DNA of 64,000 nucleotides, taken from contig JAIBAY010000002.1 in assembly GCA_019694975.1 (NCBI GenBank), positions 695,252 to 759,251 on the forward strand, written 5' to 3'. Below the pieces are notes generated by a model. It was not told where the DNA came from, made no database searches, and saw nothing but the letters and a program-made list of their open reading frames with translations. Source of the DNA: Chitinophagales bacterium. GTDB taxonomy: Bacteria > Bacteroidota > Bacteroidia > Chitinophagales > UBA10324. Shown piece after piece: positions 1 to 64,000 of the stretch. The position numbers were made by a program, and so were the translations under genes. The first letter of the stretch is position 1. Every line of letters starts with the position of its first letter.

Positions 1-108
1 GAGAGCTTCCGCGTTTTAATCTCTATGCGACGTAGTTTCTTACGCTTGTCGGAGGTAGAGGATGATATGGATGTTCTGGCAGTCAAAGGCAGCAGTTGTG
101 AGATGTGA
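1..108 (+). CDS. Possible 3' end of a gene entering from the left
   Basis: Frame 1 is open from the first base to a TGA at 106-108 and gives 35 residues rich in Arg, Asp and Glu, ending in VKGSSCEM. It could be the tail of a plus-strand gene that starts outside the window. The stretch is too short to name, and an open run of this length can arise by chance. I do not recognise the sequence. Confidence 0.2.
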   Translation, partial: ESFRVLISMRRSFLRLSEVEDDMDVLAVKGSSCEM

Positions 109-117
109 AAGTGAACT

Positions 118-414
118 TCACGGATGTTGATCAATGAGCAAACAGCAAGAGGTGCCGCTGATTGTATTCCGTGCCATGCATAAGAACGTAAAGGCTTGCC
201 TGCTGAAGAGCCGGCTTCGCTGCGCTTCAACACTGGTTCTGACAGCACCATCCGGATTTTGTCCTTCTGATATTTTATTAAATGCTGATGCCGGAAATTG
301 CATATTGATTGCTTTCATCTCAACAGGAAAATCCCATGTTTTCATCCATACGTTTAATACAGTATTTGCAACATATTTACTCATAGCAGATGTCGAGTTT
401 CTTTCCGCCTTCAT
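118..414 (-). CDS. Doubtful small ORF downstream of the MoxR gene
   Basis: This is an open frame of about 98 codons from an ATG at 412-414 (a TTG lies two codons earlier). It follows the MoxR stop by about 30 bp on the same strand. The first half (around VLNVWMKTWDFPVEMKAI) has plausible composition. The second half is rich in Ser, Arg and Cys and looks non-coding. An overlapping plus-strand frame (134-478) is no better. Many Bacteroidota carry a DUF58 gene after moxR, but this is not one. The 1-443 stretch otherwise shows nothing I can support. It may be a gene remnant or spacer. Confidence 0.2.
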   Translation of the reverse strand: MKAERNSTSAMSKYVANTVLNVWMKTWDFPVEMKAINMQFPASAFNKISEGQNPDGAVRTSVEAQRSRLFSRQAFTFLCMARNTISGTSCCLLIDQHP

Positions 415-443
415 CAACAACCAGTCAACAACCCTGCAACGGC

Positions 444-1454
444 CTATGGTACTTCCACTGCATTTAAAATCTCACTGATTACATCCTCGGGCGTTACACT
501 ATCAGCTTCCGCCTCGTATGTCAGACCGATGCGATGACGCATCACATCATAGCAGATGGCACGCACATCTTCCGGAATCACATATCCCCGCCTTTTTATG
601 AATGCATAAGCTTTTGCCGCCACGGCAATGTTGATACTGGCGCGTGGCGAACCGCCATAGCTGATCAGTGGTTTCAGTTTATCCAGTTTGTATTCTTCCG
701 GTTTGCGGGTTGCAAAGACAATGTGGAGGATATAACGTTCAATCTTCTCATCCATATAAATTTCACGGACGGTCTTCCTCGCATTCACTATTTCCTCCTT
801 GTTCACGACCGGATTGATGACCTTATCAGCCAGTTGCATGTTTTGCCGTATGATGAGTTGCTCCTCATCAATCTTCGGATAGTTGATCACGGCCTTGAGC
901 ATGAATCGATCTACCTGGGCTTCCGGCAACGGATACGTTCCTTCCTGTTCAATAGGATTCTGGGTAGCCAGCACCAGGAAAGGCTCGTCCAGTTTAAAGG
1001 TTTTATCGCCGATAGTCACCTGTCTTTCCTGCATCGCCTCGAGCAATGCTGACTGCACTTTTGCCGGAGCGCGGTTAATCTCATCGGCCAGCACAAAGTT
1101 GGCGAAGACCGGCCCCTTCTTCACGGCGAATTCACCGTCCTTCTGACTGTAAATCATCGTACCGATCAGATCGGCCGGCAGCAGGTCGGGCGTGAATTGA
1201 ATTCTTGCGAACCTGGCATGAATGGCTGCCGCCAGCGATTTGATGGCCAGCGTTTTCGCGAGCCCCGGAACACCTTCGAGCAGGATATGTCCGTTTGACA
1301 GCAGGGCCAGCATGAGTCGTTCAATCATGTACTTCTGCCCTACGATTGTTTTGCCCAATTCGATACTCAGCAGTTCCACGAAGGCGCTTTCGCGGTTGAT
1401 GCGCTCATTGAGCGAAGCGATATCAACGGTTGTATTTTGTCCGATCAGTTCCAT
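444..1454 (-). CDS. MoxR-family AAA+ ATPase
   Basis: This is a 336-residue cytoplasmic AAA+ ATPase of the MoxR/RavA group. These act as chaperone-like ATPases that help mature or activate partner complexes, often with VWA-domain or DUF58 proteins. Walker A is GVPGLAKT at about residues 61-68 and Walker B is LADE at about 121-124. Sensor 1 (LATQNP) and the EAQVDRF arginine-finger region follow, and the C-terminal lid domain is present. Length and motifs are normal for the family. The ATG at 1454 gives the expected N-terminus. No DUF58 or VWA partner is visible downstream before the window ends, so the client is unknown. Confidence 0.93.
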   Translation of the reverse strand: MELIGQNTTVDIASLNERINRESAFVELLSIELGKTIVGQKYMIERLMLALLSNGHILLEGVPGLAKTLAIKSLAAAIHARFARIQFTPDLLPADLIGTMIYSQKDGEFAVKKGPVFANFVLADEINRAPAKVQSALLEAMQERQVTIGDKTFKLDEPFLVLATQNPIEQEGTYPLPEAQVDRFMLKAVINYPKIDEEQLIIRQNMQLADKVINPVVNKEEIVNARKTVREIYMDEKIERYILHIVFATRKPEEYKLDKLKPLISYGGSPRASINIAVAAKAYAFIKRRGYVIPEDVRAICYDVMRHRIGLTYEAEADSVTPEDVISEILNAVEVP

Positions 1455-1473
1455 AGTAAATTTTAACGGGGGT

Positions 1474-1481
1474 CAAAAATA
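1474..1481 (-). promoter_or_regulatory. Candidate -7 element for the MoxR gene
   Basis: Read on the minus strand this is TATTTTTG, a match to the Bacteroidota -7 consensus TAnnTTTG, 20 bp upstream of the ATG. No clear -33 TTG lies at the right distance, so the call rests on one 8-bp match. Confidence 0.25.
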
Positions 1482-1737
1482 AATGGTCAGTTCCTGATTT
1501 TTAAAACTTTAGCTTTTTCTTAAGATTTGCACTCAGCCATTGCAACGACCATCACGGCAGCAGGCATAAATTAACTGCCATGCAACATATGACGGTTAAT
1601 AGGAAATCGCAGTGATGCCGAGCCGGTGAGTGACTGATGTCCTTCAAGCGACCTTTTGCAGGGCAAGCCATTTCCGGTAGCACATGGAAAAGTGCAACCC
1701 GTTCTTAATAACCAAAATCTTTCCGTTTCAACCGGCA

Positions 1738-2130
1738 ATGAAAAGCAAAATTCTAAATATCAGCCTCGTATTCACTTCCCTTGCAGGTTACCTTGAATGG
1801 GGAAAAGACAATCATTTGTTTTTGATACAGGCAGAGATGGAAATAATTTCAAAACTCATTAGCGATCCGCTCGCTGTCGTACATCCGTTCATTCTGCTCC
1901 CATTCGCCGGTCAACTTATTCTTCTCATTACGCTATTTCAAAAAAAACCGGGCAAGCTGCTAACATTCGCCGGGCTTGGCTGTATCGGATTGTTACTGGC
2001 ATTCATGTTTGTGATCGGACTGATCAGCCTGAACATAAAAATTCTTGCTTCCACCATTCCTTTTGTTTGTACGGGAATACTTGTAATTATGTATCACATA
2101 AAAAATAGTGACCGTGTTGTTAATGGCTAA
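1738..2130 (+). CDS. Small four-helix membrane protein, unknown function
   Basis: I start this at the ATG at 1738 (130 residues); the frame is also open from an ATG at 1684. Four hydrophobic stretches are visible: about residues 5-20, 40-60, 72-92 and 97-117. There are no catalytic motifs, and I do not recognise the family. The 3' end overlaps the start of the downstream zinc peptidase by a few bases, so the two are probably co-transcribed and translationally coupled. Confidence 0.6.
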   Translation: MKSKILNISLVFTSLAGYLEWGKDNHLFLIQAEMEIISKLISDPLAVVHPFILLPFAGQLILLITLFQKKPGKLLTFAGLGCIGLLLAFMFVIGLISLNIKILASTIPFVCTGILVIMYHIKNSDRVVNG

Positions 2131-2902
2131 AATCCTGCTGGCAGTTTTTATTTTCCCGGGCCTCCTGCGCAGCGGTGCTGATCAAAGCAACTGGATTACG
2201 GAAGAGAATAAAAATTATTCTTTCCATTATACGAAGGAAGATGCGGCTTATAAAGATGAGTACACAAGAATGATCGATGAAGGAATTCGTACCGTCAATT
2301 CTTTCTTCAAAATTCCGTTTCAGCAAAATTTTGATGTATTTGTTTATCCGGACAGGCCATCATTAGACAGTACCTGGCGGGCAGACTGGAGCATGCCGGA
2401 CTTTCATTCCGAATGCTGGATGGTGGCCAGCGGCGTGGCGCAAAAACTTGATCTGCTTTCGCCGGCAACGTGGGATGCATCATCCTGCGAACATTCCTAT
2501 CTTGACCGTATTAAAACACAACAACTGATAACGCATGAGCTGGTGCATGTCTTTCACGGCCAGTATAATATCAGTCCTGATTTCAGCCAAACAGACGGAA
2601 TAGACTGGTTTGTAGAAGGGCTGGCTACTTATGCTTCGGGGCAATGCGATGCGGAAAGGCTTGCCGAAGTCAGGGGTGCAATCGACCGCGGCACGATTCC
2701 AGCCACACTTGATGAATACTGGAGCGGCAAGCTGAAGTACGGATTATCGGGTTCGATGGTGCAGTTTATAGATCAGCATTACGGCAGGGCGCAACTCATT
2801 TCACTTTTGCAATACCACAGTAAAATTCAGCTGCTGCAGGTGCTTCACACAACAGATATGGAGTTGATACAACAATGGGCAGAATTTATGAGGCAGCGCT
2901 GA
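2123..2902 (+). CDS. Secreted HExxH zinc peptidase (gluzincin, peptidase-MA-like)
   Basis: This is a 259-residue protein with an N-terminal signal-like hydrophobic stretch (about residues 3-15). The core carries HELVH (H138, E139, H142) and, 22 residues later, WFVEGLATY with E165 as the probable third zinc ligand. That HExxH plus downstream EGxA arrangement is typical of the peptidase-MA/M1-like gluzincin fold. It probably acts in the periplasm or outside the cell; the substrate is unknown. I chose the ATG at 2123; a GTG five codons earlier is also possible. It overlaps the upstream membrane-protein gene, and its last 17 bases overlap the end of the convergent potassium-channel gene. Confidence 0.75.
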   Translation: MAKILLAVFIFPGLLRSGADQSNWITEENKNYSFHYTKEDAAYKDEYTRMIDEGIRTVNSFFKIPFQQNFDVFVYPDRPSLDSTWRADWSMPDFHSECWMVASGVAQKLDLLSPATWDASSCEHSYLDRIKTQQLITHELVHVFHGQYNISPDFSQTDGIDWFVEGLATYASGQCDAERLAEVRGAIDRGTIPATLDEYWSGKLKYGLSGSMVQFIDQHYGRAQLISLLQYHSKIQLLQVLHTTDMELIQQWAEFMRQR

Positions 2903-3857
2903 TTCCCGGCAAGTCCACCTTCTCATAATCATCTATCATATTCACATAGTGTATCGTAGCGCCATCAGGTGATTCGCGGAAATTAAGAATGAACCGCGCA
3001 CCCCAGATGAGGTTTTCCTTCTTATATGCGATACGCGAATGAACATGGTTTGAAAACGTTTCATCAAAAGCCTTGAAGTAGACCAGGATCTCGATATCTT
3101 CTTTCTCCCAGTCTTCCATAGTTCTTCCAAATAACGGACTCTCTTCATTGATCGGATGTACGACAGTCCAGGTGAGCGGCATCATATTAATACGGTGCCT
3201 TTCCAGCTTGAGCGGATAGAACATGCGTCGCTCTTCGCCGTCAACCAGATCAATCCTGTTCATCGTCACCTGCACATCGGCATCTACCAGTTGTGAAGTA
3301 CGTTTGTTGGCAATGCGAAACATGAAAGCTGTTCCTTGCTGATAATTGGAGATCAGTGCATGGCGGCTGTGAATGATACGCGCATTCGGCCTTGAAAATT
3401 TACCATACAGCAATCCGGTAGCGAGGGCAAAAATCAGCAATCCCACCATGGCTTCCAGTGAAGCCACCCAACTTGCTGCCGTACTGACTGGTGCTATCCT
3501 TCCATATCCCACCGTGGTCAATGATTGCGCACTGAAGAAAAAGCAATGCTGAAAGGCATCCCACCTGGTTGTTCCCGAATAAGCGGTCAGCTCATGCACA
3601 CCAATCAGATAGTAAACGGTGGCAAAAAAACTGTTAACGGTAAGGAAAGTGATCAGCACAGTGAGGTTGAACTTCCACCAGGGCATTGTTATCAGGCCAT
3701 GATAAATTTCATAGGGTTTGAACATTGGCAACCCTTCCACTTTCACATTAAATGAACCATTGGGCTTGAACGAATGCCTGTTACGCGATTGCACTTTAGC
3801 ACTTAATCCGGTACTGTCATCATGCCGGATGGATTGCGGATTTTCAGGGTTATTCAT
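2886..3857 (-). CDS. KirBac-type inward-rectifier potassium channel
   Basis: This is a 323-residue integral membrane channel. The order is a cytoplasmic N-terminus with slide helix (PWWKFN, about 59-64), TM1 (about 65-85), pore helix and filter TVGYG (115-119), TM2 (about 126-150), then a roughly 170-residue cytoplasmic beta-sandwich. This matches prokaryotic KirBac channels in length and layout. In that family the C-terminal domain gates K+ flow in response to ligands and lipids. The ATG at 3857 is preferred over a TTG three codons upstream. The gene stands alone on this strand and converges with the zinc peptidase, with a 17-bp overlap. Confidence 0.92.
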   Translation of the reverse strand: MNNPENPQSIRHDDSTGLSAKVQSRNRHSFKPNGSFNVKVEGLPMFKPYEIYHGLITMPWWKFNLTVLITFLTVNSFFATVYYLIGVHELTAYSGTTRWDAFQHCFFFSAQSLTTVGYGRIAPVSTAASWVASLEAMVGLLIFALATGLLYGKFSRPNARIIHSRHALISNYQQGTAFMFRIANKRTSQLVDADVQVTMNRIDLVDGEERRMFYPLKLERHRINMMPLTWTVVHPINEESPLFGRTMEDWEKEDIEILVYFKAFDETFSNHVHSRIAYKKENLIWGARFILNFRESPDGATIHYVNMIDDYEKVDLPGISAAS

Positions 3858-4082
3858 GGTGCTCAATAGTATTTTAATGCTGTAAAGCTACAAATGTGAA
3901 CAAGGAAGCCGACTTATGCAAGAAAGGCACGCACTAACCAACATTCAGTCTGTAATCATGATGGTTCAGGCAATTTTCATCACATCTTACTATTCATAAA
4001 TATTTAATATAAGGTTGCTGCCTTATTCCGCATGCTTCATAAAAAACAAAAAGACAAAATCGAATCTGCCGGTAAAAGCGAT

Positions 4083-4090
4083 TACATTTG
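4083..4090 (+). promoter_or_regulatory. Candidate -7 element for the nuclease-fold gene
   Basis: TACATTTG fits TAnnTTTG and lies about 60 bp before the likely start. No TTG is seen at the -33 distance. The rest of 3858-4148 shows no gene. Confidence 0.3.
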
Positions 4091-4148
4091 TTTTGCCGGT
4101 TCACCGAAACCTTCCTTCTTAACCCCTGATTAGCCAGGCTTTTCAAGT

Positions 4149-7100
4149 TTGAACACCTTTTTACTTCATAAGTGCCGGGCAGTTTTTGCCCCATTAATTC
4201 AACTGCGGTTTCAGCAGTTGCGTATTTGCATCGTTTTCGGTGGTATATTGCTGAGCGGGTCATTATTTGCTCAACAGACTGATCAGGTGATGCTGATGGC
4301 ATACAACCTGCTGGATTATCCGGATGCGGCCAACACCGAGGCAGACACGGCTTTGCGCAATCCAAGTTTCAGAACCATCATCGGAGCCGTTCAGCCGGAT
4401 CTGCTCGTAGTTACTGAATTGAATTCGTTATCAGGTATGAACGGATTCCTGACCCATGTGATGAATGCTTCGACAACTTCTTATAGCGCCGCACCATTTA
4501 TTGACGGGCCTGATTCTGATAACGGGTTGTATTACAGATCTTCTAAATTCATTTTCATCAGTCATAAAAAAATCAAGACTGATTTGCGCAACATCAGTGA
4601 ATTCAAGCTGCTGCATATTAACTCCGGAGATACCATCAGGGTGTATGCCTTGCACCTGAAGGCCAGCTCCGGAACTGCCAATGAATTACAAAGGGCGATG
4701 GAGGTAGATAGCTTACGGAAGGAGACCAATGCGCTTCCGGCAGGAACAGATTTCATTGTTTGCGGCGATTTTAATTTTTATAGTGAATCAGAAAGCGGCT
4801 ATCAGAAACTTTTGCAGATCACAGGCGGCAATGAAGGACATTGTGTTGATCCGATCAGCCTGTCAGGATCGTGGAACAACATCGCGTATGCAATACATCA
4901 TACACAATCGACCCGTATAAGAGCATTTGGAGGCGGTTCGACAGGCGGAATGGACGACCGTTTTGACCTTGTGCTGTATTCGAAAGCCATCAGTCAAAGC
5001 GGAGGAGTAACTTTCGTTCCCAACTCACAGATCGCATTCGGCAATGATGGCAATCATTACAATGATTCGATCAACAGGATGCCCAATAATGCAGTGGCGC
5101 AGTATGTAGCTGACGCATTGCATAATGCTTCGGACCATATACCGGTCTTATCCCAATTTTCAATTCAATATGGTGCAAGCGCTCCGCCGGATGCCGGAGT
5201 TGTATCGCTTGTTACGCCCGGTGCAGCCATTTGCTCTGCAACTAATCAGACACTTCAGGTACAGGTGAAAAACTTCGCTGCAGACAGCCTGAATTTTGCG
5301 GTGCATAATCTGCAGGTGGTACTACAAGTGACAGATCCTGTTTCCGGCATACATAATTTTTCAGCAACCATCAGCAGCGGCTCGCTGCAAGGCAACACCG
5401 TCATGGTCATAACATTTGACAGCACACTTACGATGCTCAACGCTGGAAACTATGTTTTCAATGCTTATACCGTTTTGAATGGTGACGGCAATGCTGACAA
5501 TAATGCCATGGCCGCCACCAGTGTAATGGTGTATTCCACACCCACGGTTTCCATAACACCACAAAGTCCTGTTTCTTTATGCAGTGGTTCTTCTGTAACG
5601 CTTACTGCCGGCAACAGTCAAAGTTATTTGTGGTCTACCGGAGCAACTACACAGTCAATTTTAGTATCAACCGCCGGAGAATACGCAGTTACCATCACCG
5701 CGACCACAGGATGTTCAGCCACCTCAGCGCCCGTAACGGTGAACATGGTGAGCCAGGGAGGCGGAACTGTATTCGCGGAAACAATGGGCAGCGTGCCGGC
5801 TACCACAGCTATCAGTTTGCATGAAGCTAACAATGGATTCGACAATGACTTATTCACTATGACAGGCAGTGCTGATGTGCGGAACACGCAGAGCTCGCTC
5901 GGCCTGTATGCAAATGCCTCCGGAGGAGCCAATGTATTTATTACCAATTCACCGGGAAGAGATTTTATGATATCAGGCATTAATACATCCAATTATATCA
6001 ATCCTGCATTGTCCTTCGCCATTTTTAAAAGTACCATTGCATCCACCGCCAGTGACCTGTCAGTACAAGTCAGCAGTGATGGCATCAATTACTATAGCCT
6101 TTCCTTTCCACCTTTACCATCAGGTTCGGGCACAGCAAACTGGTATTATCGAACGGCAACCGGAACGATTCCTGCTGTTTCCAATCTCAGGATCCGGTTT
6201 CTGCAAAATGGTAACATTACACAATACAGGATTGACGACATACTGTTGTCACATGCAGGTGAGGTACCGGCCATCACGGCAAGCGGACCTCTCACAGTGT
6301 GCACCGGAGAACATGTGGTGCTTAGCATCGGTGCCGTTGCAGGTGCCGGTTATCAATGGAAAAAAGACGGCGTAGTGATTCAGGGCGCCACATCACTGCA
6401 ATTCGAAGCATCCGCAACCGGTGCATATTCCTGTGATGCGATCAATGCATGTGGCACTTACAGTTCGAATGTAATCAGCGTGGTGGTGAACAACTGCCAG
6501 GCAATTTTACAGTTGAAGCTTTTTATTGAGGGTTACTATGCGGCAGATGGCCTGATGAAACCGGTACTTTTAAATCAGGGCGTTGATCAGGATCCATTTT
6601 CTGATGCTGTTGACACGATAATGGTTGAATTACATGATGCACAAAGCCCGGAGATGATTATCACTTCCGTAAAAAGCATCCTGCACACGAATGGAACTGT
6701 ATACTGTACCCTATCTTCTTCCGTCATCGGCGTTTCTGCATACATCGCGATTCATCAAAGGAATGCACTGGAAACCTGGAGTTCAGTGCCTTTGCTGATG
6801 ACTGATTCCAATGTATATGATTTCACAACAGGAATTACGCAGGCATTTCCTGATAACGTGAACCCAAATCCACAAATGATTTTTCTGCCCGATGCCGGCC
6901 TATGGGCATTTTACAGTGGTGATGTTAACCAGGATGGACAAATTGCGGGAGATGATTTTAACCTGGTTGAGGTGAATGTCACCGACCAGGCTTTCGGCTA
7001 TTTTTCAACTGATCTGACCGGCGAAGGCGCTTCTGACGGATCTGATTTCAATCTGCTGGAAGTGAATGCCAGCTATGGATTGTTCGCTGCACATCCCTGA
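4149..7100 (+). CDS. Secreted endonuclease/exonuclease/phosphatase-fold protein with Ig-like and dockerin-like C-terminus
   Basis: This is about 983 residues. A signal peptide (around RICIVFGGILLSGSLFAQ) is followed by a complete EEP domain of roughly 290 residues. Its residues appear intact: NLLDY, VTELN (Glu), HLKAS (His), GDFNF (Asp/Asn), DDRFDLVL and the final SDHIP. A CARDB-like segment, an Ig/PKD-like segment, a galactose-binding-like region and a second Ig-like segment follow. The end carries two Ca-binding-type repeats (GDVNQDGQIAGDDFN and DLTGEGASDGSDFN) like dockerin EF-hands. It probably acts outside the cell on nucleic acid or phosphoesters. There is no ATG before the signal peptide, so TTG at 4149 or TTG at 4218 must start it. 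No canonical T9SS type A sorting domain is visible. Confidence 0.8.
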   Translation: MNTFLLHKCRAVFAPLIQLRFQQLRICIVFGGILLSGSLFAQQTDQVMLMAYNLLDYPDAANTEADTALRNPSFRTIIGAVQPDLLVVTELNSLSGMNGFLTHVMNASTTSYSAAPFIDGPDSDNGLYYRSSKFIFISHKKIKTDLRNISEFKLLHINSGDTIRVYALHLKASSGTANELQRAMEVDSLRKETNALPAGTDFIVCGDFNFYSESESGYQKLLQITGGNEGHCVDPISLSGSWNNIAYAIHHTQSTRIRAFGGGSTGGMDDRFDLVLYSKAISQSGGVTFVPNSQIAFGNDGNHYNDSINRMPNNAVAQYVADALHNASDHIPVLSQFSIQYGASAPPDAGVVSLVTPGAAICSATNQTLQVQVKNFAADSLNFAVHNLQVVLQVTDPVSGIHNFSATISSGSLQGNTVMVITFDSTLTMLNAGNYVFNAYTVLNGDGNADNNAMAATSVMVYSTPTVSITPQSPVSLCSGSSVTLTAGNSQSYLWSTGATTQSILVSTAGEYAVTITATTGCSATSAPVTVNMVSQGGGTVFAETMGSVPATTAISLHEANNGFDNDLFTMTGSADVRNTQSSLGLYANASGGANVFITNSPGRDFMISGINTSNYINPALSFAIFKSTIASTASDLSVQVSSDGINYYSLSFPPLPSGSGTANWYYRTATGTIPAVSNLRIRFLQNGNITQYRIDDILLSHAGEVPAITASGPLTVCTGEHVVLSIGAVAGAGYQWKKDGVVIQGATSLQFEASATGAYSCDAINACGTYSSNVISVVVNNCQAILQLKLFIEGYYAADGLMKPVLLNQGVDQDPFSDAVDTIMVELHDAQSPEMIITSVKSILHTNGTVYCTLSSSVIGVSAYIAIHQRNALETWSSVPLLMTDSNVYDFTTGITQAFPDNVNPNPQMIFLPDAGLWAFYSGDVNQDGQIAGDDFNLVEVNVTDQAFGYFSTDLTGEGASDGSDFNLLEVNASYGLFAAHP

Positions 7101-7166
7101 TGTAACAGCATTGATCCTTTAATGATGATTTACAATTCTATAAGCACAGCACATTAAAAGCAGGAT

Positions 7167-9980
7167 TTACTGCTGCTCCTTTAATCCACCGGATTTATAC
7201 TTTCCTTTGCTCTTCCTGATATTGCAGGCGACCACTTTATATTCCGGGCACATGGCTTCACTGTCACTGATACTGGAAGTGATATTGTTAAGCATAATTT
7301 CAGGAAAATGAAAAGTGGAACTTAATATACCCGGCTTTACTTCATCTGTTATCCTTGCCTTGATGTCCACCTTGCCGCGTGCCGATTCCACGCAAACCAT
7401 GTCACCATCAGCAATAAAATGCCGGGCGGCATCCTGTTCATTGATCAGCAGCACATCTTCGGTGAGTATTTTCGCATTACCGGTACGGCGTGTCATAGCA
7501 CCGCAATTGTAATGTTCCAGTTCACGATTGGTGGTAATTATGTATGGATACGATTTACCATGATGTGCAATCTCCGCTGACTCTTTGAAATCGTTATAGA
7601 TGAATTTTCCCTTCCCTCTTTTAAAGGTGTCGGTGTGCAATATCTCTGTGTCCATTCCGCCCGGAGCAACCGGCCATTGCTTGCCATCATCACCCAGTTC
7701 TTCCCAACGGACACCGGCGAAGAACGGTACCACCTGTGCAATTTCCTCCAACATGGTATCCGGCTGATAATCCGCCTGCGGGTAACCCATACGGTTCATG
7801 ATGTCGGTTATGATCTGACCGTCGCACCTTGTCCCTTCGATGGGTTCGACGATTTTATTTACCCGCTGAATTCTTCTTTCCCCATTGGTAAAAGTTCCGC
7901 TCTTTTCCAGGAACGATGCGCCGGGCAATATGACCGTCGCCAGTTTGGCCGTTTCTGTCATGAACAATTCCTGCACGACGAACAGATCCAGTTTCTTCAA
8001 TGCGGCCACCACATGATGCGTGTTCGGATCAGTTTGTGCCATGTCTTCGCCAATCACCCAGATAGCCTTCAGTTTCCCATTCAGCGCGGCATCATACATC
8101 TGCGGAATTTTATACCCCACATGCTGCGGCAATTTTGCGCCATAAAACTGTTCATACATCAGATGATTCTTCACATCTGTCACATCGAGATAGCCGGCAC
8201 CCTGATGTGGCTGACATCCCATATCCGCCGCACCCTGCACATTGTTTTGTCCGCGCAATGGGTTCACACCAACACCTCTTCTGCCGATGTTGCCCGTTAT
8301 CATGGCAAGATCAGCTATAAGCATCACCGTATAGGTACCCTGATAGTGTTCCGTAACACCCAATCCGTGAAATGACATAGCATTTTTTGCCGTTGCATAG
8401 GTAACAGCTGCATCCTTTACCAGGTTACGGTCAACGCCGGTAAGGCGTTCCATCTCATAGATGTCAAGCGCCAGGATTTGCTGCCTGAATTCGTCGAAGC
8501 CTTCTGTGCGCGCAGCTATGAAGGAGATATCTTCCAGCTTTTTACTGATGATATAATACAGCATCATATTCAGCAAAGCCACATTGGTTCCGGGCCTCAA
8601 CTGCAAGTGATAGTCGGCATATTTGGTAAGCTCGGTTTTTCTCGGATCGATTACGATCAGCTTTTTGCCCTGCATCGCCTTCTGCTTCAGCTTTGCCCCG
8701 GTTACAGGGTGTGCATCCGTAGGGTTGGCGCCGATCACCATCATGCAATCAGTATATTCCAGATCGATAATGGAATTGGTGGCGGCCCCGGTACCAAACG
8801 TACGTTGCATACCCAATGCAGTGGGCGAATGGCAAACGCGTGCACAGCTGTCGATGTTGTTGGTACCGACCACGGCGCGGATAAATTTCTGCATGATATA
8901 GTTCTCTTCATTGGTGCAGCGTGCGGATGAAATACCTGCAATAGCATCAGGGCCGTATTCCGCTTTTATCCGTGTAAGTTGCTCCGCGATAAAGTCATAC
9001 GCCTCCTCCCATGTTGCCTTCTCAAATTGACCATTGCGTTTAATCAATGGTGAGCGCAGTCTGTCAGGATGATTGTAAAATGAAAATGCATATCGTCCCT
9101 TAAGACAGGTGTGACCGCCATTTGCTGCCGCCTCATAAGGTGCCTGAATAGATTTTATTTTGCCTCCTTTCACTGCCACTTCAAGATTGCATCCGACACC
9201 GCAATAAGTACAAACAGTCCTTTCCTTGGTATAAAAAGCCACCGATTTTGATTCAAAAACATCGCTGATGGCAGAGGTAGGGCAAGCCTGTGCGCAGGCG
9301 CCGCAGCTCACACAATCACTTTCAAAAAAGCTGACATCGGCTCCTTTCACAATACGACTGTCGAATCCCCTTCCAGCCATGCTCAATACAAACTGACCCT
9401 GAATTTCATCACAGGCCCGCACGCAGCGAAAGCAATTGATGCACTTCGACAAATCGGAAGTCATATACGGATGGCTCAGGTCCTTGCTTCTGCCAAGATG
9501 ATTCCGGCCTTCAGGATAACGCACGTCACGAACACCAACTCTGGCAGCAACGGTCTGCAGTTCACAATTATTATTTACTTCACAGGTAAGGCAATCGAGC
9601 GGATGATCCGTTAAAACCAGTTCAATGATATTCTTGCGCAGTCGCTGTATCCTTTCAGACTCAGGATAAATAAAAGAACCGGGCACCACTGGAGTATGAC
9701 AGGATGCCTGTGCCTTCACCGGCCCTCCTTTAACGAGTGCCACATCTACACTGCAAACCCTGCAGGAACCAAATGGATCAAGATGCGGTGCATCACATAA
9801 AGTTGGAATGGCCTGCTTGCCAAAATGGCGACGCATAAAGGATAAGATAGTTTCCCCTTCCCTGATGTCATAAGGTTTATCATCAATGAAAGCAGCCGGT
9901 AACCTGGCAATGCCGTTGCCGTTTGCCATGGAACCATTACCGTTCAGTTCCTTTTTGATCGATAGGGTTTCTGTTTTCAT
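7167..9980 (-). CDS. fdhF: NAD-linked formate dehydrogenase, molybdopterin catalytic subunit
   Basis: This 937-residue cytoplasmic enzyme oxidises formate to CO2. It has an N-terminal NuoG-like part with a 2Fe-2S set (C62, C73, C76, C94) and a His-ligated 4Fe-4S set (H126, C130, C133, C139). Two ferredoxin clusters follow (C180/183/186/190 and C223/226/229/233). The FDH core has its own 4Fe-4S set (C257, C260, C264, C292). The Mo ligand is C383 in ARVCHSP, encoded TGC, so this is a Cys and not a Sec enzyme. The C-terminal molydopterin-binding domain is complete. It starts 4 bp after the stop of the upstream diaphorase gene, so the two form an operon. No fdhD or molybdopterin genes lie nearby. 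Confidence 0.92.
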   Translation of the reverse strand: MKTETLSIKKELNGNGSMANGNGIARLPAAFIDDKPYDIREGETILSFMRRHFGKQAIPTLCDAPHLDPFGSCRVCSVDVALVKGGPVKAQASCHTPVVPGSFIYPESERIQRLRKNIIELVLTDHPLDCLTCEVNNNCELQTVAARVGVRDVRYPEGRNHLGRSKDLSHPYMTSDLSKCINCFRCVRACDEIQGQFVLSMAGRGFDSRIVKGADVSFFESDCVSCGACAQACPTSAISDVFESKSVAFYTKERTVCTYCGVGCNLEVAVKGGKIKSIQAPYEAAANGGHTCLKGRYAFSFYNHPDRLRSPLIKRNGQFEKATWEEAYDFIAEQLTRIKAEYGPDAIAGISSARCTNEENYIMQKFIRAVVGTNNIDSCARVCHSPTALGMQRTFGTGAATNSIIDLEYTDCMMVIGANPTDAHPVTGAKLKQKAMQGKKLIVIDPRKTELTKYADYHLQLRPGTNVALLNMMLYYIISKKLEDISFIAARTEGFDEFRQQILALDIYEMERLTGVDRNLVKDAAVTYATAKNAMSFHGLGVTEHYQGTYTVMLIADLAMITGNIGRRGVGVNPLRGQNNVQGAADMGCQPHQGAGYLDVTDVKNHLMYEQFYGAKLPQHVGYKIPQMYDAALNGKLKAIWVIGEDMAQTDPNTHHVVAALKKLDLFVVQELFMTETAKLATVILPGASFLEKSGTFTNGERRIQRVNKIVEPIEGTRCDGQIITDIMNRMGYPQADYQPDTMLEEIAQVVPFFAGVRWEELGDDGKQWPVAPGGMDTEILHTDTFKRGKGKFIYNDFKESAEIAHHGKSYPYIITTNRELEHYNCGAMTRRTGNAKILTEDVLLINEQDAARHFIADGDMVCVESARGKVDIKARITDEVKPGILSSTFHFPEIMLNNITSSISDSEAMCPEYKVVACNIRKSKGKYKSGGLKEQQ

Positions 9981-9983
9981 CCT

Positions 9984-11648
9984 TTATGAATTTTGAAAGT
10001 AAGGAGACAATTCTTCTTCAAAATATTGCAGCGCATTACGCATAGCGAGTGGTAAACCGCCGCCAAGGGCACACAACGATCCAATTTCCATGGTGTTGAG
10101 CAAATCGCCGAACAACAACGGGTCAATTTTGTAATCTTCCGACTGTGCTTTCTGCAGCAATTCATAACCGCGTGTAGCGCCCAGCCGGCAGGGAAAACAT
10201 TTGCCACAGCTTTCATGGGCAGTAAACTGAAAGAGATGCTCCAGGTATTGAATCAGCGGAAATGATTGTGGAATGCATACCACCGAAGCATGTCCGAGCA
10301 GAAATCCATTTTGTGCAAATGATTCGAAGTCGATAGTGAGGCTGTCAATTTTCCCGACAGGCACCAATCCTCCCAGCGGACCACCGATATGCAATGCCTT
10401 TACATCTGTTTTGAATCCCTTACCAAAATCATCCACCACATAACGAAGCGGTGTACCCATCTCCACCTCACAGATGCCCGGACGGTTGAAGAATCCATCG
10501 AGCGAAATCAGCTTGGTGCCTGTTGATTTACCTTTGCCAACAGCGGCGAAAACCTTGCCGCCCTTCTCCAGTATAAAAGGGATGCATGCCAGCGTTTCTA
10601 CATTATTGACCACCGTTGGTTTGTTAAACAAACCGTGTTGAACCGGATAGGGCGGCCTTACGCGCACTTCGGGGCGCTGGCCTTCTATGCTCGACAGCAG
10701 CGCAGTTTCTTCACCGCAGATATAAGCTCCCTGTGCAGCAATAATTTTAAATTCGAAATTGAAACCTGTATCAAGAATATTCTTACCGCAATAACCTGCT
10801 GCAACCAAATCATTAACTGCCTGCTGCGTGATGCGGATGGCTTCCGGATATTCACCGCGGATGTAGATCACACCAACAGTAGCGCCGGCAATAAATCCGG
10901 CTGCTATCATTCCGTACAACAGTGCATGCGGTTGTTGTTCCAGCAAGTAGCGGTCGCTGTAGGCTCCGGGATCACCTTCATCAGCATTGCAAACGATAAA
11001 TTTCTGATTGCTCACCTCCTTCCGGCAGGCGTCCAGTTTATATGCAATCGGGAATCCGGCGCCGCCTCTTCCGCGCAGCCCTGATATTTTCAACTCTTCC
11101 AGCAATACTTCCGGTGCGCTGCGCAGTGCCGTGCTGAGTGATTCATAATATTTTTCCAGGCCGGGAAATTCACCTGTAAGCACCTGAACACCATGACCGG
11201 CAACATGATAATGATCGTTCACCGATAACGGAGCATCCGTTACTGCGACGCTCCGGAAATCCGTCTCCACTGCTTTGCCTGAAAAACTCATGCCGCCAAA
11301 ATGAAAGGCGCTGTTTTCATGACATCTGCCCAGGCAACACATCTCACCGATTTCCCCTTCGCTGAAATAATGGCTGAGTTTTTTCCTTAGCTCATCCTGT
11401 GTGCCGGCTGTAAGGCAAGCGCTGCCATTGCAGACATAAACTTTTTTGTTACTGTTTTCCGGCCTCAGGAAATCGTAGAAAGAAACGGCACCATAAACAT
11501 TCGCTGTGCCCATGACAAACTCTTCCGCCAGCGTTGCAATGGCTTCAGCTGAAGGGGTACCTTTACCTTTGGCTGCCAGCCCGATTTCTTCAAACAGGTT
11601 TTTATTCCAACCTTTTCTTCCCGATAGTTCACTGAGATTTTTTGACAT
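9984..11648 (-). CDS. Formate dehydrogenase diaphorase subunit, NuoE-NuoF fusion
   Basis: This 554-residue protein passes electrons from the formate dehydrogenase to NAD+. Residues 1-110 are NuoE-like with the thioredoxin-fold 2Fe-2S set C73, C78, C105, C109. From about 165 the NuoF part follows: GLRGRGGAGFP (190-200, NADH/FMN), CNADEGDPGAYSDR (220-233), GAYICGEETAL (307-317), and the 4Fe-4S set C481, C484, C487, C526. Separate FdsG and FdsB subunits of known soluble formate dehydrogenases are here one chain. It is the first gene of the operon, with the catalytic subunit directly behind. ATG at 11648. Confidence 0.9.
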   Translation of the reverse strand: MSKNLSELSGRKGWNKNLFEEIGLAAKGKGTPSAEAIATLAEEFVMGTANVYGAVSFYDFLRPENSNKKVYVCNGSACLTAGTQDELRKKLSHYFSEGEIGEMCCLGRCHENSAFHFGGMSFSGKAVETDFRSVAVTDAPLSVNDHYHVAGHGVQVLTGEFPGLEKYYESLSTALRSAPEVLLEELKISGLRGRGGAGFPIAYKLDACRKEVSNQKFIVCNADEGDPGAYSDRYLLEQQPHALLYGMIAAGFIAGATVGVIYIRGEYPEAIRITQQAVNDLVAAGYCGKNILDTGFNFEFKIIAAQGAYICGEETALLSSIEGQRPEVRVRPPYPVQHGLFNKPTVVNNVETLACIPFILEKGGKVFAAVGKGKSTGTKLISLDGFFNRPGICEVEMGTPLRYVVDDFGKGFKTDVKALHIGGPLGGLVPVGKIDSLTIDFESFAQNGFLLGHASVVCIPQSFPLIQYLEHLFQFTAHESCGKCFPCRLGATRGYELLQKAQSEDYKIDPLLFGDLLNTMEIGSLCALGGGLPLAMRNALQYFEEELSPYFQNS

Positions 11649-11675
11649 GGCTAAGGAGGCTGAATGCGCGATTTA

Positions 11676-11683
11676 CAAATGTA
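11676..11683 (-). promoter_or_regulatory. Candidate -7 element of the formate dehydrogenase operon
   Basis: On the minus strand this is TACATTTG, a full match to TAnnTTTG, 28 bp before the ATG. No convincing -33 TTG was found, so support is modest. Confidence 0.35.
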
Positions 11684-11825
11684 ACGTAATTTGATGTTTC
11701 TTTTCGCAGGCAGAACAGCCTGAGGCCATATGCATCCCGAAGTCCGGAACATCTGCACCACGCAATACTATCGCCGGCATTTAGCTAGCCGGGCATTTGA
11801 AGTCTTATCCATTCATTTAAATGTT

Positions 11826-12494
11826 TCAGATCCTGCCAGGATATTGATATGGATGATGCGGAGTGTGATATCTTAAAGGCGTAGTGAGTTCATATTTGCC
11901 ATTCTCCCGTTTTTCCATCACAAAATATTCGCAGTTATGTGGATTGGCGACGGTCTCAAATTTTTCTACGGTCCAGCGATACCAACGCATCAGGAATACC
12001 CGAATGGTCATTCCATGGGTAACAATAACAACGTTGGGAGGAAAAGTCGCCTTTTCAAAATCACGGAACAATGTGTCAAAGAATCCGCTGACACGGTCAT
12101 AAACATCAGCACAAGACTCACCATCGGCAATCCGGTAATAAAATGTTCCGAAAGCATCTCGTTCATCATCGAGCATCCTTTTTTTATCCGCCGTGCGGAG
12201 ATGTCCCCATTCCTGTTCCCTGATACGTGGCTCTTCCCTGATTAATATGCTGTTGCCGTCAAAGCTGTGCAAGATACCTTCACAGGTCATGCGGGTTCGC
12301 CAGTGAGGAGAAACATAAAACATGACCGGCTCTTTGCCGATGATGGATGAAAGTTTTCTGCCTGCTTCTACAGATTGACTCACACCTTTCTCACTGAGCT
12401 CAAGTGCATAGTCGGGACGCTCAGCATAAATCGTGCGGTCCACATTGCCTCTTGATTCGCCATGCCTGATCAGTACAATTCTATGTGGTTTCAT
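11826..12494 (-). CDS. Histidine phosphatase family protein (phosphoglycerate mutase-like)
   Basis: This is a 222-residue cytoplasmic phosphatase of the histidine phosphatase superfamily. It shows the catalytic RHGES (R10, H11) and the second His in VTHGMTIR near residue 160. REQEWGH around 93-99 gives the usual acidic region. The substrate cannot be read from sequence; close relatives include phosphohistidine and sugar-phosphate phosphatases. Length is normal. It stands alone, with the Nudix gene upstream on the same strand across a gap that holds no recognisable gene. Confidence 0.85.
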   Translation of the reverse strand: MKPHRIVLIRHGESRGNVDRTIYAERPDYALELSEKGVSQSVEAGRKLSSIIGKEPVMFYVSPHWRTRMTCEGILHSFDGNSILIREEPRIREQEWGHLRTADKKRMLDDERDAFGTFYYRIADGESCADVYDRVSGFFDTLFRDFEKATFPPNVVIVTHGMTIRVFLMRWYRWTVEKFETVANPHNCEYFVMEKRENGKYELTTPLRYHTPHHPYQYPGRI

Positions 12495-12786
12495 GAATGG
12501 TATGTTTTTATTTTTTTTGCAAATGGCTATAGGTATTCTTTTTCCTACATGTTGGAAAAGATATAAGCGAGGGAAGTTATAGGTTTTTCAGTTTTATTAA
12601 GAGGTTGCCACTCACAATGCCCTTGCAGCAGCATAACTGCACCTTAAAAATATTGAGCAAACTCAATTGACAACAACAGGATAGATTCTGGTATTGCCAT
12701 ACAAGTTTCACTTGCGGAGCAGACAAATAATACGGTCTCCAGTGCTATTCAATAATCCGGATGAGTTATACCCTGTAAGCTTCCCT

Positions 12787-13422
12787 TCAAACATCTCCAA
12801 TAATACTTTCCAGCTCACTTAGTATCATGGCGGTGGCTCCCCATACTTTATGTCCGTTTATATTATAGTATGGTGCATTGATTTTAGCATTGTGCTGGCC
12901 ATTAAATGTTGCGTTGCTTTTTATGGAAGGATTCATTATAAGGCGTATATCTGTTTCGATAATTGCCTTGACTTCCACCTCATTTTTTTGCACCGGTTGT
13001 TTCTCCTGCACAAATCCGACAAATGGTTTCACCAGGTTATTACTCACGGGAATATACAAGCTTGTGAGTGCACCAATCACTTCAATCTTGTTACGGTCAA
13101 TGCCAATTTCCTCATTGGCTTCACGCAGGGCAGTATTTTGCAGGTCAATATCTCCATCCTCGAACCTTCCGCCGGGAAAGCTGACCTGTCCGCTGTGCGC
13201 ACCCTGCTCTTCAGGCCGGAGCATTAACCAGGTACAGATGTTTTCCCTGTCGGGAAAAAAACAAATAAGGACTGCACTCAGCCTTGGATCCGGATGTTTT
13301 GCTGCATAAAATTCCTTCATCGTAATGCGCCGTTCAGGCGCCATCTTAAACTGTGCAGCTTCGCCTGGAAGCGGTTGCTGCAAACGTTGTCTTAGTTTTT
13401 CTATGAAAGCATGATAATGCAT
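12787..13422 (-). CDS. Nudix hydrolase, probable CoA pyrophosphatase
   Basis: This is a 211-residue protein if started at the ATG at 13422; the longer frame to 13524 adds 34 residues that look non-coding. The Nudix box is clear (GGRFEDGD then REANEEIGI), preceded by GAHSGQVSFPGG. That LLxxR..HxGQVxFPGG context is typical of the NudL/CoAse subgroup, which cleaves CoA and CoA thioesters to phosphopantetheine and 3',5'-ADP. The start MHYHAFIEKLRQRL resembles the N-terminal helix of relatives. It is probably cytoplasmic and monocistronic. Confidence 0.85.
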   Translation of the reverse strand: MHYHAFIEKLRQRLQQPLPGEAAQFKMAPERRITMKEFYAAKHPDPRLSAVLICFFPDRENICTWLMLRPEEQGAHSGQVSFPGGRFEDGDIDLQNTALREANEEIGIDRNKIEVIGALTSLYIPVSNNLVKPFVGFVQEKQPVQKNEVEVKAIIETDIRLIMNPSIKSNATFNGQHNAKINAPYYNINGHKVWGATAMILSELESIIGDV

Positions 13423-13647
13423 GAATGATGCATAAAAAAAATTAAGGATAATGACTATGATATCAACTGTACCCTGGCGGACATTGCTGATCAGGATCTT
13501 CGTACAGTTTATACCATGCGGCAATCAAATGAATGAAGGAATACTTTCTTTATCCCACTTGAAGTATGAAAGCATCCTAACCACCCGCCCTGTTCTTCAG
13601 TAAAGTTCCACCAATGATGCTTAAAGAACATCACCATCGCTTGCCGG

Positions 13648-14919
13648 CTATTCGGCAATCACGAGGAAATAATTTTTCTTGCCCTTTTGCAATAAGAGGT
13701 AACGCTGATTGATCAGGTCGGCAGATTTAATCATATCATCTGCACCGGCGATTCTTTTGTTTACGGCAACGCCTTTACCCTGTATCATGCGGCGGGCTTC
13801 TCCCCTGGAAGGAAAAAACTGCGTCTCATCCACTAGCAGTCGCATCACCTCCAATCCATTTTCAAAAAGCGACTTGCTGATTTTTTTAGTGGGCACTCCT
13901 TCAAATATTTCTTCAAAGTCGCGGTCGGTGAGTTGCTGTAATGCATCGCCTGCCAATTGTCCAAACAGGATGGCTGAAGCACGGACAGCCTTCTCGTAAT
14001 CATCCGCTGAATGCACCCTGATGGTGATGTCTTTAGCCAATGCCTGCTGCAACAGGCGCAGGTGCGGTCCGGCTGCATGGCTGGCTTCGATCGATTCAAT
14101 TTCAGCCACATTCATCAGCGTAAAAATCCGCAGGTACCTGCCAGCGTCTTCATCAGACACGTTCAGCCAGAACTGGTAGAATTTATAAGGTGAAGTAAGT
14201 GAAGGATCCAGAAACACATTTCCCTTTTCAGACTTGCCGAATTTCTTTCCATCACTTTGCGTGATGAGCGGACTCGTTACTGCAAACACTTCATTACCCG
14301 ACTTCCTTCTCGACAATTCGATGCCTGCTGTAATATTACCCCACTGGTCAGAGCCGCCCATCTGTAAGGTACAGCCACGGTGCAGGTTGAGCCAGTAATA
14401 ATCGTAACCCTGCAAAAGCTGATAAGTAAACTCAGTGTATGAAATGCCGGTCTCCAGCCGGCTCTTCACCGAATCTTTCGCCATCATATAATTCACCGTA
14501 AGGTGTTTACCGACATCACGGAGGAAGTCAAGCACCGTCATCTGTTTGTACCATTCATAGTTGTTCTCTATCACGGCAGCATAGTTGCCGGTAAAGTCGA
14601 GAAACCTGCCAAGCTGCAGCCTGATCTTTTCTTCATTGGCTCTGATGGCATCTTCCGACAATAATTTCCTTTCTTCTGATTTTCCGGAAGGATCACCTAT
14701 CATGCCGGTGGCGCCACCAACGAGCGCAATCGGCCGGTGGCCTGCCCGCTGAAAATGTGTAAGCAACATGATCTGCACCAGATTACCAATGCCCAGCGAT
14801 GGTGCGGATGGGTCAAAGCCAATGTAACCAGTTCGTGATCCGCTGTTCAGGTGTTCTTCTGTTCCGGGAGTAGCGTCAAAATACAAACCACGCCACTTGA
14901 GTTCATCCATAAAATTCAT
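13648..14919 (-). CDS. tyrS: Tyrosyl-tRNA synthetase
   Basis: This is a 423-residue class I aminoacyl-tRNA synthetase charging tRNA-Tyr. Rossmann motifs GFDPSAPS and GGATGMIGDPSGKSEER are typical of bacterial TyrRS, and QMGGSDQWGNI binds tyrosine. The KMSKS loop appears as KFGKS. An S4 RNA-binding domain closes the protein (about 355-420). The first signature motif reads GIGN at 43-46, where most bacteria have HIGH or HIGN, so the first His is missing. ATG at 14919 is chosen; the open frame to 14988 adds a tail not seen in the family. ATG at 14910 is also possible. Confidence 0.95.
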   Translation of the reverse strand: MNFMDELKWRGLYFDATPGTEEHLNSGSRTGYIGFDPSAPSLGIGNLVQIMLLTHFQRAGHRPIALVGGATGMIGDPSGKSEERKLLSEDAIRANEEKIRLQLGRFLDFTGNYAAVIENNYEWYKQMTVLDFLRDVGKHLTVNYMMAKDSVKSRLETGISYTEFTYQLLQGYDYYWLNLHRGCTLQMGGSDQWGNITAGIELSRRKSGNEVFAVTSPLITQSDGKKFGKSEKGNVFLDPSLTSPYKFYQFWLNVSDEDAGRYLRIFTLMNVAEIESIEASHAAGPHLRLLQQALAKDITIRVHSADDYEKAVRASAILFGQLAGDALQQLTDRDFEEIFEGVPTKKISKSLFENGLEVMRLLVDETQFFPSRGEARRMIQGKGVAVNKRIAGADDMIKSADLINQRYLLLQKGKKNYFLVIAE

Positions 14920-15186
14920 GCGTACTGTTTTGCGGTAAAAATAGGGAATGAGAACCAGCAAATGATCACGCAGCCGGCCTGAAAACAAAAGGCAGCTGTA
15001 AGTGTCTTATGCAACTCTACAATTGCTGCCTCCCTTTTCTTCAACATCAATTACAACATACCATGCATGATGCTTTATCAGGAGAGTATGATATTTGAAC
15101 CGCGTGTTTCGTTCAGAATAAAAAATTTACTTTTACAATACCGATACTGGGGAGTCGTTTACCGGGGGCAACTATCAAACCAAAAC

Positions 15187-16272
15187 ATGAGAAAAACACT
15201 GTCTACTGTTGCGATACTGTTATGCACCTGCTCGGGTGCTTTTTCACAATTTTACAAGTACAGCAATGAGTTTCTCAGCATTGGCATCGGTGCCCGCGGG
15301 CTGGCCATGTCAGGCGCACAGGTTGCCTCCGTCAGCGATGTCACAGCAGGTTACTGGAATCCGGCAGGCCTGGCGCTGATTGACAAAAAATTTGATCTCG
15401 GCCTCATGCATGCCGAATACTTCGCCGGCATTGCAAAATTTGATTACGCCGGCATTGCACTTCCGATGCAGGAAAAAAACAGGATGCTTGCTTTTTCAAT
15501 TATCCGGTTTGGTGTTGACGATATTCCCAACACACTTTTCCTTATTGAGCCGGACGGCAGTGTCAACTATGATAATGTAACCACCTTTTCAGTAGCTGAT
15601 TATGCAGGGCTGATTTCCTATGCACAAAAATTACCTGTGGAAGGATTACGCATTGGCGGCAACCTGAAGATTATACACCGAACTGTTGGCTCCTTTGCTT
15701 CGTCTTGGGGTGTGGGGCTGGATGCAGGCCTTCAATATGACAAAAACAAATGGCAGTTTGGACTGATGGCAAAAGACATAACTACAACATTTAATGCATG
15801 GTCTTTTAATTTTACCGAAGAAGAACAAGCTGTATTTGCTTCCACACAGAATGTGATTCCGGAAAATTCGGTGGAGCTCACGGCGCCCAAAATAATACTG
15901 GGTGCAGCCCGTAAGTTTCAATGCGGCAAGAACATCACGCTTTTGCCAGAGCTGGATCTGGATATCACCACCGACGGAAAGAGAAATGTGCTGATCAGCG
16001 CTGCACCTTTCAGTATTGATCCGCATGCAGGTATTGAAGCCGCTTACAAAGAATTGATTTACCTGCGCGGGGGCATCGGTAACATTCAGAAGATCACCAA
16101 CATTGACGGTACAAAAAACATGACAGCACAGCCGAACATCGGTGTAGGGCTGGTGATCAAGAGTATCAGTATTGATTATGCACTTACCAACCTTGGCAGC
16201 CTCTCATCTTCGTTGTACTCCAATGTGTTTTCTGTAAGGATTGCCATCAATAACAAACCGGGAAAGCCGTAG
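15187..16272 (+). CDS. PorV/PorQ family outer-membrane beta-barrel protein
   Basis: This is a 361-residue protein with a signal peptide (MRKTLSTVAILLCTCSGAFS). After it comes FLSIGIGARGLAMSGAQVAS and DVTAGYWNPAGLA, the N-terminal signature of FadL-like PorV/PorQ barrels. In T9SS, PorV escorts cargo from the translocon to the PorU sortase. The stop codon (TAG) directly abuts the ATG of a giant C25 peptidase, so the two are translated together and probably work together. ATG at 15187 is chosen because it starts the signal peptide; the frame is open 40 codons further upstream. It may be PorV itself or a paralogue. Confidence 0.82.
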   Translation: MRKTLSTVAILLCTCSGAFSQFYKYSNEFLSIGIGARGLAMSGAQVASVSDVTAGYWNPAGLALIDKKFDLGLMHAEYFAGIAKFDYAGIALPMQEKNRMLAFSIIRFGVDDIPNTLFLIEPDGSVNYDNVTTFSVADYAGLISYAQKLPVEGLRIGGNLKIIHRTVGSFASSWGVGLDAGLQYDKNKWQFGLMAKDITTTFNAWSFNFTEEEQAVFASTQNVIPENSVELTAPKIILGAARKFQCGKNITLLPELDLDITTDGKRNVLISAAPFSIDPHAGIEAAYKELIYLRGGIGNIQKITNIDGTKNMTAQPNIGVGLVIKSISIDYALTNLGSLSSSLYSNVFSVRIAINNKPGKP

Positions 16273-19200
16273 ATGCGAAGAATTTTACTGACGGTATTCT
16301 TCTTTCTGATTGTTCGGGAAAGTTATTCCCAGGTTTACGGGAATGAATGGATTGACTACAATAAAACCTATTATAAATTTCTGATCATTGATGACGGTTT
16401 CTACAGGATTACCACTCCTGTTTTAGCTGCCGCCGGCATTCCACTCAATACCATCAATGGCAACCAGTTTCAGTTGTTTAACAAGGGTGTTGAAGTGCCG
16501 GTTTATACAAGCACCGACGGGTTGTTTGGCAGTGCCGATTACATAGAGTTTTATGCAACCCGCAATGATGGTGTGCTTGATTCCTGTCTTTATGCCGACA
16601 AGAACTGGCATCCGAATAACCACCTCAGCTTGTTCAATGATACGGCAACTTATTTCCTTACCTGGGGCAATGTGGCAAGCAGCAATCATTTTATGACGAT
16701 CCCCAACAATACCACTAGTCATCCGCCAAAAGAACCATATTGCTGGTTCACAACATCCGGTGTTTACGGGCAGGCCAGAAACGGGCCTAACAACCTCAGC
16801 CGCGGCCCCATGGTATTGGCCGGGCAAACATTCTTCGACTCTGACTTCAGCAACACCGAGGGTTATACAGGCGATTACTTTAACAAGGCATCGAAAGATT
16901 ATGTATTGAATACACCTTATCCTTTTACCGAGGGCCCCACAGGCTCCCTGCAATCATGGGCTACCAGCTGGGGATATACAGAACACCGCTTTACCATAGC
17001 TGTAAACGGCATTTCCATATATGATACTTCCGATTATGGATTCAGGGTTCGCCACTTTAATCTTTCGCTTCCAGGCAGTGATCAGCTTACCCATCCTACT
17101 ACCACGGTTACCTTTTCCACTGCACTCACCACTTCCACCACCACCGACTGGGGATCAGTGGCCTGGCTGGATTTCAGCTACCCGCGGCTTTTCAATTTTG
17201 ATTTTCAGACACAGGTTGCCTTCAAACTCCCTGCATCCGCCGGTGATCAATACATAGAAATAGGCAACTTCAACTCACTCGGCACTACACCGGTGCTCTA
17301 TGATTTCACCAATAAATTAAGGCTTGCAGCAGTGGCACAGAATGATACGCAGAAGTTCCTGTTACCGCCGTCCGCTAATGAGCGCCGGCTTCGGCTGCTG
17401 GCGTATGATCCATTGGCGGTCATAAAAACGGTTGATACCTTGCATGCACTTCAATTCACCAACTTTTTTGACAGCGCCAACCAGGGCGATTTCATCATCA
17501 TTTCTCACCCGTTCTTTTTCCAGGACAGTACCGGGCATAATTATGTGGAAGACTACCGGAATTTCAAAAATGCAACGGGTTATACAGCCATTGTAGTTAA
17601 CATCCGCGAATTGTATGATCAGTTTGCCTGGGGTATTCATGAACACCCTGCTTCTATTCGTAAGTTTACCGATTTCATACAGGCAAAATGGCCGGCTGCT
17701 GACCGGAATATGCTGCTCATCGGTAAAGCCATTGAATATGTAAGTTTCTGGGAAGTTCCGGCTAACAGGCCATTCTGCCATGTGCCCACCATGGGTATTC
17801 CCGGATCCGATGAGTTACTCACCGCGCATGGCTATTCGCCGGTTCCGCGCATCCCTGTAGGGAGACTTGCCTGCCTTACACCGGAGGAGATTGGCCTCTA
17901 CCTTGATAAAGCACAACTGTTTGTGAGTGCACAGGCTAACAGTTTTCAGACTGTAGCCAACAAAGGCTGGATGAAAAATGTGATGCATCTCGCCGGCGGT
18001 TCCAGTGCAACAGACCAGGCGGTTTTCCAGTCCTATCTCAACAAATACAAATCCATCATTACCGATACGCTCTTTGGCGGCAATGTGTATTCATTTTTTA
18101 AGACGAGTACGGATCCAATAGAATTCATCGTATCCAGTTATCTTGATTCGATTATCTCCAATGGCGTTTCGCTGATCACTTTTTACGGCCACTCTTCCTA
18201 CAACTCATTTGATTTCAATCTCGACCGTCCGGAGGAATACAACAACTACGGGAAGTATCCCGTGATACTTACTAATGGCTGTCTTATCGGCAACCTTTTT
18301 ACGCCGGTACATGGCATCAGCGATGATTTCGTTTTTGCAAAAGACAGAGGCGCCATTGCTTTTCTGGCACCTTCACAATTTGCCATCTCCACCTCTTTAG
18401 ATTTTTACAGTACTAATTTCTACAAGAACCTTTCTGCCGAACATTACAATACCTCGCTGGGAAACCTTATCGCTAAAACGCTGGATGACATCTATACACA
18501 GTCAGGATCTGAAATTGATAAAGTGATTGCCGAGCAAATATTGTTAAACGGCGATCCCTCACTAAAAATCAATACCCATCCCAAACCGGACTATGCACTG
18601 GAATCACAGTTCGTGAGTTTTGATCCGCCGGCTGTTTCCGCGGGTCTCGATTCGTTCTACTTGCAGGTGGTATTATACAATATCGGAAAAGCGACTGCCG
18701 ATTCCATTTACATTGATGTGAAAAGAACCTTGCCCAATGGCATGGAGGAATTTCTGTACCATTATCGGATTAAAGCACCTTATTTTAAAGATACAATCCG
18801 GCTTTCCGTAAAAACAGAACCGGAGTTCGCTTTCGGGCTGAACCAGTTCAATATCAAAGTGGATGCAGGCGACAGTATTTCTGCACAGGGAGAAGTGGAT
18901 GAGTTATCGGAACTGAACAATGAAATCACCAGTGAACTCTTTATCAATTCTGATGACATTTTGCCTGTATTTCCTTACGATTATGCAATCGTCAGCAGCC
19001 AGGGTGTTACGCTGAAAGCATCTACGGTGGACGCCTTTGCAGCAGAAAAACAATACGTCTTACAGATCGATACAACCCAAAAATTCAACAGCCCGGTTTT
19101 TCAGGAGAAAAAAATCAGTCACCGCGGTGGTGTTGTAAACTGGAAGCCCGATTTGTTAATGCAGGACAGCACGGTCTATTACTGGCGTACGAGTATTGAT

Positions 19201-21276
19201 ACGCTCTACAACAACCAGTTTGTCTGGCACAATGCATCATTCATCTACCTGGCAGGGTCATCACCCGGATGGAATCAATCACATTTTTTCCAGCTCAAAT
19301 CGGTGATTCAGCCAAATGGCAATATTGAATTACCTGACAACCGCACTTTCAAATTCAGCGATGATATCAAAACCATCAGCGTGTATGATGCTTTCACGTC
19401 GTATATCGGCGGGCCGGTGCCGCTGGATGATCCTGGCTATTTTATCAATGGCGTGAGAATGTCGAGGGTGTGGGACTGCATGGGCTACGGCGCTACCATG
19501 CTTTTTGAAGTCATTGATTCATCCAATGGTTTGCAATGGAGCAATCCGAATACCGGTGGAGCAACAGGACTCTACAACAGTATCCAGTGCAAGCCGACGC
19601 CCCGTTATAATTTTTTCTACAACACCACTTACACCAATGAATCGGTTGGCAAATTCCTGGATACGGTTCCTGATGGTGATTACCTGCTGATGATGTCGGT
19701 CAATGATCCCGGCATTCGCAACTGGGACAGTGTAATGATGGGCTATTTCACCGGCTTAAATCTCTCTCAGCTTACCACAGTTGACGCTGCCGTACCCTAT
19801 GTTGCATTTCTTAAAAAGAATGATCCTTCCTATCCGGTTTATGAAGTAATCGGCGACACCTTTAATTCCATCATCGATACCAGCTTTGCCATCCAGGGAA
19901 ACTGGGACCAGGGATTTATTGAATCGCCGCTCATCGGCCCTGCTGCTTCCTGGAGCTCGCTCCACTGGAAAACACATTCACTGGAAGCCGGTTCAGACAG
20001 CACTATCTTACAGCTGATTGGCGTAAGCAATGATGGCTTCGAAACAATCTTAGCCAATCGTATAACTGCAAGCGATACGCTGCTTTCCGGCATCGATGTG
20101 CTCCAATATCCCTACCTGAAGTTATTCCTTTATTCAACGGATACCACCAGCCGCACGCCTGTTCAGCTCGACTACTGGCGGATCAATTATCAGCCAGTAC
20201 CGGAAGCTGCCCTAAACCCATCACTTTATTTTACCATGGCTGACTCCGTACACCAGTTTCTTCCCTTACATATGGAAGTGGCTGTGGAGAATGTGACACC
20301 CTGGAAGATGGACAGCATGCTGATGAACTATGAGATTACCGATGCCATCAACAGCACACATAAATATCTTAAGCGTTATGCTCCGCTGAATGGCAATGAC
20401 ACGATCCATGTGGCATTTGATTTCACTACAGGAAGCGATGAATACGCAGGCTATAATTACCTTTTTGTGGAAGCCAACCCATTGAATGATCAGCCCGAGC
20501 AATATCACTTCAACAATATCGGCATCACCGCATTCACCGTCACCACCGACAATGTGAATCCGTTGCTCGACGTCACTTTCGATGGCATCCATATACTTGA
20601 TGGTGACCTTGTATCCGCCAGGCCGGAGATTGATATGATGCTGAAGGATGAAAGCAAGTTTCTTGCATTGAATGACACCTCGCTGTTTGATATCTACCTG
20701 CTTTATCCGGATGGCAGCAAACACAATGTGGTGTTCGATAATGTGACCGCATTCTTCTATCCTGCCGATTCCACGCATCTTTCGAAGGATAATTCAGCGC
20801 ACGTGACCCTGAAGAAGTATTTCAATCAGGACGGCGCCTATGAACTGGTTGTGCAGGGCTATGACAGGAGCGGTAATGCTTCCGGCGACAATTCCTACCG
20901 TATCTCCTTCAAGGTGATCAACAAACCAATGATCTCCAATGTCATGAATTACCCGAATCCATTCACCACTTCCACGAGGTTTGTTTTTACACTTACGGGG
21001 TCGGAGGTACCGCAGTTTATGAAAATTGAAATAATGACGATCAGCGGCCGGGTGATCAAAGAAATATTTATGCAGGAACTCGGCACCGTGCACATCGGTA
21101 ATAATATCACCGACTATAGCTGGGATGGCACTGATCAGTTTGGCGATAAACTGGCGAACGGACTCTATTTTTATCGGGTGAGCGCCATGCTGAATGGCCG
21201 CGACATTGACCATTATGACACCTCTGCCGATCAGTATTTCAAAAATGGTATTGGTAAGATGTACCTGATGCGCTGA
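16273..21276 (+). CDS. porU2: C25 (gingipain-like) cysteine peptidase, putative T9SS sortase PorU2
   Basis: This is 1,667 residues. A signal peptide (1-19) precedes a large N-terminal beta region. The caspase-like C25 domain spans about 380-770, with the catalytic pair H640 (FYGHSS) and C670 (LTNGCLIG). CARDB-like and Ig-like beta domains follow. The end (about 1555-1660) starts YPNPFTTSTRF and contains the FlgD-like pattern YSWDGTDQFGDKLANGLYFYR, which acts as a T9SS-type C-terminal domain. C25 peptidases of this size paired with PorV/PorQ proteins are annotated in Bacteroidota as PorU2. The likely role is cleavage of cargo sorting domains and surface attachment. There is no gap to the upstream gene. 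Confidence 0.85.
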   Translation: MRRILLTVFFFLIVRESYSQVYGNEWIDYNKTYYKFLIIDDGFYRITTPVLAAAGIPLNTINGNQFQLFNKGVEVPVYTSTDGLFGSADYIEFYATRNDGVLDSCLYADKNWHPNNHLSLFNDTATYFLTWGNVASSNHFMTIPNNTTSHPPKEPYCWFTTSGVYGQARNGPNNLSRGPMVLAGQTFFDSDFSNTEGYTGDYFNKASKDYVLNTPYPFTEGPTGSLQSWATSWGYTEHRFTIAVNGISIYDTSDYGFRVRHFNLSLPGSDQLTHPTTTVTFSTALTTSTTTDWGSVAWLDFSYPRLFNFDFQTQVAFKLPASAGDQYIEIGNFNSLGTTPVLYDFTNKLRLAAVAQNDTQKFLLPPSANERRLRLLAYDPLAVIKTVDTLHALQFTNFFDSANQGDFIIISHPFFFQDSTGHNYVEDYRNFKNATGYTAIVVNIRELYDQFAWGIHEHPASIRKFTDFIQAKWPAADRNMLLIGKAIEYVSFWEVPANRPFCHVPTMGIPGSDELLTAHGYSPVPRIPVGRLACLTPEEIGLYLDKAQLFVSAQANSFQTVANKGWMKNVMHLAGGSSATDQAVFQSYLNKYKSIITDTLFGGNVYSFFKTSTDPIEFIVSSYLDSIISNGVSLITFYGHSSYNSFDFNLDRPEEYNNYGKYPVILTNGCLIGNLFTPVHGISDDFVFAKDRGAIAFLAPSQFAISTSLDFYSTNFYKNLSAEHYNTSLGNLIAKTLDDIYTQSGSEIDKVIAEQILLNGDPSLKINTHPKPDYALESQFVSFDPPAVSAGLDSFYLQVVLYNIGKATADSIYIDVKRTLPNGMEEFLYHYRIKAPYFKDTIRLSVKTEPEFAFGLNQFNIKVDAGDSISAQGEVDELSELNNEITSELFINSDDILPVFPYDYAIVSSQGVTLKASTVDAFAAEKQYVLQIDTTQKFNSPVFQEKKISHRGGVVNWKPDLLMQDSTVYYWRTSIDTLYNNQFVWHNASFIYLAGSSPGWNQSHFFQLKSVIQPNGNIELPDNRTFKFSDDIKTISVYDAFTSYIGGPVPLDDPGYFINGVRMSRVWDCMGYGATMLFEVIDSSNGLQWSNPNTGGATGLYNSIQCKPTPRYNFFYNTTYTNESVGKFLDTVPDGDYLLMMSVNDPGIRNWDSVMMGYFTGLNLSQLTTVDAAVPYVAFLKKNDPSYPVYEVIGDTFNSIIDTSFAIQGNWDQGFIESPLIGPAASWSSLHWKTHSLEAGSDSTILQLIGVSNDGFETILANRITASDTLLSGIDVLQYPYLKLFLYSTDTTSRTPVQLDYWRINYQPVPEAALNPSLYFTMADSVHQFLPLHMEVAVENVTPWKMDSMLMNYEITDAINSTHKYLKRYAPLNGNDTIHVAFDFTTGSDEYAGYNYLFVEANPLNDQPEQYHFNNIGITAFTVTTDNVNPLLDVTFDGIHILDGDLVSARPEIDMMLKDESKFLALNDTSLFDIYLLYPDGSKHNVVFDNVTAFFYPADSTHLSKDNSAHVTLKKYFNQDGAYELVVQGYDRSGNASGDNSYRISFKVINKPMISNVMNYPNPFTTSTRFVFTLTGSEVPQFMKIEIMTISGRVIKEIFMQELGTVHIGNNITDYSWDGTDQFGDKLANGLYFYRVSAMLNGRDIDHYDTSADQYFKNGIGKMYLMR

Positions 21277-21297
21277 CTGCATAATCTTTCCAGCGCA
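21269..21297 (+). other. Hairpin over the porU2 stop codon
   Basis: TGCGCTG (21269-21275) and CAGCGCA (21291-21297) are exact reverse complements, separated by 15 nt, and the first arm covers the stop codon. No U-tract follows on the plus strand. It may slow transcription or protect the mRNA end, but it is not a standard intrinsic terminator. Confidence 0.25.
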
Positions 21298-21438
21298 GTC
21301 AAAAAATGCAACATCCGGGTAATATTTTTTTAACCAACCCGCATCAATTATCATATTTTACTATCTTCATATTCAACGGGAACGGCAGTTTTGAAGGCCG
21401 CATCATCAATCTATGGTTCATCCATCAATCACACTTCC

Positions 21439-22776
21439 ATGAAAAAAGCAATTTACTTCACCGCCACAATTGCGCTATTGATCATCATGAATGCATCCGG
21501 ACAAGTTAAAAGCATCACATCCGATACACAATGGGAACTGCAGCAGGCGGTATTGAAAAACACACCGGAAGCGGCCTGTATCATTCGCATGGGCGATGTA
21601 GATAATTTGGGATTCGGATGGCCGGATGATTTTGATCCATTTTGTGGCAGAATGACAGCAGCGCACAGCTGGCCATGGGAAAGCAATAAGGATGATCTGC
21701 CCGGCTTTGACAGGATCCTCCTGTCATCCAAATTCGATCCCTCAAAAATTCATGACTGCGATGGTGATGGATACAGTGAAAGTTATGATCCATCAAAAAC
21801 AAAGCCTGTGGCCTGGAATATAGCTACCGATGCCCTGAAGGGTATGACCATTCAGAACATCTACCTGCAGCTATTCATTGATGACTTCCAGGCACCCTCT
21901 TTCTGTTCCAGATTTCAGCTCCTGATTAACGGGAAGCGTTTTGTGGAAGGAGAAAAAGTACTCAATGCCATTGATCAGACCGGCCCTGTAGGCAAACTGA
22001 TCTCCATTCCACTCACAGAAGAATTTTACCCGCTGCTCACGGGCGGCAGCAATGTCTCCATCATGATAGATGAATCCACCGGTGCCGCCGACGGATTTGC
22101 GGTCGACTTCATCCGTTTACTTGCCAACCGCAAGCGGGAAAACAGTTGCAAAGGCACAGTGCGCGGTGTGGTACTCGATAAAGAAACGGAACAGCCCGTG
22201 GCGGGAGCACATGTATTCTCGATGGAAGGTATGTCTGCTGAAACTGATGCGCAGGGAAAATTTGAGTTGCGAAATATCCCGACCGGCTTTGAAGTATTAT
22301 CAGCTAGGGCCGCCGGTTACGAGGATGGTACGGGCACCGCCGATATTGGTGAAGGTGATGAAAACCAGGATGTATTTATTTTACTCACCAAAGGCAAATC
22401 AGCCGCCTTTGGCAACAGGCAGATCAAGGTAGGTGAATCCATCACGCTGGATAACATACTGTTTGATCAGGGCAAGGCAGACATCAGACCGGAATCGAGG
22501 CAAACGCTCGATAATGTGGCTGACTTTTTAAAGGCAAATCCCACTGCAGAAATCGAACTTTCTGGGCATACTTCTTCTGAAGGTGATGCGGCTTACAACC
22601 GTTCTTTATCTTATAAAAGAGTCAATGCCTGCAAACATTATATCACCGCAAAAGGAATCGCTGAAGACCGCATCTATGCAGTAGGCTATGGACCTGACCA
22701 CCCTGTTGCGGCCAACGATACAGAAGCAAACAGGGCAAAAAACAGGCGCGTGGAGATGCGGTTAAAAAAGCTATGA
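21439..22776 (+). CDS. OmpA-family outer-membrane protein with CarboxypepD regulatory-like domain
   Basis: This is 445 residues from ATG at 21439, which starts the signal peptide (MKKAIYFTATIALLIIMNASG). Residues about 20-230 form a beta-rich domain opening with RMGDVDNLGFGWPDDFDPF and holding Asp-rich DCDGDGYSESYD, perhaps Ca-binding. Next is a carboxypeptidase regulatory-like domain (VRGVVLDKETEQPVAGAHV, about 240-320). The C-terminus is an OmpA peptidoglycan-binding domain (ILFDQGKADIRPES to NRRVEMRL). The protein probably ties a surface module to the wall. The middle-to-end layout is common in Bacteroidota; I cannot assign a function to the N-terminal domain. Confidence 0.83.
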   Translation: MKKAIYFTATIALLIIMNASGQVKSITSDTQWELQQAVLKNTPEAACIIRMGDVDNLGFGWPDDFDPFCGRMTAAHSWPWESNKDDLPGFDRILLSSKFDPSKIHDCDGDGYSESYDPSKTKPVAWNIATDALKGMTIQNIYLQLFIDDFQAPSFCSRFQLLINGKRFVEGEKVLNAIDQTGPVGKLISIPLTEEFYPLLTGGSNVSIMIDESTGAADGFAVDFIRLLANRKRENSCKGTVRGVVLDKETEQPVAGAHVFSMEGMSAETDAQGKFELRNIPTGFEVLSARAAGYEDGTGTADIGEGDENQDVFILLTKGKSAAFGNRQIKVGESITLDNILFDQGKADIRPESRQTLDNVADFLKANPTAEIELSGHTSSEGDAAYNRSLSYKRVNACKHYITAKGIAEDRIYAVGYGPDHPVAANDTEANRAKNRRVEMRLKKL

Positions 22777-23031
22777 CCGGTCTTCGGCTTATATGGCAGT
22801 GATGCAATTGTATATCCTGCTCCCAGGCGGTTTTCCATCTATTGACGTCATAACCGGATGACAGCATTCTATACATGTTTGACAGGCACAAGCCTACATA
22901 CCGTATCACTGTAAATAAAATCCGGCAAGACTGAAAGCTGCCGCCAAGAAAGTTGTTTATCATACTTCATACTTCATAACTTATCTTCGCCGCCCGGCAG
23001 TGGCTTCGCTAAAAAGCCTTTCTTCCAGACC

Positions 23032-24888
23032 ATGGCAAAGATTTCCATCAACATAAAAGAAGCAACCATTGAAAAGCGAGAGCTGATTGCCGGCATTGAT
23101 CTCGGCACTACGAATTCACTCATCGCTTTCGTAAACCCGTCAACAGGCAAGGCAGAAACGATAAAAGATGACGGCATCAATGCTTTAGTTCCATCCATCG
23201 TGCATTTTGCATCGCCGGAAGAACCGGTAGTAGGCGTTGCAGCAAAACCATACCTTGTTTCCGATCCGCAAAACACCATCTATTCGGTCAAACGGCTCAT
23301 GGGTAAGTCATACGGCGATGTACGCGATTTTGAAGGTTATTTCGGATACAGGATTATTGATGAAGACAAAGAACAACTGGTAAAGATACGGGTGGGTAAT
23401 ATTTTCTACTCGCCAATAGAATTATCATCCTTCATATTGAGAGCGCTTAAGGAAAGGGCGGAACAGGTGATGCAGATGGGTGTAAAAAAAGCGGTGATCA
23501 CCGTGCCGGCTTATTTCAACGATTCACAGCGGCAGGCCACACGCGATGCCGGCAAACTGGCCGGGCTGGAGGTGCTGCGGATCATCAATGAACCTACTGC
23601 GGCCTCGCTTGCGTATGGCATCGGGCTGGATCCGCAGGAAGAAAAGACGATTGCAGTATATGATCTTGGTGGCGGCACATTTGACATTTCCATTTTGAAA
23701 ATACACCAGGGAATATTTGAGGTATTGTCGACACATGGCGACACTTTCCTGGGCGGTGATGATTTTGATCGTGCAATCGTCGATTACTGGCTGCAGCATA
23801 ATCAGCTTGATCAGGGCACGCTCCATACCGATAAATCACTCAGTCAGTCCCTGCGCCTGCAGGCGGAAGCAGCCAAGATCCATCTCAGCGATCATGCAGA
23901 TTATGAAGGGATGCATGGTCAGCTGCACTGCAACATCAGCCGTGCTGAATTTGAAAAGTTAACCGCTCCGCTTGTCCGTCGTACCATCAGCGCTGTCAGC
24001 CATGCATTGAAAGATGCCAAACTTGATGCTTCCGCAATTGATACGATCGTGATGGTGGGCGGTGCTACGCGTATACCATTGGTGAAGCAAACGGTGGCTG
24101 CATTTTTCGGCAAGCCCGTGCATGACTCACTCAATCCCGATGAAGTGGTAGCGTTGGGCGCAGCCATGCAGGCAGATGTATTGGCCGGCAATCAAAAGGA
24201 TATCCTCTTACTCGATGTCACGCCGCTTTCACTGGGTATTGAAACAATCGGTGACCTTATGGATGTCATCATACCACGCAATTCGAAAATCCCGACAAGC
24301 GCTGCCAGGCAATACACTACTTCTGTGGATGGCCAGAAAAATCTGAAGATCGCCGTTTACCAGGGAGAACGCGATGTTGTTAAAGACAACCGTAAACTTG
24401 CTGAATTTATACTTACCGGTATTCCTGCCATGCCGGCCGGCTTTCCGAAAATAGAAATCAGCTTCCTTCTCAATGCCGATGGCATCTTAAAGGTTAAAGC
24501 CAAAGAATTGCGGAGCGGCCTTGAACAAAGCATTGATATAAAACCGCAATACGGTTTAACCGATGCCGAAGTGGAAAGGATGCTGCTCGACTCCATCACG
24601 CACGCCAGGGATGACATGCGCGTACGAAGTCTGCTGGAGGCACAGACAGAAGCACAACAAGTATTGCAGGCCGCTGAAAAATTCCTGCAGACCAATGCAG
24701 CCCTGCTGACTGATGAGGAAGCAAAAGGTATGCGCGTGCATATGCAGGCATTGCAGATATCGTTGCAAGGGAAAGACAAGGACGTCATTCATGTGAAGAT
24801 GGACGAACTGAATGCATATTCGCAACCCTTTGCCCACCGAGTAATGGACAAAGCCATAGCGGAAGCGATGAAAGGAAAGAAAGTATAG
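23032..24888 (+). CDS. hscA: Hsp70 chaperone, HscA-like
   Basis: This is a 618-residue cytoplasmic Hsp70. The ATPase domain has [41 protein letters not shown] and [12 protein letters not shown]. The substrate domain starts near [14 protein letters not shown]. It is shorter than DnaK and lacks the Gly/Glu-rich DnaK tail. It also carries the N-terminal extension seen in HscA-type proteins ([20 protein letters not shown]), so I favour HscA, the chaperone for IscU-based Fe-S cluster assembly. No iscU, hscB or fdx genes are adjacent, so a second DnaK remains possible. A TATCTTCG at 22982-22989 could be a weak -7 element. Confidence 0.85.
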
Positions 24889-25185
24889 CTGCAATCCTGC
24901 AGCATGCTAAGGATATAATTCTGCCTGTGGTTTCCTGTCTGTTAGATAACTATTCTTCTCAGAAACTTCTTTCAATAAATTGGAACAACGATTTGTTCGC
25001 AATAAAAAAATTGCAGCGATCTTTTTCCTAACGGTGATGATATGCTCTTAATTTCTTACAGGCTGAGCGGTAATCGCAGCCTTTGTTCATCATTGAAACT
25101 GCCGTATGGCCTGCACACCGTTACATCGGATTATTGAAGTCGATTTTCTTCCTAACTTTCGACTTTAAAAGTAACTCAACTATCC

Positions 25186-25458
25186 ATGAACCGGATTTAT
25201 ATCATCACCATCATCCTGCTGGTGGTTGCACTGATCTTCGCCATACAAAACATCGCTACTGTTTCACTCGGATTCCTATTCTGGCATTTTGAAGGATCCA
25301 TGTCACTCGTTACGATTCTGATCTTTATCGTTGGATTCGCAGCCGGATGGCTGCTCGAAGCACGTAAGGTGTGGATGAAAAATTCGCAGCTGAATGCGGT
25401 ACAGAAAAAACTGGATGAGTTGCAGAAAACAATGAATGCGGGGAACACAAGGAGCTAA
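25186..25458 (+). CDS. LapA-domain (DUF1049) small membrane protein
   Basis: This is a 90-residue protein. TM1 is about 4-20, TM2 about 40-58, followed by a short coiled-coil (about 63-84). FAIQNIATVSLGFLFW matches the LapA/DUF1049 signature (xxQN....V...F). In E. coli LapA/LapB are linked to control of lipopolysaccharide synthesis; in Bacteroidota the role is not established. The 297 bp before it hold no gene I can support, only a 6-bp hairpin at the hscA stop (24888-24903) and a near -7 match (TAACTTTC). Confidence 0.82.
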   Translation: MNRIYIITIILLVVALIFAIQNIATVSLGFLFWHFEGSMSLVTILIFIVGFAAGWLLEARKVWMKNSQLNAVQKKLDELQKTMNAGNTRS

Positions 25459-25526
25459 AGGCACAGCTGCTTACCTTATGCAAAAAAACAGGCTGCCGGA
25501 AATCAACCTCGCAAGCAAGATCATTC

Positions 25527-26816
25527 ATGGAATATAACCGGATAAAAGTATTGATGCTGGGATGGGAATTCCCTCCCATACTTACCGGAGGATTGGGGCC
25601 AGCCTGTTACGGACTGGCGAAAGCGCTTGCTCCTTTTACTGATCTTAAAATCATTCTTCCGAAGAGCGACCTGCACTTCAAAATGAAACGGGTCAATATC
25701 ATCGGGCTCAATCACTTTCATTTTGATGAAGCAACCGACGAAATGGTCCTCGATGACTTCCGCCGGTTCCTTTCTGAGGAATGGATTGATGAAGCTCAAC
25801 CTCAGCACGCAGAGCTCCGCATTCCATATGCTGACAACGAAGTGCCGGGTACGGAAACGCATGACTTGTTCAACCAGCAGGATTCATATGGTCCCGACAT
25901 CATGCGTAAAGTGAAAGCTTACGTTGGGATGGTGCAGCAGCTAAGCGGGAAAATCGACTTCGATGTGATCCATGCACATGACTGGGTCACCTTTCCGGCC
26001 GCTGTTGAGCTGAAAAAGAATAGCGGCAAACCATTGTTAGTGCATATACACTCTCTGGAAACAGACCGTGCACATTCAGATGCCCGCAATCCTGTGTATC
26101 ATATCGAACACCAGGGCATGCTGAAGGCCGACCGAGTTTTACCGGTGAGCGCCTACACCAAATCCACAATCATCAGCCATTACGGTATTTCCGCTGAGAA
26201 AATTTTCCCTGTTTACAATGCCATTGAAAATACCGACATCTACCGAGCAGAAAGGAAAGACAACGAAAAAAAGATTCTCTTCCTTGGCCGTATTACGCGG
26301 CAAAAAGGGCCGGAGTTCCTGCTCGAAACGATGATTAAACTATGCAGCAAGGCGGGCGATGTTAAGTTTATCATTGCCGGCAATGGCGATCAGGCGGAAT
26401 GGCTGCGGGATAAAGTTGCAGCTGCCGGATTGCAGGAACAGGTGGAATTTACCGGCTTCATCAAGCGCGACAAGATTACGGCATTACTGGCGGAGGCTGA
26501 TGCTTACTTCATGCCATCGGTTTCCGAACCCTTTGGGTTATCCGCACTGGAAGCAGCACAGTTTAATGTACCCTGTGTGATATCAAAGCAATCCGGTGTC
26601 AGTGAAGTGCTGCATAATGTGCTGAAAGCCGATTGCTGGGACACCGATAAGTTTGCGAATTACCTGTATGCCGTTTGCCACTACAACGGTTTGCGTGAAA
26701 CCATGGTGCAGCTCACGGCAAATGATGTGAAGAATATCAGCTGGGACAACGCTGCACGCGAAGTCTTAAAATCGTACAAACACCTGGTGGAAGAAAAAAA
26801 AGAAGAAACTGCATAA
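25527..26816 (+). CDS. Glycosyltransferase, glycogen/starch-synthase-like (GT4/GT5)
   Basis: This is a 429-residue GT-B enzyme. The N-terminus MLGWEFPPILTGGLGPACYG has the GGLG loop of starch/glycogen synthases that binds ADP-glucose. The C-terminal domain has FLGRITRQKGPEFLLE and the E-x7-E motif EPFGLSALE. These features fit alpha-glucan synthesis from a nucleotide sugar. It is followed 31 bp later by a GH57 glycosidase, and GT-GH57 pairs are common in bacterial glycogen or maltodextrin metabolism. Whether it is a glycogen synthase or another alpha-glucosyltransferase cannot be decided from sequence. Confidence 0.85.
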   Translation: MEYNRIKVLMLGWEFPPILTGGLGPACYGLAKALAPFTDLKIILPKSDLHFKMKRVNIIGLNHFHFDEATDEMVLDDFRRFLSEEWIDEAQPQHAELRIPYADNEVPGTETHDLFNQQDSYGPDIMRKVKAYVGMVQQLSGKIDFDVIHAHDWVTFPAAVELKKNSGKPLLVHIHSLETDRAHSDARNPVYHIEHQGMLKADRVLPVSAYTKSTIISHYGISAEKIFPVYNAIENTDIYRAERKDNEKKILFLGRITRQKGPEFLLETMIKLCSKAGDVKFIIAGNGDQAEWLRDKVAAAGLQEQVEFTGFIKRDKITALLAEADAYFMPSVSEPFGLSALEAAQFNVPCVISKQSGVSEVLHNVLKADCWDTDKFANYLYAVCHYNGLRETMVQLTANDVKNISWDNAAREVLKSYKHLVEEKKEETA

Positions 26817-26847
26817 TACTGCGCGACTGAAATGTATTAAATGAAAC

Positions 26848-28329
26848 ATGTTGAAAGCAAAGAAGATAATCGTAGAGCCTGATTTCAAAAACCCGGGAAG
26901 TGAAACAGAAAAAGTGTTTGATGCCGTTACCGGCTTCACCGTACCGGTCTTCCCGCTTCATGAAAGCCTGGCAGGTTTGCAGATTGATCCTGTTGCTGAA
27001 GCAGCGCAGCAACCTGTTTCAGTGGTCAGCGCTGAGACAGCTAATCCTACGCCCGATGATAAACCAATAACTGAACCGGCTAAAACCACTCCTGCATCTG
27101 CTGCAAAAAAGCAGGGTACCTTACCGGGCACTTCGGTTTGTTTTTATTTCCAGGTGCATCAGCCATTCAGACTACGCAACTATCACTACGATGAGATCGG
27201 ACAGGATCATTATTATGAAAACCATGACCTGAACGTTGAAATACTGAATAAGGTAGCCGATAAGTGCTACCTGCCTACGAATGCAAAAATCCTGGAACTG
27301 TTGCTGCGCCACAAAGGAAAGTTTAAAGTGGCTTATTCCATTTCCGGTGTTGCCCTCGAACAATTTGAATTGCACCGCCCTGATGTCATCCTCTCCTTCC
27401 AGGCGCTTGCGGCATCCGGTTATGTGGAGATACTTGACGAAACCTATTATCACTCGCTCAGTTTTTTATACTCAAAGGAGGAATTTGACAGGCAGGTAAA
27501 ACTGCACCGTGAAAAGATTAAAACACTCTTTAACCTCGAACCCGCCATCTTCCGCAACACCGAACTGATCTTTAACAACGATCTCGCAAAGCATGTGGCT
27601 GCCATGGGTTATAAAGGAATGTTGTGTGAAGGAACGGACCGGTATCTCCGCACGCGCACACCCAACCAGGTGTATACATCGCCGGGTATCGATAACTTTT
27701 CATTGTTGCTGAAGAATTACCGGCTCAGTGATGATATTGCCTTCCGGTTCAGCAATCATCAATGGGAAAACTGGCCGCTTACCGCTGACAAGTTTTCCCA
27801 ATGGCTGCACGATCATGCCGGCAATGCTGAAACCATCAACCTGTTTATGGATTATGAGACATTCGGTGAGCATCAATGGAAAGAGACCGGCATTTTCAAT
27901 TTTCTCGACAATCTGCCCGAGATGATTCTCGATCACCCTGATTTCTATTTCCGCTCACCTTCCGAAGTGCTTGCCGCCCATCCTGTTCGTGATGTGTACG
28001 ATGTACCGGAATTCACCAGCTGGGCTGATGAAGAAAGAGACCTTTCCGCATGGAATGAAAATGCATTACAGCGTGAAGCCCTCGCGAAAATCTATGCGCT
28101 GGAAGAAGCCGTTAAAGCTACCGGCAATGATGACTTGTTAAAAGTGTGGGGCAAGTTGCAGACATCGGATCACTTTTATTACATGAGCACCAAGTTCTGG
28201 GCTGATGGTGATGTACATAAATATTTTTCTCCTTTTGCATCACCTTATGATGCCGGAATCTATTTCATGAATGTGATCAGTGATCTCGGGAAGACCATTG
28301 CGGAATACAAGATGCCTGCGACTTCATAA
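26848..28329 (+). CDS. Glycoside hydrolase family 57 protein with an N-terminal linker
   Basis: This is 493 residues. The GH57 domain starts near residue 95 (VCFYFQVHQPFRLR, motif 1). The probable nucleophile is E239 in FRNTEL and the acid/base D335 in FMDYETFGEHQW. GH57 includes alpha-amylases, 4-alpha-glucanotransferases and branching enzymes; family members at this length are mostly amylase-like. The first about 94 residues are rich in Pro, Ala and Thr with no recognisable fold, including a stretch that looks disordered (about 48-90). No signal peptide is visible, so it is probably cytoplasmic and acts with the upstream glycosyltransferase on glycogen-like polymer. Confidence 0.88.
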   Translation: MLKAKKIIVEPDFKNPGSETEKVFDAVTGFTVPVFPLHESLAGLQIDPVAEAAQQPVSVVSAETANPTPDDKPITEPAKTTPASAAKKQGTLPGTSVCFYFQVHQPFRLRNYHYDEIGQDHYYENHDLNVEILNKVADKCYLPTNAKILELLLRHKGKFKVAYSISGVALEQFELHRPDVILSFQALAASGYVEILDETYYHSLSFLYSKEEFDRQVKLHREKIKTLFNLEPAIFRNTELIFNNDLAKHVAAMGYKGMLCEGTDRYLRTRTPNQVYTSPGIDNFSLLLKNYRLSDDIAFRFSNHQWENWPLTADKFSQWLHDHAGNAETINLFMDYETFGEHQWKETGIFNFLDNLPEMILDHPDFYFRSPSEVLAAHPVRDVYDVPEFTSWADEERDLSAWNENALQREALAKIYALEEAVKATGNDDLLKVWGKLQTSDHFYYMSTKFWADGDVHKYFSPFASPYDAGIYFMNVISDLGKTIAEYKMPATS

Positions 28330-28546
28330 AACAGAAATTGTTAAAGCAATCTTTGATTACGACAGATTGCGGCACTCGCTTCATCCACATTTACTCCAGC
28401 CTGCATTTTATGGCGGCATCTTCCGGTTTCCATCGCCGGTATCGTTTTCTTTTCATTGACCGGATGATGAAGAATGTGTTTTGATAATGCAACGTTAACA
28501 GCCTAATTTTACACTGCCGGCCAATCCAATATTCCGGCAGCAGGGT

Positions 28547-29293
28547 ATGAGCAGGACTATTGTAAATCTTCTCCTCGATCTTTCGGCAGGCCTTCTCTTT
28601 CTTGCTATGATACTCACCGGTTTTATTATCAGGTTTCCATTACCGCCGGGCACTAATAAATCAAGAATGCTTTGGGGCCTTGCCCGTCATGAATATGGTG
28701 TCATACATTACTGGTTCAGCTTAGGCTTCCTCGTAGTGCTGCTGTTGCATCTCCTGCTGCACTGGCAATGGCTGACCAGTGTGATCGGGAAGAGAGTATT
28801 TGGTATGGCCACCGGCAGGAAAGCATCCATCCGTGCAGGCCTGCTTACCATCATTGCGATTGTATCGGGCTTCACTGTTTTTGCTATTACAGCTTACCGC
28901 TCCGTTACTGACACTTCCGGCAATGTGATCTGTAATACAGCAATTCCATCCGGTAATCAGCCGGAAGCAGTATCAGCCAATTCGATCAATAATTTACCCA
29001 AGACTGATTTCTGGAAAGAAGTGTATCCTGTTCTCGAGATGAATTGCATCAGCTGTCATGGTCCGAGGAAACAACTCGGAGGTTTCAGAGCCGATAACCG
29101 TGATGATTTTTTTGGAAAGAATGGCAAGGAAGCTTTCATTGTTCCGGGTAAGAGCAGCGAAAGCAAGCTGATTGAAATTATTTCAGGGCGGCGGCCAACA
29201 ATGAAATCCGCTGATGCACATATATTGCCTGCAGAAGATATCAGGACAATTACAAAATGGATTGATGAAGGCGCCGACTGGCCGCAGGATTAA
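28547..29293 (+). CDS. DUF4405-like membrane domain fused to a c-type cytochrome
   Basis: This is 248 residues. Three to four hydrophobic helices (about 6-30, 55-80, 98-117) with HEYGVIHYWFSLG resemble the DUF4405/cytochrome-b-like four-helix family, with possible heme-ligating His. A linker leads to a cytochrome c domain with CISCH (C167, C170, H171) and a possible distal Met in the PTMKSADAH region, like the planctomycete-type cytochrome C domain. It is probably a membrane-bound electron carrier facing the periplasm. No oxidoreductase is adjacent, so its partner is unknown. Confidence 0.75.
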   Translation: MSRTIVNLLLDLSAGLLFLAMILTGFIIRFPLPPGTNKSRMLWGLARHEYGVIHYWFSLGFLVVLLLHLLLHWQWLTSVIGKRVFGMATGRKASIRAGLLTIIAIVSGFTVFAITAYRSVTDTSGNVICNTAIPSGNQPEAVSANSINNLPKTDFWKEVYPVLEMNCISCHGPRKQLGGFRADNRDDFFGKNGKEAFIVPGKSSESKLIEIISGRRPTMKSADAHILPAEDIRTITKWIDEGADWPQD

Positions 29294-29366
29294 TATTCCG
29301 TCATGATGGCTGTGTTGCCCGATCCGTTGAAGCTGAAGCATGGCAACCAATCTGCGAACCGAAACA

Positions 29367-30467
29367 CTATTCCCACCTGAAAACCTTTACAGCAACAGCA
29401 TAAACAATGATGCCGCATATTCCCAATGCCATCAGGTCCTTCCACACATCGAATAATCCTGCACCTTCAAATGATACTTTTCGCATCGCATCATTCAGAT
29501 AAGTGAGTGGTAATATTTTAGGTATAGGTTGCAGCCAGGAAGGAAAGGCATCGGTAGAAAAAAAAGTGCCTGCCAGCAAAAACTGCGGCAAGGTGATGAT
29601 GTTGGCGATCGGCGGAACAGCGGCTTCATTCTTTGCCAGCCCTGAAACCACAAAGCCAAAGCCCATAAAAATAAAGAGGCCGATAAAAGAGAGAATTAAC
29701 AGGTTGATGAAGGTGATGAGACCATGAACGAGAGTGAACCCAAAAGCGAAATATCCGAGCACCAGTATTACGGAAGAAGTGAGCAAAGAAAATAATACCC
29801 TGCTCAGCCCTTCACCGATGATGATGTAGGGACGTTTGACAGGCGTTGCAAAAAAACGTTTGATTACCAGCGTCTGGCGAAGTCCCAGGAAAGTAAAGGC
29901 TGTTCCAAAAACACCGGTGCTCAGCAGCGAGAATCCCAGCATGCCCGGCAAAATAAAATCAATGGATTTATAGGGCCTGCCCGGCTGCCGCTCTTCCCTG
30001 ATTTCCGCCATCATCGTTTGCGGCTGCATATTGATCATGGTTTTCCTGTCAATCATCGATTGCAGCATATTGATCAGCAACGGTGCATTGCGCGAGGATG
30101 CCGATGTCTTGACATGAATAATTACAGGCGCACCGGTACCTGAAGTGTTTGGCTGAATGTTAATCATCCCGTCGATGCGCCCCTTGTTGAGATCCGTTAT
30201 TAAGTCCTGATCATTCTCGCCGGCAATTAACCTGAACTGCGGATTCTGCTTTATCGCCTTGTAAAGTATGCTGGTGGTGTCGGAAGCCTGTTCTACGCCT
30301 ACTTCCAGTTTAAAGCCACTATTGCCCACAAAGCCAAACACCAGGATAAAGATGAGCGGAAAGGCAAACGAAAAGATCACCGCCGACGGACTGCGGAAGA
30401 TGCTGCGAAGGCTGGCCCTCGTGATGGCCAGCATGGCACGTACCTGGCTATAGCTTTGGGGAGGCAT
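29367..30467 (-). CDS. ABC-2 type transporter permease
   Basis: This is 366 residues with TM1 at about 20-40, a large extracytoplasmic domain (about 45-190), then five helices (about 190-365). This is the ABC-2/YhhJ-DrrB layout used by exporters of drugs or of envelope components. The TTG before the ATG at 30467 is not used in my call. The ATPase gene lies 113 bp upstream on the same strand, so the two form one exporter. The substrate cannot be inferred. Confidence 0.87.
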   Translation of the reverse strand: MPPQSYSQVRAMLAITRASLRSIFRSPSAVIFSFAFPLIFILVFGFVGNSGFKLEVGVEQASDTTSILYKAIKQNPQFRLIAGENDQDLITDLNKGRIDGMINIQPNTSGTGAPVIIHVKTSASSRNAPLLINMLQSMIDRKTMINMQPQTMMAEIREERQPGRPYKSIDFILPGMLGFSLLSTGVFGTAFTFLGLRQTLVIKRFFATPVKRPYIIIGEGLSRVLFSLLTSSVILVLGYFAFGFTLVHGLITFINLLILSFIGLFIFMGFGFVVSGLAKNEAAVPPIANIITLPQFLLAGTFFSTDAFPSWLQPIPKILPLTYLNDAMRKVSFEGAGLFDVWKDLMALGICGIIVYAVAVKVFRWE

Positions 30468-30580
30468 CAAGATTTCAAATTGGTTTAACTGGGTTTTATC
30501 ATCTATCGTTATGCCGGTTACCGGATCAGGACACTTTTCAGCAAAGAGCCTTTTAATCGAAAATCATACAGAATTTTTTC

Positions 30581-31351
30581 TCATTCATCTCTCCATTCTT
30601 TGCCGGTAAGCTTAAGAAAAACATCCTCCAGGTTGGCTGCCTTCACTTCTTTCTTCCGCTCAAATCCTGTGGCAATCAATTCATCAATCAGGTGGTCCGG
30701 TGTATTCAAAGCTTTTATGCGGCCGCCGTCAACCAATGCAACGCGCTCGCATAATTGCTCCGCCTCATCCATATAATGCGTGGTGATGACGATGGTGGTT
30801 CCCTGGCCGCGCACCTGGCGGATCAGTTCCCACAAATTGCGGCGTGCCTGCGGATCAAGTCCGGTAGTAGGTTCGTCAAGAAAAATAATTTTCGGTTGAT
30901 TAATCAACGTGGTGGAAATGGAGAAACGCTGCTTCTGTCCGCCGCTCAGTTCTTTATACTTGCTCTTCGCTTTATCTTCCAGGCCCACCAATGCTAACAT
31001 TGCTTGAGCATCGGTCTGCACATTATACAATCCTGAAAAAAGCTCGAGTAACTCCAGCAGGTTGAGGCTTGGATAATATCCGGCTGCCTGTAACTGTACG
31101 CCGATGATCTGCTTTATTTCATTTTGATTTTTATCTATTGACAAGCCATCCACCGTTACCGTGCCGGATGTTTTGGTTCGTAAAGTTTCAATAATTTCGA
31201 GGGTCGTGGTTTTTCCGGCGCCGTTCGGGCCCAGCAATCCGAATATTTCTCCTTCCATCACATCAAAACTAATCCCGTCAACAGCACGAAAAGTTCCATA
31301 GTCCTTCACGAGGTCTTTAACAGATATTATGACTTTGCTGTTTGAATTCAT
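30581..31351 (-). CDS. ABC transporter ATP-binding protein
   Basis: This is 256 residues from ATG at 31351. Walker A GPNGAGKT, Q-loop VQLQAAG, signature LSGGQKQR, Walker B IIFLDEPTTGLDPQ and H-loop VITTHYMDEAE are all present. The short C-terminal part (RKKEVKAANLEDVFLKLTG) is typical of CcmA/NodI-like ATPases of ABC-2 exporters. It pairs with the permease just downstream. Confidence 0.93.
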   Translation of the reverse strand: MNSNSKVIISVKDLVKDYGTFRAVDGISFDVMEGEIFGLLGPNGAGKTTTLEIIETLRTKTSGTVTVDGLSIDKNQNEIKQIIGVQLQAAGYYPSLNLLELLELFSGLYNVQTDAQAMLALVGLEDKAKSKYKELSGGQKQRFSISTTLINQPKIIFLDEPTTGLDPQARRNLWELIRQVRGQGTTIVITTHYMDEAEQLCERVALVDGGRIKALNTPDHLIDELIATGFERKKEVKAANLEDVFLKLTGKEWRDE

Positions 31352-31475
31352 CTTACTCAATTTCTTGAAAACCGGACTTAAAATCGGAATCCGGTAGTTT
31401 ATGCAAATCGTACCGGCACATCAGGCAATTAACAAAAACCACAAAGGATGCTGCATTAATACAAACTGCACTCTG

Positions 31476-31525
31476 AAAGAAACCCCGGGTGCTTTCAGTC
31501 TTCTGGCTATTCCGGGGCTTTCTTA
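31476..31525 (-). terminator. Intrinsic terminator after the universal stress gene
   Basis: Arms AAGAAACCCCGG (31477-31488) and CCGGGGCTTTCTT (31512-31524) pair over about 12 bp with one bulged C. Reading on the minus strand the second half is followed by a T-rich run (TTTCTTTC). It sits about 25-75 bp after the stop of the minus-strand usp gene. The stem is nearly symmetrical, so it may also stop plus-strand transcription. Confidence 0.7.
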
Positions 31526-31551
31526 AGAAATCATTGGTACCAATATCAACA

Positions 31552-32430
31552 TCAGTCTTTCCTGATATGAATGCTCAGCACCGGTACAGGTGATTCAGCC
31601 ACCACCGTGCGGGCACTTGAACCGAACAGCATCTCCCCCAATTGCGATTCATAGCCTGTTACAATCATAATCATATCGGCATTCATTTTTTCAGCATGGT
31701 GCAGGATAGACAGCGAAGGCGATTGATTACGTATGATATGCGCTGTATAGGCAATACCTTCCTTTAACAGCACTTCTCCAACCTGGTGCACCTTCCTGTC
31801 AACAGATTTCGCATCCACCACAAACTCTTCAAAAAATGCGGTGACAGCGAGCAGGTGAATGGTACAACCGAATAATTTCGCCCAGGCAATAGCAAGATTA
31901 AGCTTCAATGTTGACTGCGAGGAGCTGTCGATAGGAAGCACAATATTTTTAAAACCATCTTTCGACGGATCATTTCTCAGCGTAATAATCGGGCAGGGTG
32001 AATTCTGTATGATTCTGTAGGTGTTGGATCCCAGCATCATCTTTCCGCTGTTGCTGACGCCGGATGCGCCATGTGTTCCCATCACAATCAGCTGCACATC
32101 CTCTTCATGGGCAATACGTTCAATTTCCGTATGGATTTTGCCGGAAACTACCCTCGTGCGCACCGGGATTCCGGTCAGCTGCTGGTTCATTGCTTTCAGC
32201 TCCTGCAGCTTCTCATCAATGCCCTTTTCCATGATCTGGTTAAAATCAACAGCGGCATTCAGCATTGTATTGTGTGAATAAGACTCGAAGACATGCAGCA
32301 ACAGGATTTCAGCACCTGCCCTGGCTGCCACCATGGCCGCATAATCGAGTGCATTGATAGAGGTAGAAGAAAAATCAGTGGGAACCAGTATTCTTTTAAT
32401 CGCAACAGGTGCGTAGTTTTTTTGCTCCAT
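31552..32430 (-). CDS. Tandem universal stress protein (two UspA domains)
   Basis: This is 292 residues with two UspA folds (about 10-150 and 160-290). Domain 1 opens KRILVPTDFS and ends with the ATP-binding motif GTHGASG..GKMMLGSNT. Domain 2 has the weaker VTGYESQLGEMLFGSSAR, so perhaps only one half binds nucleotide. Such proteins modulate survival under starvation or oxidative stress. A divergent promoter pair with the nucleoside phosphorylase gene and an intrinsic terminator behind it indicate its own transcript. Confidence 0.9.
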   Translation of the reverse strand: MEQKNYAPVAIKRILVPTDFSSTSINALDYAAMVAARAGAEILLLHVFESYSHNTMLNAAVDFNQIMEKGIDEKLQELKAMNQQLTGIPVRTRVVSGKIHTEIERIAHEEDVQLIVMGTHGASGVSNSGKMMLGSNTYRIIQNSPCPIITLRNDPSKDGFKNIVLPIDSSSQSTLKLNLAIAWAKLFGCTIHLLAVTAFFEEFVVDAKSVDRKVHQVGEVLLKEGIAYTAHIIRNQSPSLSILHHAEKMNADMIMIVTGYESQLGEMLFGSSARTVVAESPVPVLSIHIRKD

Positions 32431-32453
32431 AAATTATTTGGATGAATTACAGT

Positions 32454-32461
32454 TAGCTTTG
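32454..32461 (+). promoter_or_regulatory. -7 element for the nucleoside phosphorylase gene
   Basis: TAGCTTTG matches TAnnTTTG, 24 bp before the ATG at 32486. It touches a mirror element on the other strand. Confidence 0.45.
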
Positions 32462-32469
32462 CAAAGGTA
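32462..32469 (-). promoter_or_regulatory. -7 element for the universal stress gene
   Basis: On the minus strand this is TACCTTTG, again TAnnTTTG. A minus-strand TTG (plus CAA at 32490-32492) lies about 20 bp upstream, the distance expected for a -33 element. The predicted transcript would start about 25 nt before the usp ATG. Confidence 0.5.
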
Positions 32470-32485
32470 ACAACTGCATGTTAAG

Positions 32486-33361
32486 ATGCCAATCATTCCC
32501 GAATCAGAATTAATCCTCAATGCACGCGGGGCCGTTTATCACCTCGATCTTTTACCGGAAGAACTTGCCACAACAGTCATTACAGTGGGTGATCCCGACA
32601 GAGTGAAAGAAGTTTCCAAATATTTCGACCACGTGGAAATCAGGCGGCAACACCGCGAATTTGTTACGCATACCGGCTATATCGGCAAGAAAAGAATAAC
32701 GGTAATTTCTACCGGCATCGGTACCGACAATATAGATATTATACTCACTGAACTGGACGCACTGGTGAATGTGGACCTTTCATCACGCACGGTAAAAGAT
32801 CAGCTCACCTCAATGGACATCATTCGCATCGGCACCTCCGGCGCCCTGCAACCTGATATTGAGCTCGACAGTTTTGTTGCTTCGGGCTACGCTATTGGCA
32901 TGGACAACCTGCTTAACTTTTATCAACTGCCTCATCCGCAATCGGAGAAGGATTTATTGCTGGCTTTTCTCGGGCATGTACAGGAAAACCATATTGCCTT
33001 TATCCCTTATATCGCCCGCGGCTCATCCTCACTCATCAGTGCATTCAGCCACTTCACACAAAAAGGCATCACTGTTACCTGCCCCGGATTTTACGGTCCG
33101 CAGGGAAGACAGGTAAGGGCCGAGCCCGCATTCCCGAAGTTGCTGGATCAGCTATCTTCCTTCGCCTTTGACGGGAACCGGATCACCAACTTTGAAATGG
33201 AAACAGCCGGTATATACGGCATGTCACGGCTACTCGGCCATGCTTCGCTTTCACTCAGCGCTATTGTTGCCAACCGTGTACAGCAAAAATTCAGCAGCGA
33301 TCCGCACAAGGCAGTTGACCGGCTGATACAACTGACCTTGCAGCAAGCGGCTGTCGCATAA
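32486..33361 (+). CDS. Nucleoside phosphorylase (uridine/purine phosphorylase-like)
   Basis: This is a 291-residue member of the PNP/UDP phosphorylase superfamily. TVGDPDRV (phosphate loop), STGIGTDN, IRIGTSGAL and NFEMETAGIYG (ribose/base binding with catalytic Glu-Met-Glu) are in order. It splits nucleosides with phosphate to base and ribose-1-phosphate; the base preference is uncertain. The enzyme is slightly longer than E. coli Udp. It lies divergent from a stress gene with 55 bp between them. Confidence 0.88.
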   Translation: MPIIPESELILNARGAVYHLDLLPEELATTVITVGDPDRVKEVSKYFDHVEIRRQHREFVTHTGYIGKKRITVISTGIGTDNIDIILTELDALVNVDLSSRTVKDQLTSMDIIRIGTSGALQPDIELDSFVASGYAIGMDNLLNFYQLPHPQSEKDLLLAFLGHVQENHIAFIPYIARGSSSLISAFSHFTQKGITVTCPGFYGPQGRQVRAEPAFPKLLDQLSSFAFDGNRITNFEMETAGIYGMSRLLGHASLSLSAIVANRVQQKFSSDPHKAVDRLIQLTLQQAAVA

Positions 33362-33477
33362 GCTGACGCCATTCATTTAATCTTGTCCCGTATTAAGTTC
33401 GAAAGCTATCCCGTGGATAAACCGGCGAAAGCAAAGCATGTCTCTTACCAATCCTGCTTCACCGCAACCTTCAACTG

Positions 33478-33572
33478 CCATTGGAGCTGCGGCGAAACAG
33501 ATGATATGAATTCTTATAAAGCTAACCCATATTGCACCTGGTAATTGTATCCACATATAATCCATTGGAGCT
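33478..33572. repeat. Direct repeat CCATTGGAGCT upstream of serC
   Basis: CCATTGGAGCT occurs at 33478-33488 and again at 33562-33572 in the 272-bp gap before serC. Both copies share the 5' context (T/A)xCCATT. It may be a regulator site; the second copy lies upstream of the putative -7 element at 33604. Confidence 0.35.
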
Positions 33573-33603
33573 TTGCTATACAAAATGTAGGTGTAAAATT
33601 CTT

Positions 33604-33611
33604 TAGCTTTG
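33604..33611 (+). promoter_or_regulatory. Candidate -7 element for serC
   Basis: TAGCTTTG, a full match to TAnnTTTG, lies 22 bp before the serC ATG. A clear -33 TTG at the standard distance is not seen. Confidence 0.4.
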
Positions 33612-33633
33612 CGCTTCTTAAAAATCAAACAGC

Positions 33634-34710
33634 ATGAAGAAGTATAACTTCTATTCCGGTCCGGCCATTTTGCCACCAACCGTTTTCGAGCAGGCATCCA
33701 AAGCCGTATTGGAACTCAATGATATCGGATTATCGCTCATTGAAATCTCGCACCGCAGCAAGGAGTTTACCGCTGTAGTGGACGAAGCACAGCAACTTGT
33801 ACGCGAACTCACCGGATTGGGTGAGGAATATAAAATACTGTTTTTACAGGGCGGTGCCACAATGCAGTTTTGCACTATTCCTTATAACATGCTCGATTCA
33901 AATGAAACGGCAGCATATATGGAGATCGGCTCCTGGTCTAAGAAGGCGATAAAAGAAGCAAAGCTCTTCGGCAATGTGAATGTGGTGGCTTCATCCGCTG
34001 ACAAAAATTATTCATACATACCAAAGCAGTACAGCATTCCAGCTGACTCAAAATATTTTCACATCACCACCAATGAAACGATACATGGCAGTCAGCTGAA
34101 AGACATTCCCGCCTCACCGGTATCGTTGATTGCAGACATGAGTTCCGATATTTTTTCACGGGTGCTGGATTGGAAAAAATTTGATATGATATATGCCGGT
34201 GCGCAAAAAAATCTCGGCACTTCCGGCGCAACACTGGTGATCATGAAGGAAAGCCTGCTGGGGAAAGTGCAGCGTGCCATTCCAACGATGCTGGATTACC
34301 GTTCGCATATCAAAGACAATTCACTCCACAACACACCCAGTACTTTCGCAATTTATGTCTGCATGCTCACGCTTCGCTGGCTGAAGGAACAAGGCGGCAT
34401 TACCGCGATGGAAAAACGTAACCGCGCGAAAGCTGCGTTACTGTATGCGGAAATTGACCGCAATGCTTTGTTTGAAGGAAATGTAGCCGTCGAAGACCGT
34501 TCACTGATGAATGTGACCTGGATCATGCAGGATAAATCGCTGGAAGAGGCCTTCGGAGAATTTGCGAAAAACAATGGTTGCATCGGCATCAAGGGCCACC
34601 GTTCCGTGGGCGGCTTCAGGGCTTCCATTTATAATGCCATGCCGGAGGAAGGTGTTGCAAAACTCATCAGTGTGATGCAGGAATTCGAATCAACCCACAT
34701 GAAGAAATAG
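33634..34710 (+). CDS. serC: Phosphoserine aminotransferase
   Basis: This is a 358-residue PLP enzyme converting 3-phosphohydroxypyruvate and glutamate to phosphoserine and 2-oxoglutarate. NFYSGPAILP at the start, GGATMQF (phosphate cup), ADMSSDIFSR and YAGAQKNLG (K192 is the PLP lysine) are all in family positions. KGHRSVGGFRASIYNAMP closes the substrate pocket. It is the first gene of a serine cluster with serA, interrupted by a Crp/Fnr gene 39 bp downstream. Confidence 0.96.
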   Translation: MKKYNFYSGPAILPPTVFEQASKAVLELNDIGLSLIEISHRSKEFTAVVDEAQQLVRELTGLGEEYKILFLQGGATMQFCTIPYNMLDSNETAAYMEIGSWSKKAIKEAKLFGNVNVVASSADKNYSYIPKQYSIPADSKYFHITTNETIHGSQLKDIPASPVSLIADMSSDIFSRVLDWKKFDMIYAGAQKNLGTSGATLVIMKESLLGKVQRAIPTMLDYRSHIKDNSLHNTPSTFAIYVCMLTLRWLKEQGGITAMEKRNRAKAALLYAEIDRNALFEGNVAVEDRSLMNVTWIMQDKSLEEAFGEFAKNNGCIGIKGHRSVGGFRASIYNAMPEEGVAKLISVMQEFESTHMKK

Positions 34711-34749
34711 TCCACCTTACAGGATCAACTTTTCAATTGCTCAGTATAA

Positions 34750-35472
34750 ATGCGTCCACATCCAACCTGTATCAATTGCAGTTCAGCTGCATGTTTTGTG
34801 AATCGGTTTGTTGGCAAAGAAAACAAAGAGCAGCTGGCGCTTCATAAAACCGTACAGCATTTTAAGCCCGGCGCTGTTGTATTTAAAGAAGGTGACCCCG
34901 TAACAGGTATTTATTTTATTTTCAGCGGAAAGGTAAAGGTCTTCAATACAGGTCCAGACAACCGTTCACAAATCGTCAGACTGGCCGACAGCGGAAATAT
35001 CCTCGGCCACCGCGGACTGGGTTTGCCGCAGCTTTATCCGATCAGTGCTGCCACACTCGAAGATTCCACCATCTGCTTTATCAAGATGAATGATTTTCTG
35101 GCGGCACTGGAAAAGAGCCCTGCCTTTGCCATCAACCTGCTGATGTTTTATGCTGCTGAGCTAAGGCGGACCGAATACAAACTGCGCTCACTTTCTCAGA
35201 TGACAGTACGGCAGAAATTAGCCGATGCCGTGCTCACGGTACGCGAAATTTATGGCACTCAGATACGGAACAGGAAAAAAGTGCTTGCAGCAAAACTTTC
35301 CCGGCAGGATTATGCCGATATCATCGGTGCATCAATTGAAGAAGTGATTCGTACTTTTTCACAGTTTAAGAAAGAAGGCATCCTTCATTCCGAAGGAAAA
35401 TACATCGCCATACAAAAAGAAAAAGAACTGACTAAACTACTGAAAGGGTTCAGGGATATTCACCTTCCTTAA
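34750..35472 (+). CDS. Crp/Fnr-family regulator with an N-terminal cysteine cluster
   Basis: This is 240 residues. A cyclic-nucleotide-binding fold (about 25-145) leads to a winged-helix HTH (about 160-235, recognition region LSRQDYADIIGASIEEVIRT). The N-terminus has C7, C10 and C15, and a fourth Cys is at 109. This resembles the C20/C23/C29 plus C122 set of E. coli FNR, so an oxygen- or redox-sensing Fe-S cluster is possible. Cys-rich N-termini also occur in Bacteroidota relatives that have not been shown to bind clusters. It lies inside the serC-serA cluster, so it may control it. Confidence 0.87.
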   Translation: MRPHPTCINCSSAACFVNRFVGKENKEQLALHKTVQHFKPGAVVFKEGDPVTGIYFIFSGKVKVFNTGPDNRSQIVRLADSGNILGHRGLGLPQLYPISAATLEDSTICFIKMNDFLAALEKSPAFAINLLMFYAAELRRTEYKLRSLSQMTVRQKLADAVLTVREIYGTQIRNRKKVLAAKLSRQDYADIIGASIEEVIRTFSQFKKEGILHSEGKYIAIQKEKELTKLLKGFRDIHLP

Positions 35473-35559
35473 CCTTTTGTTCACACGGCGTTGGTATGTT
35501 TTCATGCTAAAACATAATCCATATACTATTTTCGTTGCCGGAGAAAAAAAATTATTAGT

Positions 35560-36516
35560 ATGATGAAGATTCTTGCCAACGATGGCATGGAAGCCTCAGC
35601 AAAGGCAGCACTGGAACAAGCCGGATTCGAAGTGCATGATGTTAAAATACCGCAGGATGAACTTGCAAACCATATCAATGAATTTGATGTGCTCACCGTT
35701 CGCAGTGCCACCAAGGTCAGGAAGCCGTTGATTGATGTCATCAGCCGCACCAAACTCATTATTCGCGGCGGCGTGGGCCTGGATAACATCGACGTGGAAT
35801 ATGCTCAGTCGAAAGACATCATGGTAAGGAATACACCACTGGCATCTTCGCAATCAGTGGCGGAACTGGTTTTTGCGCACTTATTCGGCCTGGTTCGTTT
35901 TCTTCCTGAATCAAACCGCGAGATGCCCGTAAACGGCACGCAGCAATTTAAAGCGCTGAAAGAAAAATTCTCAAAAGGCAGCGAACTGAAAGGAAAAACA
36001 CTGGGCTTCATTGGATTCGGTAATATTGGGCAGGCTACCGCGAAAATTGCCATTGGCTGTGGCATGCGGGTGATGGCATATGACCTGTTTCCACGCGACT
36101 GGAACCTTGAAATGCAACTCATGAATAGCATCCGTGTTTCAGTACCGGTTAAACCATCCACCAAAGAAGAGGTATTACGCAACAGCGACTTTATCACGAT
36201 TCACAGTGCCGGCGCAACGACGGTGATTTCGAAAGATGAATTTGTCATGATGAAAGACGGTGTGGGCATCATTAACTGTGCAAGAGGCGGAACAATAAAT
36301 GAAGCGGATCTGCTGCAGGCGCTGCATACAGGCAAGGTAGCCTTTGCAGGTATTGATGTGTTTGAAGAAGAACCGACGCATAATGTGGCATTGCTGCAAC
36401 ATCCGCGCGTGTCGTTGACCCCGCATATAGGAGCTTCCACCCGTGAAGCGCAGGATCGCATTGGCAAAGAAGTGGTAGATATAATTGTTAACTTTTCACA
36501 AAGCAAGCAGCCGTGA
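35560..36516 (+). CDS. serA: D-3-phosphoglycerate dehydrogenase, short form
   Basis: This is 318 residues. It carries the NAD Rossmann motif GFIGFGNIGQATA, the catalytic residues in the NCARGGTINE, E-containing VFEEEPT and HIGASTREAQ segments, and GGVGLDNID. It oxidises 3-phosphoglycerate to 3-phosphohydroxypyruvate, the first step of serine synthesis. It lacks the C-terminal ACT domain of longer SerA forms, so feedback by serine through that domain is unlikely. A small relative of hydroxypyruvate reductases is the alternative, but the serC context favours SerA. The following DUF1015 gene overlaps its stop by 4 bp. Confidence 0.9.
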   Translation: MMKILANDGMEASAKAALEQAGFEVHDVKIPQDELANHINEFDVLTVRSATKVRKPLIDVISRTKLIIRGGVGLDNIDVEYAQSKDIMVRNTPLASSQSVAELVFAHLFGLVRFLPESNREMPVNGTQQFKALKEKFSKGSELKGKTLGFIGFGNIGQATAKIAIGCGMRVMAYDLFPRDWNLEMQLMNSIRVSVPVKPSTKEEVLRNSDFITIHSAGATTVISKDEFVMMKDGVGIINCARGGTINEADLLQALHTGKVAFAGIDVFEEEPTHNVALLQHPRVSLTPHIGASTREAQDRIGKEVVDIIVNFSQSKQP

Positions 36517-37757
36517 TCATTAAAGCCTTTAAAGGTTTCAGGCCATTGCCGGAACTGGCTTCTAAAGTGGCATTGAATCCCAATAACCTCCTGAGTGATC
36601 AGCGCAGGAAAGAGGAAGCGCGTAAAAACCCCTACTCCTTTGCACATGTGGTGAAGCCGCGCTTAAATTTTCCGGATGACACACCGAAAACGGAACAGCA
36701 ACTCTTTGATTTTGCGCGCATGTATTTTCAAAAGATGGTGGATGAAGGCACCATTCTGCGGGATGAGGAACCCTGCCTGTATGTTTACCGGCTTTCGCTT
36801 GAAGGTCATACACAAACCGGACTCATCAGCTGCCTGCATATCAGGGATTACCAGGAAGGAAGAATTAAGAAACATGAACATACCCGCGCCGACAAGGAAA
36901 ATGAAAATGTGCTTCATATCACGAGTACCTTACTGAATTCAAATCCTGTTTTTCTTGCCTATACGCCGGTAGATAAGATTGATATGCTGATCGCCATGAT
37001 CACCAATGAACACCTGCCGGCATATGATTTTGTAAATGAATATGGAGTAAGACAGGAAGTGTGGGTAGTCAGCAATGAGAAGACCATTGATGAGCTGACG
37101 GATCTTTTTAACAAGCATGTTCACTGCTCTTATATTGCTGATGGACATCATCGTGCAGCAGCGGCAGCCATCTACGCCGGTCAAATGGCAGACAAGCTGA
37201 ATCAGCTGAAATCGAATGATTTCAATTACCTCCTCACCTGCCTGTTTCCGGCCAACCAACTGCGTATCTATGATTACAACCGCCTGATCAAAAACCTGAA
37301 TGGTCATACAGAGAAAGAGTTCCTGAAACTGGTGAGTGAAAAATTTGATGTTAAAATTGCCAGCCGCTCACCCTATGATCCTTCGCAGCCACACCGCTTC
37401 GGCATGTACCTGAATTACAAATGGTATAAGCTGCGGGCACGGGAAGGCACCTATACGAATGATGCCGTGGCGTCGCTTGATGTTTCCATACTGCAAAACA
37501 ATTTGCTTGATCCGGTTTTAGGAATCAAAGACCCGCGCATCGACCGCCGTATTGATTTTGTTCCGGGTATTAAAGGACTTGCCGCATTGGAAAAAGCGGT
37601 GGTGAAAGGAAAAGCCGCTGTAGCATTTTCGCTCTTTCCGGTTACCATGGAACAGCTTTTTGCCATCTCAGACATGAATGAAGTGATGCCGCCAAAATCA
37701 ACATGGTTTGAACCGAAACTCATGAGCGGGCTTATTGTTTTTAAGATGGAACTGTAA
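36513..37757 (+). CDS. DUF1015 protein with a DGHHR motif
   Basis: This is 414 residues, GTG start overlapping the serA stop (GTGA), so translation is coupled. The family is conserved but uncharacterised to my knowledge. Motifs visible here are AFKGFRPL (5-12), HEHTRADKEN (121-130) and YIADGHHRAAA (207-217). DGHHR resembles the ParB/Srx-fold core of serine kinases such as SerK and SbnI. In this operon, which has no serB, it might process phosphoserine or serine, but that is inference. It is soluble and cytoplasmic by composition. Confidence 0.82.
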   Translation: MIIKAFKGFRPLPELASKVALNPNNLLSDQRRKEEARKNPYSFAHVVKPRLNFPDDTPKTEQQLFDFARMYFQKMVDEGTILRDEEPCLYVYRLSLEGHTQTGLISCLHIRDYQEGRIKKHEHTRADKENENVLHITSTLLNSNPVFLAYTPVDKIDMLIAMITNEHLPAYDFVNEYGVRQEVWVVSNEKTIDELTDLFNKHVHCSYIADGHHRAAAAAIYAGQMADKLNQLKSNDFNYLLTCLFPANQLRIYDYNRLIKNLNGHTEKEFLKLVSEKFDVKIASRSPYDPSQPHRFGMYLNYKWYKLRAREGTYTNDAVASLDVSILQNNLLDPVLGIKDPRIDRRIDFVPGIKGLAALEKAVVKGKAAVAFSLFPVTMEQLFAISDMNEVMPPKSTWFEPKLMSGLIVFKMEL

Positions 37758-37766
37758 ACCGGTCGT

Positions 37767-38093
37767 TTGAAATATCCATTCATCATCATAGTTAAAGGGT
37801 TGCATGTGCGTGGAATGGCATTATTTCCATTCCTGCTGTTTCGTAACCGCCAGCTTTCGGCGGATGCAGTCATGCTTAACCATGAGATGATACACCACCG
37901 ACAGCAGGTGGAGCTGTTAATCATTCCATTCTATGTGTTATACCTCATCAATTATCTATTCAACAGGTGGAGATACACGAATCACCATGACGCCTATCGC
38001 AACATCATTTTTGAACGGGAAGCGTATGCGAATGATCAGGACCTTCAGTATCTGCGCCAAAGAAGATGGTTTGCTTTCTGTCAATACCGATGA
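37767..38093 (+). CDS. Tiny HExxH membrane protein
   Basis: This is 108 residues starting at a TTG (37767), 9 bp after the DUF1015 stop, so probably in the operon. It has a hydrophobic stretch near 45-65. HEMIHHRQQ (about 39-47) is an HExxH zinc-site pattern with an extra His, and EREAYAND follows about 40 residues later with a possible third ligand. This short arrangement recurs in Bacteroidota as an unnamed family. No function is known to me. The start could also be the ATG at residue 17. Confidence 0.6.
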   Translation: MKYPFIIIVKGLHVRGMALFPFLLFRNRQLSADAVMLNHEMIHHRQQVELLIIPFYVLYLINYLFNRWRYTNHHDAYRNIIFEREAYANDQDLQYLRQRRWFAFCQYR

Positions 38094-38194
38094 AACGCAA
38101 CTTCGGCTATTAATTTTCTTCCCAAAGTTCTATCTTCATTGTTCCATCCTATTCATTCCTTTCCAATAATTCTCAACTGATAAACTATTAATCT

Positions 38195-39742
38195 ATGCCC
38201 ATCAGAATGGTTGAAGACGATAATCAGCAACGGCCTGATAACTATCCGGGTGGCGGCCGCCGCCCCGGCGGGAATAGCGGCGGTTTTTCCATACTGTCCC
38301 TGCTGCCAATGCTGCTCATGTTGTTCCGTAAGAATCCGAAAACGGGTATTGTGCTGCTTTTGATCGGCGGTGCGCTCTATTACTTTTCAGGCGGCGGTTT
38401 TTCATCTCCTTCCGCTGGGCAATTGCTTTCTACCGGCGCTGAATTTGATCCAGCCTTGTATGATGCTACGGAAGTATTTGAACCATTGGCCGATAACATA
38501 AAGAACCCGTTACCGGAAAGAGTTTCGCTGGAGAAATATTGTCCTAAACGACTGAACCAGGGCGAACAGGGTTCATGCGTTGGCTGGGGCAATGCCTATG
38601 CAGCCCGCACCATCCTGGAGGCACAACGCACCGGGCAAGATCCCGACAGAATCGCCTTCAGCCCTGCCTACCTGTATAACCAGATCTCCCTGGAAGGATG
38701 CCAGGGTTCTTACATTGAAAAAGCCATGGATGTAATGCAGGGACAAGGCTTGCTTCCCCTATCGCAGTTTCCCTACAACGAACAAAGTTGCGAAACCAAA
38801 CCGACCTCTGCACAAAAACAGGCGGCCTCGCAATTTAAGATGACCGGTTACAACCGGCTTACCAAAAGCGGTGATAACCAGGAAGTGGATATGCTTGCCA
38901 TCAAACAAAACCTTGCACAAGGTGCGCCTGTAGTGGTCGGCATGATGGTCGGCGGAAGTTTCATGCAACCCATGATGGGCCAGGAAGTGTGGGTGCCTTC
39001 TTCCAATGATTATAACATGATGAATTTCGGCGGGCATTGTATGTGCGTGGTGGGTTATGATGATTACAAATACGGTAAGGAAGGCGCCTTTCAGTTGATG
39101 AACAGCTGGGGCAACGACTGGGGACAAAATGGATTGGCCTGGATACGATATAAAGACTTCGCCTATTTCACCAAAGAAGCCTATGGTGTTTATCCTATGG
39201 GTAATGCCGATAAACCACTTACCAATAATCTGTCGGTGGAATTCGGCCTCGTGGATAATGCGACGCAGCAGCAAATTCCATTACGCAACAAAGGAGGTAT
39301 AGTTTTTAACACTGCTGCACCCATTGCAAAAGGCACAAAATTCAAGATCGAGGTTACCAATTCACTCGACTGCTATACCTATCTCTTTGGCCAGGAAACA
39401 GATCAGAGCAGTTATGTATTGTTCCCTTACACGGCAAAACATTCACCCTACTGTGGCATCACCGGGACGCGATTGTTTCCCAAGGACTATTCTTTGCAGG
39501 TTGATGCAACAGGCGCCAAGGATTTCATGGCCATTGTGGTAACAAAAAAGCCGATAGATTATAAGGAACTGAATACGGCTATCAGCAGTCAAACAGGCAG
39601 CTATGAGGAAAAAGTGCGTAAAGCGCTGGGCAATTTGCTGATTCCATCAGTGAGTTTTAAGACAGGAGAGACCATCAGTTTCACACTGAACAATGTGGCA
39701 GACGGTGCGGTGGCGATGGTTATTGAAGTGGATAAGAGGTGA
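38195..39742 (+). CDS. Papain-like (C1) cysteine peptidase, membrane anchored
   Basis: This is 515 residues. The N-terminus is Gly/Arg/Pro rich (about 10-30), then two short hydrophobic stretches (about 31-44 and 50-64) anchor it. The C1 domain has Q122 and C128 (NQGEQGSCVGW), H281 (GGHCMCVVGYDD) and N303 (LMNSWGNDWG), a complete catalytic set. The last about 160 residues form a beta domain like the DUF4384 module found with Bacteroidota peptidases. There is no classical signal peptide. The stop lies at the edge of a heptanucleotide repeat. The substrate is unknown. Confidence 0.85.
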   Translation: MPIRMVEDDNQQRPDNYPGGGRRPGGNSGGFSILSLLPMLLMLFRKNPKTGIVLLLIGGALYYFSGGGFSSPSAGQLLSTGAEFDPALYDATEVFEPLADNIKNPLPERVSLEKYCPKRLNQGEQGSCVGWGNAYAARTILEAQRTGQDPDRIAFSPAYLYNQISLEGCQGSYIEKAMDVMQGQGLLPLSQFPYNEQSCETKPTSAQKQAASQFKMTGYNRLTKSGDNQEVDMLAIKQNLAQGAPVVVGMMVGGSFMQPMMGQEVWVPSSNDYNMMNFGGHCMCVVGYDDYKYGKEGAFQLMNSWGNDWGQNGLAWIRYKDFAYFTKEAYGVYPMGNADKPLTNNLSVEFGLVDNATQQQIPLRNKGGIVFNTAAPIAKGTKFKIEVTNSLDCYTYLFGQETDQSSYVLFPYTAKHSPYCGITGTRLFPKDYSLQVDATGAKDFMAIVVTKKPIDYKELNTAISSQTGSYEEKVRKALGNLLIPSVSFKTGETISFTLNNVADGAVAMVIEVDKR

Positions 39743-39810
39743 ATAGTGAATAGTGAGTAGTGAATAGTGAATAGTGAGTAGTGAGTAGTGAGTAGTGAGT
39801 AGTGAATGAT
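39741..39810. repeat. Heptanucleotide tandem repeat
   Basis: Nine units of GARTAGT (GAATAGT or GAGTAGT) run from 39741 to 39803, with a degenerate tenth (GAATGAT). The array begins inside the stop codon of the C1 peptidase gene. Units mix two variants in the order A A G A A G G G G. Such arrays occur in intergenic DNA of Bacteroidota and cyanobacteria. Confidence 0.9.
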
Positions 39811-39934
39811 TAGTCGTTGTTGTTAGTTGTGGCAATCTGGAAAAAAGGAATTGCAGAAAAGTAATTACCGATAATCAAAAAATACCGCCTCTAATTTTCC
39901 GTTATTTCGGCCTCCTTATCAATCAACCGCATCA

Positions 39935-40651
39935 TTGAGCCAGAAATTTATTATTGTTTTTTTTATAATGTTATCAGTATGCTTTTACCGGCACAATGCT
40001 TTTGCACAGGAACGAACCATCCGCATCTCCGGATGGGGAATTGATTCGATGAACAAGCGACCTGTCATCAATATGCAACTGATCAATAAACGGACGCAGG
40101 AGCGTTCTATCAGCGACAATGCGGGTTACTTCCAGGTGGTGGCTTTGCAGCAGGACTCGATATTCCTGGTAGCGAACGGCTACTCAGCCAAAACAATTTC
40201 TTTCAGGGATTCTGTTTATAAAGAAAGATATATAGTCACCATTTATCTCCATAAGATACAGGTTGAACTGCCTGCGGTTGAAGTACAGCCACAACGCGAG
40301 TTTGAACAGATTCACAGGGATGCATTGAAACTTGGATATGATAAAAAAGATTACACACTGCACGGTTACCAGGTTTTACAAAGTCCCATCACCGCCATCT
40401 ATGAGCAATTCAGTCACCGCGAAAAAGATAAACGCGGCTATGCCGAACTCATGAATAAAGTGCATCAGCGGGAATTACAACGTGAAATACTGCAGAAATA
40501 TATTGATAATGATGTCATCCCGCTTAAACCCGAAGAGATCAGCCCTTTCCTTGATTATTGCGATATTCCGGAATACATGCTTAAGACAGCCATGGAATAT
40601 GATATTGTTCTTTATATGAAGAGCAAGTATTATGCATTTATCAGGCAGTAA
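39935..40651 (+). CDS. Secreted carboxypeptidase-regulatory-like domain protein
   Basis: This is 238 residues, with an apparent TTG start at 39935. A signal peptide (about 1-25, ending NAFA) is followed by a CarboxypepD_reg-like beta-sandwich (about 28-115: SGWGIDSMNKRPVINMQL, DNAGYFQVVALQQDSIFLVANGYS). The rest (120-238) is helical and charged, ending YAFIRQ. Such proteins sit in the periplasm or on the outer membrane of Bacteroidota. I recognise no enzyme motif. Confidence 0.72.
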   Translation: MSQKFIIVFFIMLSVCFYRHNAFAQERTIRISGWGIDSMNKRPVINMQLINKRTQERSISDNAGYFQVVALQQDSIFLVANGYSAKTISFRDSVYKERYIVTIYLHKIQVELPAVEVQPQREFEQIHRDALKLGYDKKDYTLHGYQVLQSPITAIYEQFSHREKDKRGYAELMNKVHQRELQREILQKYIDNDVIPLKPEEISPFLDYCDIPEYMLKTAMEYDIVLYMKSKYYAFIRQ

Positions 40652-40965
40652 TTATTTGAACGGCTCAGATATTCATTACAAATTCCGGGTTAAACCTCTG
40701 CTGATCTGAAATAGCGATTACAAATCAAGAAGGTGTCAAAGTTTCATTGATTTGAAATTGTGCTTTCATCTATTGTTTTTCTTAGTGCTCTTTGTATGTG
40801 CCTCTGTGCGCATTATGGTTACTTTCTTTTCATTTGACCATAAAGGACACTAAGGATTGCACGAAGGTCACAAAGTGTCGTTGATTTGATACTTCAGTTT
40901 CAAATCCAATGCATGAAAAACGCGATTAGAAATCCGTTAACTTGCGCGCTTAAATTTTACTTTCC
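40652..40965. other. Gene-free 314-bp stretch with a decayed inverted repeat
   Basis: No ORF of note lies here. Arm A (40781-40820) and arm B (40836-40875) pair as reverse complements at about 24 of 40 positions, without gaps. Both spell out variants of ACTAAGG / ACAAAG words, the kind of motif seen in many intergenic Bacteroidota repeats. A second weak echo (TTGATTTGA) appears at about 40748 and 40881. Confidence 0.6.
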
Positions 40966-42105
40966 ATGAAATTCGCCACCAAAGCATTGCACGCCGGTAT
41001 CGAGCCCGACCCTTCCACAGGCGCTATCATGACGCCTATTTTTCAAACCTCCACCTATGTTCAGGAAGCACCGGGTGATCACAAGGGCTATGAGTATGCC
41101 CGTACGCAAAATCCAACGCGAAATGTACTGCAGCAAAATCTTGCTGCATTGGAAAATGGAAGGTTTGGTCTGTGTTTCGCCAGTGGCATGGCTGCTTCGG
41201 ATGCTGTCATTAAACTGCTGAACCCGGGAGACGAAGTGCTGTCCACCAACGATCTCTACGGCGGCACCTATCGGATCTTTACAAAGGTCTTTGAAAAGTA
41301 CGGCGTGAAATTCAATTTCATTCCGATGCATCAGCCGGGTGCCATTGAAAAGCATATTTCTTCCAAAACAAAATTACTGTGGCTCGAAACGCCCACCAAT
41401 CCAATGATGAACATCATTGATATTGCAGCCGCAGCAGCCGCCGCGAAGAATGCCGGTGCATTGGTTTGTGTAGACAATACATTCGCTTCTCCGTACCTTC
41501 AAAATCCACTCGACCTTGGTGCTGACCTCGTATTGCATTCCGTAACAAAATATATCTCCGGCCACAGTGATGTGGTGATGGGTGCGGTGATAACTAACAA
41601 TGAATCATTGCTGGAACGGTTACAGTTTTTGCAGAATGCCTGTGGCGGTGTGCCCGGACCGCAGGATTGCTTCCTGGTGCTGCGCGGAATCAAGACTTTG
41701 CATCTGCGTATGGAAAGGCATTGCGAGAATGCACTGAAAATGGCGGCCTTTTTATCAGGCCATCCCAAAGTGGAAAAGGTGCACTTTCCCGGGCTTGCCA
41801 GCCATCCCGGCCATGCGCTTGCAAAGAAACAGATGCGTGGATTTGGCGGTATGATCTCGTTCACACTTAAAGGCAATCATTTAGAAGATGCGATACACGT
41901 GCTATCCAACACGAGGCTTTTCTCACTGGCAGAGTCGCTTGGCGGTGTGGAATCACTCATCGGTCATCCGGCTTCCATGACACATGCCTCCATTCCCAAA
42001 GAGGAAAGGGAAAAGAACGGCTTGCTTGATTCATTAATCCGCCTCAGCGTGGGCGTCGAAGACATTGATGACCTGATAGAAGATATCAATCAGGCCATTG
42101 GCTGA
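40966..42105 (+). CDS. Trans-sulfuration PLP enzyme (cystathionine gamma-synthase/lyase)
   Basis: This is a 379-residue Cys/Met-metabolism PLP enzyme. YARTQNPTRN, FASGMAASDAV, the PLP lysine K195 in HSVTKYISGHSD, and SLGGVESLIGHPASMTHA are all as in the MetB/MetC/Cgl family. It either joins an activated homoserine with cysteine or splits cystathionine. Sequence alone does not separate these; SLGGVESL with the MTH motif suits both. Monocistronic by layout. Confidence 0.92.
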   Translation: MKFATKALHAGIEPDPSTGAIMTPIFQTSTYVQEAPGDHKGYEYARTQNPTRNVLQQNLAALENGRFGLCFASGMAASDAVIKLLNPGDEVLSTNDLYGGTYRIFTKVFEKYGVKFNFIPMHQPGAIEKHISSKTKLLWLETPTNPMMNIIDIAAAAAAAKNAGALVCVDNTFASPYLQNPLDLGADLVLHSVTKYISGHSDVVMGAVITNNESLLERLQFLQNACGGVPGPQDCFLVLRGIKTLHLRMERHCENALKMAAFLSGHPKVEKVHFPGLASHPGHALAKKQMRGFGGMISFTLKGNHLEDAIHVLSNTRLFSLAESLGGVESLIGHPASMTHASIPKEEREKNGLLDSLIRLSVGVEDIDDLIEDINQAIG

Positions 42106-42246
42106 ACTGTCAATTTTTCCTGGCTGAATCAGGAAGATATACAGCCATTAACTGCTCATGCCATTACACGGAAATACATAAAACCAACCTGAGCTATTGA
42201 TAATAATGAGACAAATTCGGATGTTTATATCATAAAAATTCAAACC

Positions 42247-43254
42247 ATGAAAAATTACTACGCACTGGCAGCTGTATGCTTACTATGCTTTCAGCAGATG
42301 GCATTTTCTCAACCGCTGGATACACTGCTCTTTGAAAATTTCGAGAATGATCCCGACACTTACATTGAACCCAGCTTTCCGAATGGCGATGATGCAACCT
42401 GGATCAATTACGATCAGGATGGATTTAATGATGCGAGCGGAAGCGGCAGGCCCGGCGAATGGTTCTGGACCTTTGGTTTCGCCGATGCTGACAGCAGCAA
42501 CCTCATTTATGCCAGTAACTCATGGACTTCGCCGGCCAACCTTGTAGCCAATTACCTGGTGCTGCCACCGCTGGATATTGAGGATGCAAGTGCTACACTC
42601 AGCTGGAAATCCGCTCCATTTCAAACACCGCGTTACCTCGATGGTTACTATGTGGTGGTATCATCCGAATGCAATGTGGAAGACTGCTTTACCGACACGC
42701 TGTTCAAGGCGGCCGAATATGTTTCTGCCGGGCCACTTGATGTTGACAGCGGTTTCAGTCATTATAATTTTACTGCGGGATGGGTGCACGGCGAAGACGG
42801 CACATATATCGAATACCACAACGATTCGGCGCGCTTTATCGGCATACTGCAACCACAAACCGTCAGCCTCGCAGCTTATGTGGGTAAAAAAATTTACATA
42901 GCCATCGTGCATGGAACAAAAGATGACAACCTGCTGAGTGTGGATGATATCCTCGTAACACAAAATGAAGTTTCAGGTATCCACGAAACAGCAGCTCCGT
43001 CGTCTGCTGTGGCTATTTACCCTAATCCGGCAGTCACAACAGCCACCGTGAGTTTTCCGCTTGGCCAGACGTCAATGGTGACCACTTTGATTATTGACGC
43101 CAACGGAAAGGTAGTGCATTCAAGTAATTCTCCCGTTTTGATTAAAGGACGGCAACAACTTACGCTGGATGTTTCAGCATTACCTGCCGGCAACTATGAC
43201 GTGGTGTTGCAATACAAAGGCGGGCAACTGAACGGAAAAATTGCGGTGCAATAA
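42247..43254 (+). CDS. T9SS type A cargo protein with choice-of-anchor J-like domain
   Basis: This is 335 residues. A signal peptide (about 1-21, ending AFS) is followed by a lectin-like beta-jelly roll (FENFENDPDTYIEPSFPNGD, about 25-240), resembling cleaved-adhesin or choice-of-anchor J domains. The C-terminus (about 255-335) is a T9SS type A sorting domain: IYPNPAVTTATVSF then IDANGKVVHSS and LPAGNYDVVLQY. It is probably exported and surface-attached through PorV/PorU. Its ligand is unknown. Confidence 0.85.
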   Translation: MKNYYALAAVCLLCFQQMAFSQPLDTLLFENFENDPDTYIEPSFPNGDDATWINYDQDGFNDASGSGRPGEWFWTFGFADADSSNLIYASNSWTSPANLVANYLVLPPLDIEDASATLSWKSAPFQTPRYLDGYYVVVSSECNVEDCFTDTLFKAAEYVSAGPLDVDSGFSHYNFTAGWVHGEDGTYIEYHNDSARFIGILQPQTVSLAAYVGKKIYIAIVHGTKDDNLLSVDDILVTQNEVSGIHETAAPSSAVAIYPNPAVTTATVSFPLGQTSMVTTLIIDANGKVVHSSNSPVLIKGRQQLTLDVSALPAGNYDVVLQYKGGQLNGKIAVQ

Positions 43255-43313
43255 ATTGCTGTGTAAATATTAATGACCAAAACACAAAGTGTCATTAAGC
43301 ACCTGCTGAACGC

Positions 43314-44444
43314 TCACACATCGCTTTGTGCGGTTTTGATAATACATTCCCATAACTGTTCGGCAGTGCGCTGCCAGGTGAACTGCCGGCGTTGCAATTG
43401 TCCCTTTTGCACCAGCTTTAATTTTAATTCTTCATTGCCAAATAGCAGTTGCATCTTTTCTGCAATATCCGATATTGAATAAGGATCCACAAACAATCCT
43501 GCTTCACCTGCTACTTCAGGCATAGATGAAATATTACTGGTAATGACCGGTACATCGCAATACATCGCTTCCACGATGGGAATACCGAAACCTTCAAAGA
43601 GGGAAACATACACCAACGCTTCCGCAGCACCAAGCAGTCTCGACAGGTCTGCGCGCGTTAAATGGCCGGGAAAAACCACATCGTCACGGAATTGCATCGC
43701 CTGATGCACCTTCATGGCATCGCGGTAAGACCAGTTTCTTCCAGCCATAACCAGTCTCGCATTGCAGGATTTATTTTTTTTGAACTGATCAAAAGCAAGG
43801 AAAAGATTGATGATATTTTTCCTCGGTTGCAATGCACCTGCATAAATGAAGTACGGACAACCTCCGGTAAACTGTTGCCGCACCTTTGTCTTTTCCTCGT
43901 CGCCAAGTGGTTGGAATAACTCATTGGATCCATTGTGCACCACATCAATTTTACCAGGCGCTACATCATATAGTTTAATAATATCCTGTTTGGAATATTC
44001 GGAAACCGTGGCAATACGCTTTGCTTTCTTCGCAAACTTCGGCGTAAAATACCGGTAATACCATGCGGTGAGTGCGTTAACATGATCGGGAAAATGCTCA
44101 AAAGCAAGATCATGCATAACCGTTACCTGCGGCACCTTGCAGGCAAGTGAAAGATAGCCGTCGGTGGAAAGAAAAAGATCGGGCTTGATTTTTTTCAACG
44201 CCGCCGGCACTGCCTGTTCAAACCACCAGAACCACAAGAAGGGATGACGCGCAGGCGGATAAATCACCCTGCCGGTGACATTAGATGAGAAAATAAATTC
44301 TGCGGCATACGGACGATCAAACAGAAAAATAAACTCATGTTCCGGGTGCTGCTGTGTAATCCGCTTAAGCGTCTCATACGTAAACCATCCGATGCCTTCC
44401 AGCTTGTTTTTCAGGAGAAACCTGGTATTGACGGCAATTTTCAC
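43314..44444 (-). CDS. Family 4 glycosyltransferase (GT-B)
   Basis: This is 376 residues, GTG start. MKIAVNTRFLLKNKLEGIGWFT opens as in mannosyl/rhamnosyl GT4 enzymes. The C-terminal domain has FIYAGALQPRKNI and the E-x7-E motif EGFGIPIVE. It adds a sugar to a lipid-linked or surface glycan. It lies opposite to the flippase and chain-length genes, so it probably belongs to the same polysaccharide locus but has its own promoter. Donor and acceptor sugars are unknown. Confidence 0.88.
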   Translation of the reverse strand: MKIAVNTRFLLKNKLEGIGWFTYETLKRITQQHPEHEFIFLFDRPYAAEFIFSSNVTGRVIYPPARHPFLWFWWFEQAVPAALKKIKPDLFLSTDGYLSLACKVPQVTVMHDLAFEHFPDHVNALTAWYYRYFTPKFAKKAKRIATVSEYSKQDIIKLYDVAPGKIDVVHNGSNELFQPLGDEEKTKVRQQFTGGCPYFIYAGALQPRKNIINLFLAFDQFKKNKSCNARLVMAGRNWSYRDAMKVHQAMQFRDDVVFPGHLTRADLSRLLGAAEALVYVSLFEGFGIPIVEAMYCDVPVITSNISSMPEVAGEAGLFVDPYSISDIAEKMQLLFGNEELKLKLVQKGQLQRRQFTWQRTAEQLWECIIKTAQSDV

Positions 44445-44654
44445 GGGAGAAAGATAGAATTAATGGAGTATTCGGTTGCATGGCTGACAACCATTTTCAC
44501 TGATCGTGAAGGCAGCGTTTCCATATTAACGTCGTTAACAACATAAAGCCAAACGCTGTAACCATGAAGCTGTCCTTTTATTTGTACTGCCTGATACCAC
44601 GCAATGCAGTAGTCGGGAATAATAATATTTTCACAATAGAAAAGCAGGACATTT

Positions 44655-44662
44655 TACCTTTG
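44655..44662 (+). promoter_or_regulatory. Candidate -7 element for the flippase gene
   Basis: TACCTTTG fits TAnnTTTG, 62 bp before the ATG at 44724. The -33 element is not clear. The 44445-44723 gap otherwise holds only a doubtful ORF (44564-44806). Confidence 0.3.
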
Positions 44663-44723
44663 CGCACGCTGCAGGTTTTCTTTACGGCCATCTCCGGCCT
44701 GAAACAAATACCTCCGTTTGTGC

Positions 44724-46172
44724 ATGCAAAAGCTGTTTTTCAGAAACCTTGTATTTATTGTTGCACTGAATGTCCTGATAAAGCCACTCTGGATTCTGGG
44801 AATTGACCGCACTGTGCAGAATGTGGTTGGGTCATCGGCTTACGGTTTGTATTTCGTATTGTTCAACTTATCCATGCTCACCCAAATATTGCTGGATGCC
44901 GGTATCAGCAACTATAATAACAGGCACCTGGCCCGCGATGAAAGCGAACTGACTGATTACTTATCAAATATTTTCAGTATCAAAATCGTATTGTCGGCCA
45001 TATATATGCTGGTAACGCTGTTTTCAGGTTTCGTGCTGCAGTTCTCTTCTTATGAGCTTTACCTGCTGAGCGTAATCGGCATCAACCAGGCGCTTGCTTC
45101 CCTGATCGTTTATTCACGATCCAATATTTCGGCGTTACACCATTTCAAGGTGGACAGTATGATTTCCGTGATGGATAAAGCATTGATGATACTTATCTGT
45201 GGCATATTACTGATTGTACCATCCATGCGTGCACAGTTCAGCATTGAATATTTCATTTATGCACAGACGATGGCCTACCTCATAACGCTCTTATCTGCGC
45301 TTGGCTATATCATTCATGTGAGTGGCAGATTCCGTTTTCATTTTTCGCTTCAATTTGCCGGAGGCCTATTTAAAAGATCGATGCCTTTTGCGTTGCTTAT
45401 TTTAATGATGGCGGTTTATTCACGCATTGATGGTATCATGATTGAGCGTTTACTGCCGGAAAAAGGAGCACATGAAGCCGGCATCTATGCTTCCGCCTAC
45501 CGGTTGCTGGATGCACTCAATCAGTTTGGATACCTGTTTTCGGTATTGTTGCTGCCGATCTTCTCGAGAATGCTGGCAAAACAGCAGAGCATTGAATCGC
45601 TTGCCCGTGCAAGTTTCACGGTCATCTTTATTTTCGCCTTCATTTGCTGTATGGCACTGTCCTTTTTTTCAGTTCCTCTAATGCATTTACTCTATCATGA
45701 TGCAACCGGTTATTCATCGTCTGTTTTATCCATACTGATTTACAGCTTTCCGGGCACAGCTACGGTTTATATCTTCGGTACGTTGCTAACCGCGAATGGC
45801 AATCTGAAGGCGCTCATCCTCATCTCCCTGATAGCTGTCGTGCTGAACTTCTGTCTTAACCTTGCACTTATTCCCATGAAACAGGCATTGGGGGCTGCCA
45901 TGGCTGCCTGCATCACCGGCCTCACCATCGGCATGCTGAACTTCCTGCTTGCCGCAAGAGTATTTCACTTCCGGACCAATGTCGCGTTATTACTCAAGCT
46001 GTTTCTTTTTATCACAGGAAGCTATCTCCTCTTCATGACTGCCGCAATGTGGAACATTCACTGGATGTATGTCATGGTGTTGCTGTCCATTCTTTCGCTT
46101 GGATTCGCCACGCTACTGGGCCTTATTGAAATCAGAAAAATTATACCCTTGCTCAAAACAGCCAGCGACTGA
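44724..46172 (+). CDS. Polysaccharide flippase (Wzx/MATE-like, MOP superfamily)
   Basis: This is 482 residues with about 12-14 hydrophobic helices and few soluble loops. LWILGIDRTVQNVVGSSAYG and YLFSVLLLPIFSRML resemble Wzx/RfbX-type flippases that move lipid-linked oligosaccharides across the inner membrane. ATG at 44724 is chosen over the TTG at 44718. The chain-length and ligase genes follow on the same strand. Confidence 0.87.
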   Translation: MQKLFFRNLVFIVALNVLIKPLWILGIDRTVQNVVGSSAYGLYFVLFNLSMLTQILLDAGISNYNNRHLARDESELTDYLSNIFSIKIVLSAIYMLVTLFSGFVLQFSSYELYLLSVIGINQALASLIVYSRSNISALHHFKVDSMISVMDKALMILICGILLIVPSMRAQFSIEYFIYAQTMAYLITLLSALGYIIHVSGRFRFHFSLQFAGGLFKRSMPFALLILMMAVYSRIDGIMIERLLPEKGAHEAGIYASAYRLLDALNQFGYLFSVLLLPIFSRMLAKQQSIESLARASFTVIFIFAFICCMALSFFSVPLMHLLYHDATGYSSSVLSILIYSFPGTATVYIFGTLLTANGNLKALILISLIAVVLNFCLNLALIPMKQALGAAMAACITGLTIGMLNFLLAARVFHFRTNVALLLKLFLFITGSYLLFMTAAMWNIHWMYVMVLLSILSLGFATLLGLIEIRKIIPLLKTASD

Positions 46173-46240
46173 TAGCATCAATCGGTTTAGCGGATTCGCT
46201 TACTTTGGGTCACGCTGTATCAATGCAGTCCGCTTGAGCA

Positions 46241-46258
46241 TCCGGATTTTAATCCGGA
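46241..46258. other. 18-bp palindrome TCCGGATTTTAATCCGGA
   Basis: Arms TCCGGATT and AATCCGGA are exact reverse complements around a TT centre, 69 bp after the flippase stop. There is no U-tract, so it may be a protein-binding site or a weak hairpin and not an intrinsic terminator. Confidence 0.45.
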
Positions 46259-46407
46259 AATAATAAATAAAGGCTTGCAAACCTTAAGGGAATCTCCCCT
46301 TTCAAACCAACCCTTTAGTTGATGGTGCTGCAAAACTTAAAGGGTAACTTTTTTGGAATTGGACTGAATTCCTGTAGGTTTGCCGGAAATTTTTTTAAAA
46401 CACCCGG

Positions 46408-47400
46408 ATGAATAACTCCTTAAATCTCATTGAGTTCCTGAAACTCATCATAAAATGGCGGAAGCCATTGCTGATCGTGATGGGCATTGGCGTTTTGGGC
46501 AGCATCGTGATCACCGATCCGCATATCATGCCGCCTTATTACGAATCTGTATCACTTATTTATCCGCTCAACCCCAACCTGACACAAAGTTCCAACCTCT
46601 TCGGCGACAATGCGCAGGGATATTTTGGTACCAGCGCCGATGTTGACCGCATACTTTCCATTGCCGGGTCCGTGCCGCTGAAGATGTATATCGTGAAGAA
46701 GTTTAACCTCTTCCAGCATTATAAGATTGATAGCGTGAATTCGAAGTATCCCGTGGAAGCCGTTTTGAAAGAATTACACAACAACTATTCATTTGAAAAG
46801 AATGACCGCGGAGCCATTGAAGTGACGGTATATGACCGCGACCCGCAGGTAGCGGCCGACATGGCCAATGCCATTGTAGCTAAAATTGATGAAACCAACC
46901 AGGCACTGCTGAATGACAACAAGCAGAAAATCCTTTCAATTTATGAAGTGAAGCTGAAGGAAAAGCAAAGTCAGCTGCAGGCACTTGGCGATACCATCTT
47001 CAAGCTGAAGCAGGAATACAGCCTCTATAGCTCGATACAGGACTTGCCCGGTCAGATCAGCAAGCTGAGGGCAGAGAAAGGCGCCGGCTTCGACCAGGCG
47101 ACAGAAAGGGTAAAGGTGCTGGAGGAACAGAAGAAAGGCGCCATCCGCGAGCTGAACAACAACATGATTGAATATGAACAATACAAGGCTACCATCAACA
47201 GCACGGTGCCTACCGTCTATGTATTGGAAAAAGCATTTAAAGCGGAAAGAAAATCAAAACCGATAAGATGGCTGATTGTCCTCGGTACGCTCATTGGCAG
47301 CTTTGTGCTTACCTCCATCGCCATCCTGATGATTGAACGATTCAAAAAATTCAGGATAGCCCTGCAGCAAAATTCGGAAGTGGTGCAGGCCTCCAGTTAG
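46408..47400 (+). CDS. Wzz-like polysaccharide chain-length determinant
   Basis: This is 330 residues. TM1 is at about 20-36, a periplasmic domain spans about 40-285 with a coiled-coil (about 165-250), and TM2 is at about 286-308. This is the polysaccharide co-polymerase layout. There is no cytoplasmic tyrosine kinase domain, so it is of the Wzz type and not the BY-kinase type. It probably sets the chain length of the polymer built by this locus. Confidence 0.82.
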   Translation: MNNSLNLIEFLKLIIKWRKPLLIVMGIGVLGSIVITDPHIMPPYYESVSLIYPLNPNLTQSSNLFGDNAQGYFGTSADVDRILSIAGSVPLKMYIVKKFNLFQHYKIDSVNSKYPVEAVLKELHNNYSFEKNDRGAIEVTVYDRDPQVAADMANAIVAKIDETNQALLNDNKQKILSIYEVKLKEKQSQLQALGDTIFKLKQEYSLYSSIQDLPGQISKLRAEKGAGFDQATERVKVLEEQKKGAIRELNNNMIEYEQYKATINSTVPTVYVLEKAFKAERKSKPIRWLIVLGTLIGSFVLTSIAILMIERFKKFRIALQQNSEVVQASS

Positions 47401-47505
47401 CAATCTTCCCGGCTGATCGGTAATGCCGGAGGGTTTCTGAAAGCTGATGGCATACAATGAACCCTTGTATCCAAAGCGCTTCCTTAAAAGCATCAAGTCT
47501 TATTA

Positions 47506-49008
47506 ATGTTTCCTAACACCGGACCTGAGATATCATCTGACAGCGCTGGCAACAAGCAGCCACTTGATAAGTTCTGGCTCCGGTTGTTATATGCATTCAG
47601 TGGCCTGATGCTTGTTTGTGGGTTTGCTGCCATTTATGCTGAAAATTATCTGCTGCTGCTCATTCCCTGCGGCATTCTTTTCCTTTACCTGAGTTTAAAT
47701 GATTTCAGGGTCATCTATTTTTTACTGCTGTTTCTCCTCCCGCTTTCCACGGAAGTGGCCTTGCCCGGTGGTTTTGCTACTGACTTCCCAACCGAGCCAC
47801 TGATTGCCGGCCTGATGATACTCTTCTTTTGCACAGTGGCAGCGCGTCCCGCCACACTGGATAAGGAAGTATTAAAAAATCCGGTCATCTTCCTGCTGAT
47901 ACTGCATTATTGCTGGATACTGATTGCAACAGTCTATTCGGCCGATCCGCTTGTATCCGTCAAATTCTCGATTGCCAAAACATGGTACATCATAACGTTT
48001 GTCTTTGTGACGGGCATGATCATAAAAGACGTATCAACTTTTAAGATCGCCTTCTGGTGCGTCCTTATTCCGCTGCTTTTCACGGTCATCTACAGCCTCG
48101 TCCGTCATTCGAGATACGACTTCTCCTTTCAGACGGTGAATGAACAGATGATACCATTCTTCCGCAATCATGTAAACTATGCATGCACCCTGGCGCAGAT
48201 GATGCCTTTTGTGGTGCTGGCTATCGGATGGTACCGGAAGGGTTCTGTTGCCCGCCGCTTCCTGTTATTCTCTTTTGCATTATTGCTGGTGGCCATCTAT
48301 TTCGCCTATACAAGATCGGCCTGGTTATCGCTGCTTGGTGCATGCTGCATGTACTTCGTGATCCGGAGCAAACTTACCGGTTGGTTATTGGCCGCAGGAA
48401 TGGCCGGCCTCGTCGGGTTACTGGTTTATATGAGTGTGCAAAATCACTATCTCAATTTTGAGCCTGATTTTGAACACACCATATACCATCCTGAACTGGA
48501 AGATCACTTACTCTCCACTTTTGAAGGAGAAGATGTTTCCAGCGCAGAACGCGTGTACCGTTGGATCGCAGGCATACGCATGTGGCTGGACAAACCGGTC
48601 ATTGGTTACGGGCCCGGTAACTTCTATGGATTTTATAAATCCTTCACCGTAACAAGTTTTAAGACCTATGTAAGCGAAAACCCGGAACGTTCCTCCGTGC
48701 ATAACTATTTCATCCTGCTGATGACAGAACAGGGAATAATAGGACTGCTCATCTTCCTGGCACTCACCATCGTCTTGCTGACACAAGGCCAAAGGATCTA
48801 TCATGAAACCACCGATCGTGCTGAACGGCGCTATGTGATGGCGGTCTTGCTTTGCCTGGTCATCATTTACATGAATACCATGCTGAGCGATTTAATTGAA
48901 ACAGACAAGATCGGATCGTTCTTCTTCATCTGTATTGCATTAATTGTAAACCAGGATATCCGGAATAACAGGTTGAAACAGCAGCAACAGCAGATTCCCC
49001 TGAAATAA
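47506..49008 (+). CDS. O-antigen ligase family protein (WaaL/Wzy-like)
   Basis: This is 500 residues with about 11-12 hydrophobic helices. The large periplasmic loop near 320-410 has ERVYRWIAGIRMW, a GYGPGNF motif and SSVHNYFILLMTEQGIIG, which are the hallmarks of Wzy_C/O-antigen ligases. It either polymerises repeat units or joins polymer to a lipid carrier. The 105-bp gap to the upstream gene suggests one transcript. The ending QQQQQ is a short Gln run. Confidence 0.87.
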   Translation: MFPNTGPEISSDSAGNKQPLDKFWLRLLYAFSGLMLVCGFAAIYAENYLLLLIPCGILFLYLSLNDFRVIYFLLLFLLPLSTEVALPGGFATDFPTEPLIAGLMILFFCTVAARPATLDKEVLKNPVIFLLILHYCWILIATVYSADPLVSVKFSIAKTWYIITFVFVTGMIIKDVSTFKIAFWCVLIPLLFTVIYSLVRHSRYDFSFQTVNEQMIPFFRNHVNYACTLAQMMPFVVLAIGWYRKGSVARRFLLFSFALLLVAIYFAYTRSAWLSLLGACCMYFVIRSKLTGWLLAAGMAGLVGLLVYMSVQNHYLNFEPDFEHTIYHPELEDHLLSTFEGEDVSSAERVYRWIAGIRMWLDKPVIGYGPGNFYGFYKSFTVTSFKTYVSENPERSSVHNYFILLMTEQGIIGLLIFLALTIVLLTQGQRIYHETTDRAERRYVMAVLLCLVIIYMNTMLSDLIETDKIGSFFFICIALIVNQDIRNNRLKQQQQQIPLK

Positions 49009-49058
49009 TTTGCAGCAGGCCGGCACTTTTTCTTCCGAAACATGAGCATGTTTTCCTG

Positions 49059-50300
49059 CTAATACACGTGGCATGTCAGCATGCTCACATCATCATTGAT
49101 CAGCCTTGACCCTTTGAATGCTACGAGATAATCCACTATTTTTTTATTCATCGCCGTTGGCGAAAGGTCTTTGCCATCGCTGATGATGCGGATGACATTG
49201 CTGATATCGAGTGATTGCTTCTCTTCATTCTCCACATCCGTAAGCCCGTCGGTATAGCAAAAAGTGACGAACGGGTTTTTCAAAGTAAGCGACTGCAGAT
49301 TCACATACGGCAATTTTTCAAACATGCCCAGGATGGTACAGCCTTCCTGCAGCATTTTCACTTCACCGTCATAAAACAGGAGAGCAGGATTGTGACCGGC
49401 ATTGATGTATTGCAATTCGCGCGTGGTGAAATTAAATTTTGCAATGAAGAAAGTAATGAACTTCTCACCGTTTGTGATCTCATTTACCCTGCCATTCAAA
49501 CTCCTGATCAACGCGCTGAGGGAAGGCTGCTGCTCTGCATACGACCTGACGCTGGCCTGAAAGTTTGCCATTAGCAACGCTGCCGCAACACCTTTGCCTG
49601 ATATATCACCAATACAAAATATTGATTCTTCCCTGTTCAGTTCAATATAGTCGTAGTAATCACCACCCACTTGCTGAAAGGGCAGGTAAACACCGGCAAT
49701 AGAGATCCGTTCATCATCCGGCAGATTGCCCGGAATCAGCATCGTCTGCATCTTGCCTGCGAGTTCCAACTCAGACTTCAGCATTCCCTGCTTCATCTGC
49801 GCCCTGAACAACCGCTTGTTTTCAATGGCTACGGCAATGACGTTCGATACGGTTTGAATATAACTCAGCTTTTCATCGAGCGAAAGATGAAAATCGTCGC
49901 TGAAGTCACCCAGGAACGTATAGGCAATCGCAAAATCTTTGTGATAAACCGGCACCACCACATCAAAGAAAGATTCCAGCGGATGGCCTGACTTCGCGAG
50001 CCGGGTTATCTGCCGGAAGGCCGGCAGGTGATGTTTTGTCGCTTCCAGGATATCCTGTGAGTCAATACCTGTTGCATTAGTGCATTGCCATTCATCCAGG
50101 TAAATGAAAACCGCTACCTTGCCAATACCGATCTGTTTCACCAGGATATCCTGGTACAGGCGCAGCAAGCCATGCGATGAAATATTGCTGTTAATAGCCT
50201 GCGTTATCTGAAGCAGCGAATTCAATTCACGCTCCTTCAGTTGCAACTGTTCTTCAAGACGATCCAGTTTCCGGGTTATATCATCCGTCAGTGATTTCAT
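49059..50300 (-). CDS. GAF-domain SpoIIE/PP2C-type protein phosphatase
   Basis: This is 413 residues from ATG at 50300; the frame is open 17 codons further. A coiled-coil (about 5-40) and a GAF-like domain (about 40-180) come first. The phosphatase domain follows with metal-binding Asp residues in VGGDYYDYI, FCIGDISGKGVAA and CYTDGLTDVENEE. Such enzymes dephosphorylate anti-sigma antagonists or other serine phosphoproteins; none is visible nearby. It lies convergent with the O-antigen ligase gene (51 bp apart). Confidence 0.86.
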   Translation of the reverse strand: MKSLTDDITRKLDRLEEQLQLKERELNSLLQITQAINSNISSHGLLRLYQDILVKQIGIGKVAVFIYLDEWQCTNATGIDSQDILEATKHHLPAFRQITRLAKSGHPLESFFDVVVPVYHKDFAIAYTFLGDFSDDFHLSLDEKLSYIQTVSNVIAVAIENKRLFRAQMKQGMLKSELELAGKMQTMLIPGNLPDDERISIAGVYLPFQQVGGDYYDYIELNREESIFCIGDISGKGVAAALLMANFQASVRSYAEQQPSLSALIRSLNGRVNEITNGEKFITFFIAKFNFTTRELQYINAGHNPALLFYDGEVKMLQEGCTILGMFEKLPYVNLQSLTLKNPFVTFCYTDGLTDVENEEKQSLDISNVIRIISDGKDLSPTAMNKKIVDYLVAFKGSRLINDDVSMLTCHVY

Positions 50301-50492
50301 GGCTGGTATGACGCTGCAAGCTACAATCTTTCTGTACTTAATACGGTGCACCTTCCTGACTTAACAATCACTTCTTATACCGCCGCACTTCATTGCCACT
50401 TTCTGAAAATAATGTAAAAACCATCCGCTGTTGTGAATTCGACACCAATTTAACAGTGCTGAATCTTTCATTGGATATGCTGCACATACAGT

Positions 50493-50765
50493 TCAGGAAC
50501 GGCTGTTATGCACTATCAATCCCTGCCGTGAAGCAACAAATGCTGACCGTTCCATGACTGAGAAATCCGGTTGTTCCAGTTTCTCATAGTCCTTCATCAC
50601 GTCGTTGTATTGCATCTGTATAATAAAGCCTTTATGCAACAGGCTCGTCAATGTTGTCCGCAGTACACTTTCTTGCAATGTCAGTTGTTGCACCAGATCA
50701 GGGTATGTAGTTACGAAATACAATTCATCTAACAACCTGTCTTCGGCATCGGTGAGTGCTTGCAT
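50493..50765 (-). CDS. Small winged-helix-like protein, unknown function
   Basis: This is 90 residues. Helical segments LTDAEDRLLDELYF, DLVQQLTLQESVLRTTLTSLLHKGFI and the strand-like IQMQYN resemble a short winged helix (MarR-like reading). No catalytic residues are visible. The family is seen in Bacteroidota but I know no function. It lies between the phosphatase and the GT2 gene on the same strand, with gaps of about 190 and 240 bp. Confidence 0.65.
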   Translation of the reverse strand: MQALTDAEDRLLDELYFVTTYPDLVQQLTLQESVLRTTLTSLLHKGFIIQMQYNDVMKDYEKLEQPDFSVMERSAFVASRQGLIVHNSRS

Positions 50766-51006
50766 GACATCAACCCCTTAGTTGAACAAATCTTTACAGA
50801 ATACAACTTCACTTTAAGCAAATGCTATCGAACCATTTTCTTAATCTTCATGGCAATGGTCTTAACCGGTTCAGCAAAATAAAGTACCATTTGAATTTTC
50901 AGGATGGCAACCTGCAGCAATTCATAAGTTAAAACTGTGTGTTACAGTTTTTGCTAAGCAGATGTTATTAATTGCCAGTCAACCCTGCAGTATACCGGCA
51001 AGAGCC

Positions 51007-52146
51007 TTATTTTATTTTCCTGCCTTTCCATAAGGTACTTACTAAATTTCCCAGTGCGCCAATAAGCACAATATAAATGATATGCATCATTTGCGCAGGT
51101 AAAAACATCCACAGTAATGAACGCCGCCTGAAAAATGCAGTGACAGCAGCGAAGAAACCAAACTCTGCAATCATCTTAAGCAGCAACTGAAACAGGAGCA
51201 AATAAAAATAACTGTTGCTGAAAAGACAATACAAAGCGGTAGTCAGGATAGAAAAGTTAAACAGGTATACCAATGCGAGATTGGCGGTGATACGCCAGTC
51301 GGAGTAATATCTGGATTTGGAAGCCCAACGTATCCGCTGCTGTACAAATGCGCTCCATGTTTTTTGAGCCGAAGTACGTACCACCGCTTCATGGCATTTC
51401 ATGAAATGAACGGTGCCTTTCCACTTAGCCGCGATTTTGAGCATCAGCAACACATCATCACCAGATGCGATCTGGCTGATGCCTTCGTATCCGTTGACCT
51501 GATCAAATGCCAGCCGGCGGAAGGCAAGGTTGGCTCCGTTACACATGACCGGGAAATTAAACTGCAGTGTCCCGCCGGTAATGCCAATCATGCCCATGAA
51601 ATCGAGTGACTGAAACAACTCAAAGAAACTTCTTTCGCCGCTATAAGTAACCGGTGAAACAATCATGTTACAGCGTTGTTTTTCATAAAAACTAACGATA
51701 GCCGTCAACCATCCGGCGTCCATAGAGCAGTCTGCATCGGTGGTGATAATGAGTTCACCGGTTGTTGCAGCTATACCAGTTTGCAGCGCCTTCTTTTTGT
51801 AAGCAGGCTGATGTTCTTCATTGCTGAACAATTCCTGCATCCTGATCAGCTTCACTCCCTTTGACTGAAAGGAGGATACAATCTCCGCTGTTTTATCAGT
51901 GGAACAATCATCTGCTACCACAATGTTCGTTAATGCCGAAGGATAATCCTGGCTGGTAAGATCACCGAGCAGCCTTCCAATATTCTGCTCCTCATTTCTG
52001 GCGGCAAGGACGATAGAAACAGTGGTATGTCCGCTCACGTCACCGGGTGTATATTCAGGCAACAGCAGCCAGCCGGCCAGGTAGAAGATAAACAACAGTG
52101 TGTAACAGACTGTCAGCAGTAATACGATGATGGTATAGATCATCAT
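51007..52146 (-). CDS. Family 2 glycosyltransferase, membrane-bound
   Basis: This is 379 residues. TM at about 5-30, then a GT-A domain with VADDCS, TTDADC (DxD), GDDVLL and the QQRIRWASK (QxxRW) motif. Two to three helices follow at about 295-375. The layout matches processive GT2 enzymes such as those for surface polysaccharides or glycolipids. Its ATG overlaps the stop of the upstream alpha/beta hydrolase (ATGA), so the two are translated together. Confidence 0.88.
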   Translation of the reverse strand: MMIYTIIVLLLTVCYTLLFIFYLAGWLLLPEYTPGDVSGHTTVSIVLAARNEEQNIGRLLGDLTSQDYPSALTNIVVADDCSTDKTAEIVSSFQSKGVKLIRMQELFSNEEHQPAYKKKALQTGIAATTGELIITTDADCSMDAGWLTAIVSFYEKQRCNMIVSPVTYSGERSFFELFQSLDFMGMIGITGGTLQFNFPVMCNGANLAFRRLAFDQVNGYEGISQIASGDDVLLMLKIAAKWKGTVHFMKCHEAVVRTSAQKTWSAFVQQRIRWASKSRYYSDWRITANLALVYLFNFSILTTALYCLFSNSYFYLLLFQLLLKMIAEFGFFAAVTAFFRRRSLLWMFLPAQMMHIIYIVLIGALGNLVSTLWKGRKIK

Positions 52147-52985
52147 ACCGTGAGCGCTGCCTGTAATGGGTTATTGAATGCCTCGGTAATCAGGTTATGG
52201 CCTTTATCTAACACCACATAATGACAATCCTGCAATCCCTGTGCGAACTTTCTGCCTGTTTTTTCGGTGATCACCCGGTCGTACCTTCCAATAAACAAAT
52301 AACTTTTAATATGGTGAGAATTGAGAATGCCTTTTACTTCCTCCAACTCTACTGCTAAATTTTTCATCGCCATCCATACATCATAAATCTTTTTGCGCTT
52401 CGCTTCGGTATTCGTCTGTACCTGCAGGAATTTAAAGATCCGTTCATCGAGTAACCTCATAAACCGCAGCAACCGCGCCAGCCTGAAAACAAATCCCGGA
52501 TTTTTTACAAAGCTTTTGAATAGTCTTCTTCCCCAACCGGGATAAACGGCCACGTTATACCAGGCATTTAATATTACGCCATCAGGCGCTGCGAGTATTA
52601 CAGCGTCAACCTGCTCAGCAAAAAGGGGAACTGCAGCCAGCACTATCTTTCCACCAAGACTATATCCCATCAGCGAGAACCGCACCTGCTTTTCAAGTTG
52701 CAATACAGCACGAATCATCTCCGCCAGGTCAGCGGGCATGAATGGTGTATCATGCGGCCATGCTGAATTTCCATGAAAAGGAAGATCAATCGCCACCACC
52801 GTAAACGCTGTGTGCATAGATGGCAGCAAGGCCATAAACTTACCTGCATCTTCACCAAAACCATGAAAACAAATGAGCAACCGGTCGCCTGATCCGAAAC
52901 GGATAGCATGCATAAACGACGACTTTACAGGAATAAAAAAATGCATGTGCAGTTGAAACAGCCATACAAAGTAACCAACAAACAT
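52143..52985 (-). CDS. Alpha/beta hydrolase
   Basis: This is 280 residues with the standard triad: nucleophile Ser in GYSLGG (about 119-124), Asp in GRYDRVI (about 238-244) and His in GHNL near 263. LICFHGFGEDAG gives the oxyanion-hole HG. No lipase lid is clear. The start at 52985 adds a hydrophobic N-terminus; an ATG at residue 25 is also possible. The substrate is unknown; coupling with a GT2 gene suggests a lipid or glycan role. Confidence 0.82.
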   Translation of the reverse strand: MFVGYFVWLFQLHMHFFIPVKSSFMHAIRFGSGDRLLICFHGFGEDAGKFMALLPSMHTAFTVVAIDLPFHGNSAWPHDTPFMPADLAEMIRAVLQLEKQVRFSLMGYSLGGKIVLAAVPLFAEQVDAVILAAPDGVILNAWYNVAVYPGWGRRLFKSFVKNPGFVFRLARLLRFMRLLDERIFKFLQVQTNTEAKRKKIYDVWMAMKNLAVELEEVKGILNSHHIKSYLFIGRYDRVITEKTGRKFAQGLQDCHYVVLDKGHNLITEAFNNPLQAALTV

Positions 52986-53034
52986 CAGCTTCTGTTAAAT
53001 TATACATGCTTGCCACTACAAATATTTTTTTACC

Positions 53035-53604
53035 TTGAAAAAAAATAACGCTTTGCTGGAAAAATTAATGGTCTGGTATTTTAAGCTCCGCGGCTGGAAG
53101 ACGGGTGCGAATGTTCCGCCGGAATTAAAAAAATGCGTGATGATTGTTGCGCCGCATACCAGCGGATGGGACTTTATCTATGGCGCAGCAGCCAAATCAT
53201 TGCTTGGTTTCGATGCGAAATATCTTGCGAAGAAAGAGTTGTTCAGGTGGCCGCTGAAAGGCATGTTCATCAAACTCGGTGGCGTGCCGGTTGACCGTGG
53301 CAAACACAATGGCATGGTGGAAGCGATGATAGATTATCTGAATAAAAATGATAGAGCCATAGTGGTTTTTCCACCGGAAGGTACCCGAAAACGCACCTCA
53401 AAATGGAAGAAAGGATTTTACCATGTGGCAATGGGTGCCCATGTTCCGGTTATCATGGCCTATATTGATTTCAAACAGAAGAAAGCCGGTATCGGACCTT
53501 ATTTTAATCCGAGCGGAGATCTTCAGCAGGATCTGAAGATCATCGCTGATTTTTACAAAGACATCACCGCCTGCCATCCGGAAAAATTTGCCCTGCCTGA
53601 ATAA
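53035..53604 (+). CDS. Lysophospholipid/glycerol acyltransferase family protein
   Basis: This is 189 residues, TTG start at 53035. HTSGWD (H41-x4-D46) is the PlsC catalytic motif and FPPEGTRKR the second motif. There is only a weak N-terminal hydrophobic segment. It transfers an acyl chain to a glycerol-phosphate or similar acceptor. It is shorter than typical PlsC and of the lipid-A-like acyltransferase subgroup. It is divergent from the hydrolase gene with 49 bp between. Confidence 0.85.
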   Translation: MKKNNALLEKLMVWYFKLRGWKTGANVPPELKKCVMIVAPHTSGWDFIYGAAAKSLLGFDAKYLAKKELFRWPLKGMFIKLGGVPVDRGKHNGMVEAMIDYLNKNDRAIVVFPPEGTRKRTSKWKKGFYHVAMGAHVPVIMAYIDFKQKKAGIGPYFNPSGDLQQDLKIIADFYKDITACHPEKFALPE

Positions 53605-53723
53605 TATTCCATTGACGACCGTAATTTTTTCAGGGAGTAATCGCCGGATACTTTACGTTGCATCAATCAACTATTCGATTAATTTTACTACCCTTCTTTA
53701 CTGATGGCAGTTCGGAATCTATC

Positions 53724-55571
53724 ATGCGCGACTACTTGTTGCTGATTTTCAAGTTGTTTATTTTCTGGTGGATCATTTTCCTGACCAACAGGATCGTGTT
53801 CATCGCCTTCTTTGCTGGTAAGTTTGCAGGCATACCAACGATTGAATTACTGGCAGCATTCTATCACGGTTTTCCGCTCGATCTCTCGGCGATTTGTTAC
53901 CTGTTAGTGCTTCCATTGCTGCTGCTGATTGTTCAGCAATTCACAGCGATTGACTTTTATCGCTACTTTTTTACGGGCTACCTGTCAGTCGCTTTGATAC
54001 TAACCTCTTTTGTTTGTGTTTTTGACCTTGCCATCTATGCTGACTGGGGAACCAAGTTAAGCTACCGTGCCATTCATTATCTCAGGTATGCCAGGGACGG
54101 TGCGGCATTTGTAAAACTGAATGATACGGTAATATTATTCGTGCTGATGATCCTTCAGTTGGCAGCAGGTTTCCTGCTTTACAGGAAGATGTTCAGCGGA
54201 CAGCAATTCCGGTTTCAGCGCCAGAGGTCACCCTTGATTCTCCTGTTGATACAGGCCATCCTTACCGGATTACTTTTTTTGGGAATACGTGGCGGATGGC
54301 AACAGATACCCATCAATGAAAGCAGCGCCTATTTTTCGAAGCACCAGATTGTAAATGACGCAGCAGTGAATACGGCCTGGAATGGTGCGAAGAAAACTTT
54401 ACAGGATGAAGTATCGCTCTATAAGAACCCGTACAAGTTTTTCACTGCGGAAACTGCATCGCAGCAAGTGAAGTCGTTGTATACGGTGAATAGAGATTCA
54501 ACGGTTCAGTTTTTAACGACTACCCGGCCTAACATTGTGTTATTTATTCTGGAAAGTTTTACCGCTGATGTGGTGGCAGCGCTGGGAGGCGAACCATCAG
54601 TAACGCCTCGTCTCGATACATTGATTCAGCATGGATTATTATTCAGTAATATTTATTCGCAGGGGTTCAGGACTGATCAGGGTCTTTCCGGTATCTTAAG
54701 CGGATTCCCGGCGCAGCCAAATTTCTCCATCATCATGCAGCCGGAGAAGGTCCAACACCTCAGCTTTCTGCCTGAGCACCTGAAGGCAGCAGGATATCAA
54801 ATTTCCTTCTATTATGGAGGGGAATCAGCTTTTGCAAATATGAAGGCTTACCTCCTTGCTGCAGGCATTGATAACATCATTGATAAAAATTCATTCGCTG
54901 CCGGAGAGATGAATGCCAAATGGGGAGCGCATGATGGTTTTGTATTCCGGAAGCAGGCGAAGGAGGCCGGCAAAGCGCAGGCACCATTCTTCTCTGTCAT
55001 TCTTTCACTGAGCAGTCATGAACCATTCGAAGTGCCGATGGAAACCCGCTTTCCCGGAACTGATATGGCTTCCAAATTCCGGAATTCATGCGCTTACACT
55101 GATTTGTCAATCGGTGAATATTTTCAACTGGCGAAAAAAGAACCCTGGTATCCAAACACCTTGTTCATCTTTGTAGCAGACCATGGACATTTACTGCCAC
55201 GCAACAGGAGTCCGCGCGAACCGGCCCGGTTCCATATTCCGCTCATTTTTTATGGCGAGGTGATTAATCCATTGTTCAGGGGGAAAATAATTCCCGGACC
55301 CGGTATGCAATGCGACCTGCCTGCATCACTGCTGGCACAGCTTCAATTGCCTCATGCCGAATTTACGTGGAGCAACAACCTGATGAATCCTTACCGCAAC
55401 CATTTTGCTTACTATACCTCCGATGATGCCTTTGGCTGGATATCCGGTAACGGGAATATGGAATATGATTTCAAAAGCAACAGCATAAAAAATAATCGTT
55501 TAGCCGACAGCGAAATAATGTCGGCAAAGGCTTTCCTGCAGGAATTGTTTGAAGAGTATATCAGCTATTGA
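53724..55571 (+). CDS. LTA-synthase-like membrane phosphotransferase
   Basis: This is 615 residues from ATG at 53724. Five helices (about 5-180) are followed by a sulfatase-fold domain. Nucleophile T317 in GFRTDQGLSG, ESFTADVVA (metal ligand Glu), SLSSHEPF and FVADHGH are the LtaS/MdoB-type set. In Gram-positives LtaS polymerises glycerol phosphate; in Gram-negatives such enzymes add phosphoglycerol or phosphoethanolamine to glycans or lipids. The surface-glycan setting fits decoration of an envelope polymer. Confidence 0.87.
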   Translation: MRDYLLLIFKLFIFWWIIFLTNRIVFIAFFAGKFAGIPTIELLAAFYHGFPLDLSAICYLLVLPLLLLIVQQFTAIDFYRYFFTGYLSVALILTSFVCVFDLAIYADWGTKLSYRAIHYLRYARDGAAFVKLNDTVILFVLMILQLAAGFLLYRKMFSGQQFRFQRQRSPLILLLIQAILTGLLFLGIRGGWQQIPINESSAYFSKHQIVNDAAVNTAWNGAKKTLQDEVSLYKNPYKFFTAETASQQVKSLYTVNRDSTVQFLTTTRPNIVLFILESFTADVVAALGGEPSVTPRLDTLIQHGLLFSNIYSQGFRTDQGLSGILSGFPAQPNFSIIMQPEKVQHLSFLPEHLKAAGYQISFYYGGESAFANMKAYLLAAGIDNIIDKNSFAAGEMNAKWGAHDGFVFRKQAKEAGKAQAPFFSVILSLSSHEPFEVPMETRFPGTDMASKFRNSCAYTDLSIGEYFQLAKKEPWYPNTLFIFVADHGHLLPRNRSPREPARFHIPLIFYGEVINPLFRGKIIPGPGMQCDLPASLLAQLQLPHAEFTWSNNLMNPYRNHFAYYTSDDAFGWISGNGNMEYDFKSNSIKNNRLADSEIMSAKAFLQELFEEYISY

Positions 55572-55692
55572 CCTGCGACTTACGTTTTCCAGTTACCCGT
55601 CAACAATGAGAGTTCCTTGCATTTAGTATTGAAAAAAATTATCTTTAGTCCAACTTACTCCTTGTTTCGCCTCAAACCTCAATTGAATAGCC

Positions 55693-56304
55693 ATGAACAA
55701 AGCTGCCTTTGAAGACTATCTGACAAACCGGTACGAAGAACAGATGAAATATTATGCGAAGTCATCGCGTGAAAACCGGGACAAGTACAGGAAATTTCAA
55801 TGGGCGCTGATCATCTTATCGGCCATTGCGCCGGTATTGATTGCCCTCGATGGCGTTCGAATCGCAGGTGATGCAGAACATCCCGTGATGCTGAACATTA
55901 AACTGATTACCGTTATCATCACATCCGTAGTGGCTATCCTCACTACCGGCCTCAAGACATTTAACTATTTCGAAAACTATGTACGATACCGCAATACACG
56001 GGAAGAGATGAAACGGGAAATTCATTTTTACAATTTCAGGGTAGGGCCATATAGTGAACACGGCATCAACAAGGAATCTCTGTTTGTATCACGGGTTGAA
56101 TCTATCTTAGACAAGGAACACACACAGTGGCCGGAGTCGAAGAAACTGCAGGAACAGGATAAAGACAAAGACAAAGAAAAACAGCATGAAGATCCTGTGG
56201 TGCCGGCAACACCTTCAGATGAATCTGTGCCGGCGGATAATACTGATGAACTGCCACCAGCACCTGAAGCATCAGCAGAAGATCAAGGTGATAAAAAACC
56301 ATGA
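55693..56304 (+). CDS. DUF4231 (SLATT-like) two-helix membrane protein
   Basis: This is 203 residues. Two adjacent TMs (about 36-54 and 76-97) sit between a helical N-terminus and YFENYVRYRNTREEMKREI. This is the DUF4231 pattern, which belongs to the SLATT group of 2-TM proteins often paired with nucleotide-sensing immune systems. Here it stands alone. The C-terminal about 55 residues are highly charged (QDKDKDKEKQ) and Pro-rich, predicted disordered. A TATCTTTA at about 55641 is a near -7 match. Confidence 0.75.
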   Translation: MNKAAFEDYLTNRYEEQMKYYAKSSRENRDKYRKFQWALIILSAIAPVLIALDGVRIAGDAEHPVMLNIKLITVIITSVVAILTTGLKTFNYFENYVRYRNTREEMKREIHFYNFRVGPYSEHGINKESLFVSRVESILDKEHTQWPESKKLQEQDKDKDKEKQHEDPVVPATPSDESVPADNTDELPPAPEASAEDQGDKKP

Positions 56305-56433
56305 TGACAAAGTCATCACGTGGTCTATATAGAAATCATACCATTGTGTGGATTGTTCTGCGTTTGAAGTTAATTTAACCTGGCATCACCTTTTTGAAGG
56401 CACTGCTATCAATGATCGTTACAGATGATGCAT

Positions 56434-56460
56434 AAAAAAAGGGAGAACCTCGCTCTCCCT
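56434..56460 (-). terminator. Intrinsic terminator of the dcw cluster
   Basis: Read on the minus strand: GGGAGA (from 56459-56454) - loop - TCTCCC (from 56446-56441), then seven T (from 56440-56434). It lies about 30 bp after the ftsZ stop. The loop is 7 nt. This is a textbook rho-independent terminator. Confidence 0.85.
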
Positions 56461-56488
56461 CTCACAAATTATTGCAGGTTCATCCTGA

Positions 56489-58075
56489 TTAATCCACCCT
56501 GTCCTTTCCATGCAGAAAGGAATTATTCTTTTTCAGCTCCGGCAGTTTAGCTGGGTCATCGGAGTTTTCTACAAAATAGGGAGAAAGGTTTGATTCTGAT
56601 GAATGATCCACATCTTTCAGATTGATGCCGCGCCGCAGGTAAGCCGGTTCCTTTTCCATTTCATTGATCGCTGCAGGATTGTTGAGTTTAAAGCTGAGAT
56701 TCTTAAGCTTGTTCACCCTGTCGCGGGCTACATTTTTGGAAAGATCAGGCGACTGATTCTCGGGAGTGGGTTGTTGCTTCTCTTCCAGTATCTCACGGAC
56801 ATCCTTTTCACGCAGCGTAAAATCATCAGACCGCGGCGTTGCCTCCTGCTTGTGCGTATCTTCCTGCAGTTCAATTTTTAAGGTTGGTGTGCTGAATGAT
56901 TTTTCTGTGAGATCAAATTCAAACGGGATCTCAGGTGTCAGCATATCATTTCCGCTTTCACGCTCAGGCTTTGCCTGCACCTTGATTTTGCGCACTTCCT
57001 TTTCTTCCTTTTCAATCACTGTCACTTTAGCAACATCTGTGGTTACTTTCACTTCAGTTTCCAGCGTATGCTTCACCACATTTTTCTTCGAGAGATCTTT
57101 GCGTTGCGTGGAGGTGGCTTCAAATCCGGTGGCAATCACTGTTACGCTGATCTTCTCGCCCATCGATTCATTGTAACAATTACCCCAGATAATATTTGTT
57201 TCGAAGCCGGCTTCCCGCTGAATATATTCCGTTATCTCACTCACTTCATCCAATGTTACTTCCACGGAACCGGAAGTGATATTGACCAGTATATTTTTCG
57301 CGCCGCGGATATCGTTGTCATTCAGCAACGGTGAATTCAAAGCGGCTTCAACGGCGTTCACTGCACGATTCTCTCCTTCAAACGAAGCCATACCCATTAT
57401 TGCCACACCACTGTTGCGCATCACGGTATTCACATCTTCGAAATCCACGTTTACATAACCCGGAACAGTGATGATTTCAGCTATACTCTTTGCTGCATTG
57501 GACAGGATATTATCGGCCTGTGAGAATGCAGCACTCAATGTCAGGTTACCATGAATCTCCCGCAGCTTATCGTTTGAAATAACCAGCAGTGTGTCAACAT
57601 GATTTTTCATTTCAGAAATTCCATCGGAGGCCTGTTGAAAGCGGCGGGGACCTTCTGCAGAGAAAGGACTGGTGATCAAACCAACTGTGAGTATCCCCAT
57701 CTCCTTTGCAATCTTGGCAATTACGGGAGCCGCACCGGTGCCGGTGCCTTTACCCATTCCTGCTGTGATGAACAGCATCTTTGTATTTTTTTCAAGGAAT
57801 GCTTTCAGCGCATCCACCGATTCGAGTGCGGAACGTTTACCCACTTCTGGATTCATGCCCGCACCGCGGCCTTCTGTGAGGTTTACACCTAATTGCACTT
57901 TGTTTGGCACAGGGCTCATCTCGAGCGCTTGCCTGTCGGTATTGGCAACCACAAAGTTTACTCCTACTATCCCCTGCCGGAACATATGGTTCACGGCATT
58001 GCCGCCACCACCTCCTACACCAATAACTTTGATAATGGAAGCCTGTTCCTGTGGTAAATCGAATTGAATTGACAT
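56489..58075 (-). CDS. ftsZ: Cell division protein FtsZ
   Basis: This is a 528-residue tubulin-like GTPase forming the division ring. GVGGGGGNAVNHM opens the GTP site. The tubulin signature reads GMGKGTGTG (106-114), with Lys at 109 where most FtsZ have Gly. The T7 loop is NVDFEDV. After about residue 330 there is a long acidic/basic linker to about 465, then YLRRGINLKDVDHSS and the C-terminal peptide KKNNSFLHGKDRVD that probably binds FtsA. Last gene of the dcw cluster. Confidence 0.96.
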   Translation of the reverse strand: MSIQFDLPQEQASIIKVIGVGGGGGNAVNHMFRQGIVGVNFVVANTDRQALEMSPVPNKVQLGVNLTEGRGAGMNPEVGKRSALESVDALKAFLEKNTKMLFITAGMGKGTGTGAAPVIAKIAKEMGILTVGLITSPFSAEGPRRFQQASDGISEMKNHVDTLLVISNDKLREIHGNLTLSAAFSQADNILSNAAKSIAEIITVPGYVNVDFEDVNTVMRNSGVAIMGMASFEGENRAVNAVEAALNSPLLNDNDIRGAKNILVNITSGSVEVTLDEVSEITEYIQREAGFETNIIWGNCYNESMGEKISVTVIATGFEATSTQRKDLSKKNVVKHTLETEVKVTTDVAKVTVIEKEEKEVRKIKVQAKPERESGNDMLTPEIPFEFDLTEKSFSTPTLKIELQEDTHKQEATPRSDDFTLREKDVREILEEKQQPTPENQSPDLSKNVARDRVNKLKNLSFKLNNPAAINEMEKEPAYLRRGINLKDVDHSSESNLSPYFVENSDDPAKLPELKKNNSFLHGKDRVD

Positions 58076-58169
58076 TGATGGGTTGTTGGTTTTTAAAAAA
58101 TATTTTTAATTGAAATTTCCTTTGATCATGATGATGTGTTGCCAGTGAAGGGCACACCATGCTTTTGCA

Positions 58170-59474
58170 TCATTTAAAATTTTCATCCACTCCTTCGCTG
58201 AAAAAATTCTTGGCTGATTCGAAAAAAGAACCGAAAAACTTTTTGGGTTCCTTCTTTTCCTCCATCACTGTTTCCGGCGCCTGAACAGCAGTTTGCGGAA
58301 TCTCCTTCGCACGTTTATAGCTGTAATCTTCGAAGCCTTTCAGTATGAGTCCTACGCCCGTAGAATACATCGGGTGTTTCACATTTTCCAGTTTCACCGG
58401 GGCAAGATGTTCAATCGGTAATCCAATGCGTGCATCCAGGCCGGTGATATATTCCACGAGCTGAACCAGGTTCTTTAACTGCGCACCGCCACCGGTTACC
58501 ACCACACCGGCAATGAGTTTATTCTTGTAGCCGGAAATATTTATTTCTGAATCAACATGCTCAAGAATTTCTTCCATGCGTGCATTGATGATGTTGGCAA
58601 GATTGCGAACGGAGATTTCTTTTGCATCTCTTCCACGCAAGCCGGGAATAGATACAATCTGGTTGTCCATGGAAGCATCGGCAATAGCACTGCCAAAACG
58701 CAGTTTCAGTATTTCAGCCTGGTTGCGCATCACCATACATCCTTCTTTGATATCATCGGTGATCACATTTCCGCCAAAAGGAATAACATAAGTATGCCGG
58801 ATAATGCCATCCTGGAAAATTGCAATGTCAGTAGTGCCGCCGCCTATATCTACCAATGCAACGCCGGCTTCCTTCTCTTCTTCGCTCAGCACCGCTGCAG
58901 AAGATGCCAGCGGTTCCAGTATCATATCCACCATGTTCAGTCCTGCTTTCTCCACGCATTTCTTGATGTTTTGCGCAGCGCTGATCTGACCGGTTATGAT
59001 ATGGAAATTCGCTTCCAGTCGGATGCCTGCCATGCCTACCGGATCCTTGATGCCGGCTTCATTATCTACAATATATTCCTGGGGAAGAACATGAATGATA
59101 CGGTCGCCCGGATTGACGACAAGCCGTTTCATATCATCCGCAAGTTTGCGGATATCATCATTGCAGATTTCCGTATCCATGTTATCCCGCACGAGAATGC
59201 CGCGATGCTGCAGGCTTTTGATATGCTGGCCGGCAATGCCCACATACACATTTTTGATTTCAACACCGGAGTGGTCTTCCGCTTCACGGACCGCCTTAGT
59301 GATGGCATCCACGGTTTTATCGATGTTGGCCACCACGCCGCGTGATACACCAAGCGATTCTGATTTTCCCATGCCCACCACTTCAATCTTTCCATGTTCA
59401 TTCCTCCGCGCTACAATAGCGCAGATCTTGGTGGTACCGATATCGAGTCCTACAATAAATTCTGTGTTCATCAT
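58170..59474 (-). CDS. ftsA: Cell division protein FtsA
   Basis: This is a 434-residue actin-like protein that tethers FtsZ to the membrane. FIVGLDIGTTKICAIVA (phosphate 1), VALVDIGGGTTDIAIF (phosphate 2) and GVVVTGGGAQLKN (adenosine) are present, with the 1C domain between. The C-terminus (KFFGSFFESAKNFFSEGV) is a likely amphipathic membrane-targeting helix. Start at 59474 or one codon later (ATGATG). Between ftsQ and ftsZ. Confidence 0.96.
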   Translation of the reverse strand: MMNTEFIVGLDIGTTKICAIVARRNEHGKIEVVGMGKSESLGVSRGVVANIDKTVDAITKAVREAEDHSGVEIKNVYVGIAGQHIKSLQHRGILVRDNMDTEICNDDIRKLADDMKRLVVNPGDRIIHVLPQEYIVDNEAGIKDPVGMAGIRLEANFHIITGQISAAQNIKKCVEKAGLNMVDMILEPLASSAAVLSEEEKEAGVALVDIGGGTTDIAIFQDGIIRHTYVIPFGGNVITDDIKEGCMVMRNQAEILKLRFGSAIADASMDNQIVSIPGLRGRDAKEISVRNLANIINARMEEILEHVDSEINISGYKNKLIAGVVVTGGGAQLKNLVQLVEYITGLDARIGLPIEHLAPVKLENVKHPMYSTGVGLILKGFEDYSYKRAKEIPQTAVQAPETVMEEKKEPKKFFGSFFESAKNFFSEGVDENFK

Positions 59475-59500
59475 TTTGCTGTTGTTTAAAATTTTAAGAT

Positions 59501-60358
59501 TTATTGTTTGCCTGCTGCAGCATTGGTTACCGAATCAACTACCGTAACTGCCGGTGCCTGCTTGATCTCGGGTGCTAACCTCTTCTTACAATACACTTCA
59601 TTACGGTATTTAAGATTCACCTGGCTGTAATCATTCCAGCCTACATGATTCAAACCATCGCGGTAAAATATTTTCAGCTTTGAAAACTTTTCCTGCAGTT
59701 CGTCAACATCACCCAGCAAAATGCTGTGATTGCCCAATGAAGGAATCAGTTCAAACTCATGCTGATCATTGACAACGACCTGCTCAATAAGCGATGTGAG
59801 GAAGGTATCGCGATTAATAAAGACTGCAAGGGTATACAGTTTTTGTAGCGTCACTGAATCATTATTATTTGAGTTTTCTGCTCCGGCCATGATGTTGCCG
59901 GTAGCTACCGGAACACGAGCTGTAAATTTACTGGAGAGAGGCATCTTACTTGCGTGTTCATCAAGGTAATAACCCACACCTCGATTGTTAATAACCCGCA
60001 ATATTGGTGTACGTTGACGGATGTTTACCTGTATGATTCCATTCGCATCCACAAACATCTCTGCATTTTCGACGTATGGATTATTTTCAATTACACGCTC
60101 AAGCTTGCCAAAATTTACATCGCTCACCGGCTGCTTTCTTTCGATATTTACCTGATCATCCTTCAGCATGTGCATGACTTCATCCTTTGAAAGAAACAAG
60201 ACACCATTTGCTTCATCAATGCTGACCTGTATGGATTGAAAAGATTTGTGCTGTTGTTTATCAATGGCAGCACCGAGCAATGTCACCACACCGCTTGCAC
60301 ATAACAACCAGAAGGTGAATACGAGGATGGGTTTTATTTTTAACCAGAATTTTTTCAT
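59501..60358 (-). CDS. ftsQ: Cell division protein FtsQ
   Basis: This is 285 residues. A short cytoplasmic N-terminus, one TM (about 9-30), a POTRA domain (about 38-105, FKSIQVSIDEANGVLFLSKDEV) and a beta domain follow. It is part of the FtsQLB divisome complex in the periplasm. Sequence conservation in this family is low; the call rests on layout and position between murC and ftsA. Confidence 0.85.
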   Translation of the reverse strand: MKKFWLKIKPILVFTFWLLCASGVVTLLGAAIDKQQHKSFQSIQVSIDEANGVLFLSKDEVMHMLKDDQVNIERKQPVSDVNFGKLERVIENNPYVENAEMFVDANGIIQVNIRQRTPILRVINNRGVGYYLDEHASKMPLSSKFTARVPVATGNIMAGAENSNNNDSVTLQKLYTLAVFINRDTFLTSLIEQVVVNDQHEFELIPSLGNHSILLGDVDELQEKFSKLKIFYRDGLNHVGWNDYSQVNLKYRNEVYCKKRLAPEIKQAPAVTVVDSVTNAAAGKQ

Positions 60359-60392
60359 GGATGATGCATATCTTTTTTTCTGTTGCAGGCAG

Positions 60393-61766
60393 CTAATTCG
60401 ACCCGTAACGATCGCTTAGCATTTTTGCAATGGGTTCCGTGAATTGATCAATATCTCCCGCTCCTACCGTTACCAGAACTTCAATGTCTGTTTGGGAAAG
60501 GTGGTTAAGGAGATCTTCCTTTTGCGCCACGCATTTAGCAGCGGTAGTAATCTTATCGAGCAGCATGGCGGAATGCACGCCTTCGACCGGCAACTCTCTC
60601 GCCGGATACACCGGAAGGAGTATCACGTTATCAGCCAATGAAAGGCTCTCTCCAAATCCATCGGCAAAATCACGGGTGCGGGAAAAAAGATGCGGCTGAA
60701 AAATGCAGGTGATTTTTCTTCGGGGAAAAATTTCACGTACGGATTTCAGGAAAGCCATGATCTCTGCCGGATGATGTGCATAGTCGTCGATGTAAACCAC
60801 TTTACTGTTTCTGAAAAGAAACTGAAAGCGACGATACACGCCTTTGAATGAATGCAGCGCCAGCCGGATCTGATCGCTTTCAATATCCAGCAAGGAAGCG
60901 ACCGTAGCTGAAGCTATTGCATTTTCAGCATTATGACGACCGGCAATCGAGAGATGAACATCATTTATTTTTTTCGCTCCATGGATAAAGTCAAATGCAT
61001 AGGTACCATTGTCCAGCCTGAGGTTGGCAGCATATGCATCCTCTGCATCGTGATCAAGTCCGTAATGCAGTATCCTTACATTATCGGCTGAACGGTCGGG
61101 GAAGGTAAGATGCTGCTTTGTGATCAGCACGCCGCCGCGTTTAATCATGCCGGTAAATTCGCCATATGATGCGATCACCTCTTCTTTTGTTCCATAGATA
61201 TCAAGATGATCCGGATCGCACGATGTGACCACCGCGATATCAGGATGCAGCTTAAGAAATGAGCGATCGAATTCATCAGCTTCCACCACTACGGTTTTAT
61301 TTTTACCTGCCAGGAAATTAGCATGATAGTTGGCGGCTATACCGCCGAGAAAGGCGGTACAATCGTACCCTGATGATTTGAGCACATGGGCAATCATGGA
61401 AGAAGTGGTAGTCTTTCCATGAGTTCCGGCCACCGCTATGGTAAACATATTCCGGGTCAGCTCTTCCAGCAGGTCGGCCCGCTTGACAACAGGAAAACCA
61501 TGTTCGCGGTAGTACATCAATTCCTTATGATCAGAAGGAATGGCCGGCGTATAAACCACGAGGTCAGCATCGGATGGTATAGCCGACAGGTCTTCTTCAA
61601 AGTGAATCTTCATTCCTTCGCGTATCATTTCACCGGTTAAGATGGTCGGTGTCTTGTCATATCCTGATACATTGTAACCATTCGCATTAAAATATCTCGC
61701 AAGCCCACTCATGCCAATGCCACCGATGCCTATGAAATAAATAGTATGGATGGATGTGAGATTCAT
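60393..61766 (-). CDS. murC: UDP-N-acetylmuramate-L-alanine ligase
   Basis: This is 457 residues from ATG at 61766. IGIGGIGMSGLA (nucleotide), AGTHGKTTTSSMIAHV (P-loop), SCDPDHLDIYG and VYIDDYAHHPAEI are Mur-ligase motifs. It adds L-alanine to UDP-MurNAc with ATP. A TTG-started version is 4 residues longer. Between murG and ftsQ. Confidence 0.96.
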   Translation of the reverse strand: MNLTSIHTIYFIGIGGIGMSGLARYFNANGYNVSGYDKTPTILTGEMIREGMKIHFEEDLSAIPSDADLVVYTPAIPSDHKELMYYREHGFPVVKRADLLEELTRNMFTIAVAGTHGKTTTSSMIAHVLKSSGYDCTAFLGGIAANYHANFLAGKNKTVVVEADEFDRSFLKLHPDIAVVTSCDPDHLDIYGTKEEVIASYGEFTGMIKRGGVLITKQHLTFPDRSADNVRILHYGLDHDAEDAYAANLRLDNGTYAFDFIHGAKKINDVHLSIAGRHNAENAIASATVASLLDIESDQIRLALHSFKGVYRRFQFLFRNSKVVYIDDYAHHPAEIMAFLKSVREIFPRRKITCIFQPHLFSRTRDFADGFGESLSLADNVILLPVYPARELPVEGVHSAMLLDKITTAAKCVAQKEDLLNHLSQTDIEVLVTVGAGDIDQFTEPIAKMLSDRYGSN

Positions 61767-61926
61767 GTACCTGATCAATCAATTTTTAAACTAAATGCAA
61801 TCTTAACCGTGGTGCCTGAAGTATCAATGTCAACCAGGCTCATTATGCGATATTATTTTCTTATTCCTAATTCAGTTTCTCTGCTTTACACCTGGCTGGT
61901 GAATGGTGAATAATGTTTATTAACAG

Positions 61927-63030
61927 TTAATTTTTCAATCCAATCACCAGTTTCGCTATTTCATCATCCGCATTGGGCTTAGCCAGCCTGCCAATATTTG
62001 TGGAAAGCTTCTGCTGTAATGCTTCATTAATAATCAGATCCAGCACAGTATTTATCAGTTTCTCTTCTGCTTCGCTATCCTTTACCATTAGTGCAGCTTT
62101 CTTCGAAACGAGCGACATGGCATTTTTTGCCTGGTGATCTTCCGCAACATTCGGTGATGGGACCAGCACGCATGGTTTTTTACAAATACACAACTCGGCG
62201 ATTGACAGCGCGCCGGCTCTTGAAATCACCACATCAGCTGCAGCGTAAGCAAGGTCCATCCTGTCAATAAACTCCTTCACCTTAATTGCTTCTGTCCTGT
62301 TCGCTGCGGCTGCCCGATTACTTTCAAAATACCTTCTGCCGGTCTGCCACAATATTTGTACGCCGGCTTTTTCAAAATCATCCAGGGCGGAGCGAATACT
62401 GCTGTTGATTGTTCCGGCACCCAGGCTTCCGCCAATCACGAGAATTGTTTTGCGAACAGGCTGCAATCCGAAATACCGGAGTGCCTCCGTCTTCTTGCCA
62501 TCGAGGTTGATAATATCTTTACGAACCGGATTACCGGTGAGGATAATTTTTTCTTTCGGAAAAAAATGATCCATGCCATCATATGCTACGCAGATTCTTT
62601 TCGCCCGCTTACCGAGTATTTTATTGGTGATTCCTGCAAAAGAATTTTGTTCCTGTATTAAGGTCGGAATGCCAACGAGTGATGCGGCAAACAGCACCGG
62701 GCCGCTGGCATAGCCACCTACACCTACCACCACATCAGGGCTGTATGATTTAATAATTCCGTATGCTTTCATCAGACTGTTTAACACTTTAAACGGCAAT
62801 AGCAGATTTTTTGGCGACAGGCTGCGTTGCAAACCGGCAATCGGCAAGCCCGTTATCTGATAACCCGCTTCAGGCACTTTTTCCATCTCCATCTTTCCCG
62901 CAGCACCGATAAAAAGTAATTCAGCGGATGCATCAATCTTTCGGATAGCATTGGCAATTGCTATTGCCGGAAAGATGTGGCCACCGGTCCCTCCACCGCT
63001 GATGATTACCTTAAGTGGTTGCTTCATCAT
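61927..63030 (-). CDS. murG: UDP-GlcNAc:lipid I N-acetylglucosaminyltransferase
   Basis: This is 367 residues from the ATG at 63030 (a TTG at 63051 is less likely). SGGGTGGHIFPAIAIA binds the lipid-linked substrate, IGGSLGAGTIN and the C-terminal ISRAGALSIAEL and PSPNVAEDHQAKNA hold UDP-GlcNAc. It makes lipid II at the inner membrane face. It overlaps the ftsW end by 20 bp, so the two are coupled. Confidence 0.96.
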   Translation of the reverse strand: MMKQPLKVIISGGGTGGHIFPAIAIANAIRKIDASAELLFIGAAGKMEMEKVPEAGYQITGLPIAGLQRSLSPKNLLLPFKVLNSLMKAYGIIKSYSPDVVVGVGGYASGPVLFAASLVGIPTLIQEQNSFAGITNKILGKRAKRICVAYDGMDHFFPKEKIILTGNPVRKDIINLDGKKTEALRYFGLQPVRKTILVIGGSLGAGTINSSIRSALDDFEKAGVQILWQTGRRYFESNRAAAANRTEAIKVKEFIDRMDLAYAAADVVISRAGALSIAELCICKKPCVLVPSPNVAEDHQAKNAMSLVSKKAALMVKDSEAEEKLINTVLDLIINEALQQKLSTNIGRLAKPNADDEIAKLVIGLKN

Positions 63031-64000
63031 GCTTCTGCTCTTCTTTTTCAACGTTTCGGCTTACACTGAGAATTATTCCTATTGCCAGGCTTGTAAACCA
63101 CAGTGAAGTTCCACCCATACTAACCATGGGAAGCGTAACACCCGTGGTAGGTAGCAGGTGCACCACCACTGCCATGTTGATCAATGCCTGCACCACCAGG
63201 CTGAAACTCAACCCTACTGCCAGGAATGCACCAAATGCACCCGGACTTTTAGTAAACAGTTTAATGCAACGCAGCAGGAAAAAAAGATACAACACAATCA
63301 AAACCAGTGCGCCGATGAACCCGTACTCTTCAATGATGATGGCAAAAATGAAATCAGAATATGGGGAAGGCAGGAAATTGCGTTGCATGCTGTTGCCCGG
63401 ACCAACGCCGAATAATCCACCGTTGGCAATGGCGATTTTTGATTGCTGTACCTGGTATGCTTCCTGTCCGTCGCCAAAGAAATCAGATAGCCGGCTCACC
63501 CACGTATCGACGCGTGCATGGAACGATGTATTCATGGCAATGATGATAATCAGCGAAAGCAATAAAATGCCGGCACCTCCCATGATGGCTATGTATTTCA
63601 TATTAATTCGACCGATAAACATCAACAGCAAACAGGTGGCGAACAGGATGGCTGCGGTAGAGAGATTGGAAGGTGCAATCAAGCCGCAAACAATCATCGG
63701 CGGAAGCATCACCGGCAAAAATCCCGATTTAAAATCTTTGATGTTACCCTGATTTTTTGCCAGCACTCTGGCGAGGTAAAGTATGAGTGCGAGTTTCGCC
63801 AGGTCGGAAGTCTGAAAGGAAACATTTACCACAGGAATAGTAAGCCATCGCCTCGCATCATTTATTTCAACGCCAAAGATCAATGTGAACGCAAGCAATG
63901 GGACAGAAACATACAGCAATAACTGCGCGATTCTGGAATAGTAAGTGTAGTTGATCTTATGCGCCAGGTACATCAGGAACAAACCAAACAAAATCATCAT
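63011..64000 (-). CDS. ftsW: FtsW/SEDS family cell division protein, 5' end cut off
   Basis: The visible 329 residues begin at the window edge (ATG-like MMILFGLF may be internal). They have about 8 TMs with the SEDS signature ARRWLTIPVVNVSFQTSDLAK and GPGNSMQRNFLPSPYSDFIFAIIIEEYGFIG. SEDS proteins are peptidoglycan glycosyltransferases; FtsW acts with a class B PBP at the septum. The first part of the gene lies outside. Position next to murG supports FtsW over RodA. Confidence 0.93.
   Translation of the reverse strand: MMILFGLFLMYLAHKINYTYYSRIAQLLLYVSVPLLAFTLIFGVEINDARRWLTIPVVNVSFQTSDLAKLALILYLARVLAKNQGNIKDFKSGFLPVMLPPMIVCGLIAPSNLSTAAILFATCLLLMFIGRINMKYIAIMGGAGILLLSLIIIIAMNTSFHARVDTWVSRLSDFFGDGQEAYQVQQSKIAIANGGLFGVGPGNSMQRNFLPSPYSDFIFAIIIEEYGFIGALVLIVLYLFFLLRCIKLFTKSPGAFGAFLAVGLSFSLVVQALINMAVVVHLLPTTGVTLPMVSMGGTSLWFTSLAIGIILSVSRNVEKEEQKHDEATT

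Follow-up and report, generated by a model that had tools for sequence, protein, structure and literature searches.

Organization of the operon

The window (the whole 64-kb stretch of DNA analysed here) contains five genes that run in one direction on the forward strand: serC, an FNR-like crp gene, serA, a DUF1015 gene, and a gene for a 108-residue protein with an HExxH motif (Table 1). The successive gaps are 39, 87, −4, and 9 bp, and this string of genes, first described from the sequence alone, was confirmed with exact coordinates. SerA consists of two 2-Hacid_dh domains only, and the phosphoglycerate dehydrogenase model TIGR01327 is matched over positions 1–302 of 525. The DUF1015 protein is a full-length member of its family, with 295.4 bits against PF06245 (gathering cut-off 25.8) over model positions 1–325 of 325. 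No Rfam elements were found in the window, and the Bacteroidota −33/−7 promoter pattern gave a single window match, at 46352, which is below chance expectation.

Table 1. Features of the serC–serA–DUF1015 operon, in window positions
Feature	Position	Strand	Evidence and remarks
serC, phosphoserine aminotransferase, 358 aa	33634..34710	+	PRK05355 478 bits (cut-off 253); TIGR01364 449 bits (cut-off 443.6)
crp/fnr-family regulator, 240 aa	34750..35472	+	Pfam PF00027, PF13545, PF00325; Cys 7, 10, 15, 109
serA, short phosphoglycerate dehydrogenase without regulatory domain, 318 aa	35560..36516	+	PF00389, PF02826
DUF1015 protein, predicted SerK/SbnI-like fold, 414 aa	36513..37757	+	GTG start; 4-bp overlap with serA; PF06245
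Codons of invariant H121-E122 of DUF1015	36873..36878	+	Invariant in alignment A2
Codons of invariant D210-G-H-H-R214 of DUF1015	37140..37154	+	Invariant in alignments A1 and A2
108-aa HExxH protein	37767..38093	+	TTG start; gap of 9 after DUF1015

The operon has no serB, as the sequence-only reading had pointed out, and the genome-wide search that it proposed returned no SerB above the TIGR00338 cut-off (144.15 bits) anywhere in the genome, which is 100% complete. The nearest matches are 133.1 bits in a GT2-HAD fusion (G000:C12) and 82.8 bits in a TIR-HAD fusion, and no HAD match was found in DUF1015 in Pfam and NCBIfam searches. The lack of a phosphoserine phosphatase is a recognized problem in amino acid reconstructions: SerA and SerC occur without any known type of SerB in 450 of 2856 gut genomes, from diverse Firmicutes (PMC9026213), and SerB gaps are listed by GapMind (PMC7311316). 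No serine-synthesis function is assigned to DUF1015, PF06245, or COG4198 in the portions consulted of PMC2211319, PMC12704722, and PMC11316588, a survey that covers open-access literature only and may miss earlier work.

Linkage of DUF1015 to serine genes and near-exclusion of SerB

At 55 of 80 named DUF1015 loci, serA and/or serC lies no more than 4 kb away on the same strand, and at 34 of the 80 both are present. These serine-linked loci span Bacteroidota, Clostridia, Gemmatimonadetes, Acidobacteria, and Anaerolineae, and the linkage is far beyond chance. It is retained even where a non-orthologous class V aminotransferase replaces SerC (L052, L064, L070, L096, and L103), and serC, NAD(P)-binding, and DUF1015 genes are neighbors in Porphyromonas (PMC11316588). 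The remaining 25 loci have no serA or serC nearby, in part as a result of short contigs. We define the serine-linked DUF1015 subfamily here by a score of >430 bits on profile A2 together with a serA/serC neighborhood; the window protein belongs to it, with adjacent serC and serA and 589 bits on A2, of which it is itself one of the 50 rows.

In the phylum sample, SerB is over the cut-off in none of 48 genomes with serine-linked DUF1015 compared with 38 of 70 others. This comparison covers SerB of the TIGR00338 type only, so that a phosphatase of another type could take its place, and it counts related genomes more than once (12 families with the serine-linked form, 5 with SerB). Canonical serC is present in 46 of those 48 genomes. 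None of the 41 genomes in the relatives sample has SerB either, and 29 of the 30 genomes reached through named loci lack it, the exception being Parabacteroides faecis (L105), which has both serine-linked DUF1015 and SerB. Serine-linked DUF1015 and SerB are thus nearly exclusive in their distribution. The earlier suggestion that the last step is performed by an unusual enzyme gains indirect support from the absence of SerB in this genome, in the relatives, and in the serine-linked genomes, and that enzyme is likely the operon's own DUF1015 protein, which the sequence-only reading listed and did not single out.

All 32 SerB genomes that lack canonical serC contain PF06245. This co-occurrence was considered as a contradiction and dropped, as profile A2 and the gene neighborhoods show that PF06245 is mixed. 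The DUF1015 proteins of these 32 genomes are divergent (<220 bits on A2, and 23–27% identical to the window protein in the cases read), and those inspected adjoin scpA, tsaE/tsaB, or maf type genes (named by eye) rather than serine genes. A third group has intermediate scores (about 300–395 bits) and comes chiefly from the other families of the class, both those with SerB and those without it.

Predicted fold and conserved residues of DUF1015

AlphaFold models of DUF1015 have pLDDT values of 95–96. For two such models, SerK, its Pyrococcus homologue, and SbnI account for all of the nine best PDB matches (Foldseek E values of 3e-8 and 9e-8), with best Z scores of 13.2 and 12.9 compared with 5.2 and 4.8 for the next family. 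SerK and SbnI, both free serine kinases, are the only confident matches; Foldseek and VIA-align matches outside SerK, SbnI, sulfiredoxin, and ParB were set aside as noise. Over residues about 96–414, DUF1015 is predicted to have the fold of SerK, an ADP-dependent free serine kinase (PMC5120207; Thermococcus kodakarensis TK0378, PDB 5x0b series; Foldseek E 3e-8, Z 13.2, rmsd 5.4 over 227 residues), from which it differs by about 95 extra N-terminal residues. The models likewise suggest a fold in common with SbnI (PDB 5uje and 6nr6; Z 11.8–12.2 over about 215 residues), although SbnI makes phosphoserine in a siderophore pathway (staphyloferrin B) and DUF1015 sits beside serA and serC. At the sequence level, phmmer and a DUF1015 profile search of PDB sequences gave no match to SerK or SbnI. 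DUF1015 is listed in a ParB-CTPase-fold survey (PMC12704722).

Two motifs of DUF1015 are invariant, H-E-x-T and D-G-H-H-R, and the latter is kept in the divergent subfamilies too. The invariant E122 lies in about the right place for SerK E30, as judged by alignment ranges and not by residue-level superposition, and could be the counterpart of this catalytic glutamate.

Proposed role of serine-linked DUF1015

We propose that serine-linked DUF1015 probably removes the phosphate from O-phosphoserine as a non-orthologous replacement of SerB. In the pathway envisioned here, SerA would oxidize 3-phosphoglycerate, SerC would yield O-phosphoserine, and DUF1015 would convert O-phosphoserine to L-serine by phosphate removal in place of SerB. 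The analysis shows the conserved linkage, the avoidance of SerB, the T-box leaders of Clostridial operons, and the predicted fold, whereas phosphoserine binding by DUF1015, the chemistry, and the direction are what we infer. The net reaction and pathway position would be those of HAD-type SerB (TIGR00338), whereas the fold is unrelated. Because of its SerK/SbnI-like fold, DUF1015 probably accommodates phosphoserine in the corresponding pocket, with H-E-x-T and D-G-H-H-R, and SerK and DUF1015 would have the same substrate pair, as the operon implies. The occurrence of DUF1015 in SerB-less genomes and, in some Clostridia, downstream of serine T-boxes implies a net direction opposite to that of SerK. 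Net hydrolysis is more likely than a reversal of the SerK reaction, since phosphoserine + AMP → serine + ADP would be energetically uphill.

In another reading, DUF1015 would be a serine kinase like SerK, serving serine/glycine assimilation or cysteine synthesis via phosphoserine, with another phosphatase making serine. The proteins that DUF1015 matches in fold are serine kinases, both SerK and SbnI produce phosphoserine, and serK of Desulfurococcales, like DUF1015, lies near serA and aminotransferase genes, an arrangement read as assimilation. Glycine riboswitches have been reported in front of COG4198 genes from Firmicutes metagenomes (PMC2211319), which would also fit serine assimilation, and P. 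faecis, with its SerB, is compatible with a kinase. However, no glycine riboswitch was found at ten Clostridial DUF1015 loci tested. Moreover, T-box leaders (97–137 bits, cut-off 93) precede the SerC–serA–DUF1015 operons of Clostridial loci L052, L070, and L096, and all three have the specifier UCC, which is predicted to specify serine in Clostridium acetobutylicum and C. tetani (PMC8002221). These serine-specifier leaders point to biosynthesis, and together with the near-exclusion of serine-linked DUF1015 and SerB they make the kinase reading unlikely.

We favor, with a probability of about 0.6, DUF1015 as a new and widespread class of phosphoserine phosphatase or phosphotransferase on a serine-kinase (ParB/sulfiredoxin) fold that makes up for the missing SerB in many Bacteroidota, Clostridia, and other phyla and that has been remodelled further in the window's family, where PYDV/E50/DR is lost and the operon is kept. 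If this is true, a DUF becomes an enzyme, predicted serine auxotrophies would be corrected, and a kinase fold would have been recruited for the opposite direction. With a single candidate family, a known fold, and a serine-responsive leader in some lineages, the question is directly testable.

Several observations are counted against the proposal: the known activity of the fold runs from serine to phosphoserine, P. faecis has both genes, 25 of the 80 loci are without serA or serC nearby, sequence searches do not connect DUF1015 to SerK, there is the riboswitch report for COG4198, and the window protein has lost conserved residues.

A variant DUF1015 in the window's family

The window DUF1015 lacks Y24, D25, V26, E31, E50, D131, and R132, residues that are kept by 77–79 of 80 homologues and are mostly N-terminal. 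The near-invariant PYDV (23–26), E50, and DR (131–132) read PNNL, R50, and EN in the window protein, which thus departs from the subfamily signature, and similar changes are seen in other family members. By sequence, the DUF1015 of this family is a monophyletic, clade-specific variant. Its activity may have changed with the loss of these residues; the variant would nonetheless serve the same step, given that in other family members it lies next to serA and no SerB-like protein is found.

The lost residues also count toward a reading in which the HAD domain of the GT2-HAD fusion G000:C12 performs the phosphatase step in this genome and the variant DUF1015 is accessory or has another role. With 133 bits on SerB, this HAD domain falls slightly short of the cut-off, and its best PDB match is the phosphoserine phosphatase of Methanocaldococcus jannaschii (E 3.5e-24). 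However, the domain to which it is joined resembles glucosyl-3-phosphoglycerate synthase, an arrangement that suggests a sugar-phosphoglycerate phosphatase. The fusion is absent from other family members, including 99–100% complete genomes with the same DUF1015 variant, and a similar match in G091 (120 bits, 471-aa frame) coexists with a canonical DUF1015. We consider this reading improbable, and the variant DUF1015 remains our candidate for the step.

The FNR-like regulator and other features of the window

The redox-type regulator noted earlier between the enzymes is indeed present. It is a Crp-family protein with cNMP_binding and HTH_Crp_2 domains and exactly four cysteines in an FNR-like arrangement, with Cys109 at the offset of FNR Cys122 (NF008365 match). 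The CRP fold and four candidate ligand cysteines are both present, as in FNR, consistent with a putative FNR-type regulator. The third cysteine spacing is x4 in the regulator, whereas it is x5 in Escherichia coli FNR.

It is very doubtful that this protein runs the operon as a serine regulon responsive to oxygen or redox state. The cysteine spacing and the position of the gene in line with serC and serA (gaps of 39 and 87 bp) are in keeping with such control, but the genus-mate L155 has serC–serA–DUF1015–HExxH without crp, and no crp adjoins serC or serA in the other family members or at the 80 named loci. Of the gene order whose conservation was at issue, serC–serA–DUF1015 is kept in relatives, whereas the crp insertion is a peculiarity of this one genome. 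With up to two mismatches, FNR boxes number 81 in 64 kb compared with 61 expected, including one at 33615, shortly before serC, and another at 34737, where crp starts. The scan is uninformative, since the matches near the operon are among these 81; FNR-like sites are no denser at the operon than in the rest of the window, and none of them is convincing. As a local insertion, the FNR-like gene may bring oxygen control to this genome alone; the proposed tie of serine synthesis to oxygen or redox state is weak and would at most be local to this genome. At 45% GC (GC3 0.45), crp differs little from the window as a whole (mean 46%), and its composition gives no sign of recent foreign origin.

A histidine-phosphatase-superfamily phosphoserine phosphatase (iPSP type) performing the step, with DUF1015 regulatory, is highly improbable: L007 (208 aa) matches Hydrogenobacter phosphoserine phosphatase 1 with 48 bits (E 1.4e-11) and L008 (in the window, near 11.9–12.5 kb) matches it weakly, but L007 scores better on a phosphoglycerate mutase (56.8 bits), other superfamily members score similarly, and neither gene is adjacent to serA or serC.

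The 108-residue HExxH protein matched no family in Pfam or NCBIfam, and it adjoins DUF1015 only in the window's family (L044, L145, L155, L159, L160, and L161).

An unusual enzyme for the last step of serine synthesis, as proposed from the sequence alone, has strong indirect support, and DUF1015 is the candidate: SerB is almost always absent where the serine-linked form is present, serine T-boxes precede some of its operons, and its modelled fold is shared with the free serine kinases SerK and SbnI. Its fold and gene neighbourhood were glimpsed earlier (PMC12704722, PMC11316588); none of the open-access papers searched was found to give DUF1015 the role of SerB.

Operon structure and conservation

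The layout in the sequence-only reading is exact, with serC, crp, serA, DUF1015 and the gene for a 108-residue HExxH protein all on the forward strand and separated by 39, 87, −4 and 9 bp. Pfam and NCBIfam matches identify SerC and the Crp/Fnr regulator and show SerA to be short (318 residues) and devoid of a regulatory domain; the DUF1015 protein is a full-length PF06245 member (Pfam), and the HExxH protein matched no family among the Pfam and NCBIfam models. The closest named relative of the window's DUF1015 is that of L044, a Chitinophagales MAG (51% identity). A papain-family (C1) protein with DUF4384 is encoded 101 bp beyond the HExxH gene, and L160 has the same neighbour (67% identity).

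The order serC-serA-DUF1015, often with the HExxH gene, is kept in the window's family (L155, L156, L161, L162, L164), and serine linkage is wide, but crp in the middle is peculiar to this genome. The genus-mate L155 lacks crp and has a serC-serA gap of about 250 bp, and no other relative examined has crp beside its serine genes, which marks crp as a local insertion. The encoded regulator, with four cysteines at positions 7, 10, 15 and 109, is consistent with an FNR-type oxygen sensor, and the suggested redox control would be at best local to the window's genome.

Among 80 named loci retrieved with the DUF1015 profile, serA and serC both adjoin DUF1015 (same strand, within 4 kb) in 34, serC alone in 17 and serA alone in 4. 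These linked loci include Bacteroidota, Clostridia, Gemmatimonadetes (L082), Acidobacteria (L097, L103) and Anaerolineae (L102), a general arrangement that persists where the aminotransferase is another class V enzyme, non-orthologous to SerC (L052, L064, L070, L096, L103).

Near-exclusion of SerB

The lack of serB extends beyond the operon. No protein of the 4.3-Mb genome, rated 100% complete, reaches the SerB cut-off (144.15 bits), nor does any from a sample of 41 genomes of relatives. Closest to passing, at 133.1 bits, is the HAD domain at the C-terminal end of a 459-residue protein, which has an N-terminal half similar to glucosyl-3-phosphoglycerate synthase. Because this HAD domain resembles Methanocaldococcus jannaschii phosphoserine phosphatase (E 3.5e-24), the fusion has to be taken seriously as a rival for the SerB step in this genome; it may be a bifunctional glucosylglycerate enzyme. 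It is, however, missing from the rest of the family, of which G121, G126 and G128, for example (99–100% complete), have no SerB match above about 21 bits. A similar match occurs in genome G091. The second-best match (82.8 bits) is a TIR-HAD fusion, possibly a defence protein, whose TIR portion reaches 130 bits, short of the cut-off, with the retron-TIR anti-phage model NF042941.

Coordinates of phosphatase-like genes and neighbouring features
Feature	Location	Strand	Remark
GT2-HAD fusion (L001)	784-2163, own genome contig C12		GT2 glucosyl-3-phosphoglycerate-synthase-like; HAD phosphoserine-phosphatase-like
TIR-HAD fusion (L002)	955-2154, own genome contig C1		TIR domain + HAD-IB (SerB-like) phosphatase
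Histidine-phosphatase-superfamily gene (L008)	window, about 11898-12479	-	weakly like iPSP phosphoserine phosphatase
Papain-family (C1)/DUF4384 protein	window, 38195-39742		
Tandem T-box leaders, apparent	L096, about 4269-4680		
Tandem T-box leaders, apparent	L052, about 4455-4760		

Of 118 genomes drawn evenly from the phylum, 105 carry PF06245, 67 canonical SerC and 38 SerB. Because PF06245 is heterogeneous, the sample was re-scored with a dedicated profile for the serine-linked form (>430 bits, plus one sequence cut by a contig end). Of the 48 genomes with this form, 46 carry canonical SerC; SerB is missing from all 48 but occurs in 38 of the 70 others. The Fisher p is 8e-12 but must, since the sampled genomes are related, be weighed with the count by family (serine-linked form in 12, SerB in 5, overlap 0). 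A SerB search of 30 genomes that contain named loci, many of them not from Bacteroidota, gave a single positive, Parabacteroides faecis. Inspected divergent DUF1015 forms of SerB-bearing genomes adjoin genes unrelated to serine.

Pathway direction and chemistry

A serine T-box turns genes on when serine-tRNA is uncharged, so such leaders fit biosynthesis and argue against a role in serine assimilation. T-box leaders above the Rfam threshold lie directly upstream of SerC-serA-DUF1015 at 3 of ten Clostridial loci, and all three carry UCC at the specifier position, which is also the predicted codon in the serine T-boxes of C. acetobutylicum and C. tetani (PMC8002221). The leaders of L096 and L052, upstream of the same genes, appear to be tandem, with a second T-box core motif after the first. 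No glycine riboswitch was seen at the ten loci, although PMC2211319 reports one ahead of COG4198 in Firmicutes fragments from metagenomes.

AlphaFold models of the window's DUF1015 and the canonical Lutispora protein (pLDDT 95.3 and 96.1) have confident structural matches only to SerK, its Pyrococcus homologue and SbnI, with sulfiredoxin (Z about 5) and ParB (Z 3–4) ranking far below. SerK converts serine and ADP to phosphoserine and AMP (PMC5120207). Alignments show two invariant DUF1015 motifs, H121-E122-x-T124 and D210-G-H-H-R214, and structural alignment ranges would place E122 close to where SerK E30 is expected. Because the phosphate ester of phosphoserine is low in energy, handing the phosphate back to AMP would run uphill, and simple hydrolysis, with a nucleotide perhaps assisting, would be the likelier chemistry for DUF1015.

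Family variant and divergent forms

A single clade (support 1.0) unites the window's DUF1015 with 12 other family sequences, of which two probably come from one genome. L044 and G121, whose match scores agree, are in all likelihood one genome. In this clade PYDV (23–26) becomes PN[NG][LM], E50 becomes R or K, and DR (131–132) becomes EN or AN, at positions where the usual residues persist in 77–79 of the 80 named homologues. The changes fall mostly in the N-terminal segment, which SerK and SbnI lack. This segment is dispensable in evolution, with the core motifs kept, because divergent relatives in other families (L167, L168, L169, L170) have lost it partly or wholly and two, L168 and L170, still adjoin serC. 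The genomes of these two also carry SerB-like HAD matches below threshold (66–70 bits).

PF06245 should probably be split. A divergent subfamily (L174-L185, L189-L192; about 22–29% identity to the window protein) occurs mostly in SerB-bearing genomes beside apparent scpA-, tsaE/tsaB- or maf-type genes, and retains HExT and ADGHHR.
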